NCBI GenBank assembly: GCA_944392735.1
Contig: CALXXR010000070.1
Coordinates: forward strand, 1-37,795
Origin: an uncultured Spirochaetaceae bacterium
GTDB lineage: Bacteria; Spirochaetota; Spirochaetia; Sphaerochaetales; Sphaerochaetaceae
Reading direction: 5' to 3'
DNA: 37,795 nucleotides
Part shown: positions 1 to 37,795 of the stretch, piece after piece
How the letters are laid out: each line of letters opens with the position of its first letter
Position numbering within the stretch: position 1 is the first letter of the stretch
The notes under the pieces: model-generated
Seen by the model: the letters and a program-made list of their open reading frames with translations, nothing else
What the model was told of the DNA's origin: nothing
Database searches by the model: none
Program-made: the position numbers and the translations under genes

Positions 1-1
1 C

Positions 2-76
2 CTAGTAAACAAGGCCGCATAGGCTGAAAGAAAAAGCCGATGCCTTTTCTGCACCAGCTTTCTCTCTACCGCCCAT
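2..76 (-). CDS. Possible 23-residue leader peptide or small ORF
   Basis: A very short reading frame with a good ribosome site (AAGGAG at 84-89, seven bases before the ATG). It reads MGGREKAGAEKASAFSFSLC and ends four residues later, at the extreme left edge of the window. It follows a plausible promoter (197-226) and a hairpin whose 3' arm contains the ribosome site. I do not recognise the peptide. It may be a leader peptide for a gene beyond the window, or chance. The clean Shine-Dalgarno site and spacing are the only positive evidence, so the call is weak. Confidence 0.25.
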   Translation of the reverse strand: MGGREKAGAEKASAFSFSLCGLVY

Positions 77-80
77 TGAT

Positions 81-121
81 ATGCTCCTTCTTTATTTCAC
101 TGTCCTATTGACAGGGAGCAT
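81..121 (-). promoter_or_regulatory. Hairpin that could mask a ribosome-binding site
   Basis: On the minus strand ATGCTCC (121-115) can pair with GGAGCAT (87-81), and inside it CTGTC (114-110) can pair with GACAG (104-100) around a five-base loop, leaving a 12-base bulge on one side. The 3' arm includes the AAGGAG ribosome site of the small ORF starting at 76. In the folded form that site would be hidden. This is a structure seen by eye; no known riboswitch core was recognised. Confidence 0.4.
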
Positions 122-196
122 ACCAGACCAAAGGTAGCGAGGGTTAATCTCTTATAAACCGAGGCCGCCGTCTTGCTGGCGACTCTTTCTATAAGC

Positions 197-226
197 ATAA
201 TACAACCCAACCAAAGAAACAGTCAA
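197..226 (-). promoter_or_regulatory. Promoter firing leftward out of the window
   Basis: TTGACT (226-221) and TATTAT (202-197) are separated by 18 bases, close to the sigma-70 consensus. A perfect inverted repeat ATCAAT-CGC-ATTGAT (226-240) abuts the -35 element and could be an operator. Transcription would start near 190 and run through the hairpin at 81-121. Confidence 0.5.
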
Positions 227-336
227 TCAATCGCATTGATGTCAGAATGCAAGCTATTCATTTGCTTGATTGAGTTCACCTATTTCCTCAGGTAGGATTC
301 AAATGCCTGAAGCTCCAGCCGCTTCCATCAAGCAAA

Positions 337-354
337 GCAGGACCGAAGTCCTGC
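337..354 (-). terminator. Terminator of the lgt-pepP-gpmI operon
   Basis: A perfect seven-base-pair stem GCAGGAC/GTCCTGC closes on a UUCG tetraloop when read on the minus strand and is followed by TTTGCTT. It lies 27 bases after the gpmI stop. The T run is short, but the very stable tetraloop hairpin supports termination. Confidence 0.75.
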
Positions 355-380
355 CCTGCGTTGATTCATAGCCTGCTGTC

Positions 381-2030
381 TCAGCCGAGATCGACGACGC
401 TCTTGTCGTAATCGGCTGGCGGCACGTATCCCAAGAGGCTGATGCAGGTTGCGGCGATCGATGAGATGCCAAGGCCTTCCCTGAGCTCCTTCGGATACTC
501 TCCCTTGTAGCATGGATCGTAGATGATGCATGGAACGGGATTGAGCGAGTGCGAGGTCTTCGCCTTCGGATCTCCATTCTCCTTGAGCTTCACCTCTCCC
601 TTCTTGTCATGCTCGTACATATCGTCGGCATTGCCATGATCGGCGGTGACGACCATGATTCCGCCGCTCTTCTCCACAGCTTCCCTGATCCTTCCGATCT
701 GGAGATCCATCGCCTCCATAGAGCAGACGACGGCCTCGAAGACGCCTGTGTGTCCGACCATGTCGCCATTGGGGAAGTTGAGCTTGATGAAGTCCCACTT
801 TCCGCTTCCGATCTCATCGATGACCCTGTCCGCGATCTCCGCGCACTTCATCCATGGCCTCTCCTCGAAGGGGACCTTATCGGAGGGGATCTCCACATAC
901 TCCTCAAGCTTCTCGTTGAACTTGCCTGAGCGGTTGCCGTTGAAGAAGTACGTCACATGTCCGAACTTCTGCGTCTCGGAGATCGAGAACTGCTTCACGC
1001 CGGATGCGCAGAGATACTCAGCCATGACCCTGTCGATGGCAGGGGGCGAAACGATGTACTGATGCGGGATGTGGAGATCGCCATCGTACTCCATCATTCC
1101 TGCATACTCCACCTTCGGCCATCTCTTCCTGTCGAACTCCTTGAAGTCAGGTTCATCGAATGCGCGAGAGAGCTCGATCGCCCTGTCTCCGCGGAAGTTG
1201 AAGAGGATCACGGAATCCCCATCCTCGATCGTACCGACGGGCTTGCCATCCTCGGCGATGACGAATGCAGGCAGATCCTGGTCGATCGCTCCCGTCTCCT
1301 TGCGGAGCGTCTCGATCGCCTCATGAGCTGAGGGGAACATCCTTCCCTCTCCAAGCACATGCGTCTCCCATCCACGCTTCACCATATCCCAATCGGCATT
1401 GTAGCGGTCCATCGTGATGACCATCCTTCCGCCGCCGGAAGCGATCTTCGCATCGAAGGTGCCGTCCGCGGAGAGCTCCTTGAGGTAGTCCGCGAATGGA
1501 TCGAAGTAATCGAGGGCCGACATCTCGCCTACATCGCGTCCGTCGAGAAGCGCATGGACACGCACCTTCCTCACTCCTTCCTTCTTCGCCTGTGCGACCA
1601 TCGCCTTGAGATGATCGATATGCGAATGGACATTGCCATCGGAGAGAAGGCCGATGAAATGGAGCGTGGAATCATTCTGCTTCACGTTCGCAACGAGCTT
1701 CTGCCATGTCGCGCCCTTGAACATATCTCCGGAGGCGATTGCATTCGAAACGAGCTTTGCGCCCTGGGCGAATACCCTGCCGCAGCCCATCGCGTTATGT
1801 CCTACCTCGCTGTTTCCCATATCCGCATCGGAAGGAAGGCCCACCGCGGTGCCATGTGCCTTGAGCTTCGTCCATGGGCATGAAGCGTAGAGGGCATCGA
1901 GGTTCTTCGTCATCGATGCAGCGACGGCATCTCCGTCCTTGTACTTTCCGAATCCGACGCCATCCATGATGACAAGCACTACCGGTCCACGGCGTTCGAT
2001 CCTGCCGTTCTTCTTCAGTGGTTCAACCAT
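381..2030 (-). CDS. gpmI: 2,3-bisphosphoglycerate-independent phosphoglycerate mutase
   Basis: Interconverts 3- and 2-phosphoglycerate in glycolysis and gluconeogenesis; a cytosolic metal-dependent member of the alkaline phosphatase superfamily. The 549-residue protein has the metal aspartate in VVLVIMDGVG (Asp23), the phospho-serine loop MGNSEVGHNA (Ser74), DGRD in the inserted transferase domain, and the C-terminal metal site DHGNADD (464-470) with a following His near 494. The length fits the family. The frame is open another 22 codons upstream, but the ATG at 2030 is chosen because GGAG sits six bases before it and the following residues match a normal mutase N-terminus. It is the last gene of lgt-pepP-gpmI, 35 bases after pepP, and is followed by a UUCG-loop terminator. 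Confidence 0.96.
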   Translation of the reverse strand: MVEPLKKNGRIERRGPVVLVIMDGVGFGKYKDGDAVAASMTKNLDALYASCPWTKLKAHGTAVGLPSDADMGNSEVGHNAMGCGRVFAQGAKLVSNAIASGDMFKGATWQKLVANVKQNDSTLHFIGLLSDGNVHSHIDHLKAMVAQAKKEGVRKVRVHALLDGRDVGEMSALDYFDPFADYLKELSADGTFDAKIASGGGRMVITMDRYNADWDMVKRGWETHVLGEGRMFPSAHEAIETLRKETGAIDQDLPAFVIAEDGKPVGTIEDGDSVILFNFRGDRAIELSRAFDEPDFKEFDRKRWPKVEYAGMMEYDGDLHIPHQYIVSPPAIDRVMAEYLCASGVKQFSISETQKFGHVTYFFNGNRSGKFNEKLEEYVEIPSDKVPFEERPWMKCAEIADRVIDEIGSGKWDFIKLNFPNGDMVGHTGVFEAVVCSMEAMDLQIGRIREAVEKSGGIMVVTADHGNADDMYEHDKKGEVKLKENGDPKAKTSHSLNPVPCIIYDPCYKGEYPKELREGLGISSIAATCISLLGYVPPADYDKSVVDLG

Positions 2031-2065
2031 TTCTTTCTCCTCTTCTGAGAATATAGCGAATTGCT

Positions 2066-3832
2066 TCAAAGCGGTGAAGTAGCCGCCTTGAGCCATGGAA
2101 GCACATCGCCCTCCACAAGCTCATGAAGCTCCGTATATATCCTGCTGTGGTAATCGTCTATCTGCTTCCTCTCCTCATCGGTGATGAGGGAGAGGTCCAT
2201 CAGACGCCTCTCGTACGGAACGAGCGTCAGGACCTCGAAGGAATAGAATTCCCCGAACTCCGTCTCCATATCCTTCCTGACGGCAAGCAGGTTCTCGATC
2301 CTGATTCCGTACCTGCCCTCCTTGTAGAGCCCCGGTTCATCGGACACCACCATGCCTGGCATCAAAGGCACATCGATCAGGGCCGAAGAGATCCTCAGCG
2401 GTCCCTCATGCACATTGAGGCGGCACCCGACGCCATGGCCCGTGCCATGGAAGAAGCTCTCGCCGCACTGCCAGAGGAACTGCTTTGCAAGGACATCGAG
2501 CTGGACGCCCCTCGTTCCCTTCAGGAACTTCTGCCTGGAAAGGGCAAGATGCCCCTTGAGCACCAGCGTGTAGTCGCGCTTCTCCTCATCGGTGGGCTCA
2601 TCTCCGAAAAGGAGCGTCCTCGTGATATCGGTGGTGCCGAACTCGAACTGCGATCCCGTATCGAGGACAAGCAGCCCGTGGCCATCGATCTCCGAGCTGC
2701 TTTCCTCCGTGGCGCTGTAGTGGCACATGGCGCCATGCTCCCTGTAGCCTGAGATGGGGCTGAACGATGGCCCGAGATAACCGGGTATCCTCCTTCGTTC
2801 CGCTTCAAGCATGGATGAGAGCATGATCTCGTCATAGCGCCCGTTCCAGTCGAGGCGCGCAAGGAAGGAGACATATGCCGCGGCATCGTAGATATGGGCA
2901 AGCCTCATGCCCTTGAGCTCGGAATCGTTCTTCCGCGTCTTCATATCCGTCGTGATGTCCCGCATTGCGATATTGCGCTTCCCGGACAATGCCTTATGGA
3001 ACATCTCGGACACCTTGTCTGGCGAATAGCATCCAGGACCCTTGCAGAACTTCGGAAGATCCTCGGCAGCCGCCTCGTATGGCCTGATGTCGAAGACGGC
3101 CTTCGTCTCCGATAGAAGCGCCTTGTCATGGAACCGACCGCGGTCGATGAAGAGGACGGCCTTCGTCAGCGATATGAATGCATAGGAGATGAACACTGGA
3201 TTGCATGGAACGTCATCGGCCCTGAGGTTGGTCAGCCATGCGATGTCGTCGATGGAGGCGATGAAGCACCATCTGAGCCCCTTCGCCCTGAGCTCTGAGC
3301 GAACCCTAGCCACCTTGGCAGCAGCACTCTCGCCTGCATACTCGATGCTCATCGCCGTGCACTCCGTCGCCGGAAGCGGCGGCCTATCGGGCCAGAGCGG
3401 ATCGACGAGATCCTCGCAGGCGACAAGCGCTGCACCGTGGGCCTTGAGCCTTGCAGAGAGCTGCGAGAATAGGGAGATGGAGATCGTCGCGGCATCCACT
3501 CCCACGCGCATGCCCTCCCCCATGTTCTCCTCAAGCCACTGCCAAGGATCTGGAGTGCCTTCGGTATCGAGCTTCATCATCTCGTATTCCGTGCCGGCGA
3601 TCTCCTCCTGCGCCTGGATGAAGTAGCGGCTGTCGACCCAGAGCAGCGCCCTGTCCAGCGTTACTGCGACGGTTCCGGCAGAGCCCGTGAATCCGGACAG
3701 GAACGCCCTTGTCCGCCAACGCGGCGCTGCATACTCGCTCTGATGGGGATCGGTGCCCGTATCGATCCAGGCATCAAGCCCTCTTTCCCTTAGCTCTCTT
3801 CTCAGGCCTGTCAGCCTGCTCTCGATATCCAT
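2066..3832 (-). CDS. pepP: Xaa-Pro aminopeptidase (M24B, long form)
   Basis: Removes the N-terminal residue from peptides with proline in position two; a cytosolic dinuclear-metal enzyme. The 588-residue protein matches the three-domain long form: two creatinase-like N-terminal domains (start to about 300) and a C-terminal pita-bread domain. All five expected metal ligands are visible: Asp in LVLDTGSQFE, Asp in TTDITRT, His in GTGHGVG, Glu in SDEPGLY and Glu in IRIENLL. Two ATG codons lie six bases apart; the second (3832) is preferred because GGAGG stands seven bases upstream, while it almost touches the first. The start overlaps the end of lgt by 59 bases, which implies co-transcription and probably translational coupling. 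Confidence 0.93.
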   Translation of the reverse strand: MDIESRLTGLRRELRERGLDAWIDTGTDPHQSEYAAPRWRTRAFLSGFTGSAGTVAVTLDRALLWVDSRYFIQAQEEIAGTEYEMMKLDTEGTPDPWQWLEENMGEGMRVGVDAATISISLFSQLSARLKAHGAALVACEDLVDPLWPDRPPLPATECTAMSIEYAGESAAAKVARVRSELRAKGLRWCFIASIDDIAWLTNLRADDVPCNPVFISYAFISLTKAVLFIDRGRFHDKALLSETKAVFDIRPYEAAAEDLPKFCKGPGCYSPDKVSEMFHKALSGKRNIAMRDITTDMKTRKNDSELKGMRLAHIYDAAAYVSFLARLDWNGRYDEIMLSSMLEAERRRIPGYLGPSFSPISGYREHGAMCHYSATEESSSEIDGHGLLVLDTGSQFEFGTTDITRTLLFGDEPTDEEKRDYTLVLKGHLALSRQKFLKGTRGVQLDVLAKQFLWQCGESFFHGTGHGVGCRLNVHEGPLRISSALIDVPLMPGMVVSDEPGLYKEGRYGIRIENLLAVRKDMETEFGEFYSFEVLTLVPYERRLMDLSLITDEERKQIDDYHSRIYTELHELVEGDVLPWLKAATSPL

Positions 3833-4784
3833 GCGCATACCTCCACAGAATCCATGCCAGAAGCGCGGCTCCAGCTGCTGTCATCATAAGGCAGAACACC
3901 TGCCCCTTGGAAATATTCAGAAATGATTGGAACAGGGCGATGTTGTCGCTCCTCTCGCCCAGTGCGATGACATACCCGATATCCGCATCGGGCTGCCTGC
4001 AGTACTCGATGGCGAAGCGGAAGATGCCGTATCCCATCAGGTAGAAGGCGAAGACGGTGCCATCAGGCAGCTTCTTCCTGAGCTTCCATGGCCTGATGAT
4101 GAACCAGAGGATCAGGAAGAGCACGATGCCCTCGAAAAGCGCTTCATAGAGCTGCGATGGATGCCTGGGAAGGTTGACGATCTCCCCTGGGATATAGGCA
4201 AGCCCTACCCTGTCTGCGATCTCCTGCACCCAAGGCTCCGATGACGGAAATCCTGGAGCCGTCGGGAACACCATCCCCCAAGGCACCGTCGTGACGCGCC
4301 CGTAGAGCTCGGCATTGATGAAGTTGCCGATCCGTCCGAAGGTATATCCGAGCGGGATTCCCGCAACGACGGTATCGGTGAGCCGCAGCAGCCTGCGCTT
4401 GTGGAAATGGCAGAAGAAGATGCCTCCTACGAGGGCGCCTACGACGCCTCCGTGGTAGCTCATGCCCGGCAATCCGACGAACTGCCCATTCCTGAATGGC
4501 CAGAAGATCATCCATGGATGCGTCAGATAGTAGAGGCCATCGCTGTAGAAGAAGACGGAGAAGAGACGGGCGAAGAGAAGCAGGAAGAGGATCGCATAGA
4601 AGAAGAACGTCTGGCTGTCGTCGCTCGACATGAGGAGGTATCGGTCATGTCTGCACTGGTATCTGAAGAGCGCATACGCGATGCCGAACGCGACAAGATA
4701 CATCACTGCATACCATCTGATCGGCAGGCCCGGGATCACGTAGGGATCGATCCAGCTTGGAAACTGTGCGAACAATGCAAGCAT
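3774..4784 (-). CDS. lgt: Prolipoprotein diacylglyceryl transferase
   Basis: Transfers diacylglycerol from phosphatidylglycerol to the lipobox cysteine of prolipoproteins, the first step of lipoprotein maturation in the inner membrane. The 336-residue protein has several hydrophobic helices and the family signature GRIGNFINAELYGR with the conserved Arg/Asn/Glu, plus the YHGGVVGALVGG segment. The C-terminus carries a last helix (VFCLMMTAAGAALLAWILW) and a basic tail. Spirochaetes depend heavily on lipoproteins. First gene of lgt-pepP-gpmI. There is no Shine-Dalgarno site before the ATG; a TAAACT hexamer ends six bases upstream with TTGCAT 18 bases further back, so the message may be leaderless. 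Its promoter region is shared with the divergent S41 protease gene. Confidence 0.95.
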   Translation of the reverse strand: MLALFAQFPSWIDPYVIPGLPIRWYAVMYLVAFGIAYALFRYQCRHDRYLLMSSDDSQTFFFYAILFLLLFARLFSVFFYSDGLYYLTHPWMIFWPFRNGQFVGLPGMSYHGGVVGALVGGIFFCHFHKRRLLRLTDTVVAGIPLGYTFGRIGNFINAELYGRVTTVPWGMVFPTAPGFPSSEPWVQEIADRVGLAYIPGEIVNLPRHPSQLYEALFEGIVLFLILWFIIRPWKLRKKLPDGTVFAFYLMGYGIFRFAIEYCRQPDADIGYVIALGERSDNIALFQSFLNISKGQVFCLMMTAAGAALLAWILWRYAHGYREQADRPEKRAKGKRA

Positions 4785-4790
4785 GGATTG

Positions 4791-4839
4791 AGTTTATCCC
4801 ACAAGGAAGATGCAATGCAAACCGCATCGATGATATATT
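4791..4839. promoter_or_regulatory. Overlapping divergent promoters of lgt and the S41 protease
   Basis: For lgt (minus): TTGCAT (4820-4815), 18-base spacer, TAAACT (4796-4791), six bases from the ATG. For the protease (plus): TGCAAT (4811-4816), 17-base spacer, TATATT (4834-4839), seven bases from the ATG. The two -35 regions physically overlap, so polymerase binding would be mutually exclusive. The hexamers are imperfect; placement is inferred from spacing. Confidence 0.45.
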
Positions 4840-4846
4840 CCATGGT

Positions 4847-6274
4847 ATGAAGAAAGCTGCTGCAGCGCTCCTCGCCGCCCTTTCGCTGTACACGGCAACG
4901 GCAGGAGCAGCTAGGGAATACACGCCCATGCTGACGGTACAGCCGTCGCATCTCGAGGCGAACCAAGCCGCCTCGGATTCAAGGAGCATCTCGCAGATCC
5001 TCTACTCGCTGGGGAATCTCTACGCATACCTCAGCACGGACTTCCTCTATGGCATCGATTCGGAGGCGATGGAGACGGAGCTCATAAGCGCGATGATCGA
5101 CTCGCTTGGGGATCAGTACTCATACTACATCACGCCCGACGATGCGCGCGAATTCGAGGAGACGACGGAGGGTGAATACGTTGGCATAGGCACGTATCTG
5201 ACGAAGATGAATCCCGCGTACGCCGATCCAAGCGATCCCGAGAGCTGGATGATCATCATCGCCTCCCCCTTCCCCGGAGGACCTGCCGACAGGGCTGGCC
5301 TCCGCCCCCGCGACATGATCAGCGCCATCAACGGCGAGGATGTCTCGTACATGACGGCCACGGAGGCATCGAACAGGATGAAGGGCAGGATCGGGGAGAA
5401 TATCACGCTGACCGTGCACCGCGGCACAGCCGTATTCGACATAACGCTCCAGCCTGAGGTCGTGACGACACCGACGACGGTATCGGGCATGCTTACCGAT
5501 GACATCGGCTATATAGCGATCTACTCCTTCTCCCTCACCACCGGAAGCTCCGTCCACGATGACATCTCATCGCTTCTCGGAAAGGGGGCGGAGAAGCTCA
5601 TCATCGACCTGAGGAACAATGGCGGCGGAACAGTGCAGAGCGCGCTTGAGACCGCTGATATGTTCCTCTCGGAAGGCACGATGCTCATCACGCGCTACAA
5701 GCCATCTTCGGGAAGGTCCGAGACCATCGCCGAAGCCGATGGGGAAACGGCCGTTCCGGATTCGATGCCGCTTATGCTGATCGTCAACGGAGGCACTGCA
5801 TCCTCGAGCGAGATACTAACAGGAGCGCTCAAGGACAACGGCAGGGCCACCGTCCTCGGCAGCCAGACATTCGGCAAGGGCATCTCGCAGGAGATCCGTC
5901 CATTCCGCGGCGGCTTCGTGCAGATCACGACAGGCCATTTCTACACGCCAAGCGGCAATGACATCCATGAGGTGGGCATAGCGCCGGACATCGTCATCGA
6001 AGACCCTGAATACACCGATGAGGAGATGGAGGCCTTCGAGCGCTTCATGGAAGAGGATCGCTTCTCATCGTACCTGGAGAAGCATCCAGAATACACGAAG
6101 GAGAACATCGAAGCCTTCGCCGACATGCATTCTGAAAGCGGAGTGCCTGAGGATCTGCTGAGGCTTCTGGTGCGGAACGAGTACATCTACGGCATGGACT
6201 ACGATGAGCGACCCGTCGCGGACATCTGGTTCGATACATACATCGCCGCTGCGCTGGAGGCGCTGGGGGAATGA
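4847..6274 (+). CDS. C-terminal processing peptidase, S41 family, with PDZ domain
   Basis: A secreted or membrane-attached serine protease of the Ctp/Prc type, acting in the periplasm on the C-termini of envelope proteins. The 475-residue product begins with a typical signal peptide (MKKAAAALLAALSLYTATAG), then a helical region with DQYSYYI, a PDZ domain (about 100-190, PGGPADRAGLRPRDMI), and the S41 core with the catalytic serine in NGGTASSSEI and the lysine in SQTFGKG. A charged C-terminal extension of about 80 residues follows. The frame is open 30 codons upstream, but the ATG at 4847 is chosen because the signal peptide starts there. No ribosome site is visible. It overlaps rsmE by four bases (ATGA). 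Confidence 0.93.
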   Translation: MKKAAAALLAALSLYTATAGAAREYTPMLTVQPSHLEANQAASDSRSISQILYSLGNLYAYLSTDFLYGIDSEAMETELISAMIDSLGDQYSYYITPDDAREFEETTEGEYVGIGTYLTKMNPAYADPSDPESWMIIIASPFPGGPADRAGLRPRDMISAINGEDVSYMTATEASNRMKGRIGENITLTVHRGTAVFDITLQPEVVTTPTTVSGMLTDDIGYIAIYSFSLTTGSSVHDDISSLLGKGAEKLIIDLRNNGGGTVQSALETADMFLSEGTMLITRYKPSSGRSETIAEADGETAVPDSMPLMLIVNGGTASSSEILTGALKDNGRATVLGSQTFGKGISQEIRPFRGGFVQITTGHFYTPSGNDIHEVGIAPDIVIEDPEYTDEEMEAFERFMEEDRFSSYLEKHPEYTKENIEAFADMHSESGVPEDLLRLLVRNEYIYGMDYDERPVADIWFDTYIAAALEALGE

Positions 6275-7008
6275 GGGTATTCCTGCTCAGGCGCGAAGCC
6301 GGAAACGATGGCATATACCACCTCTCGCAGAAGGAGAGGAACTATCTATGCAATGTCCTGAGGCTATCGATCAACAGCGTATTCACCGCAAAGGACAGCA
6401 AGGACAGATACTACAGGGCATTCCTCTTCGATGAGGATACCCTCACGCTGGAGGAGACGGACAGGCCCGAGGCCACACTGCTCGACGGCCTCTCATCATA
6501 CCAGGGGCCGTTCGTGCCGATTTCTGCATTCGTCTCCGTGCTCAAGGGCAGGAAGAACGAGATGGAGGTACGCGCTCTGACCGAGATAGGCGTAAGGAGG
6601 ATCGTCCTCATGGAGACGGAATTCACCCAGTCCCCCCTATCCGGACACGACAGGGAGAGGCTTTCGTCCATCGTCCGCGAAGCCGTGCAGCAGTCGGGTA
6701 GCTCGGAGCCTGAGATCATAGGCCCTCTTCCCTTCAGCGAGGCCCTCAATCTTGCAGATGGCCGCATGCTCATCCTCCATCAGAGCTCGCTGGAGGCGAC
6801 GAAGCGCCTGTCCCAGGCCCTCTCCGGCTGCACTGCCGCGGATCCGGTCTCGTTCCTCATAGGACCAGAGGGAGGCTTCTCAGAGAAGGAGTGCAGCATG
6901 GCAATCGGAAAAGGCGCTGTGCCGATACTGCTATCAACGAACATCCTCAGAGCCGAGACCGCTGCGATATACACAGCATCCGCGATACAGGCGCTCCTGC
7001 AGAACTGA
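6271..7008 (+). CDS. rsmE: 16S rRNA (uracil1498-N3)-methyltransferase
   Basis: Methylates N3 of U1498 in the 16S rRNA decoding region using S-adenosylmethionine; a SPOUT-class enzyme. The 245-residue protein shows the family marks in order: FLLRREAG and a PUA-like N-terminal domain, KGRKNEMEVRALTEIGV, EAVQQSGSSEPE, FLIGPEGGFSEKE and the knot-forming LRAETAAIYTASAI at the C-terminus. Its start codon overlaps the stop of the S41 protease gene (ATGA) with GGGGGA just before it, so translation is probably coupled. No function links protease and methylase; the pairing looks like economy of space. Confidence 0.94.
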   Translation: MRVFLLRREAGNDGIYHLSQKERNYLCNVLRLSINSVFTAKDSKDRYYRAFLFDEDTLTLEETDRPEATLLDGLSSYQGPFVPISAFVSVLKGRKNEMEVRALTEIGVRRIVLMETEFTQSPLSGHDRERLSSIVREAVQQSGSSEPEIIGPLPFSEALNLADGRMLILHQSSLEATKRLSQALSGCTAADPVSFLIGPEGGFSEKECSMAIGKGAVPILLSTNILRAETAAIYTASAIQALLQN

Positions 7009-7163
7009 GACTCAGAAATGCATAGATGCCGCTGAAGCCGGATTTTCGGGAAACGGCCTCTGGATGATCCTTTCATACACACCTGTCCCAATGATGCGAA
7101 AACCCGAATATTTCGATTGAATATCCGGCACAAGCATCACATCCTTTATCCGGAGGGGTGGAT

Positions 7164-8213
7164 TTGAGGCTTCTGGCATTTTCCCTTGGAAGGGGCATCA
7201 CGGATAGGATCTCACGCATCGCCGGCCATGGCTCGGCGGTCGCATGCCCTACTCTCCAGCGTCTTTCGACAGCTGGGTTCCATGAGGACGACATCGTGAT
7301 CGCAAAGGCATCATCCCTTATCCGCGAAAGCCTCAGGGCATCGATAGGCTCGAGGAGCATCATCGCAATCATGGATGACGACATACCGCTGGAAGGCGTC
7401 GTCCGCATCGGAGAGGACTTCAGCGACTTCGAGCTCCTGGAGGCTGTGGAGACTGCATCGGCTGAGCGTGGCATCCACAGCAGCATACGTGAAGGCATGG
7501 CTGGCAGCTCCGATGTGATGAGGAGGACCCGGAGGCTTATGCAGATGGCATCGATGTCGACGCTGCCGCTGCACATCATCGGCGACACGGGAACGGGCAA
7601 GACGCATGCCGCAAGGCTGATACACGGCTGCGGCGGAAGCGGAAGGAGCATCGTGATCGAAAGCTGCGGCTGCCTCGTCAACGGCATTGCGGACAGCACC
7701 CTCTTCGGGCATACGAAGGGAGCCTTCTCGAGCGCTTCGGACGAAAGGGGCGGGATACTCGCCGCCGCCGATGGATCGACGCTCTTCCTTGATGAGATAG
7801 AGGACCTGCCCATGGATCTGCAGTCTAAGCTCCTGCAGGTGCTGGATACCGGCGAATACAGGAGGCTTGGGTCGGACAGGATCTGCAGGTCGAGGTTCCG
7901 GCTGATCACGGCATCCAACGTTCCGCTGAAGAAGCTGATGGAGGAGCACAGGCTCCGCAAGGACTTCTACTACAGGATATCCGGGATAGAGCTGAGGATG
8001 CCAAGCCTGTCGGAGCATATGGAGGATATACCGGAGCTGCTGGCCGCGTATGAGAGGCGCAGCGGGTATGGACATGTGATCACCGACTGCACGCCGTTCA
8101 TGCATCCATTCCCTGGAAACGTCAGGGAGCTGTTCAAGGCCGCGGAGCTCCATCTCCAGGGGTTCCGCCACTATGCCAGCGAAGCGGACAGCTGTGGATT
8201 CCAGCCGGTCTAA
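7164..8213 (+). CDS. Degenerate NtrC-like AAA+ ATPase with pseudo-receiver, no DNA-binding domain
   Basis: The 349-residue protein is built like a response-regulator enhancer-binding protein but with key parts altered. Residues 1-100 fold by pattern as a receiver: alternating strands and helices ending in EDFSDFELLEAVETA, the usual KPFDLDELLEAVERA segment with Lys replaced by Glu; there is no phospho-acceptor Asp after strand 3 (DIVIAKAS). The AAA+ domain has Walker A GDTGTGKT (140-147), Walker B LFLDEIE, an arginine-rich RLRKDFYYRI and PFPGNVREL. The sigma-54 contact loop GAFTGA reads GAFSSA (186-191). The protein ends shortly after PGNVREL, so the Fis-type helix-turn-helix is missing. A GTG at 7158 is also in frame, but GGAGG (7152-7156) is best spaced for the TTG at 7164. 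Role unknown; partner-dependent regulation is a guess. Confidence 0.8.
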   Translation: MRLLAFSLGRGITDRISRIAGHGSAVACPTLQRLSTAGFHEDDIVIAKASSLIRESLRASIGSRSIIAIMDDDIPLEGVVRIGEDFSDFELLEAVETASAERGIHSSIREGMAGSSDVMRRTRRLMQMASMSTLPLHIIGDTGTGKTHAARLIHGCGGSGRSIVIESCGCLVNGIADSTLFGHTKGAFSSASDERGGILAAADGSTLFLDEIEDLPMDLQSKLLQVLDTGEYRRLGSDRICRSRFRLITASNVPLKKLMEEHRLRKDFYYRISGIELRMPSLSEHMEDIPELLAAYERRSGYGHVITDCTPFMHPFPGNVRELFKAAELHLQGFRHYASEADSCGFQPV

Positions 8214-8556
8214 TCATTGCAGCAGCATGATTTGCACAGCTGTGGATAAACCACTCCCCACTTGTGGAAAACCTGTGGAAAACCATGGGGAAAAAGGCTT
8301 TTCCACACCCCTCCGTGGGTTATCGAAACATCATTGATTCTATATAGATTCTATGTTGATGCACTATTAAGCGTCATTTTTATCTCTTTGTGAAATAAGC
8401 ATTTATGTAAAGTCGAACATTATCCGCGATATTGTTCATCATAGACGGCTCGGGCGCTCTTCACCGACTTTTCCACATGGTTTCCACCGAGATGTGGAAA
8501 ACCTGTGGAAAACCTACATGTAGCGTCGCTTGCAATAAGACTCTATAATCATAGCC
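8214..8556. other. DnaA-box cluster around an AT-rich core (second origin-like region)
   Basis: A gene-free block of 343 bases. Boxes seen: TGTGGATAA, the perfect consensus, at 8241-8249; TGTGGAAAA at 8263, 8274, 8493 and 8504; TTTTCCACA at 8299 and 8469. Weaker TTTCCACC near 8482. The pairs 8263/8274 and 8493/8504 are in tandem at 11-base spacing, one helical turn. Between the two groups, 8331-8440 is clearly AT-rich (for example TATATAGATTCTATG). This layout resembles an origin or a DnaA-titration site. It lies about 10 kb from dnaA and directly upstream of the pfkB start, so it could also place pfkB under DnaA control. Confidence 0.8.
8544..8549 (+). promoter_or_regulatory. -10 element of pfkB
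   Basis: A perfect TATAAT ends seven bases before the pfkB ATG. There is no ribosome site between them, so the transcript would start at or within a base or two of the ATG. No strong -35 hexamer is seen; tandem DnaA boxes end 31 bases upstream. Confidence 0.55.
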
Positions 8557-9561
8557 ATGACTGTCTATTCAATAGGGAATCCACTGATCGATATCCTGTG
8601 CTATGTCGACGATTCGGACCTTGAGTCACTTGGGCTCAGCAAAGGCATCATGCTCCTGGTCGATGAGGAGAAGCGCACGGAGATACTCGAAGCAATCAAG
8701 GATAGGAAGAAGACGGTCTCCTGCGGAGGATCGGCTCCCAATACGATGGTCACGCTGCGCATGCTCGGCGTCGAAACGACGCTTGCAGGGGGAATCGGCA
8801 ATGACGAGTATGGCGGGATATACAGAAGCAGGCTGCGCGAAAGCGGCGTCCATGATGAGACGGAGGTATTCCAGGCCGCTACCGGCACATCCATCATCCT
8901 CCTGACTCCCGATGGGGAGAGGACGATGAACACATACCTGGGAGCGAACAGGCTCTTCGATGCCGATAGGATCAGGGAAGAGAGCGTAAGGAATGCCGGG
9001 CTCTTCTACTTCACGGGATACATGTGGGATACGCCGCAGCAGAAGAGCGCTGTGCGCAAGGCGCTCTCCATCGCAAAGGAATGCGGAATGAAGGTCGCAT
9101 TCGACCTTGCGGATCCCTTTGCAGTCGGTCGCTACCGCTGGGAGTTCCTCAGGCTCATAGAGAACCATTGCGACATAGTATTCGCCAACAGCGAGGAGGC
9201 CAGGTTCCTCTGCAGCCGCTATGATGCATATGAATGCTGCCGATCAATGGGCGAGCTCTGCCCTATAGCCATCGTCAAGGATGGAAGGAAGGGTTCGTAC
9301 ATCTCCGACCATGGAAGGATGCTCGAGATACCGCTCTATGGAACGAAGAAGCCCGTCGATACGACGGGAGCCGGAGACACATACGCCGCTGGCTTCCTCT
9401 ATGGCTATGCCAATGGCTACAGCACTGAGGACTCCGGCAACATAGCATCATACCTTGCGGGTGAGATCATAACCCAGATCGGCGCCCAGTTCTCCCCCCA
9501 GAAGGCTGAGGAAGTAAGGCGCGGAATCACCCTTGGATTCGGGACTCCTTCTCCTTCCTGA
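8557..9561 (+). CDS. PfkB-family carbohydrate/adenosine kinase
   Basis: A ribokinase-fold kinase that phosphorylates a sugar or nucleoside with ATP. The 334-residue protein has GNPLIDIL at the N-terminus, the substrate-side GGSAPNT (57-63), GGIGNDEYG, and the C-terminal anion hole and catalytic base DTTGAGDTYAAGF (268 on, Asp274). The N-terminal signature and the SCGGSAPNT segment are closest to adenosine-kinase-like members, but substrate cannot be fixed from motifs. It has no Shine-Dalgarno site and a TATAAT seven bases before the ATG. Its 3' end overlaps the convergent MATE gene by 35 bases. Confidence 0.88.
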   Translation: MTVYSIGNPLIDILCYVDDSDLESLGLSKGIMLLVDEEKRTEILEAIKDRKKTVSCGGSAPNTMVTLRMLGVETTLAGGIGNDEYGGIYRSRLRESGVHDETEVFQAATGTSIILLTPDGERTMNTYLGANRLFDADRIREESVRNAGLFYFTGYMWDTPQQKSAVRKALSIAKECGMKVAFDLADPFAVGRYRWEFLRLIENHCDIVFANSEEARFLCSRYDAYECCRSMGELCPIAIVKDGRKGSYISDHGRMLEIPLYGTKKPVDTTGAGDTYAAGFLYGYANGYSTEDSGNIASYLAGEIITQIGAQFSPQKAEEVRRGITLGFGTPSPS

Positions 9562-10891
9562 CCATCCCCTTGTATCTCGTAAGGATGAAGAGCGAGAGGA
9601 TCGCCGTCAGCAGCGCCGTTCCCGGCAGGTTGAACCAGATTCCCTCAAGCCCAAGGGGGAGGAGGATTATGATCAGGGCAAGCGGGAATATGAACGCGGC
9701 TGAGACCGAGATCGATGCGGCATACAGCGGCTTGCCGATGGCGGACATGAAGCACTGCGTGCAGATGAAGATCCAACGGACCGCATATGCCGCCGAAGCG
9801 ATTAGAAGCGCACCATGGCCCATGATGCGAAGGCTGCTGCCGCCTCCCTCCACGAACAGATCCACGAAGAACTCCGGCGAAAGGAAGACGAACAGGCCGA
9901 ATGCAATGGACATGACAGCTCCGGCTCCGAAGCAGTAGCGTTCGATGGCTCCTACCCTGTCGAAGCGCCTTGCGCCCCAGTTATAGCCAACCGATGGCTG
10001 AAGCGAATCGCACGTTCCATACATCAGCGGCATGACCAGTCCATCCGCGGACATGATGATGCCGTAGACGCTGACGGCATCCGCTCCTCCAAGGGAGAGC
10101 AGCATGACATTCATGATGATGGATATGATCCTTCCTGAGACATTGGAAAGGAATGTCGGCATGCCGCATGAGACTATCGTCCTTATGAGCGGAAGGCTGA
10201 TCCTGGGCTTCGAGAAGCGGAGATCCATCCCACCCCTTAGGAAGAGGAAGAGCACGGTCAGCGCGGCAAGGCTCATGCCAAGGCATGTGCCCATGGCCGC
10301 GAAGGCGATGCCTTTCTTCAGCACGAGAAGGAACATGAGCTCGAAGAAGACTCCGCCGCAGGCAAGGCCGATGTTCATGAAGAGCGATCCCTTGATCTTG
10401 CCGCATATCCTCAGGTAGTTGTCCATGGCAAAGACAAGCGTCGTGAACGGGGAGAAGCACGCATATGTCCTCAGGTAGGGAACGGCATAGGGAAGAAGCG
10501 TCTCATCTGCGCCCATCATCCTGAAGAGCGTCGGGGCTAAGATGAAGAGAAGCGAGCCCGTGACGACGCCTGAGAGGATTATCAGCACGACAGCCGCTGA
10601 GAAGATGCCGTTAGCATCCTTCTTTTCCCCTCTCCCGAGCTTGATGGCTATGGGGACGGAGGAGCCGACGCCGATCATGTCCGAGACCGCGAAGTTTATG
10701 ATCACGAACGGCATTGCGAGGCTGAGGCCAGCGAATGCATCGGAACCGAGCACCCGTCCTACGATGATGCCCTCGATGAGGTAATACAGAGATGATGCAA
10801 GCATCCCCAGCGCTCCGGGGATTGCGGCTTTGAAGAAGAGATGTCCTGGCTTTGTCCCAAGAAACAGCTTCTCGGCGTTATCCGATGGCAT
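9527..10891 (-). CDS. MATE-family multidrug efflux transporter
   Basis: A 454-residue inner-membrane protein with about twelve hydrophobic helices in two similar halves, as in Na+- or H+-driven MATE exporters. The N-terminal part LFFKAAIPGALGMLASSLYYLIEGIIVGR and YNWGARRFDRV in the second half (the G-N-G-A-x-x motif) are typical of the DinF/NorM superfamily. The start has GGAGG four bases before the ATG. It is divergent from a MerR regulator with 51 bases between the start codons, the usual layout for a drug-sensing regulator and its pump. The substrate is unknown. Confidence 0.9.
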   Translation of the reverse strand: MPSDNAEKLFLGTKPGHLFFKAAIPGALGMLASSLYYLIEGIIVGRVLGSDAFAGLSLAMPFVIINFAVSDMIGVGSSVPIAIKLGRGEKKDANGIFSAAVVLIILSGVVTGSLLFILAPTLFRMMGADETLLPYAVPYLRTYACFSPFTTLVFAMDNYLRICGKIKGSLFMNIGLACGGVFFELMFLLVLKKGIAFAAMGTCLGMSLAALTVLFLFLRGGMDLRFSKPRISLPLIRTIVSCGMPTFLSNVSGRIISIIMNVMLLSLGGADAVSVYGIIMSADGLVMPLMYGTCDSLQPSVGYNWGARRFDRVGAIERYCFGAGAVMSIAFGLFVFLSPEFFVDLFVEGGGSSLRIMGHGALLIASAAYAVRWIFICTQCFMSAIGKPLYAASISVSAAFIFPLALIIILLPLGLEGIWFNLPGTALLTAILSLFILTRYKGMVRKEKESRIQG

Positions 10892-10921
10892 AGTTCCTCC
10901 AATGCACTATGAAAAACCATG

Positions 10922-10939
10922 GAGTCACTCTATAGTCAA
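10922..10939. promoter_or_regulatory. Shared operator/promoter of MATE and merR
   Basis: A perfect palindrome GAGT-C-ACTC (10922-10930) abuts TATAGT (10931-10936), the merR -10, which itself overlaps TTGACT on the minus strand (10939-10934), a -35 for the MATE gene. Regulator binding here could affect both genes. No clear -10 for MATE at normal spacing was found, which fits the long spacers of MerR-controlled promoters. Inferred, not proven. Confidence 0.4.
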
Positions 10940-10942
10940 GAT

Positions 10943-11770
10943 ATGAAAAGGAATTCAGGCAAGCTGTATACGACCGGGGAATTCGCCGATCTCTTCGGGA
11001 TCAGCAAGGATACCCTCTTCTACTACGACAGGATCGGGCTCTTCTCGCCTGCTGCAAGGAGCAGCAATGGGTATCGCTGCTATTCAGTCCACCAGATAGG
11101 GCTGTTCGAGGCTATCCTCTCGCTTCGCAATGTCGGTATCAACATAGAAACCATCAGGGAGTGCTTCAGCACCAAGAGCAATGAGAAGCTGCTTTCGATG
11201 TTCTCGATGGAGAAGGAACGAATCAAGGCGAGGATCACCGAACTGGAGAATACGCTGGATTCGATCTCCTACCTCACCGATCTGATGGATGATGCCATAT
11301 CCAGGAAGGAAGGCGATATGGAGATCAGGCATTCCGATGCCCTCTCCGTAGTCGAGAGCAGGATATGGGAGGCCGATGATGTCGAGGGAAGCGACGACTG
11401 GAACCTCTTCCTTGCTTCCTTTTCGCGCCAGAGCATGCGGTCGGATATGCTCAACCAGGGCACCAGGATACGCTTGGAGGATATCATCAGCGGCCAGTTC
11501 CTGAGGATCAGGAACATCTTCGTCTACAGTCGAAGCGAAGCCAATGCCATCATACCATCAGGACTCTATGCATTCGCATACACATCCAGGCCATATACCG
11601 AATTCGGCGGTATATACTCGGATCTCCTGAAGATGATCGACGATGAGGGATTCGTCCCGGCATCCGATTCATACGAGGAGTACGTGCTTCCCGACATCAC
11701 GTCGAAGAGCATGGAGTCATCGCATACGCGGATCAGGATAGCCGTGGAAAGGAAGAACCCGGATCGCTGA
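10943..11770 (+). CDS. MerR-family transcriptional regulator with effector domain
   Basis: The 275-residue protein starts with the MerR winged-helix domain (LYTTGEFADLFGISKDTLFYYDRIGLF), followed by a long dimerisation coiled coil (about 75-120) and a 140-residue C-terminal part that resembles a ligand-binding module of BmrR-like regulators by position only. Such proteins bind drugs and activate a nearby efflux gene; the divergent MATE pump is the obvious target. The ATG at 10943 is preferred over an in-frame ATG at 10919 because it gives a normal MerR N-terminus. TATAGT ends six bases before it and there is no ribosome site. Confidence 0.88.
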   Translation: MKRNSGKLYTTGEFADLFGISKDTLFYYDRIGLFSPAARSSNGYRCYSVHQIGLFEAILSLRNVGINIETIRECFSTKSNEKLLSMFSMEKERIKARITELENTLDSISYLTDLMDDAISRKEGDMEIRHSDALSVVESRIWEADDVEGSDDWNLFLASFSRQSMRSDMLNQGTRIRLEDIISGQFLRIRNIFVYSRSEANAIIPSGLYAFAYTSRPYTEFGGIYSDLLKMIDDEGFVPASDSYEEYVLPDITSKSMESSHTRIRIAVERKNPDR

Positions 11771-11781
11771 GACCCGGGTTC
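11755..11781. terminator. Bidirectional hairpin between merR and rubrerythrin
   Basis: GAACCCGG (11755-11762) pairs with CCGGGTTC (11774-11781), an eight-base-pair perfect stem with an 11-base loop. It covers the merR stop and lies between two convergent genes. There is no strong T run on either side. Confidence 0.55.
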
Positions 11782-11800
11782 CATCGTCCTCTGCTCTGGA

Positions 11801-12340
11801 TCAGTAGTTCTGTCCGACGAGCTCGAAGTATGCCTGCGGATGGTTGCAGACCGGGCAGACGCCAGGAGCCTTCTTGCCGACTACGATGTGGCCGCAGTTC
11901 CTGCACTTCCAGATCATCTCGCCATCGCGGGAGAATACAAGGCCTTCCTCGACGTTCTTCAGAAGAGCGAGGTACCTCTCCTCATGATGCTTCTCGATGG
12001 CCGCGACGCCTCTGAACTTGGCTGCGATCTCCTTGAAGCCCTCCTCATCAGCTACCTTAGCGAACTCGGCATACATATCCGTCCACTCATAGTTCTCGCC
12101 CTCTGCTGCTGCCTTGAGGTTCTCCGGTGTGGACTTGATGTCGCCACCCTCGAGGTACTTGAACCAGAGCTTTGCATGCTCCTTCTCATTCTCTGCTGTC
12201 TCGAGGAAGATGGCTGCGATCTGCTCATAGCCTTCCTTCTTAGCCTTGGAAGCAAAGTATGTGTACTTGTTCCTTGCCTGGCTCTCGCCGGCAAATGCCG
12301 CCTGAAGATTCTTCTCAGTCCTTGATCCCTTCAGTTCCAT
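11801..12340 (-). CDS. rbr: Rubrerythrin
   Basis: A non-haem diiron peroxidase that reduces hydrogen peroxide in anaerobes, in the cytosol. The 179-residue protein has a ferritin-like four-helix domain (1-140) with the ExxH pairs ENEKEH (Glu52-His55) and AIEKHH (Glu116-His119) and further Glu ligands, and a C-terminal rubredoxin domain with Cys146, Cys149, Cys162 and Cys165 (CRNCG and CPVCN) for one iron. Length is normal. The ATG at 12340 has AAGGAG seven bases upstream; the start lies inside the end of perR (26-base overlap), so the two are co-expressed. Together they form a peroxide-stress operon. Confidence 0.96.
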
Positions 12341-12737
12341 TTTCTTTCTCCTTCTTTCTGCATTCGTTGCAGATGCCTTCGAATATGAGCTTATGTGAAG
12401 TGATGGAAAAACCATCTTCCATAGGTTCGGCCTCGATGTTCAGTCTATTATCATATGGGATTGCGATATCCACAACCCTCCCGCACCGCATGCAGTATCC
12501 GTGGCAATGCTCCTCCGTCCTATGGTCGTAGTGCACCTCGCCATTCGCGAAGGATTCCACCCTGCCTATCCTTCCATCCTCAGAGAGGGCAGCGAGGTTG
12601 CGGTATACCGTAGCCTTGGATATCGTGCTGTGCTTCGATGATATGACGCGATAGATATCATCGGCGCTGGGATGCCCTGGATACGACATGACGGCTTCAT
12701 ATGTAAGCTCCTTCTGCATCGTATTCCTTCTTCCCAT
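12315..12737 (-). CDS. perR: PerR-type peroxide-sensing Fur-family repressor
   Basis: A 140-residue Fur-family metalloregulator. Structural zinc cysteines are Cys82, Cys85, Cys123 and Cys126 (CMRC and CNEC). Aligning by eye to Bacillus PerR, all five regulatory ligands are kept: His22 (GHPSADDIY), Asp71, His77, His79 and Asp90. Asp90 stands where PerR has Asp and Fur has Glu, which supports peroxide sensing by oxidation of the histidines. The N-terminus is about 15 residues shorter than usual, so the first helix is reduced. AAGGAG is five bases before the ATG. It precedes rubrerythrin and is itself preceded by an inverted repeat, so autoregulation is likely. Confidence 0.9.
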
Positions 12738-12748
12738 TCCAGCTCCTT

Positions 12749-12767
12749 ATTGATATCTGTTATCAAT
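12749..12767. promoter_or_regulatory. PerR/Fur-like operator upstream of perR
   Basis: ATTGATA-TCTGT-TATCAAT is a perfect seven-base inverted repeat with a five-base centre. It ends 11 bases before the perR start, downstream of a possible minus-strand promoter with TTGACT at 12796-12791. Binding there would block perR-rbr transcription. The size and AT-rich arms suit a Fur-family dimer. Confidence 0.65.
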
Positions 12768-12832
12768 AGAGTATCAGTATTGAAGAATGTAGTCAACATC
12801 AATATATGAGTATAATATCAATGGAGGAACAC

Positions 12833-13021
12833 ATGGATACTGAGGCAATGACCCTCGTGGTAATCGCAATAGCCATCGCGCTGGCGATATTCCTGATCTG
12901 CAGGGAGCTCGTATGCTGGTATAACAAGACGAATAGGAAGATCGCCCTCCTGGAGAGGCAGAATGCGCTTCTCGAGGAAATACTGGGGCATCTCGAAAGC
13001 ATCGAAAGGAAGAACGGATAA
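12833..13021 (+). CDS. Small membrane protein with one helix and a coiled coil
   Basis: A 62-residue peptide: a hydrophobic helix (about 7-23, TLVVIAIAIALAIFLIC) followed by a basic patch (NKTNRK) and an amphipathic, leucine-heptad segment (about 38-60) that could form a coiled coil. The ATG at 12833 has GGAGG five bases upstream and TATAAT at 12811-12816, so expression is credible. It is divergent from perR and convergent with jag, separated from jag by a hairpin. Function unknown; peroxide-linked expression is possible because its promoter lies next to the PerR-like box. Confidence 0.7.
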   Translation: MDTEAMTLVVIAIAIALAIFLICRELVCWYNKTNRKIALLERQNALLEEILGHLESIERKNG

Positions 13022-13025
13022 GCAA

Positions 13026-13054
13026 GACCCCTCCGGCTATGCACCGAAGGGGTC
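13026..13054. terminator. Hairpin between the small membrane protein gene and jag
   Basis: GACCCCT-C-CGG (13026-13036) pairs with CCG-A-AGGGGTC (13044-13054), leaving one C/A mismatch and a seven-base loop. It lies between convergent genes and could end both transcripts, although a T run is lacking. Confidence 0.5.
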
Positions 13055-13074
13055 GATGATGGATGCAGATGGCA

Positions 13075-13767
13075 TCACTTCTTGGGGAGTATCCTCACCT
13101 GCTTGTACAGGCCATCTCCCTCGCTCTTCGTCTCGACTCCGTCGAAATCATTGAGCGCTGTATGGATAAGGCGCCTCTCGAACGGGTTCATCGGATCGAG
13201 GAGCTTCGAGCGTCCTGTGCGCCTCACCTCCGCGGCGGTCCTGTATGCCGTGCGGATGATCTGCTCCTCGTGCCTCATCCTGTAGTTCTCGCTGTCGATG
13301 ACCACCTTGATATCCGGATCGAGGTTTCCGGCATATACGTTGGCGATGAGCTGGATGGCATCGAGGTTCTTGCCCTTGCGACCGATGATGATCGAGGAAT
13401 CATCGCTCTCGATGTTGATGCCGATCTTCGAATCGCGGCGGAACGAGATCGTGGATCTTCCCGTGTAGCCCATCTTCATGATGAGCGTATCCAAGAACTC
13501 CAATATCTTCCTCTCATTGTCGTTCTGAGGCTCTGGATTGCGGTCCACATTGGACTCCTTCTCCTCATCATCCCTAGATGGCTCAGACTCCTCCTGCGGA
13601 GCCTCCTCTCCATAGTAGACCCTGATGCGGACATTGCCCTTCCTGAAAAGACCCTTCTTCTCCTTCTCGAGGATCTCCACATCGAACTGATCGCGATCGA
13701 GTCCGAGCTCCCTTATCGCCCTGTCTATGGCTTCCTGCTCTGTCCTTCCTTCGAAATCCTGCTGCAT
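13075..13767 (-). CDS. jag: Jag/KhpB RNA-binding protein
   Basis: A 230-residue protein with the Jag N-terminal domain (about 1-50, EGRTEQEAIDRAIRELG and EKKGLFRKGNVRI), an acidic linker, a KH domain with the IIIGRKGKNLDAIQ loop, and a C-terminal R3H domain (ERRLIHTAL). It binds RNA and, in other bacteria, works with YidC or in cell-division control. A GTG at 13773 overlaps the yidC stop, but the ATG at 13767 is preferred because AGGAGG is eight bases upstream of it. Last gene of the rpmH-rnpA-yidC-jag string, ended by a hairpin. Confidence 0.93.
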   Translation of the reverse strand: MQQDFEGRTEQEAIDRAIRELGLDRDQFDVEILEKEKKGLFRKGNVRIRVYYGEEAPQEESEPSRDDEEKESNVDRNPEPQNDNERKILEFLDTLIMKMGYTGRSTISFRRDSKIGINIESDDSSIIIGRKGKNLDAIQLIANVYAGNLDPDIKVVIDSENYRMRHEEQIIRTAYRTAAEVRRTGRSKLLDPMNPFERRLIHTALNDFDGVETKSEGDGLYKQVRILPKK

Positions 13768-13769
13768 GC

Positions 13770-15536
13770 TCACTTCCTCCTGTTCTTCCTCTTCGCTTCC
13801 TTCTTGGCAAGCTTCTCGGCATCGCGCTCAGCAATCTCCTGAGCGTAGGCATTCTTCTTCCTCTTGTTGACGAAGATCTGCTGTCCGATGGAGATCACGT
13901 TGACCGTGGACCAGTAGAGAAGCAGTCCGGATGGCGCATTGTACATGACGAAGAAGAAGATGATCGGCATGCCATAGGTCATGAACTTCATCATTCCAGC
14001 CTGCCCGCTTGCCGCCTGGCTGCCCATCTGGGTGATCTTCATCGAGAAGATCATCGAGAAGCAGTAGAGGATCGGAAGTATGTGTATCTGGCTTCCGAGC
14101 AGAGGAATCGCGAACGGAAGCGTATAGATCGTATCAGGTATCGAGAGATCCGGTATCCATCCAGGGATGAACATCGAACCCCTGAGATCGAAGTTCGTAT
14201 TGAGAAGCCCGTAGAGGGCGATGAAGATCGGGAACTGTATGAGCATCGGAAGACACGATCCCATAGGATTGATCTTCTCCTCCTTATACAGCTTCGCCAT
14301 GGCCGCATTCTGGGCCTCCGGATCATCGGGATACCTCTCCTTGATCTCATTGATCTTAGGCGTGAGCGCTCCCATCTTGGCCGTCGAATCCATGCCCCTC
14401 TTCGCAAGAGGCTGCAGAAGAAGCTTGATGAGTATCGTCAGCAGGATGATGGCCACACCGTAGTTCGGTATCAGTCGATAGAAGAGCTGAAGAAGCCAGT
14501 TGAGGATATTCTCAAGCCATGAAAGCCAGCTTCCATCGAGTATCTCGTTGAGGTCATGGCCTTCGATGCGGAAGATGTTCTCATCGGCATTGCCGTAGAT
14601 GGAGAGATCGTTCTTCACCTTCGGTCCGGCATAGAAGGAATACATATCCTGCACAGAAGAGCTGTCCGAAGCTCTCCTTGTCATATAGATGGTATCCTCC
14701 TGAGATACTCCTTCATCATTATTCGTCTGGATTGCATACGAAGAGGCTATCGTTGTGTCATCTCCAGGAATGAGCATGAACGTGAAGTACTTGCCGGAGA
14801 GAGCCATCCAGTCTACCGTTCTATCCTCATCGGATACGAACATTCCATTGCTGAATCTGGCGTCGCTGCGGCCTTTTCCATCGTATCTGACGGATACGCG
14901 CCTGTAGTCGTAGTTGTTGGAGATCGACTCGAATTCCGGTCCGATCTGCGGTCCTACGGATATCGTATAGGCAGGCGCTGGCGATCCATCGGCCGTCTTC
15001 ACGGATACAGCAAGCTGCATCATGTACTCGCCGTTGTCTGGAATCGCGTACTGCTTCGAGATCGTAAACGGATGTCCGTCTGATGTCGTGAAGTCCCTGC
15101 TGAAGGATACGATGTTCAGTCCGTTCGAATTCACGCTCTCGCTATGGCTGAACACGGCATCAACCGGCGATGAATGATCTCCTCCCGCATAGAGCATGAA
15201 TGCATTCTCATCATCTGCATCCTTGAAGAGCAGCTCAACGGGCTCTCCTTCATCGAGATGCTCGGTGAGCCTTATCGATGAAACGGATGCTCCACTTGGA
15301 TCGAATTCGATCTCATATGCCCCTGCAGCTACCGTGAATGGCGTCGGATCCGGATCCGCACCGACGGCGGAAAATCCTCCGGAAGCCTCGGGCAGGGATG
15401 CATCTATCTCCGCTATGACCTCAGCCTCATTCGTCGGCATCGGCATCTCCGGAGCGAAGAATGCTGTCTGTATACCCATGCCAACCGTTATGACTATAAC
15501 GGAGAGCACGATTGCTATGATGGTATTCCTATCCAT
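13770..15536 (-). CDS. yidC: Membrane protein insertase YidC
   Basis: Inserts and folds inner-membrane proteins, alone or with SecYEG. The 588-residue protein has an N-terminal helix (NTIIAIVLSVIVITVGMGIQ), a large periplasmic P1 domain (about 60-330) and the conserved C-terminal insertase core of about 200 residues with KRGMDSTAKMGALTPKINEI and PMLIQFPIFIALYGLL, ending in a very basic tail (KKEAKRKNRRK) that can contact ribosomes. The P1 domain shows the long form of double-membraned bacteria. AAGGAG lies five bases before the ATG. The 78-base gap to rnpA contains no yidD-like frame; its stop touches jag. Confidence 0.96.
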   Translation of the reverse strand: MDRNTIIAIVLSVIVITVGMGIQTAFFAPEMPMPTNEAEVIAEIDASLPEASGGFSAVGADPDPTPFTVAAGAYEIEFDPSGASVSSIRLTEHLDEGEPVELLFKDADDENAFMLYAGGDHSSPVDAVFSHSESVNSNGLNIVSFSRDFTTSDGHPFTISKQYAIPDNGEYMMQLAVSVKTADGSPAPAYTISVGPQIGPEFESISNNYDYRRVSVRYDGKGRSDARFSNGMFVSDEDRTVDWMALSGKYFTFMLIPGDDTTIASSYAIQTNNDEGVSQEDTIYMTRRASDSSSVQDMYSFYAGPKVKNDLSIYGNADENIFRIEGHDLNEILDGSWLSWLENILNWLLQLFYRLIPNYGVAIILLTILIKLLLQPLAKRGMDSTAKMGALTPKINEIKERYPDDPEAQNAAMAKLYKEEKINPMGSCLPMLIQFPIFIALYGLLNTNFDLRGSMFIPGWIPDLSIPDTIYTLPFAIPLLGSQIHILPILYCFSMIFSMKITQMGSQAASGQAGMMKFMTYGMPIIFFFVMYNAPSGLLLYWSTVNVISIGQQIFVNKRKKNAYAQEIAERDAEKLAKKEAKRKNRRK

Positions 15537-15614
15537 CTCTTCTCCTTGAAAGATAGGAAGATATGTATCCGGAAGCTGGAATAGGAACTCTCTGCTGATG
15601 AGAATGGTGGGAAA

Positions 15615-15977
15615 CTATTTCCGCCTTGACCTGTCCAGAAGCTCTGTGAAGCCGGACTCAAGCAAGGAGAAGGTGGAAACCTTACCAGGATACAGGACAA
15701 GAGCGTAGTCATGCCCTTCATCTTCCACAGGATCCTCCGAGCTGATCCTCATAGCGTAGTTGCGGAAAACCTCCTTTGCCCTCCTTCTCGCCTTGTTGCG
15801 CTGAACGGAATTGCCGAAGTGCTTTGCCGGAATCACTATGATTCGATCGAAGCCCAGATGGTTGCTAAGACTGATTAATCGCATTCCCATGCATGAAACC
15901 GAGCGTCCCTGCCTGAAAATGCGATTGATTTCTTCTTTCTTCCTGATGATCTCTGTCTTAGTAAGGCTTCTTCTCAT
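15615..15977 (-). CDS. rnpA: Ribonuclease P protein component
   Basis: The protein cofactor of RNase P, which binds the precursor tRNA leader during 5' maturation. The 120-residue protein has the N-terminal basic region ([21 protein letters not shown]) and the RNR motif segment [18 protein letters not shown], in place of the usual RNRAKR. Length is normal. The ATG at 15977 lies inside rpmH (20-base overlap), so translation is coupled. The frame is open further upstream, but that part is antiparallel to nothing meaningful and lies in the rpmH coding sequence. Confidence 0.93.
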
Positions 15978-16125
15978 CGCTGGCTGTAAGGCTGTGTCTG
16001 CCCTTGGCTCTGCGGCGAGCGAGCACGAGACGTCCACCCTTGGTGGCCATTCTTGCACGGAAACCGAACTTCCTTGTCCTCTTCATCTTGCTTGGATGAT
16101 AGGTTCTCTTGCCTTTGTTACTCAT
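15958..16125 (-). CDS. rpmH: Ribosomal protein bL34
   Basis: A 55-residue, very basic ribosomal protein of the large subunit. It has the signature [20 protein letters not shown] followed by [20 protein letters not shown] five-residue N-terminal extension (MSNKG) precedes the normal start and the C-terminus is slightly longer than usual. GGAG stands seven bases before the ATG. It overlaps rnpA by 20 bases, the classical pairing. Unlike the common arrangement, rpmH points the same way as dnaA and lies downstream of recF-DUF721, rather than divergent from dnaA. Confidence 0.96.
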
Positions 16126-16197
16126 TGATATACTCCAAATCCATCGCCCTAAAGCGGTTAATATCAGAATTAGGCTGCATTTGCATCCAATTATGTG

Positions 16198-16226
16198 ATT
16201 CTAGCAAACAGCGCATCACAGGTCAA
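16198..16226 (-). promoter_or_regulatory. Promoter of the rpmH-rnpA-yidC-jag operon
   Basis: TTGACC (16226-16221), 17-base spacer, TAGAAT (16203-16198). The transcript would start near 16191, giving an untranslated leader of about 65 bases that contains a normal ribosome site. This is one of the best promoter matches in the window. Confidence 0.7.
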
Positions 16227-16252
16227 CCCATATGATTCCTATACTGAAAGCC

Positions 16253-16573
16253 TCAATTCCAGCGGAGTATCATCAGATCATCGGCCTCTGCAGATGGGAA
16301 TGCCCTGTTGAAATCGGAGATCAGCCTTGCCTTCTCAAGCATTGCCATCGCCCTTGCCGATGACCCATTGGCATATATGCATATGCACCTGCCATCCATC
16401 TTCGCAAACGATGTGCACCTTCGGAGGGCAGGACCCGCTATCATAGGCCATTTCCTGTGGTAGTCGGCCTGCGATGACGACATCCTGCCCACATATTCCC
16501 TGACAAGGTCCTTTATGTCCTTCACCTCAGCCAACTGAAAATCCTCCGTTCTCGACTCTGTATGATATACCAT
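16253..16573 (-). CDS. DUF721 (DciA-like) protein
   Basis: A short protein of 106 residues with the DUF721 pattern: VKDIKDLVREYVGRM, then a W-x-x-I-x-G-P segment (KWPMIAGPALRRCTSF), GRCICIYANGSSARAMAML and a C-terminal helix ending in DLMILRWN. DUF721 includes DciA, the ancestral loader of the replicative helicase DnaB, and the gene sits after recF, its usual place in spirochaetes. The start is uncertain: the ATG at 16573 has GGAAG eight bases upstream and overlaps the end of recF by 47 bases; the frame is open further. A role in helicase loading is inferred from family and neighbours. Confidence 0.8.
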   Translation of the reverse strand: MVYHTESRTEDFQLAEVKDIKDLVREYVGRMSSSQADYHRKWPMIAGPALRRCTSFAKMDGRCICIYANGSSARAMAMLEKARLISDFNRAFPSAEADDLMILRWN

Positions 16574-17609
16574 CGCTGCGGCTTCCGGAGAAATAGCTTT
16601 CATTCGGCAGGAACGTGTAGAATGCCTGCGAGTATCCTGGAAGGGATGAGAGCACATCTCCCCTCTTAGCGCTGTCCAGCTCGAGAAGCACATCATCGAT
16701 CAGAAGCATCGGCTTCCTGCCTGTCTTCTCGGAGAAGTACATCGCTTCGGCTATCCTGAATATGATGGAGGCAAGCCTTATCTGCCCGGTGGAGCCTGTT
16801 GAGGCGAATGGAGAGCCATCGCACATCACGGTGAATCTGTCCCTATGTATGCCGCTGGATGTAGTGGACAATGCGAAATCGCGCTCGATGCTGCCTGAAA
16901 GATAGGATTCGATCTCAGCTGCGTTTTCGAATGCACCCCATGATGGCTGATACTTCACGCTCACTTCCATATCCGTCCCTGATATGCGTCTGAAGAGATC
17001 GGGAAAGATGGAATTGAAGCCATAGACTGCCTCAGCCCTCTCCTTCATTATCTCCAATCCATATGATGCCAGCCTTGAATCATAAAGCTGAGCTATGAGC
17101 CTATCTCCTTTCCTTATGGCAGCATTGCGCTGCATCAGCACGGCCCTGTATGACCTTAGAGAATCAAGGAAGAACGGAGAGTATAGGCTCATCATCTGAT
17201 CGAAGAACCTTCTGCGGTTCTCGGGCTCTCCCTTCACGAAGAGGATGTCGTCATGGGAGAAGACGATGCAAGGGAATCTGTAGAGAAGATCCTTCCTGTC
17301 GCCTATCTCCTTCCCATCGACCGCAATCCTTCTCCTTCCATCGAAGAATGATATGGAGATGCTCTCCCGTACGCCGTTGTCATCCTCCGCTGCTGCAGAT
17401 AGCGAGAAACCTTCGCAGCCGCTCCTTATGGCTTCCTTCAGATGATTGGTCCTGAACGACGATCCATATGAAAGGACGTGCATCGCCTCGAGGAAATTGG
17501 TCTTCCCCTGACCGTTTGTGCCAGTGAGAACAATATCCTCCGCATCTACATCTACATCTGCGGAGGATATATTCCTGAAATCCCTTATCGAGACGGAAAC
17601 GAATCTCAT
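16527..17609 (-). CDS. recF: DNA replication and repair protein RecF
   Basis: An SMC-like ABC ATPase that helps load RecA at gapped DNA through RecOR. The 360-residue protein has the N-terminal RDFRNI and Walker A GTNGQGKTNFLEAMHVLSYG, the family RxxxD region (GEPENRRRFFDQ), a signature-like SSGIHRDRF and STGSTGQIRLASI, and Walker B PMLLIDDVLLELD. Length is normal. The start overlaps the dnaN stop by four bases (ATGA), so the genes form one unit dnaN-recF-DUF721. Confidence 0.95.
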   Translation of the reverse strand: MRFVSVSIRDFRNISSADVDVDAEDIVLTGTNGQGKTNFLEAMHVLSYGSSFRTNHLKEAIRSGCEGFSLSAAAEDDNGVRESISISFFDGRRRIAVDGKEIGDRKDLLYRFPCIVFSHDDILFVKGEPENRRRFFDQMMSLYSPFFLDSLRSYRAVLMQRNAAIRKGDRLIAQLYDSRLASYGLEIMKERAEAVYGFNSIFPDLFRRISGTDMEVSVKYQPSWGAFENAAEIESYLSGSIERDFALSTTSSGIHRDRFTVMCDGSPFASTGSTGQIRLASIIFRIAEAMYFSEKTGRKPMLLIDDVLLELDSAKRGDVLSSLPGYSQAFYTFLPNESYFSGSRSDGISYRVENGGFSVG

Positions 17610-18715
17610 TGAGGCTGCATCGGCATCAGAACGAAGAGATAATCCTTCTCCGGCTCGGATGAGAATATCATGGCCGATCTTGGCTCATTGAACATTATCT
17701 TCATGTATTCGGAATCCATCTTCTTTATAGGAGCAAGGAGAAGCTGGCAGTTGAAGGACATCCTGACATCATCGCCTGAATAGGATGCCGGTATCTCCTG
17801 ATGGCTGTCGCCGAATTCAGTGTTTTCGCTGGAAAGGGCAGCCCTGTTCTCCGAAAGATCTATGTATATCCTCTTCGATTTGCTTTCCACGAGGATGGAT
17901 ATCAGGGAAATGGCCTTCTCTACATCCTCCTTCTTGAGGATGCACACCTTTCCAAGATTCCTTGGAATGACCTTCTCATATGCAGGATAAGGACCCTGGA
18001 TAAGGGTCGAGTATATCGTTCTGTTCCCTATCTCAGCGAAGATATATCCTTCCATGACTCCTATGGAAAGCAGTCCTTCGCCTGTTCCTATGGACTTCAT
18101 GAGGGATAGGAATCTCGTGGGTATGATCGCTGGAATGAAGTCGGGTATGTTCTGCTCGAAGTGGCGGCATACGTACGCAAGCCTCTTTCCATCGGTGGCG
18201 ACGAGCACCAGATCATCGTTCTTCCTCTCCATGTATACTCCTGTGAGGAAGTGCCTTGAGTCCTCATCGGCTACAGCGAACGATGTCTTGTCTATCATAT
18301 CGAAGTAGTCTCGCTGAGTGAGGGAGAAATAGAGGGACTCGTCTATCTCAGCCAGCTCCGGGAACTTCGATGCCTCTATCGTCTTTATGTTGATGATGAA
18401 GGCATTGCTGCCATCTGCAGGCTTTATGGTGAGGTTGCCGTTCTCCTCGGCCACCTCTATATCGATATCAGGGACATTCTTGAGAAGCTGGGAAAGCTTC
18501 TCGCAGTATACGGTGGTGGCTCCTGGAACGAGTACGGAGACATCGATGGTGGATGAGAATCCCATCTTCTGATCGGTTGCCTTTACAGTGAGGGCATCAT
18601 TGCTTGCCTCGAGAAGCACATTGCTTGATATCGAAAGGGAATTCTTTGAGCTCGAGAAGCTGTTTGCCAGCTCTATCTCCGCTCTGAGAAGGCTGGACTG
18701 GCAGATGAATTTCAC
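17606..18715 (-). CDS. dnaN: DNA polymerase III beta subunit (sliding clamp)
   Basis: The ring-shaped processivity clamp of the replicative polymerase. The 369-residue protein has the three-repeat clamp pattern, with FLTGVYMERKNDDLVLVATDGKRLAY in the second repeat and the C-terminal YLFVLMPMQPQ that closes the peptide-binding pocket. The start codon is GTG (18715), with AAGGAG eight bases upstream. It lies directly downstream of the oriC-like gap and overlaps recF by four bases. Confidence 0.97.
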   Translation of the reverse strand: MKFICQSSLLRAEIELANSFSSSKNSLSISSNVLLEASNDALTVKATDQKMGFSSTIDVSVLVPGATTVYCEKLSQLLKNVPDIDIEVAEENGNLTIKPADGSNAFIINIKTIEASKFPELAEIDESLYFSLTQRDYFDMIDKTSFAVADEDSRHFLTGVYMERKNDDLVLVATDGKRLAYVCRHFEQNIPDFIPAIIPTRFLSLMKSIGTGEGLLSIGVMEGYIFAEIGNRTIYSTLIQGPYPAYEKVIPRNLGKVCILKKEDVEKAISLISILVESKSKRIYIDLSENRAALSSENTEFGDSHQEIPASYSGDDVRMSFNCQLLLAPIKKMDSEYMKIMFNEPRSAMIFSSEPEKDYLFVLMPMQPQ

Positions 18716-18999
18716 GGAAGTCTCTCCTTATCTTCTATTAATATACCATAAATAAGGGCCAGTAATAATAGTAAGGGCTGCGAAATTGTGGAAAACCATA
18801 TTCATTTCATTTTGATGCAATGACATAGCTTGTGGATAGATCTGTGGATAGAAAGCCTTTCCATCCACATTAATCCACAGCTTTCGGAGTGGCATGGACC
18901 AAGCTGTGGAAAACTCCGATTCCTTCCACATCCTTTCCAGATGCAATCAACAGGTTTTCCACCGCTTTTCCACAGGGTTTTTCCACAATCGGTGGAAAA
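18716..18999. other. oriC: Likely oriC: DnaA-box-rich gap between dnaA and dnaN
   Basis: Matches to the DnaA box TTATCCACA and relaxed forms, on both strands: TGTGGAAAA at 18787 and 18905; TGTGGATAG at 18831 and 18843; TAATCCACA at 18871; TTTTCCACA at 18966 and 18979; TTTTCCACC at 18955; and partial boxes near 18863 and 18923. The part next to dnaN (18733-18775) is AT-rich (TATTAATATACCATAAATAA) and may be the unwinding element. The position between dnaA and dnaN is a common place for bacterial origins, and most genes on both sides point away from it. Confidence 0.85.
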
Positions 19000-20343
19000 C
19001 TACTGCAGCAGCTCCGCTTTTATGGTCTCAACTGCCTGCTTCACCGACTCATCGGTATCGAGTATGGATTTTATCTTCTCTACCGAGTACATGATGGTCG
19101 TATGGTCCTTTCCGTTCATCATCTTCCCGATCTCGGACAAGGAGTATGATGTGAGCTCCGAGGCAAGGTATATCGATATATGCCTTGCAAGTGTGATGTT
19201 CTTATTACGGCTCTTTCCCCTGATATCGTATTCCTTCAGGTTGAAATAGGACGCCGTGCTGTGGATTATCATATCGACCGTTATATCGGTATTGCGTATT
19301 GCAGGAGCGACGATGAAGTTCTTCAGCTGCTCCTTTGCTATATCAAGCGTCACGGGCTTTCCCACAAGCGTGGCGAAGGAGCTGAGGGTGGTAAGGGCGC
19401 CTTCGAGGTCCCTGACGTTCGTATTGACGTTCTGGCAGATGTACTCAAGCACATTCTGGTCCATCGTATAGCCCTTCTCCTTGCATTTCTGCATGGCGAT
19501 GGCGACCCTTGTCTCGTATGCAGGCGGCTGGAGATCCACGTTTAGGCCTTTCCTGAACCTGGTCTTCAGCCTATCCGTTATATCGGTGAGCTCCGTTATC
19601 GGGCGATCGCACGTGAGGACTATCTGCTTGTGGCTGTCGTATAGCTCATTGAACGTATGGAAGAGCTCCTCCTGTGTTGAATCCTTCTTCTGCAGGAAAT
19701 GGATATCGTCTATGAGGAGCACATCGACGTTCCTGTACTTGGCCTTGAATGAGGATATCCTCTCCTTCGACAGAAGGGAATCTATGAATTCGTTGGTGAA
19801 GCTCTCTGCTGTCGTATAGATGATCTTCATCTTCGGATTATGCTCATCGATGTAGTTTCCGATCGATTCCAGAAGGTGTGTCTTACCAAGTCCTACACCA
19901 CCGTAGATCAGGCATGGATTGAATGATGTTCCTGGATTCTGCGCTATGACCTTGCAGGCATTGAATGCGAAGCTGCTGTTGTCTCCGGAGATGAAGTTGT
20001 CGAATGAATACTGCTTGTTGAGCGTCGTGTTCTTCGACGCGGTTTCCGTCTTCTCCTTCCTTGCGGTCCTTGCGGGTGCCTTCTGCACGGTCTTCTTCGA
20101 TCTGTCGACGATGAAATCGATCGCTACATCCCTTCCGGCTATCTCCGATACCGTGTTCTCTATATCGGCCCTGCAGTTCTTCTCCGTCATCTCCCTATAG
20201 AAGTCCGATGAGAGTGATAGGACGAGCCTTCCATCCTCTTCCTTTTCGAACGATATCCTCTTGATCCACTGCTTCTTCGTCTCTGGAAGCGTATCCTCGA
20301 GCTGGGCTGCCGCTTCCTGCCATACACTAGCGAGATTTTCCAT
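19000..20343 (-). CDS. dnaA: Chromosomal replication initiator DnaA
   Basis: Binds DnaA boxes at oriC and melts the origin. The 447-residue protein has the helicase-interacting N-terminal domain (1-80), a variable linker (about 85-110), the AAA+ domain with Walker A YGGVGLGKTHLLESIG and Walker B VLLIDDIHFLQ, and the C-terminal helix-turn-helix with GKDHTTIMYSVEKI, the DnaA signature. The start ATG has no Shine-Dalgarno site; a perfect TATAAT ends eight bases before it with TTTACC 17 bases further up, so the message is probably leaderless. The gene runs toward oriC, which lies just downstream of its stop. Confidence 0.97.
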   Translation of the reverse strand: MENLASVWQEAAAQLEDTLPETKKQWIKRISFEKEEDGRLVLSLSSDFYREMTEKNCRADIENTVSEIAGRDVAIDFIVDRSKKTVQKAPARTARKEKTETASKNTTLNKQYSFDNFISGDNSSFAFNACKVIAQNPGTSFNPCLIYGGVGLGKTHLLESIGNYIDEHNPKMKIIYTTAESFTNEFIDSLLSKERISSFKAKYRNVDVLLIDDIHFLQKKDSTQEELFHTFNELYDSHKQIVLTCDRPITELTDITDRLKTRFRKGLNVDLQPPAYETRVAIAMQKCKEKGYTMDQNVLEYICQNVNTNVRDLEGALTTLSSFATLVGKPVTLDIAKEQLKNFIVAPAIRNTDITVDMIIHSTASYFNLKEYDIRGKSRNKNITLARHISIYLASELTSYSLSEIGKMMNGKDHTTIMYSVEKIKSILDTDESVKQAVETIKAELLQ

Positions 20344-20351
20344 ATTGCCGG

Positions 20352-20380
20352 ATTATAGCAGACAGCATCGCAGCGGTAAA
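20352..20380 (-). promoter_or_regulatory. dnaA promoter
   Basis: TTTACC (20380-20375), 17-base spacer, TATAAT (20357-20352). The -10 ends eight bases before the dnaA ATG, so the predicted transcript has essentially no leader. Confidence 0.65.
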
Positions 20381-20467
20381 GCAACAATAGTCCAGAAGCG
20401 TGGAAAGACCATATTTATCTTTTTCCATCAGAAGAAGATATGCGGTACTTTGTTTTTCATGGTCCAC

Positions 20468-20496
20468 TTGAATCAAAATGCTCCGGAGTGTATAAT
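20468..20496 (+). promoter_or_regulatory. gyrB promoter
   Basis: TTGAAT (20468-20473), 17-base spacer, TATAAT (20491-20496) with TG directly before it. The leader to the gyrB ATG at 20593 is about 90 bases, in contrast to the very short leaders of many other genes here. The leader contains CCGAATTCGG (20515-20524), a small palindrome. The rest of the dnaA-gyrB gap shows nothing further. Confidence 0.65.
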
Positions 20497-20592
20497 CGAG
20501 AAGAACTGAGAAATCCGAATTCGGCTATGACTATCCCCACCTGCTCGACCAGTCCCAGCCACTTAAGATCGGAATCAGACTGGAAGGATCAT

Positions 20593-22635
20593 ATGGACAA
20601 CGAAGAACTGAAGATTACGGGCCATGACAAAGCTGAGCTCGAGGCTGAGATCAGGGCCAGCGAGGATTACAATTCCAGCGGTATCACGGTCCTGAAAGGC
20701 CTTGAGGCGGTTCGTCTCAGGCCTGGAATGTACATTGGTTCGACAGGAATCGATGGTCTGCATCATCTCGTCTATGAGGTCGTCGACAATTCGATAGACG
20801 AAGCGATGGCAGGCTTCTGCAACGAGATCAATGTATTCCTTGATGATGGTCCGGACGGTGAGATCTGCACCGTTGAGGACAATGGAAGGGGAATCCCCGT
20901 CGATATCCATCCTGAGGAAGGCAAGAGCTCCCTTGAGGTCGTTCTCACGCAGCTCCATGCCGGAGGAAAGTTCGATCACAATGCCTACAAGGTATCAGGT
21001 GGACTCCATGGCGTAGGAGTATCGTGCGTCAATGCGCTTTCATCCTGGATGGAGGTCACCGTACATCGTGCTCCTCATATCTACAGGCAGGTGTATCATC
21101 AGGGCGTGCCTGATTCGGATGTGGCGGAAATCGGCGATACGGACAGGACCGGAACGATTGTAAGGTTCACTCCCGATTTCGAGATCATGGAGAACAATTC
21201 CTTCAGCTATGAGACCTTATCCGCAAGGTTCAAGGAGCTTTCATACCTGAACAAGGGAATTACGATATCGATCACAGATAGGCGTCAGGAGCCTGAGCGC
21301 AAGGAGACGTTCCATGCAGAAGGCGGCCTTTCGTCGTTCGTCAGGTACCTCAACGAATACAAGACGGTGCTGTTCGACCCGATCTCATTCGAGTGCCAGA
21401 AGGATGAGGTTTCCGTAGAGGTCTCCCTCCAGTACAACGACAAGTACGACGAGAAGATCTACACATTCGTGAACAATATCAATACGCGCGAGGGTGGAAC
21501 GCACCTCTCCGGATTCAGGGCAGCGCTCTCGAGATGCCTCAACAACCAGCTCAAGAAGAGCGTGAAGTACATGAAGAAGTATCCAGACAGCCTTGAATCA
21601 TCGGATATATCCGAAGGACTCACCGCCGTCATCTCAGTGAAGATACCCAATCCGCAGTTCGAGGGCCAGACGAAGATGAAGCTCGGCAACTCGAATGTGA
21701 AGGGCATCGTCGATTCGCTTGTATACGAGAACCTCACCAACTACTTCGATGAGTTTCCCGATTCGATCGACAGGCTTCTGGACAAGGTCACGAATGCAGC
21801 CCTTGGACGCGTTGCCGCCAGGAAGGCAAGGGAGAACATCAGGAAGAAGTCCGAAGGAGGCGGCCTGCCGGGCAAGCTTGCGGACTGCACGGAGCGCGAT
21901 CCCGCCCGCTGCGAGGTCTTCATCGTCGAGGGCGATAGCGCAGGAGGATCGGCAAAGCAGGGACGCGACAGCCGCTTCCAGGCCATCCTTCCGCTTTGGG
22001 GAAAGATGCTCAATGTCGAGAAGGCGAAGGAAGCCAAGGTACTCAACAACGACAAGCTCGAGCCCGTCATCCAGACCATCGGCGCCGGAATCACGCGGTA
22101 CAACGACACCGGACGCGACTTCGACGAGGATGAGGAGGAGAGGAAGAACGATGGTGAGAAGACCTTCGATATCTCCAAGGCAAGGTACCATAAGATCATC
22201 ATCATGGCCGATGCCGATGTCGATGGCTCACACATCAGGACGCTGCTCCTGACGTTCTTCTTCAGGTATATGAGGCCTTTGATCGAAGCAGGATACATCT
22301 ACTTCGCGATGCCGCCGCTCTACAAGATCACCATCAACAAGAAGGACTTCTATGCCTACGATGAAGTGGACAAGAAGAAGATCCTCGATGAATATGCCCC
22401 CGGAATCGATGAATCCAAGATCGCGATCCAGAGGTATAAGGGCCTTGGAGAGATGAATCCTGAGCAGCTGTGGGAGACCACGATGAATCCTGAGACGAGG
22501 ATGATCGGAAAGGTCCATCTCGAGGATGCTGAGCAGGCGGACAGGGTATTCTCTATGCTCATGGGCGAGGATGTTGAGCCCAGAAGGGAATTCATCGAAC
22601 AGAACGCGACCTTCGTCAGGACGCTTGATATCTGA
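20593..22635 (+). CDS. gyrB: DNA gyrase subunit B
   Basis: ATPase subunit of DNA gyrase. The 680-residue protein has the GHKL ATPase domain ([38 protein letters not shown]), the transducer domain, and the TOPRIM domain with [16 protein letters not shown] and [14 protein letters not shown]. It is a little longer than most because of a charged insertion of about 20 residues in TOPRIM (about 502-525, [13 protein letters not shown]). The ATG at 20593 is chosen because GGAAGG precedes it and the residues fit a GyrB start; the frame is open 51 codons upstream through the promoter. Nine bases separate it from gyrA. Confidence 0.96.
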
Positions 22636-22643
22636 GGTGCTGG

Positions 22644-25163
22644 ATGGAAGATAATCAGGAACTCAATCCGCGTATCGTTCAGGCGGACATCTCCGAGGAG
22701 ATGAAGACAAGCTATATCAACTATGCGATGTCGGTCATCATCAGCCGTGCGCTCCCTGATGCCAGGGACGGACTGAAGCCGGTGCATAGAAGGATCCTCT
22801 ATGATATGTGGGAGCTCGGCATACGATACAATTCGCCGAATAAGAAGTGCGCCCGTATCGTAGGCGATGTCCTCGGTAAGTACCATCCGCATGGAGATGC
22901 ATCCGTATACGATGCCCTCGTGCGCCTTGGACAGGATTTCTCGCTCCGCTACCCCGTCGTAGCTCCTCAGGGCAACTTCGGCTCCATCGATGGAGACCCA
23001 CCTGCTGCCATGAGGTATACGGAGGCCCGTATGAGCAAGATCGGAGAGGAAATGCTCACCGATATCCAGAAGGAGACCGTCGATTTCGCTCCAAACTACG
23101 ATGGATCGACGGAGGAGCCTTCCGTTCTCCCGGCAGCTTTCCCCTTCCTTCTCACCAACGGATCGTCTGGAATCGCCGTCGGAATGGCTACGAATCTCGC
23201 TCCGCATAACCTCACAGAGGTCGTTGATGGCATCTGCGCGTACATAGAAAACCCCGAGATCACGATCCCGGAGCTGATGAACTATATCAAGGGACCTGAC
23301 TTCCCTTCATATGGAATCATCTGCGGAAAGCGCGGAATCATGGATGCCTATATGACCGGCAAGGGGAAGATCGTCATCCGCTCCCGCTATGAGATCGAGG
23401 AGAACGATAGAGGCCATGATGCGATCATCTTCACCGAGCTTCCCTATCAGGTGAACAAGGCTGAGCTTGGAAAGAAGATCGACGACCTTAGGAAGGATGG
23501 CGTGATCCCGAACATCGCATCCGTTCGCGATGAATCGGGACGCGATGGAATCAGGGTTGTCGTGGAGCTCAAGCAGGGCGCCGTGCCGAAGATCGTCCTC
23601 AACATGCTCTTCAGCCGCACTGCCCTTCAGAGCAACTTCAATGCATACAACCTCGCGATCTACCAGGGCAGACCGAAGCTCATGACGCTGAAGGATATGG
23701 TCCAGATCTATGTCGATCACCGCGAGGAAGTCACGGAGAGAAGGACCAGATTCGATCTCAAGAAGGCCGAGGAGAGGGCTCATATCCTCCTTGGGCTGAA
23801 GATCGGTCTCGAGAACATCGATGAGGTGATAAGGATCATCAAGGAGAGCCAGGACAACAGCATCGCTTCCCTTGAGCTCCAGAAGGCCTTCGGACTCGAT
23901 AAGATCCAGGCCGATGCCATCATCGACATGAGGCTTGGAAGGCTTTCGCAGCTGGAGACCTCGAAGATACTCGATGAGCTTGCGGAGCTCGAGCAGAAGA
24001 TAGCCTACTATAAGGACATCCTCTCCGATAGGAACAAGATCCTCGGAGTGGTGAAGGATGAGATCAGGGCAATCGGCAATGCATATGGCGACAGACGTCG
24101 TACGGAGATCGTCGAGCAGGAGCTCAACGATGCCTCCCCTGAGGACTTCATCAAGAAGGAGGATGTCGTAGTAAGCATCTCCAGGAAGGGATTCGCGAAG
24201 AGGCTGAGCACAACCGAATACAAGGCGCAGGGACGCGGAGGAAAGGGAACCATCGGAGCCAAGCTCGTCGATGGCGACTTCGTTGACCATCTCTTCGTCT
24301 GCTCGTCGCATGACATCATCATGTTCGTGACGAACTTCGGCAAGGCTTACTACAGCAAGGCATTCGAGATTCCTGAGGGCGCCAAGGCCACGAAGGGCTC
24401 CAATATCAAGAACTTCCTCCAGATCGAGAACAACGAGAAGGTCACATCGATCGTGACATTCCCATCATTCCAGGATGACACATATCTTCTTATGGTTACG
24501 CGCATGGGCGTGGCAAAGAAGGTAAGGCTCAATGACTTCATCAATGCGAAGGCGAGAGGCGTCAAGGCCATAATCCTCGATGAAGGCGATGAGCTTGTGC
24601 AGTCCATCTTCATCCGCGATGGCGAGGATGCGATGATCATCACCAGGAACGGAAAGGGCCTTAGGATCCATGCCGATGATGTCAGGACGATGGGAAGAGC
24701 AACCCATGGCGTCAGGGGCATAAGGCTGCTTGGAGATGATGAGGTCATCGGAGTCGTTGCGGTGGATGACGGACGCCGTATCCTCATGGTCACTGAAAAA
24801 GGCAAGGGCAAGCAGGTCCGCTTCGATCAGTTCAAGGCGCATGGCAGGGGTACGATGGGCCAGAAGATCTATACCGTTGAGGATTCAGGCCTTGTCGGTG
24901 CAGTCTCCGTGTGCGATGAGGATGATGTCGTGTTCGTCACGCTCAAGGGCCAGACCATAAGGGTCCATGCAAAGGATATTTCGATCCAGGGCAGAGCAGC
25001 CATGGGTGTCCGTGTCGCTTCCTTCAAGAAGAGGGACGACTCGGTGAACGCAATCGCTGTGACAAGCTACCAAGAAGCGGAGGATTCCGATGAGGATATC
25101 CAGACACCTGAGCAGGCGCCGGCCGAGGATCCAAATGCGGAAAACACGGATACTGAAGAGTAA
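22644..25163 (+). CDS. gyrA: DNA gyrase subunit A
   Basis: DNA cleavage and wrapping subunit of gyrase. The 839-residue protein has the winged-helix/tower breakage domain with catalytic Tyr125 (AAMRYTEAR) and the C-terminal beta-pinwheel with a GyrA-box-like QGRGGKG. The quinolone-determining segment reads [17 protein letters not shown]: Ala86 stands at the position of E. coli Ser83, while the acidic residue equivalent to Asp87 (Asp90) is kept. The tail is strongly acidic (EEDSDEDIQ to the end). GAGGTG lies before the ATG; gyrB ends eight bases upstream. A strong terminator follows. Confidence 0.97.
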
Positions 25164-25185
25164 TTCTTTGGTATAGAAAGAATTA

Positions 25186-25218
25186 GCGCCCGTAGAATAA
25201 CTGCGGGCGCCTTCTTTT
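25186..25218 (+). terminator. Rho-independent terminator of gyrB-gyrA
   Basis: GCGCCCGTAG (25186-25195), loop AATAA, CTGCGGGCGC (25201-25210), ten pairs with one wobble, followed by CTTCTTTT. It begins 22 bases after the gyrA stop. Confidence 0.9.
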
Positions 25219-25600
25219 TCCAAATGAATGCTCCATTGCCCTTCTGCTACTGTCAATCAGAACAAAATCACGGGATAACATCAAAATACCGCCCCTATTG
25301 AATAGGGAATCAGGATTCAGACCAATAGTCGAATCCGTTTCTATATACAGAAATTTATATAAGGAAAACCGCAATTGAAGCGTTTATTCAAAGGTTTTTC
25401 CGTTCAGGGCTCGTTGATATCAGAAAAACCCAGATAATCATCAACACACATATATAGACATGAAATTCTGGATCTTTGCAAGAAGAAATTTCTGATGTCC
25501 TAAGAAAGAAAAACAAGCAGCATTGAATTTAGAATGCGGATTTGGAAATAGATCTCAGATTAAAGCTTCTCTGTTAGTTTATATACATATACATAAGCCG
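25219..25600. other. AT-rich gene-free stretch between gyrA and parS
   Basis: About 380 bases without a credible gene, clearly more AT-rich than the coding regions. It holds a perfect palindrome CCCTATT-G-AATAGGG (25293-25307) and several A/T tracts (for example TTATATAAGG near 25350). No tRNA-like or other RNA fold was recognised. It may be a spacer that leaves the parS sites accessible. Confidence 0.5.
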
Positions 25601-25616
25601 TGTTTCACGTGAAACA
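25601..25616. promoter_or_regulatory. parS: parS site 1
   Basis: TGTTTCACGTGAAACA, the perfect 16-base ParB-binding palindrome. It lies 0.55 kb upstream of parA and about 7 kb from oriC. Confidence 0.95.
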
Positions 25617-25657
25617 TTGAAATAATTCATATTGATGCTTGTTGTTTTTCTGTGGAG

Positions 25658-25673
25658 TGTTCCACGTGAAACA
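25658..25673. promoter_or_regulatory. parS: parS site 2 (one mismatch)
   Basis: TGTTCCACGTGAAACA differs from the perfect palindrome by one base in the left arm. The start-to-start distance from site 1 is 57 bases. Confidence 0.85.
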
Positions 25674-25703
25674 TCTGAATTATTCCAAATCGGTGTGTTG
25701 TTG

Positions 25704-25719
25704 TGTTTCACGTGAAACA
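25704..25719. promoter_or_regulatory. parS: parS site 3
   Basis: TGTTTCACGTGAAACA, perfect. Its last base is the first base of the A run that forms the T tract of the nfu terminator on the other strand, so ParB binding and termination of nfu share sequence. Confidence 0.95.
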
Positions 25720-25745
25720 AAAAAGGGCAGCCATATTCGCTGCCC
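25719..25745 (-). terminator. Terminator of nfu
   Basis: Read on the minus strand, GGGCAGC (25745-25739) pairs with GCTGCCC (25731-25725) around a seven-base loop and is followed by TTTTTT (25724-25719). It begins 24 bases after the nfu stop. Confidence 0.85.
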
Positions 25746-25769
25746 ATATGTGATGTTTTTTTGACCAGA

Positions 25770-26030
25770 TCAGAAGAAACTGGAAACCTGGTCATCGTTT
25801 ATGACTGTGATTTCCTGGTCTACGGTCTCTCTGATGTATCTCTGAACGCCGTTTGTAAGCGTTAGCTGGCTCATTGGACATCCTGCACATGCGCCGACAA
25901 GCTTCACATGAGCGTTCTTTGCTTCTGCATCGTACTTTACGAATTCAATGTCGCCACCATCGTTCTGAAGCGCTGGGCGAATGGCATTGATAGCATCTAT
26001 TACAGCTTTCTCAAGGTCTTTTGCATCCAT
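25770..26030 (-). CDS. Nfu-type iron-sulfur cluster scaffold
   Basis: An 86-residue protein equal to the C-terminal domain of NifU: IRPALQNDGGDIEFVKY, then the cluster-binding CxxC in GACAGCPMSQLTL, then a short tail. Such free-standing domains carry Fe-S clusters to target proteins. GGAG is nine bases before the ATG. It is divergent from parA with 125 bases between start codons and ends at a strong hairpin next to parS. Codon use is more T-ending than in the left half of the window. Confidence 0.9.
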   Translation of the reverse strand: MDAKDLEKAVIDAINAIRPALQNDGGDIEFVKYDAEAKNAHVKLVGACAGCPMSQLTLTNGVQRYIRETVDQEITVINDDQVSSFF

Positions 26031-26120
26031 TGCTGTCTCTCCTTTATCGTTGACTTAAGGTTATCTGTTGATTGCATTTGGGTCAAGGATTGCAAATCCG
26101 ATGCATATACGCTTCTTTTG

Positions 26121-26149
26121 ATGACAAGATGGGTTTATCAGTGTATTGT
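26121..26149 (+). promoter_or_regulatory. parA promoter
   Basis: ATGACA (26121-26126), 17-base spacer, TATTGT (26144-26149). The -10 ends six bases before the parA ATG; no ribosome site exists, so the transcript is likely leaderless. Confidence 0.5.
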
Positions 26150-26155
26150 TTATCC

Positions 26156-26917
26156 ATGAGTGCAAAAAAGGTGATTTTCTATAATCAGAAAGGTGGTGTC
26201 GGAAAGACGACGGCAGCTGTCAATCTCGGTTCCGCTCTTGCTGATTTGGATTATAAGGTTCTTCTTATTGATTTTGACGCTCAATGCAACCTCACTGGTG
26301 CCGTTTCTGGCGATTTGAGGAAATCAAACATCTACCAGGTTGTTGTTGGGGAGGTTCCTGCTTCATTTGCTGTGCAGAGCACGATATTCAAGAATCTATA
26401 TCTGATTCCTGGATCGCTTGATGTTGCCAGCTTATCGCTTGAGCTCGTCAATGAGAATAACAGGGAATACTATCTGAGGACCGTTCTTGAAGGCATTGAA
26501 GATGATTATGACTTCATTCTTCTTGATTGTCCTCCTTCCCTTGGACTGGAAACGATGAATGCAATCGCTTGGGCGGATTATGTGCTTATTCCGCTTCAGT
26601 GCGAGTATCTTGCGATGGAAGGACTGAATCTCATCATGAGAACCATCGCTAATGTCCGCAAGGGACTTAATCCAAAGCTCAAAGTGCTTGGAATCCTCTT
26701 TACGATGTATTCAAAGAGGACGCTGCTCAATCAGCAGGTCGTTGAGGATATCTCCGAGTTCTTCCCTGATCTGGTGTTCAAGACGATCATTCCAAGGTCC
26801 GTAAGGATCTCGGAGGCTCCGTCCCACGGGCTCCCGATAAACTACTACGATCGATCGAATGCAGGCTCAAAAGCCTTCGCTGAACTTGCTAAGGAGGTTA
26901 TCAGCCGTGTCGAGTGA
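26156..26917 (+). CDS. parA: Chromosome partitioning ATPase ParA/Soj
   Basis: A deviant-Walker ATPase that forms DNA-bound dimers and moves the ParB-parS complex. The 253-residue protein starts with MSAKKVIFYNQKGGVGKTT, so Walker A is at 12-18, followed by LLIDFDAQCNLT and DFILLDCPPSLG. Length is typical of a chromosomal Soj type (no N-terminal HTH). An upstream in-frame ATG at 26072 was rejected because the Walker domain of Soj begins within a few residues of the start. parB begins inside its last codons (11-base overlap). Codon use is T-richer than neighbours, as in nfu. Confidence 0.95.
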   Translation: MSAKKVIFYNQKGGVGKTTAAVNLGSALADLDYKVLLIDFDAQCNLTGAVSGDLRKSNIYQVVVGEVPASFAVQSTIFKNLYLIPGSLDVASLSLELVNENNREYYLRTVLEGIEDDYDFILLDCPPSLGLETMNAIAWADYVLIPLQCEYLAMEGLNLIMRTIANVRKGLNPKLKVLGILFTMYSKRTLLNQQVVEDISEFFPDLVFKTIIPRSVRISEAPSHGLPINYYDRSNAGSKAFAELAKEVISRVE

Positions 26918-27935
26918 TAAGAAGCATGGTCTTGGGAGAGGCATCAGCTCTCTCTTCGGAGGAGATTTCAGCCTAGACGAGCAGGTTGATGACATTATCA
27001 GCCGGACTACAGGGGCAAAGACGGCCAAAGCAGCAGAGACATCAGCTCCAAAAGCAGAAATAAAGAGCTCCGCGGCATCCAAGGACAAAGCAGCTCCCGC
27101 TCCAGAGACGGTAAAGGAAGCGGTTAACAGCATTTCTGCAGTTTATGTGCCTCTTTCATCTGTTTCTGCAAATCCGAATCAGCCTAGGAAGGCCTTCAAC
27201 CCGGAAGCTATCGCGGAGCTTGCCGAGTCAATAAAATCGCAGGGCATCATACAGCCTCTGATCGTTGAGGAGATAATCCCTGGCAAGTATTCCATCATAG
27301 CCGGAGAACGCCGATTCAGGGCTGCCAAGGAAGCTGGTCTGAAGGAAATCCCTGTCATCGTCAGGAAGCTTTCTGAGCTTGAGCGCATACAGATGTCCCT
27401 GATCGAGAACATCCAGAGGGAGAATCTCAATCCAATCGAAGAGGCGACGGCTTATCAGTATCTGATCCAGCGTTCGGGTATGACGCAGGAACAGGTCGCG
27501 GAGAAGGTCGGTAAGTCTCGTTCTGCGATTGCGAACTCGCTCAGGCTCCTGAGCCTCAATGATTCCATCAAGGATGATATAATCTCGGGCATCATCACCG
27601 CTGGCCATGCCAGGGCGATCCTCTCGCTCGTGAATCCCTCAGATCAGGCGCTGCTCCGCAGCAAGATCGTAGATGGAGATCTTTCCGTCAGGGAAGCTGA
27701 AAGGCTTGCGGATGAATACAACAAGGGGCACAAGTTCGTGCAGAAGAAGAAATCCAAGGATGATGATCCTGAGGTTTCTGAGGTCGTTGAGAAGTTCATC
27801 TCTGCAGTTGGTGCACGATGCGATATAAAGGGAACGCTTTCCAAGGGCCGCCTTACGATACGCTTCCGTTCGCAGCAGGATCTTGAGAGGATCTATGGAC
27901 TGATCAGCGGCGGCGAAGAGCTTTTCACTGAATGA
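26907..27935 (+). CDS. parB: Chromosome partitioning protein ParB/Spo0J
   Basis: A CTP-dependent clamp that loads at parS and spreads. The 342-residue protein has the N-terminal ParA-contact motif [13 protein letters not shown], an Ala/Lys/Ser-rich linker (about 30-75), the CTPase domain with [25 protein letters not shown] and [17 protein letters not shown], a helix-turn-helix ([21 protein letters not shown] is its core), and a C-terminal dimer domain. The start is GTG at 26907 with AAGGAGG nine bases upstream; the ATG further down would remove the ParA-contact motif. Three parS sites lie 1.2 kb upstream. Confidence 0.95.
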
Positions 27936-27946
27936 TGGAGGAATAT

Positions 27947-28897
27947 ATGGATCTGAATGATCTTAAGGACGGCATGTATGCCGTGATCGATACGGATAAA
28001 GGGGATATTCTCCTTGAACTCGAATACAAGCGCTGCCCAATGACGGTATGCAACTTCGTTGGACTTGCCGAGGGTACGCTCAATATGGACCATCCTGGCG
28101 TTCCTTTCTATGATGGGCTCACTTTCCATAGGGTCATCAAGGACTTCATGATCCAGGGAGGATGCCCGAAGGGAGATGGAACGGGAGGCCCTGGATACAG
28201 GTTCCCTGATGAATTCCATCCGGATCTCAAGCATGAGGGTCCTGGCGTTCTTTCGATGGCCAATGCTGGCCCGGGAACGAATGGAAGCCAGTTCTTCATC
28301 ACGCACGTCCCGACGCCATGGCTCGATGGCAAGCATTCCATCTTCGGCCATGTCGTCGAGGGGCAGGATGTCGTTGACAGGATCGCCCAGGGCGACAGGA
28401 TAAAGAGCGTGAAGATCATCCGCAAGGGCGCAGATGCCGAAGCATTCGAGGTTTCCGGCTCCGCGTTCGCTGCTCTCTGCGATGAAGCTGCCGATAAGCA
28501 CAGGAAGATGCTCGAGGAATCGCGCAAGAAGATTGAGGCTGAGATCGAGAATCGCTATCCAAATGCTGAGAAAACCGGTACCGGGTTAAGGTATGTTATC
28601 ACGAAGAACGGAACGGGAACGGCATCGCCGAAGTATGGAGAGCCCGTTACCGTCCATTATCAGGGTATGCTTCTCAATGGCAAGATCTTCGACTCCTCCC
28701 TCATCAGGCATGAACCTGCCGTGTTCCGCATCGGACAGGTCATCGAGGGTTGGAACGAGGCATTGCAGACGATGAAGAAGGGGGAGAAGAGGACGCTCAT
28801 CATTCCTCCTGAGCTCGGTTACGGCGAGTATGGCTATCCTGGTGTGATCCCACCGGATTCATACCTCATCTTCGATGTGGAGCTCCTGGATTTCTGA
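27947..28897 (+). CDS. Dual immunophilin: cyclophilin fused to FKBP
   Basis: A 316-residue protein with two different peptidyl-prolyl isomerase domains. Residues 1-165 are a cyclophilin ([13 protein letters not shown] with the catalytic Arg, [20 protein letters not shown]). A charged helix (about 180-205, [19 protein letters not shown]) links to a C-terminal FKBP (about 212-316, [50 protein letters not shown]). Fusions of this order are known from treponemes. There is no signal peptide, so it acts in the cytosol. The ATG at 27947 has GGAGG five bases upstream; parB ends 11 bases before. Confidence 0.93.
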
Positions 28898-28900
28898 TCC

Positions 28901-30256
28901 ATGAAGGAGAGCTCTGTACGCTATGTCTGCAGGGAATGCGGGCATGTGGAGACGAAATGGAACGGCAGATGCCCTGAGTGCGGCAGCTGGAACAGCTTCG
29001 AGGAGGAGAAGGCCGTCCCTGTCCAGAAGGGACGTGCTGAAGCCCAGCCTGTGATGGATAGCTCCGTGCAGCGGCTCTCGGATGTGCCTTCCGAAAGCGC
29101 CATGCGCATCTCCTCCGGCATAGATGAGCTGGATAGGGTGCTTGGAGGAGGCGTCATGAGGCCTTCTTCTGTCCTTGTCGGCGGTGAACCGGGTATCGGA
29201 AAGAGCACCATCATGCTGCAGATGCTCGGCACCCTTGCATCTTCCGGGACGGTTCTGTACGTATCCGGCGAGGAATCGCCATCGCAGGTGCGTATGAGGG
29301 CTGAGCGCATTGGAGTATCCACCGATTCCATCTCCATATTCTGCGATACGCGCCTTGAGGCGCTTTCAGAGACGATGGAGCGTGTCGATCCACGCTTCGT
29401 TGTCATCGATTCGCTGCAGACCCTCTACAGCGCCTCTGTGGCCTCGATGGCAGGCTCTCCCAATCAGATCAAGGTGTGCTGCATGGAGCTTTCGCTCCTT
29501 GCGAAGAAGATTGGGGCCGCCATCTTCTTCATCGGCCATGTCACCAAGGACGGCGCAATCGCCGGTCCGAAGATCGTCGAGCATATAGTCGATACGGTCC
29601 TGTACTTCGAATCCGCGGAGACCGGCATGAGGCTGCTGCGGGCAAGCAAGAACAGGTTCGGCTCCGTCGATGAGATAGGCCTTTTTACGATGGACCGCGA
29701 TGGACTGCATGGCGTCAAGGACCCATCCTCGATCTTCCTTTCCTCCCGCGGGGATTCCATTCCCTCCGGCATCGCCTTCACATCGGTGGTGGAAGGCAGC
29801 CGTACATTCTCGGTGGAGATACAGGCCCTGGTCGTGCCGGCCCGCTCAGGGTTCCAGCGCATCTACTCCGATAGGATCGACAACGCCCGCGTCAGCCGCG
29901 TTGCAGCGATACTGCAGAAGCATGCAGGACTCGATCTTTCCGATCAGGATATCTATGTGAATGTAGCCGGAGGCATGAAGCTTTCCGAGGTCTCGATAGA
30001 GCTTGCGCTCGCCCTTGCCCTCTACAGCTCCAAGGAGGATGTTCCCCTCAAGGCCACCTCGGCCGCCTTCGGCGAGCTTACCCTTGCAGGGGAGGTCCGC
30101 CCCGTATCATTCGCCGAACGCAGACTTCGCAATCTTGCGGATATGGGATTCTCGGAGGTCATCTCAGCAGATAGCAAGCGGGGCTTATCAATATCTACGA
30201 AGAAGGTAGGCAATATAAAAGCCGCTCTTATAGCGGCTTTCAGTGCAAGAAGATAG
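28901..30256 (+). CDS. radA: DNA repair protein RadA/Sms
   Basis: A RecA-like DNA helicase for branch processing in recombination. The 451-residue protein has an N-terminal zinc finger (CRECGHVETKWNGRCPECG), Walker A GGEPGIGKST, the RadA motif KNRFG (SKNRFGSVDEIG), and a C-terminal Lon-like domain (NVAGGMKLSEVSIELALALAL). Length is normal. It starts three bases after the FKBP fusion gene, without a clear ribosome site of its own, so it is probably read by coupling. The last codons carry a hairpin that terminates the convergent traB transcript. Confidence 0.95.
   Translation: MKESSVRYVCRECGHVETKWNGRCPECGSWNSFEEEKAVPVQKGRAEAQPVMDSSVQRLSDVPSESAMRISSGIDELDRVLGGGVMRPSSVLVGGEPGIGKSTIMLQMLGTLASSGTVLYVSGEESPSQVRMRAERIGVSTDSISIFCDTRLEALSETMERVDPRFVVIDSLQTLYSASVASMAGSPNQIKVCCMELSLLAKKIGAAIFFIGHVTKDGAIAGPKIVEHIVDTVLYFESAETGMRLLRASKNRFGSVDEIGLFTMDRDGLHGVKDPSSIFLSSRGDSIPSGIAFTSVVEGSRTFSVEIQALVVPARSGFQRIYSDRIDNARVSRVAAILQKHAGLDLSDQDIYVNVAGGMKLSEVSIELALALALYSSKEDVPLKATSAAFGELTLAGEVRPVSFAERRLRNLADMGFSEVISADSKRGLSISTKKVGNIKAALIAAFSARR
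30214..30240 (-). terminator. Terminator of traB inside the radA coding end
   Basis: AAAGCCGC (30218-30225) and GCGGCTTT (30233-30240) form a perfect eight-base-pair stem with a seven-base loop. On the minus strand it is followed by TATATT beyond the TTT of the stem, so it fits the traB transcript, whose stop lies 33 bases before. It is embedded in the last codons of radA. Confidence 0.7.
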
Positions 30257-30273
30257 CTTAAAGTAAGCTTCGA

Positions 30274-31464
30274 TTACAATCTTGATATCAGCAACGGGAA
30301 GGCCACGAATGTCCCCAGGATGCTTCCGAGGGAGCTGAGGAAGAACACCAGCAGGCAGTGGAGTATCCTGTTGCGGTACCATCCGGATAGCTTCAGTGCA
30401 TCGTCGTTGAGCATCTCGAAGTCCTTCACCTTCGGCTTGCGGAAAGTCGCCTCGAGGATTCCTCCGAGCATCCCGACGCCAAGCACGGGATTGAGCGCGA
30501 AGAACGGAGCGGTCGCTGCGCAGCACAATGCGTTTATAGGATGCGCTGCTGCCGCTATCGATGCGATGAGCGTCCCGCCAGCATTCACCAAGACCCAATA
30601 GAGGAATGTCCTCAGCCCCTGGTCCCATCCATTCATGGCTATGCCGACCACAAGAAGAACGACGATGAGGGCTGGGATGATGTAGCCGATGGCCTTGCCC
30701 CAGCCGCTGCTCTTCGGAACGGTGTCCAGCTCTTCAGTGGATTTCAGCTCCGCATTGCTCTCGAGCTTCTCGAACGTCGAGATGACGCCCCTGGTATGTC
30801 CAGCTCCTATGACCGCAACCTTCTTATGCCCCGGCGCATTGTATATCTTCGTCGCAAGGTATATGTCCCTCTCGTCGATAAGGACTTCCTTGATGGAGGG
30901 CAGCTCCTTCGCGACTTCGTTGAGCATGCCTTCGAGCGTCTCCTGCTTCTTCAGTTCCTCCAGCTCCTCCGGGGATATCTCCTCGTTGGAGAAGGCTGCG
31001 GAGATGAGCGTGCTCAGGAGCTTGCATTTGTTCCAGAGCGATGACTTCGCCCATGCCCGGCGGAACGTCGTCTGGATCTCTCTGTCGCAGAGTGAGACGG
31101 GTATTCCCTTCTCTTCTGCGATCCTGATGGCGCCAAGGAGCTCATCGCCGGGCTTTGCACCTGTCTGCGCACCGAGCTTGCGCTGGAAGGAAGCAAGCGC
31201 TGTGTTCGCTAGGAGAAGGAACCCCTTCCCCTCGCGGAAGACCTTCCTTATGTCCGTCTCCTCCCAGCTCTGCTTCTTCGTCTTGTTGGAGAGCCTTGTG
31301 GCATCGAGCTCGACGCATATCCTGTCCGGGTTCTCCCTATCTATCGTTTCCGCGACTTCCGCCACGCTGTCCTGGGAGACGTGTGCCGTTCCTATCAGGA
31401 AGACCTCGTCGCCATCTGAGAATGTGATGTGGTGGTAAGTGTCGCTGATCCTCTCAACCTGCAT
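30274..31464 (-). CDS. TraB/PrgY family membrane protein
   Basis: The 396-residue protein has an N-terminal TraB domain (about 1-230) with FLIGTAHVSQDSV, DRICVELDATR and the conserved GAGHTRGV, then four to five membrane helices in the C-terminal part (IIPALIVVLLVVGIAM on). The family includes PrgY, which blocks pheromone signalling in enterococci, and putative metalloproteases related to Tiki; the role in spirochaetes is unknown. The ATG at 31464 is chosen over an upstream frame extension because the conserved domain begins there. TATACT ends six bases before it, but the hypothetical gene upstream is only 20 bases away, so operon reading is equally possible. Confidence 0.88.
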   Translation of the reverse strand: MQVERISDTYHHITFSDGDEVFLIGTAHVSQDSVAEVAETIDRENPDRICVELDATRLSNKTKKQSWEETDIRKVFREGKGFLLLANTALASFQRKLGAQTGAKPGDELLGAIRIAEEKGIPVSLCDREIQTTFRRAWAKSSLWNKCKLLSTLISAAFSNEEISPEELEELKKQETLEGMLNEVAKELPSIKEVLIDERDIYLATKIYNAPGHKKVAVIGAGHTRGVISTFEKLESNAELKSTEELDTVPKSSGWGKAIGYIIPALIVVLLVVGIAMNGWDQGLRTFLYWVLVNAGGTLIASIAAAAHPINALCCAATAPFFALNPVLGVGMLGGILEATFRKPKVKDFEMLNDDALKLSGWYRNRILHCLLVFFLSSLGSILGTFVAFPLLISRL

Positions 31465-31484
31465 GCCCTGAGTATAACCAAGGA

Positions 31485-31919
31485 TCATGGAGAGGGGAAG
31501 AGAAGCTGGCAGACGCACTCCAGGATATTCTCCTTGTAGATGCGCGCATAGAAGATGCCGCTTGATGATGATGAGTAGGGGAGTATGAGGCGCGGCAGAT
31601 CCTTCTCCTCGGGAATGAACGGAAGCTGCTCGAAGAGGGAGGTCCCAGCAGGGATCTGCTCATCCTCTCCTTCCTTCCTGCCGATCTCGCCTCCGGATTC
31701 GATGATGCGCCTCTCCTCCTCGCTGTAGCCATCCCTCTCGCCGCCAGCGATCCTGGAGATCGTGGAATGCTCATCGGAGAATCCGTAGGAATAGCGGACC
31801 ATGGCATCGTAGCCGATGCCCTTGCGGTCCGCCTTCTTGGCAGCGTCCTCCAGGGTGTGGCCTGAAGGACGGTAGTATATCGGGGATATGAGGCTCAGCC
31901 TCACGGCGCGCTGTACCAT
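31485..31919 (-). CDS. Hypothetical protein
   Basis: A 144-residue protein I do not recognise. It is hydrophilic in the middle (GERDGYSEEERRIIESGGE) and ends with a mixed hydrophobic segment (FEQLPFIPEEKDLPRLILPY, then GIFYARIYKENILECVCQLL). No signal peptide or membrane helix is evident. Its ATG overlaps the stop of pepD by one base (TGATG), and a GTG one codon earlier is an alternative. The tight packing in nagA-pepD-orf-traB and the absence of a competing frame make it likely to be real. Confidence 0.65.
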   Translation of the reverse strand: MVQRAVRLSLISPIYYRPSGHTLEDAAKKADRKGIGYDAMVRYSYGFSDEHSTISRIAGGERDGYSEEERRIIESGGEIGRKEGEDEQIPAGTSLFEQLPFIPEEKDLPRLILPYSSSSSGIFYARIYKENILECVCQLLFPSP

Positions 31920-33346
31920 CACCTGAGCATCGGAAGCATCTTCTTCACGAATTCGGCAGTCCGCTCTGCCGAGGCGATGTCAGCCTTCTCGTTGACGGAG
32001 TGTACGCTCATGAGGTTCGGTCCAAGCGATACCGATTCCATTCCGGGGATCTTCGAGTTGATGATCCCGCACTCGAGTCCAGCATGGATCGCCGTGATCG
32101 TAGGCTTCCTTCCCTCGATGGCCTTGTATGCCGCAGCCACTTCCTTCGTGAGCTTCGACTTCGGGTCCGGTGCCCACGACGGATAGTCGCCATTGACCTT
32201 TGCCTTGAATCCGAAGGCCTCGATCAGCGTGATGAGCTCGGACATCATGTCCATCTTCTTCGCGTTGACGTTGCTCCTCACGGAATAGGCGATTGAGATC
32301 CTCTCGCTGTCCATCGATACGATCGCGAGGTTGTCGGATGTCTCGACGATTCCTGGCATCGTCCTGCTCATCTCCCTGACTCCATGGGGAGAGCAGAGGA
32401 GGAGCCCGGCGATCTTCCTGCTCTTCTTCTCCTTGATGGCGGCAGACGGCATCTCGGCATCGCCTATTTCGATCCTGATTCCGGGATCCGTTTCCGCATA
32501 CTCGGCAGATAGCTCCTCCTGCAGCGTCCTGGCCTGGGAGATGGCAGCTTCCTTGTCGGCTACCGTGATCACAGCCTCTGCGGAGAATGGGATGACGTTC
32601 TTCCTCGTTCCTCCCGAGATCGAGACGATCTGGAATGAGGGAAGCCTGTCGAGGAACCTTGCGAGGACCTTGATCGCATTGGCCCTTCCGAGATGTATCT
32701 CGCCGCCGCTGTGTCCGCTCAGGAGGCCTGAGACCTTCACGGATATCGCGCTGCCTGCAGCCTTCTCATACTTGAGCTTCATCGAGGCATCGATGTCTAT
32801 GCCGCCTGCGCAGCCGATGTAGAGGATGCCCTCCTCCTCGCTGTCGATGTTGATGAGCCTTCTTGCCTCGATCTTCTCAGGGACAAGCGAGTAGGCACCG
32901 CCGAGCCCCGTCTCCTCCTGGACTGTGAAGATGCCCTCGATCGGGCCATGTGCGGCCTTGGGGTCGGAGAGGATGTCGAGTATGATCGCAACCCCGATGC
33001 CGTCATCGGCACCAAGCGATGTACCATCGGCGAAGATGTACTTCCCATCGGTCTTCACCTTTATCGGGTCCTTCGAGAAGTCGTGCGTCGAACCTTCCTT
33101 CTTCACGCAGACCATATCCACATGGGCCTGCAGCGCCACGGGCGGGAGCTTCTCGAGCCCCTTCGTGCCGCCCTTTCTCATGTATACGTTGCCCATATCA
33201 TCGGATGAGGCCTCGATCCCGTTCGCCTCTGCCCATGACAGGAGATAGTCCCTGATCCCTGCCTCATTGCCGCTTTCGCGTGGGATCTTCGTAAGATCGG
33301 AGAAGATCTTCCAAAGCCTCTTGCTGTTCAGTTTGCTGTACCACAT
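31919..33346 (-). CDS. pepD: Aminoacyl-histidine dipeptidase (peptidase D, M20 family)
   Basis: Hydrolyses dipeptides such as carnosine-like Xaa-His with two zinc ions in the cytosol. The 475-residue protein has the M20 marks: QAHVDMVCVKK (first metal His and Asp), DGTSLGADDGIGVA, the catalytic VQEETGLGGAYSL and INIDSEEEG, the dimer domain with SGLLSGHSGGEIH, and AIHAGLECGII near the C-terminus. GGAG lies seven bases before the ATG at 33346. The frame is open 81 codons upstream but that part lies over nagA and has no family resemblance. It overlaps nagA by 19 bases. Confidence 0.95.
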   Translation of the reverse strand: MWYSKLNSKRLWKIFSDLTKIPRESGNEAGIRDYLLSWAEANGIEASSDDMGNVYMRKGGTKGLEKLPPVALQAHVDMVCVKKEGSTHDFSKDPIKVKTDGKYIFADGTSLGADDGIGVAIILDILSDPKAAHGPIEGIFTVQEETGLGGAYSLVPEKIEARRLINIDSEEEGILYIGCAGGIDIDASMKLKYEKAAGSAISVKVSGLLSGHSGGEIHLGRANAIKVLARFLDRLPSFQIVSISGGTRKNVIPFSAEAVITVADKEAAISQARTLQEELSAEYAETDPGIRIEIGDAEMPSAAIKEKKSRKIAGLLLCSPHGVREMSRTMPGIVETSDNLAIVSMDSERISIAYSVRSNVNAKKMDMMSELITLIEAFGFKAKVNGDYPSWAPDPKSKLTKEVAAAYKAIEGRKPTITAIHAGLECGIINSKIPGMESVSLGPNLMSVHSVNEKADIASAERTAEFVKKMLPMLR

Positions 33347-34470
33347 GCTATCGCTCCATTGATCATCGTGAATCTTATTCTCAGATCGCGGTCCATTACA
33401 ACAATATCGGCCCGCCTTCCCGGCAGAAGCTCTCCCCTGTCGGTCAGGGAATAGATCCTTGCGGGCGTTGTCGACGTCACCGCGGAGGCCTCCTCCAGCG
33501 ACAAGCCCCATCCGACGAGGTTCGTGAATGCCTTGTGCATGGTCAGCGCCGACCCCTGGATGAGGTCGGTGTTGCCCTTCGTCACCCACAGCCCCCTGCC
33601 CATCTCGACCTCCACGCCATTCGCTGTCAGGATCCCTTCCTTCTGCATCGTCGGGCGCAGCGAGTCGGTGATGACGGCGACATTCGAGCTTCCCTTGGTC
33701 CTTATCACGAACCTGACGATATCGGGATGCACGTGGAATCCGTCTGCGATGATCTCTGCTGTCATGCTGCCGTTCATGAGCGCACAGCCTGCTGCTCCTG
33801 GCTTCCTGTGCACCAGTCCGGTCATGGCATTGAAGAGATGCGTCGTGTGCCTGATGCCCATCTCCATGCCGCGGAGAGCTTCATCATAATCGGCATCGGT
33901 ATGCCCCATCAGCAATACGATGCCCTCCTGCTGGCAGATCTGCGCGATCCTAGCCATTCCCGGAAGCTCTGGAGCTACCGTCATCGCCTTCACCATGCCT
34001 TTCCCGGCATCGAGCATAAGGCCCAGCGCCTTCTCATCCGGATCGAGCCTCCCTGCGGGATTCTGCGCGCCTATGCGCTTTGGGGAGATGAATGGCCCTT
34101 CAAGGTGGATTCCGGCTATAGAGGCTCCATCCTCCTTGCCGGAAGCGGAGGCGATTGCCTTCTCATCGTTGATGATCCTCTCCATCGTGTCCGTGTAGAT
34201 GGTGGGGAAGAACGATGTCACGCCAGCCTCCGCAAGCGTCCTGGACATGCTGAGTATGGCTTCTTCCGAGCCGTCTTCTGTTCCGTGTCCGCCGACGCCG
34301 TGGATATGGGTGTCTATGAATCCGGGAACGGCGATGAGATCCGTTCCGTCTATGATCCTATCGGCCTGCATCCTCTCGGCTGCTGCGAGTCGTTCCCCAT
34401 CTATTGCGAGCGTTGTGTGCACCATGCGGCCGGAGACCACCGCATCGATGTTCCTGATCAGTGTCTTCAT
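33328..34470 (-). CDS. nagA: N-acetylglucosamine-6-phosphate deacetylase
   Basis: Removes acetate from N-acetylglucosamine-6-phosphate in amino-sugar catabolism and wall recycling. The 380-residue amidohydrolase has FIDTHIHGVGG, IAGIHLEGPFISPKRIGAQN, LMGHTDADY, HTTHLFNAMTG, ADGFHVHPD and the catalytic Asp in AVITDSLRP. The ATG at 34470 is chosen because it begins a normal N-terminus (MKTLIRNIDAV); the nearest ATG upstream lacks a ribosome site too. TATACT ends seven bases before the start, suggesting a leaderless message. It is first in nagA-pepD-orf-traB and divergent from the lipid kinase gene. Confidence 0.95.
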   Translation of the reverse strand: MKTLIRNIDAVVSGRMVHTTLAIDGERLAAAERMQADRIIDGTDLIAVPGFIDTHIHGVGGHGTEDGSEEAILSMSRTLAEAGVTSFFPTIYTDTMERIINDEKAIASASGKEDGASIAGIHLEGPFISPKRIGAQNPAGRLDPDEKALGLMLDAGKGMVKAMTVAPELPGMARIAQICQQEGIVLLMGHTDADYDEALRGMEMGIRHTTHLFNAMTGLVHRKPGAAGCALMNGSMTAEIIADGFHVHPDIVRFVIRTKGSSNVAVITDSLRPTMQKEGILTANGVEVEMGRGLWVTKGNTDLIQGSALTMHKAFTNLVGWGLSLEEASAVTSTTPARIYSLTDRGELLPGRRADIVVMDRDLRIRFTMINGAIACGTAN

Positions 34471-34515
34471 AGCTGGAAGTATATCACTTTTCACTGATCC
34501 GATTGCATTCTCATA

Positions 34516-34544
34516 TTGAGGAGATGCGTTCCTTGCAATAGAAT
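34516..34544 (+). promoter_or_regulatory. Promoter of the lipid kinase gene
   Basis: TTGAGG (34516-34521), 17-base spacer, TAGAAT (34539-34544). The -10 ends nine bases before the ATG and the only GGAG is about 30 bases away, too far to serve as a ribosome site. Confidence 0.55.
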
Positions 34545-34553
34545 CGAATCGTC

Positions 34554-35501
34554 ATGCTCAGAAAGGATATCCTGCTCATCATCAACCCGAATGCATCCAA
34601 GGGACAGGGGCGGAGGAAGGCCAAGGAGATACAGGCTCTCTTCCGTGAGCTTGGGCGTGAATGCACGGTCGCGTATACGAGGGCTCCGGGACATGCCGAG
34701 AGCCTTGCAAGAAGGGGTGCATCCTATGGCTATGGCACCATCGTAGCAGCCGGTGGCGATGGAACGGTGAACGAGACCGTGAACGGCATCATGCAGTCCG
34801 GAGCGAAGGGGGTGCGCATGGGGGTCATCCCGATCGGCAGGGGCAATGACTTCGCATGGATGGTGGGGATACCCAAGAACCAGCGCAAGGCCGTCATGAT
34901 CATCGCCGAGGGCAGGTCCTGGAGCATCGACGTAGGGCTCTGCAGGGGGACCGAGCATCCCGATGGCATGTACTTCGTCAATGGAGCCGGATTCGGCTTC
35001 GAGCCCATGGTCAACTTCCGCGCGATGGAGTATCGGCGCATCAACGGGATGCTGAGCTATGCGGCGGCATTCCTTCACATCCTCAGGAATCCTCCGAAGC
35101 CGTATGCGCTTCGCCTGACGATCGATGGCAAGTCGGTCGATCTGGAGACGCAGCAGATCTCCGTATCAAACGGACGCAGGATGGGATCGGCCTTCATCAT
35201 GGCCCCGTCCGCCATCATCGACGACGGCGAGTTCGATGTCATGTACACGAACCATCCATTCTGGCGTGGAGGGCTGATCAAGGCGGTCCTATCCTTCCTC
35301 AGGGGTTCTCATGTGTCGCGTAAGGAGGATTTCACCTGCACGAAGGCCAAGGAGGTCGCGATCGTGTCGGAGGAAAGCGTCATAGAAGCGCATTGCGATG
35401 GCGAGCTCTTCACCCACAGGGGAAGGGAATTCAGCATCACGATGCTCGGGGGAGCGCTTCAGCTGCTGCAGGATCCGAAGAATGCCGCAAAGAGGCGATG
35501 A
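34554..35501 (+). CDS. Diacylglycerol/lipid kinase (YegS/DagK family)
   Basis: Phosphorylates diacylglycerol or another lipid with ATP at the membrane surface. The 315-residue protein has INPNASKGQG, the nucleotide-binding AAGGDGTVNE (about 65-74), VIPIGRGNDFAW and a C-terminal beta domain (IDDGEFDVMYT). Length is normal for the LCB5/YegS group. Diacylglycerol is a product of several envelope pathways; which lipid is used here cannot be told. It lacks a ribosome site. An AT-rich hairpin covers its stop codon. Confidence 0.92.
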   Translation: MLRKDILLIINPNASKGQGRRKAKEIQALFRELGRECTVAYTRAPGHAESLARRGASYGYGTIVAAGGDGTVNETVNGIMQSGAKGVRMGVIPIGRGNDFAWMVGIPKNQRKAVMIIAEGRSWSIDVGLCRGTEHPDGMYFVNGAGFGFEPMVNFRAMEYRRINGMLSYAAAFLHILRNPPKPYALRLTIDGKSVDLETQQISVSNGRRMGSAFIMAPSAIIDDGEFDVMYTNHPFWRGGLIKAVLSFLRGSHVSRKEDFTCTKAKEVAIVSEESVIEAHCDGELFTHRGREFSITMLGGALQLLQDPKNAAKRR

Positions 35502-35517
35502 AAAAATTATTTTCATC
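35497..35517 (+). terminator. AT-rich hairpin at the end of the lipid kinase gene
   Basis: GATGAAAA (35497-35504) pairs with TTTTCATC (35510-35517) around AATTA, covering the stop codon. The eight-pair stem is weak in GC and there is no long T run, so it may terminate only partly. Confidence 0.5.
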
Positions 35518-35560
35518 TTAATTCCTTCTACTGCAATAGGAAAATGATTAAAAAAACAAT

Positions 35561-35589
35561 TTGACTTCTCGGGTGCCTTGCGATAATAT
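35561..35589 (+). promoter_or_regulatory. Strong promoter of the glycosidase-like gene
   Basis: TTGACT (35561-35566), 17-base spacer, TAATAT (35584-35589), preceded by an A-rich stretch (GATTAAAAAAACAAT, 35546-35560) that resembles an UP element. The predicted leader is about 36 bases before the ATG at 35633. Confidence 0.65.
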
Positions 35590-35632
35590 GTAGAATGCGA
35601 TTTAAGGACAAAGAGCAGGGATTTTTCCTTAG

Positions 35633-37069
35633 ATGCGGAGTAGGCAATTGATAAAAGATTTAGTCCCCCGTATTCATTTCTACGATCAGGATTTCGTCGA
35701 TATGTATGACAGGACCTGGGTATGGCTGGATGAGATCTGGCACCAGGGAGAGAAGGACGGCGCATTCCCCGAGGGATACTTCACCCATGGAGACTCCGGG
35801 ACGATCGACCTCTTCGATACCTGCCTGTCCTCGCTTTTCCTGGTATACAGCAATCAGATATACAGCCCCTATTCCATGATCGACTTCTTCTACTCCAAGC
35901 AGGGAGAGGATGGCCAGATCGCAGAGCGCTATGATATAGGAACGGGCAATCCCGTATTCTCGGATGACAATCCGCTTGGCGTCTCGCTTCCGCTTCTTTC
36001 ATACGTCGAGTTCGTCTTCTACCACAAGATAGGCAACAAGAAGAGGCTCAAGGACGTAGTCCCGATGCTGGAGAGGTACTTCCAGTGGATACAGGCCAGC
36101 TTCATGAGGCCCAACGGCCTCTATTCCGTTCCATACAGCGCAACGCATATGGGTAACCTTCCAAGGGAGGGTGCTGAGTATACCGTCGACTTCAATGCAG
36201 CCGTCGCGATCTATGCGCTCTACATGTCGTATATCGGGGATATCCTGAACGACAAGGAGCTGTCGTTCCGCTACAAGAGGATCTACTTCTCCGTGAAGAC
36301 CAGGATCAACGGCATGATGTGGGATACCGAGGATCATTTCTACTATGACCTGGACAAGGATGAGCAGCGCATCAGGAACAAGCACATCGGATGCTTCTGG
36401 ACGATGCTCGCGGAGATCCCGAACAACGAGTATGCAGCCTTCCTGATCGAGGAGCTGAAGGACGAGAACGAGTTCGGAACGGAGAATCCATTCCCGTCTG
36501 TCCCTGCGTCGTCCCCGTTCTTCTCCAAGGATGGGAACGGATACTGCGGCGGAGTGGCCTCATTCTTCATCTATATGGTGGTGAAGGGGCTTATGAACTA
36601 TGGATCGTTCGTCTTCGCACGCGAGTGCTCGATACGCCATATGTACTTCATCCTCGACACCCTCCATCCGGATTCGGAGAAGCAGGGCGATTCGTGGGAG
36701 ATATACAGGCCGGCCAGCGAAGGGCCTGCCGCCGTCCCCGAGGGGATGGAGAACCGCAGGAGATACCTGCCGATGCTCGGCTTGGTATCGGTTGCGCTGA
36801 TGATAGAGAACATCATCGGCCTCGAGATCTCGCTTCCGAGGAAGACGGTCAACTGGACGATGCAGTCGCTTGAGGAGATGGGGATCGAGGATCTCTCGCT
36901 CAAGAAGAACAGCATCACCATCCTCTCGAACAAGAATGCGAGGGGCTGGGAGATCAGGCTGGAGTCGGAGAAGCTCTACTACTTCACCATCCATATCCTG
37001 GAGGAGGACAAGAAGAAGACGCTTCCGATCCCATCGGGCAAATGCTCGATGCTGATAGATAAGCTATGA
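35633..37069 (+). CDS. Six-hairpin glycosidase-like protein (GH63/GH37-type)
   Basis: The 478-residue protein looks like an (alpha/alpha)6-barrel glycoside hydrolase: DRTWVWLDEIWHQGE, FDTCLSSLFLVYSNQ, EYTVDFNAAVAIYALYMSYI, MMWDTEDHFYYDLD, HIGCFWTMLAEIP, CGGVASFFIYMVVKGLMNYG and GDSWEIYRP follow the order seen in GH63 and trehalase-like enzymes, with Asp/Glu at the expected helix ends. No signal peptide is seen, so it is cytosolic and would act on imported oligosaccharides or glycosides. Substrate unknown. The ATG at 35633 is taken, but a TTG at 35648 has GGAG exactly seven bases upstream and is a serious alternative. The next gene is a sugar-acid dehydrogenase, suggesting a sugar-use cluster. 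Confidence 0.7.
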   Translation: MRSRQLIKDLVPRIHFYDQDFVDMYDRTWVWLDEIWHQGEKDGAFPEGYFTHGDSGTIDLFDTCLSSLFLVYSNQIYSPYSMIDFFYSKQGEDGQIAERYDIGTGNPVFSDDNPLGVSLPLLSYVEFVFYHKIGNKKRLKDVVPMLERYFQWIQASFMRPNGLYSVPYSATHMGNLPREGAEYTVDFNAAVAIYALYMSYIGDILNDKELSFRYKRIYFSVKTRINGMMWDTEDHFYYDLDKDEQRIRNKHIGCFWTMLAEIPNNEYAAFLIEELKDENEFGTENPFPSVPASSPFFSKDGNGYCGGVASFFIYMVVKGLMNYGSFVFARECSIRHMYFILDTLHPDSEKQGDSWEIYRPASEGPAAVPEGMENRRRYLPMLGLVSVALMIENIIGLEISLPRKTVNWTMQSLEEMGIEDLSLKKNSITILSNKNARGWEIRLESEKLYYFTIHILEEDKKKTLPIPSGKCSMLIDKL

Positions 37070-37108
37070 GCTGCACTCTGCAGCATATCATTTCAGGAGG
37101 TACACGAA

Positions 37109-37795
37109 ATGGAGATGAAGGATTTCTCCCTTGAAGGAAAGGTGGCATGGGTCACGGGCGCTTCCTATGGAATCGGATTCGCTATCGCAACAGCATTCCA
37201 CAAGGCCGGCGCAGCAATCGCCTTCAATGATATCAACCAGGAGCTCGTGGACAAGGGCCTCGCTTCCTACAAGGAGCTTGGCATCGAGGCCAAGGGCTAT
37301 GTCTGCGATGTGACCGATGAGACTCAGGTCCAGGCGACGACGGAGCAGATCATCAAGGATCTCGGCAAGATCGATATCCTCGTCAACAACGCAGGCATCA
37401 TCAAGAGGATCCCGATGGTCGAGATGAGCGCCGCGGATTTCCGCAAGGTCATCGACATCGACCTCAATGGACCGTTCATCGTATCAAAGGCTGTCATCCC
37501 CGGAATGATCAAGCAGGGACATGGAAAGATCATCAACATCTGCTCCATGATGTCCGAGCTCGGAAGGGAGACGGTCAGCGCCTATGCAGCTGCCAAGGGC
37601 GGACTCAAGATGCTCACGAGGAACATCGCATCCGAATACGGAGAGTTCAACATCCAGTGCAACGGCATCGGACCCGGATACATCGAGACGCCGCAGACGG
37701 CACCGCTCCGCGTTCCTGGCAATCCGTTCAACGAGTTCATCCTCGCCAAGACGCCTGCCCACAGATGGGGAAGGACGGAGGATCTCCAGGGACCT
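37109..37795 (+). CDS. Gluconate 5-dehydrogenase-type SDR (partial, cut by window end)
   Basis: A short-chain dehydrogenase, 229 residues visible and still open at the right edge. It has the cofactor motif TGASYGIG (TGxxxGxG), the NNAGI segment, the catalytic Ser in NICSMMSELG and the YxxxK motif in SAYAAAKGG. The segments SKAVIPGMIKQGHGKIINIC and CNGIGPGYIETPQTAPLR strongly recall gluconate 5-dehydrogenase/2-deoxygluconate dehydrogenase (KduD-like) enzymes that interconvert sugar acids. AGGAGG is eight bases before the ATG. The glycosidase-like gene ends 39 bases upstream. Confidence 0.9.
   Translation, partial: MEMKDFSLEGKVAWVTGASYGIGFAIATAFHKAGAAIAFNDINQELVDKGLASYKELGIEAKGYVCDVTDETQVQATTEQIIKDLGKIDILVNNAGIIKRIPMVEMSAADFRKVIDIDLNGPFIVSKAVIPGMIKQGHGKIINICSMMSELGRETVSAYAAAKGGLKMLTRNIASEYGEFNIQCNGIGPGYIETPQTAPLRVPGNPFNEFILAKTPAHRWGRTEDLQGP

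Follow-up and report, generated by a model that had tools for sequence, protein, structure and literature searches.

A conserved DnaA-box element of fixed geometry near the replication origin in one family of spirochetes, with a predicted datA-like role

Why should a bacterium carry more exact DnaA boxes in a gap beside a kinase gene (seven) than in the gap between dnaA and dnaN (four), where its replication origin probably lies? The locus that raises this question belongs to an uncultured gut spirochete. How DnaA is controlled from outside oriC has been worked out in detail for E. coli, and only in rough outline for B. subtilis and Streptomyces. Our search of the open literature found nothing on such control in these spirochetes, and no description of the locked geometry and probable NrdR link reported here.

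A dense cluster of DnaA boxes in a gene-free gap

In the window (the whole 37,795-nt stretch of DNA analysed) we identified seven exact TTWTCCACA boxes within 272 bp (8241-8512; starts 8241, 8263, 8274, 8299, 8469, 8493, and 8504; Table 1). They occupy a 343-bp gene-free gap (8214-8556) between a gene for a sigma-54-activator-type AAA+ protein (7158-8213, + strand) and one for a PfkB-family kinase (8557-9561, + strand). An earlier note on this DNA had named the latter pfkB; it encodes a PfkB-family kinase of unassigned substrate, no NCBIfam equivalog model having reached its cut-off, and we use pfkB below as a label. The first box, TGTGGATAA, is the sole match to TTATNCACA in the whole window. 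In each tandem pair (8263/8274 and 8493/8504) the boxes repeat at exactly 11 bp, and the two pairs contain an identical 20-mer, TTTTCCACAGGTTTTCCACA; GC content is 30% at 8330-8440 versus 54% window-wide. The earlier note had described the seven boxes, the single perfect match, the 11-bp spacing of the two pairs, the AT-rich core and the gene-free block, and had placed them about 10 kb from oriC; these features were confirmed, the dnaA-dnaN gap (18716-18999) being about 10 kb away. The AAA+ protein on the left is a sigma-54 activator in which Pfam finds neither a receiver nor a DNA-binding domain; its gene precedes the element in most relatives.

Table 1. Features of the DnaA-box element and the comparison site, in window coordinates
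Feature	Position	Strand	Remark
Whole conserved element	8241-8526	.	Model positions 1-286; aligned in 35 and 27 copies
Outer left DnaA box, TTATCCACA	8241-8249	-	Position kept in closest relatives only
Left tandem pair, TTTTCCACA x2, 11-bp period	8263-8282	-	Conserved across all clades
Inner DnaA box, opposite orientation	8299-8307	+	Conserved in close clade
AT-rich core, 40% GC (30% in 8330-8440), length constrained	8308-8468	.	
Invariant TATAT in AT-rich core	8341-8345		
Inner right DnaA box, opposite orientation	8469-8477	+	Conserved in close clade
Right tandem pair of DnaA boxes	8493-8512	-	230 bp from left pair
NrdR-type box, AACCTACATGTAGCGT	8511-8526	.	2-bp overlap with last DnaA box
dnaA-dnaN gap, probable oriC, 4 exact boxes	18716-18999	.	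Comparison site outside element

Dinucleotide shuffles of the window (300) contained on average 0.25 boxes in total and at most two in any 272-bp cluster, and 2000 shuffles of the gap itself never gave more than one. The metagenome-assembled genome (MAG; 1.83 Mb, 93% complete) holds 19 exact boxes: the seven of the element, the four of the dnaA-dnaN gap, and eight that stand alone. Tandem pairs with up to two mismatches are confined to the two pair sites of the element. A chance origin of the cluster is excluded, and the cluster is unique in the genome.

Conservation across the family

The order of tandem pair, AT-rich core, and tandem pair recurs in the same neighborhood in about 50 related spirochetes, some of which are closed genomes from other genera. 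With its two middle bases left free, the pair 20-mer occurs in 26 of 36 genomes of the window's genus, and 15 of these 26 carry it twice, the copies being 229-231 bp apart; the exact 20-mer was found in only one of 24 sampled genomes from other genera. Inspection of the surroundings of pfkB in some 40 relatives from a species collection showed the cluster between an rsmE/s54 side and a pfkB/rbr/yidC side, with dnaN nearer to it than dnaA. A profile search recovered the element at full length in nearly every one of these relatives, the weakest match being that in Bullifex porci (5.5e-14). Comparison of this gap in related genomes had been proposed in the earlier note, with a lack of box conservation as one part of what would speak against it; the boxes instead proved to be strongly conserved.

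A model of the element, built from 35 copies and from sequence only, matches 134 of the family's 139 genomes, and 21 of its 22 genera, at E values up to 0.01, although some of the weaker matches may be oriC itself (one genome, G034, has such a second match). Gene context was checked for 12 matches in other genera: all 12 are close to pfkB, in most cases flanked by rsmE/s54 on one side and pfkB on the other, and none is oriC; those with dnaA in view are separated from it by 11-29 kb. Seven closed family genomes all have tandem exact pairs (one mismatch allowed) at the element, and three of the seven have them elsewhere as well. Outside the family, model matches are weak (E about 1e-6 to 1e-15) and indistinguishable from matches to oriC. 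A phylum-wide pattern, GTGGAAAANNNATATNTAGCG, is too strict and misses the window's own variant. From the named loci (Bullifex, Ca. Ornithospirochaeta, and Ca. Aphodenecus) we infer that the family of the 139 genomes is Sphaerochaetaceae of GTDB; NCBI assigns Bullifex and Ornithospirochaeta to Spirochaetaceae.

The distance between element and dnaA varies from 7 to 29 kb, and the element is always on the dnaN side. This conserved position near oriC may merely reflect conserved synteny.

Fixed spacing of the two arms

The distance from pair to pair was compared over 46 aligned copies: 24 have 230 bp, 39 fall within 229-233 bp, four have 208 bp, and one has 237 bp. Two values of 220 bp are due to a third tandem box in the right arm of the copies concerned, which shifted the automatic call by one 11-bp unit. 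The 208-bp spacing belongs to one subclade and is 22 bp shorter, a difference of about two helical turns; a spacing of 233 bp, found in one genus, departs from the 230-bp phase by 3 bp. Apart from the invariant TATAT and a few T/A positions the core sequence is poorly conserved, and the distances from the element to its flanking genes vary. Because the spacing is kept while the core diverges and the flanking distances change, length is more tightly constrained than sequence. Opposed boxes (8274/8299 and 8469/8493) are present in the close clade, but throughout the family only the head-to-tail pairs are conserved. A fixed spacing is what two protein arms facing each other across a loop would need.

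The spacing bears on a simpler explanation, that the element is a passive sponge for DnaA in which the number of boxes counts and their geometry does not. Clusters outside oriC in B. subtilis delay initiation mainly in sum, and one of them, put back at various sites, partly relieves the loss (PMC5295017), as such a sponge would. Against this, the spacing here is kept over several genera despite divergence of the core, its one large change is of 22 bp, and the TATAT of the core is invariant. We therefore regard a passive sponge as distinctly unlikely.

DnaA as the likely binder

Where TTTTCAACA boxes replace TTTTCCACA boxes in the dnaA-dnaN gap, the element likewise carries TTTTCAACA. Box type at the element and at oriC is correlated (Spearman 0.67 over 29 loci, a figure that reflects few independent events given shared ancestry). 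Closed genomes of other genera have element pairs of the TTATCCACA type. Since the box type of the element follows that of oriC, DnaA is likely to be the binder rather than another protein.

The element and the replication origin

With its DnaA boxes flanking an AT-rich core, and with more exact boxes than the dnaA-dnaN gap, the element has the look of an origin, and the earlier note had raised the possibility that it is the true one. It had also named a GC skew centered at 18.7-19 kb as another part of what would speak against its proposals. As the window's own genome is in 174 contigs, skew was judged on relatives, at a resolution of a few kilobases. In eight relatives the cumulative GC-skew minimum lies within -0.75 to +1.5 kb of the dnaA 3' end, that is, at dnaA and not at the element. 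A skew-switch fit with gene strand as covariate preferred dnaA/dnaN over the element in seven of eight contigs, and one contig (G016) slightly preferred a switch on the element side; this comparison excludes G061, in which the element is on another contig (sum 35.3 without G061, 44.7 with it). The closed genome G389 has its minimum 6.6 kb from the dnaA start, with the element at 16 kb. These results disfavor the element as the true origin, and we consider it highly improbable that it is an origin, whether true or secondary. A minor contribution to initiation is possible and would be compatible with the resolution of the skew.

A different possibility is a bipartite origin, also named in the earlier note, with the element as its auxiliary half: DnaA on the element would loop over a long range to oriC and directly aid opening or helicase loading there. 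The constant placement on the dnaN side of dnaA, within 7-29 kb, would suit such a partnership, and a bipartite origin is known in B. subtilis (PMC5295017). That origin, however, is split by dnaA alone, whereas here many genes intervene, and the distance is not constant, with 9-14 kb of additional DNA in one relative (L006/G065). We judge such a role to be improbable.

The dnaA-dnaN gap itself contains a trinucleotide array (AGTAATAATAGTAAGGGCTGCG, 18758-18795) beside its first box. It resembles DnaA-trios, and similar (TAG/TAA)n arrays are present at the same place in nearly all dnaA-dnaN gaps of the relatives. The polarity of the array relative to the box seems opposite to what we take to be that of the DnaA-trio/BUS of B. 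subtilis.

The element and its neighboring genes

A promoter of pfkB controlled by DnaA was another reading of the earlier note. The gene on the right (rubrerythrin, MATE, MurA, or an SSB-like gene) is read towards the element in 18 species, 14 of which also have a left-hand gene pointing at it; the identity of the right-hand gene was confirmed as MurA in L030 and L048 and as SSB-like in L022. In the same 18 species pfkB is absent or 0.9-2.5 kb away, and the boxes and their spacing persist, as mostly does the right-end motif. A gene read away from the element is thus not conserved, and a pfkB promoter was rejected as the conserved function.

In a broader form of this idea, DnaA and NrdR would act through the element to control transcription of pfkB or of an unannotated RNA. 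A stretch of 30-60 bp with a TATAAT/TATACT-like hexamer separates the right end from pfkB downstream of it in the window and its close relatives, and NrdR and DnaA are both known to bind promoters of ribonucleotide reductase (RNR) genes (PMC12176259). The 18 species with facing genes weigh against it, as does an Rfam search of 7000-20500, which returned no known RNA family, and we find it very unlikely. In the window's own clade, where the element is just upstream of pfkB, it may have been co-opted and may also serve that gene.

An NrdR-type box at the right end

Directly right of the last DnaA box is a motif, roughly AAMCYAYATNTAGYGT, that is among the most conserved parts of the element in the window's genus and its sister genus. 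As a 16-mer query we used what we take to be the NrdR consensus. In eight congeners, 16-mers within three mismatches of it occur upstream of nrdD/nrdG and of another RNR gene, and at the right-end motif. The nrdD/nrdG sites usually have a second box 31 bp away, and the identity of NrdD was confirmed. A matrix built only from sites at nrd genes finds the right-end motif in 42 of 51 elements of the two genera, always at one offset; at a score of at least 12 it gives 37 matches in element windows and five in 701 kb outside. The motif is a 16-bp palindrome like the nrd-gene sites of the same organisms. Where an extra stretch separates it from the last DnaA box, the stretch is 9-12 bp, about one 11-bp unit. 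The window's own box is the top matrix site of the window (9.4); it agrees with the consensus at 11 of 16 positions and is weaker than those of relatives. The nrdR gene is present in the window's own genome and in 19 of 20 others searched.

The matrix found no NrdR box in dnaA-dnaN gaps or in the 11 elements taken from more distant genera, so the NrdR-type box appears to be a lineage-specific addition. It shares its form, a palindromic AT-rich 16-mer, with the boxes of nrdD/nrdG. Unlike the boxes of RNR operons, which come in pairs 15-16 bp apart (PMC12176259), it is either single or, in nine loci of one subclade, accompanied by a second near-perfect box at a distance of 327-331 bp on the left, and in many cases there is no promoter for NrdR to repress. 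The dATP-loaded form of NrdR binds DNA and introduces a sharp bend at each box (PMC12176259), and it is conceivable, by analogy with IHF at datA, that NrdR serves here as an architectural factor. We keep this as a hypothesis, because the window's copy agrees at only 11 of 16 positions and NrdR normally uses two boxes 15-16 bp apart.

A predicted DnaA-regulatory element

Overall, we favor, with moderate confidence, the reading that the locus is a stand-alone, non-coding, oriC-proximal DnaA-regulatory element of datA-like type, acting through a DNA loop and possibly coupled to NrdR, a function predicted from its conservation and geometry. It is old and family-wide, is probably closest in action to datA or the DnaA-box clusters of B. 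subtilis, and probably tunes the timing of replication start. DnaA oligomers on the two tandem-pair arms would meet by looping of the AT-rich core. The looped element would bind, and possibly inactivate or reactivate, DnaA near the newly copied origin, and in this way set the timing of initiation. Being copied soon after oriC, the element would double in dose just after initiation, which would suit a brake on re-initiation. The NrdR-type box that abuts the right arm in the window's lineage could recruit NrdR as a nucleotide-sensing architectural factor, as IHF acts at E. coli datA; this is the least certain step.

A DnaA titration site was among the suggestions of the earlier note, and a titrating or regulatory role fits best of the four readings offered there. 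As to the manner of action, titration, hydrolysis of DnaA-ATP, and reactivation of DnaA are all compatible with the sequence and inseparable by it. In a more specific version, two DnaA oligomers would be joined over a helically phased 230-bp loop with dATP-loaded NrdR as the bender, so that a dNTP sensor would act directly on DnaA and initiation without working by way of transcription; we offer this speculatively, as an unlikely proposal. A single compact, family-wide element with locked geometry is a clean test object for how looping lets DnaA-box clusters act. Should the NrdR box prove real, it would provide a direct physical link from dNTP level to the timing of initiation.

Comparison with known systems

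The minimal datA of E. coli is 262 bp long, and looping made by IHF joins DnaA bound at its distant boxes (PMC5742627). Like datA, the spirochete element is a DnaA-box cluster of similar size in a non-coding locus outside oriC, and a bent-loop model would fit its fixed spacing. It also differs: datA relies on IHF and is far from oriC in E. coli, whereas the spirochete locus lies within 7-29 kb of dnaA, its two tandem pairs are set a fixed distance apart, and it carries an NrdR-type box rather than a known IHF site; we do not claim homology to datA.

B. subtilis has six DnaA-box clusters outside its origin, and loss of all six leads to early initiation; a cluster outside the origin is also known in Streptomyces coelicolor (PMC5295017, PMC13220808). 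The element resembles these in being a DnaA-box cluster outside the origin. In contrast to the six of B. subtilis, it is a single one, with an internal geometry conserved across genera. DARS1 and DARS2 of E. coli are likewise non-coding DnaA-box elements with conserved internal spacing, and DARS2 needs bending proteins (PMC5742627). The DARS core, however, has three boxes, of which I and II are head-to-head, and the conserved arms of the spirochete element are head-to-tail.

Unusual loci

A few further loci are of note. In L006 (G065:C22) extra genes are present between pfkB and the MATE gene and also between rnpA and recF; the element has been pushed to about 24 kb from dnaA, with its internal spacing unchanged. 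One MAG (isolate E19__bin224; L019 and L023) has two different element copies, with s54 and pfkB on separate contigs, from either a duplication or two strains binned together. A contig labelled Cloacimonadota (L049) has the order lgt-ctp-s54-pfkB-yidC-rnpA as in these spirochetes and is probably misbinned. The closed genome G337 has two more tandem DnaA-box pairs (C1:2222105-2222485), about 5 kb to the gyrA side of dnaA, between gyrA and parA.
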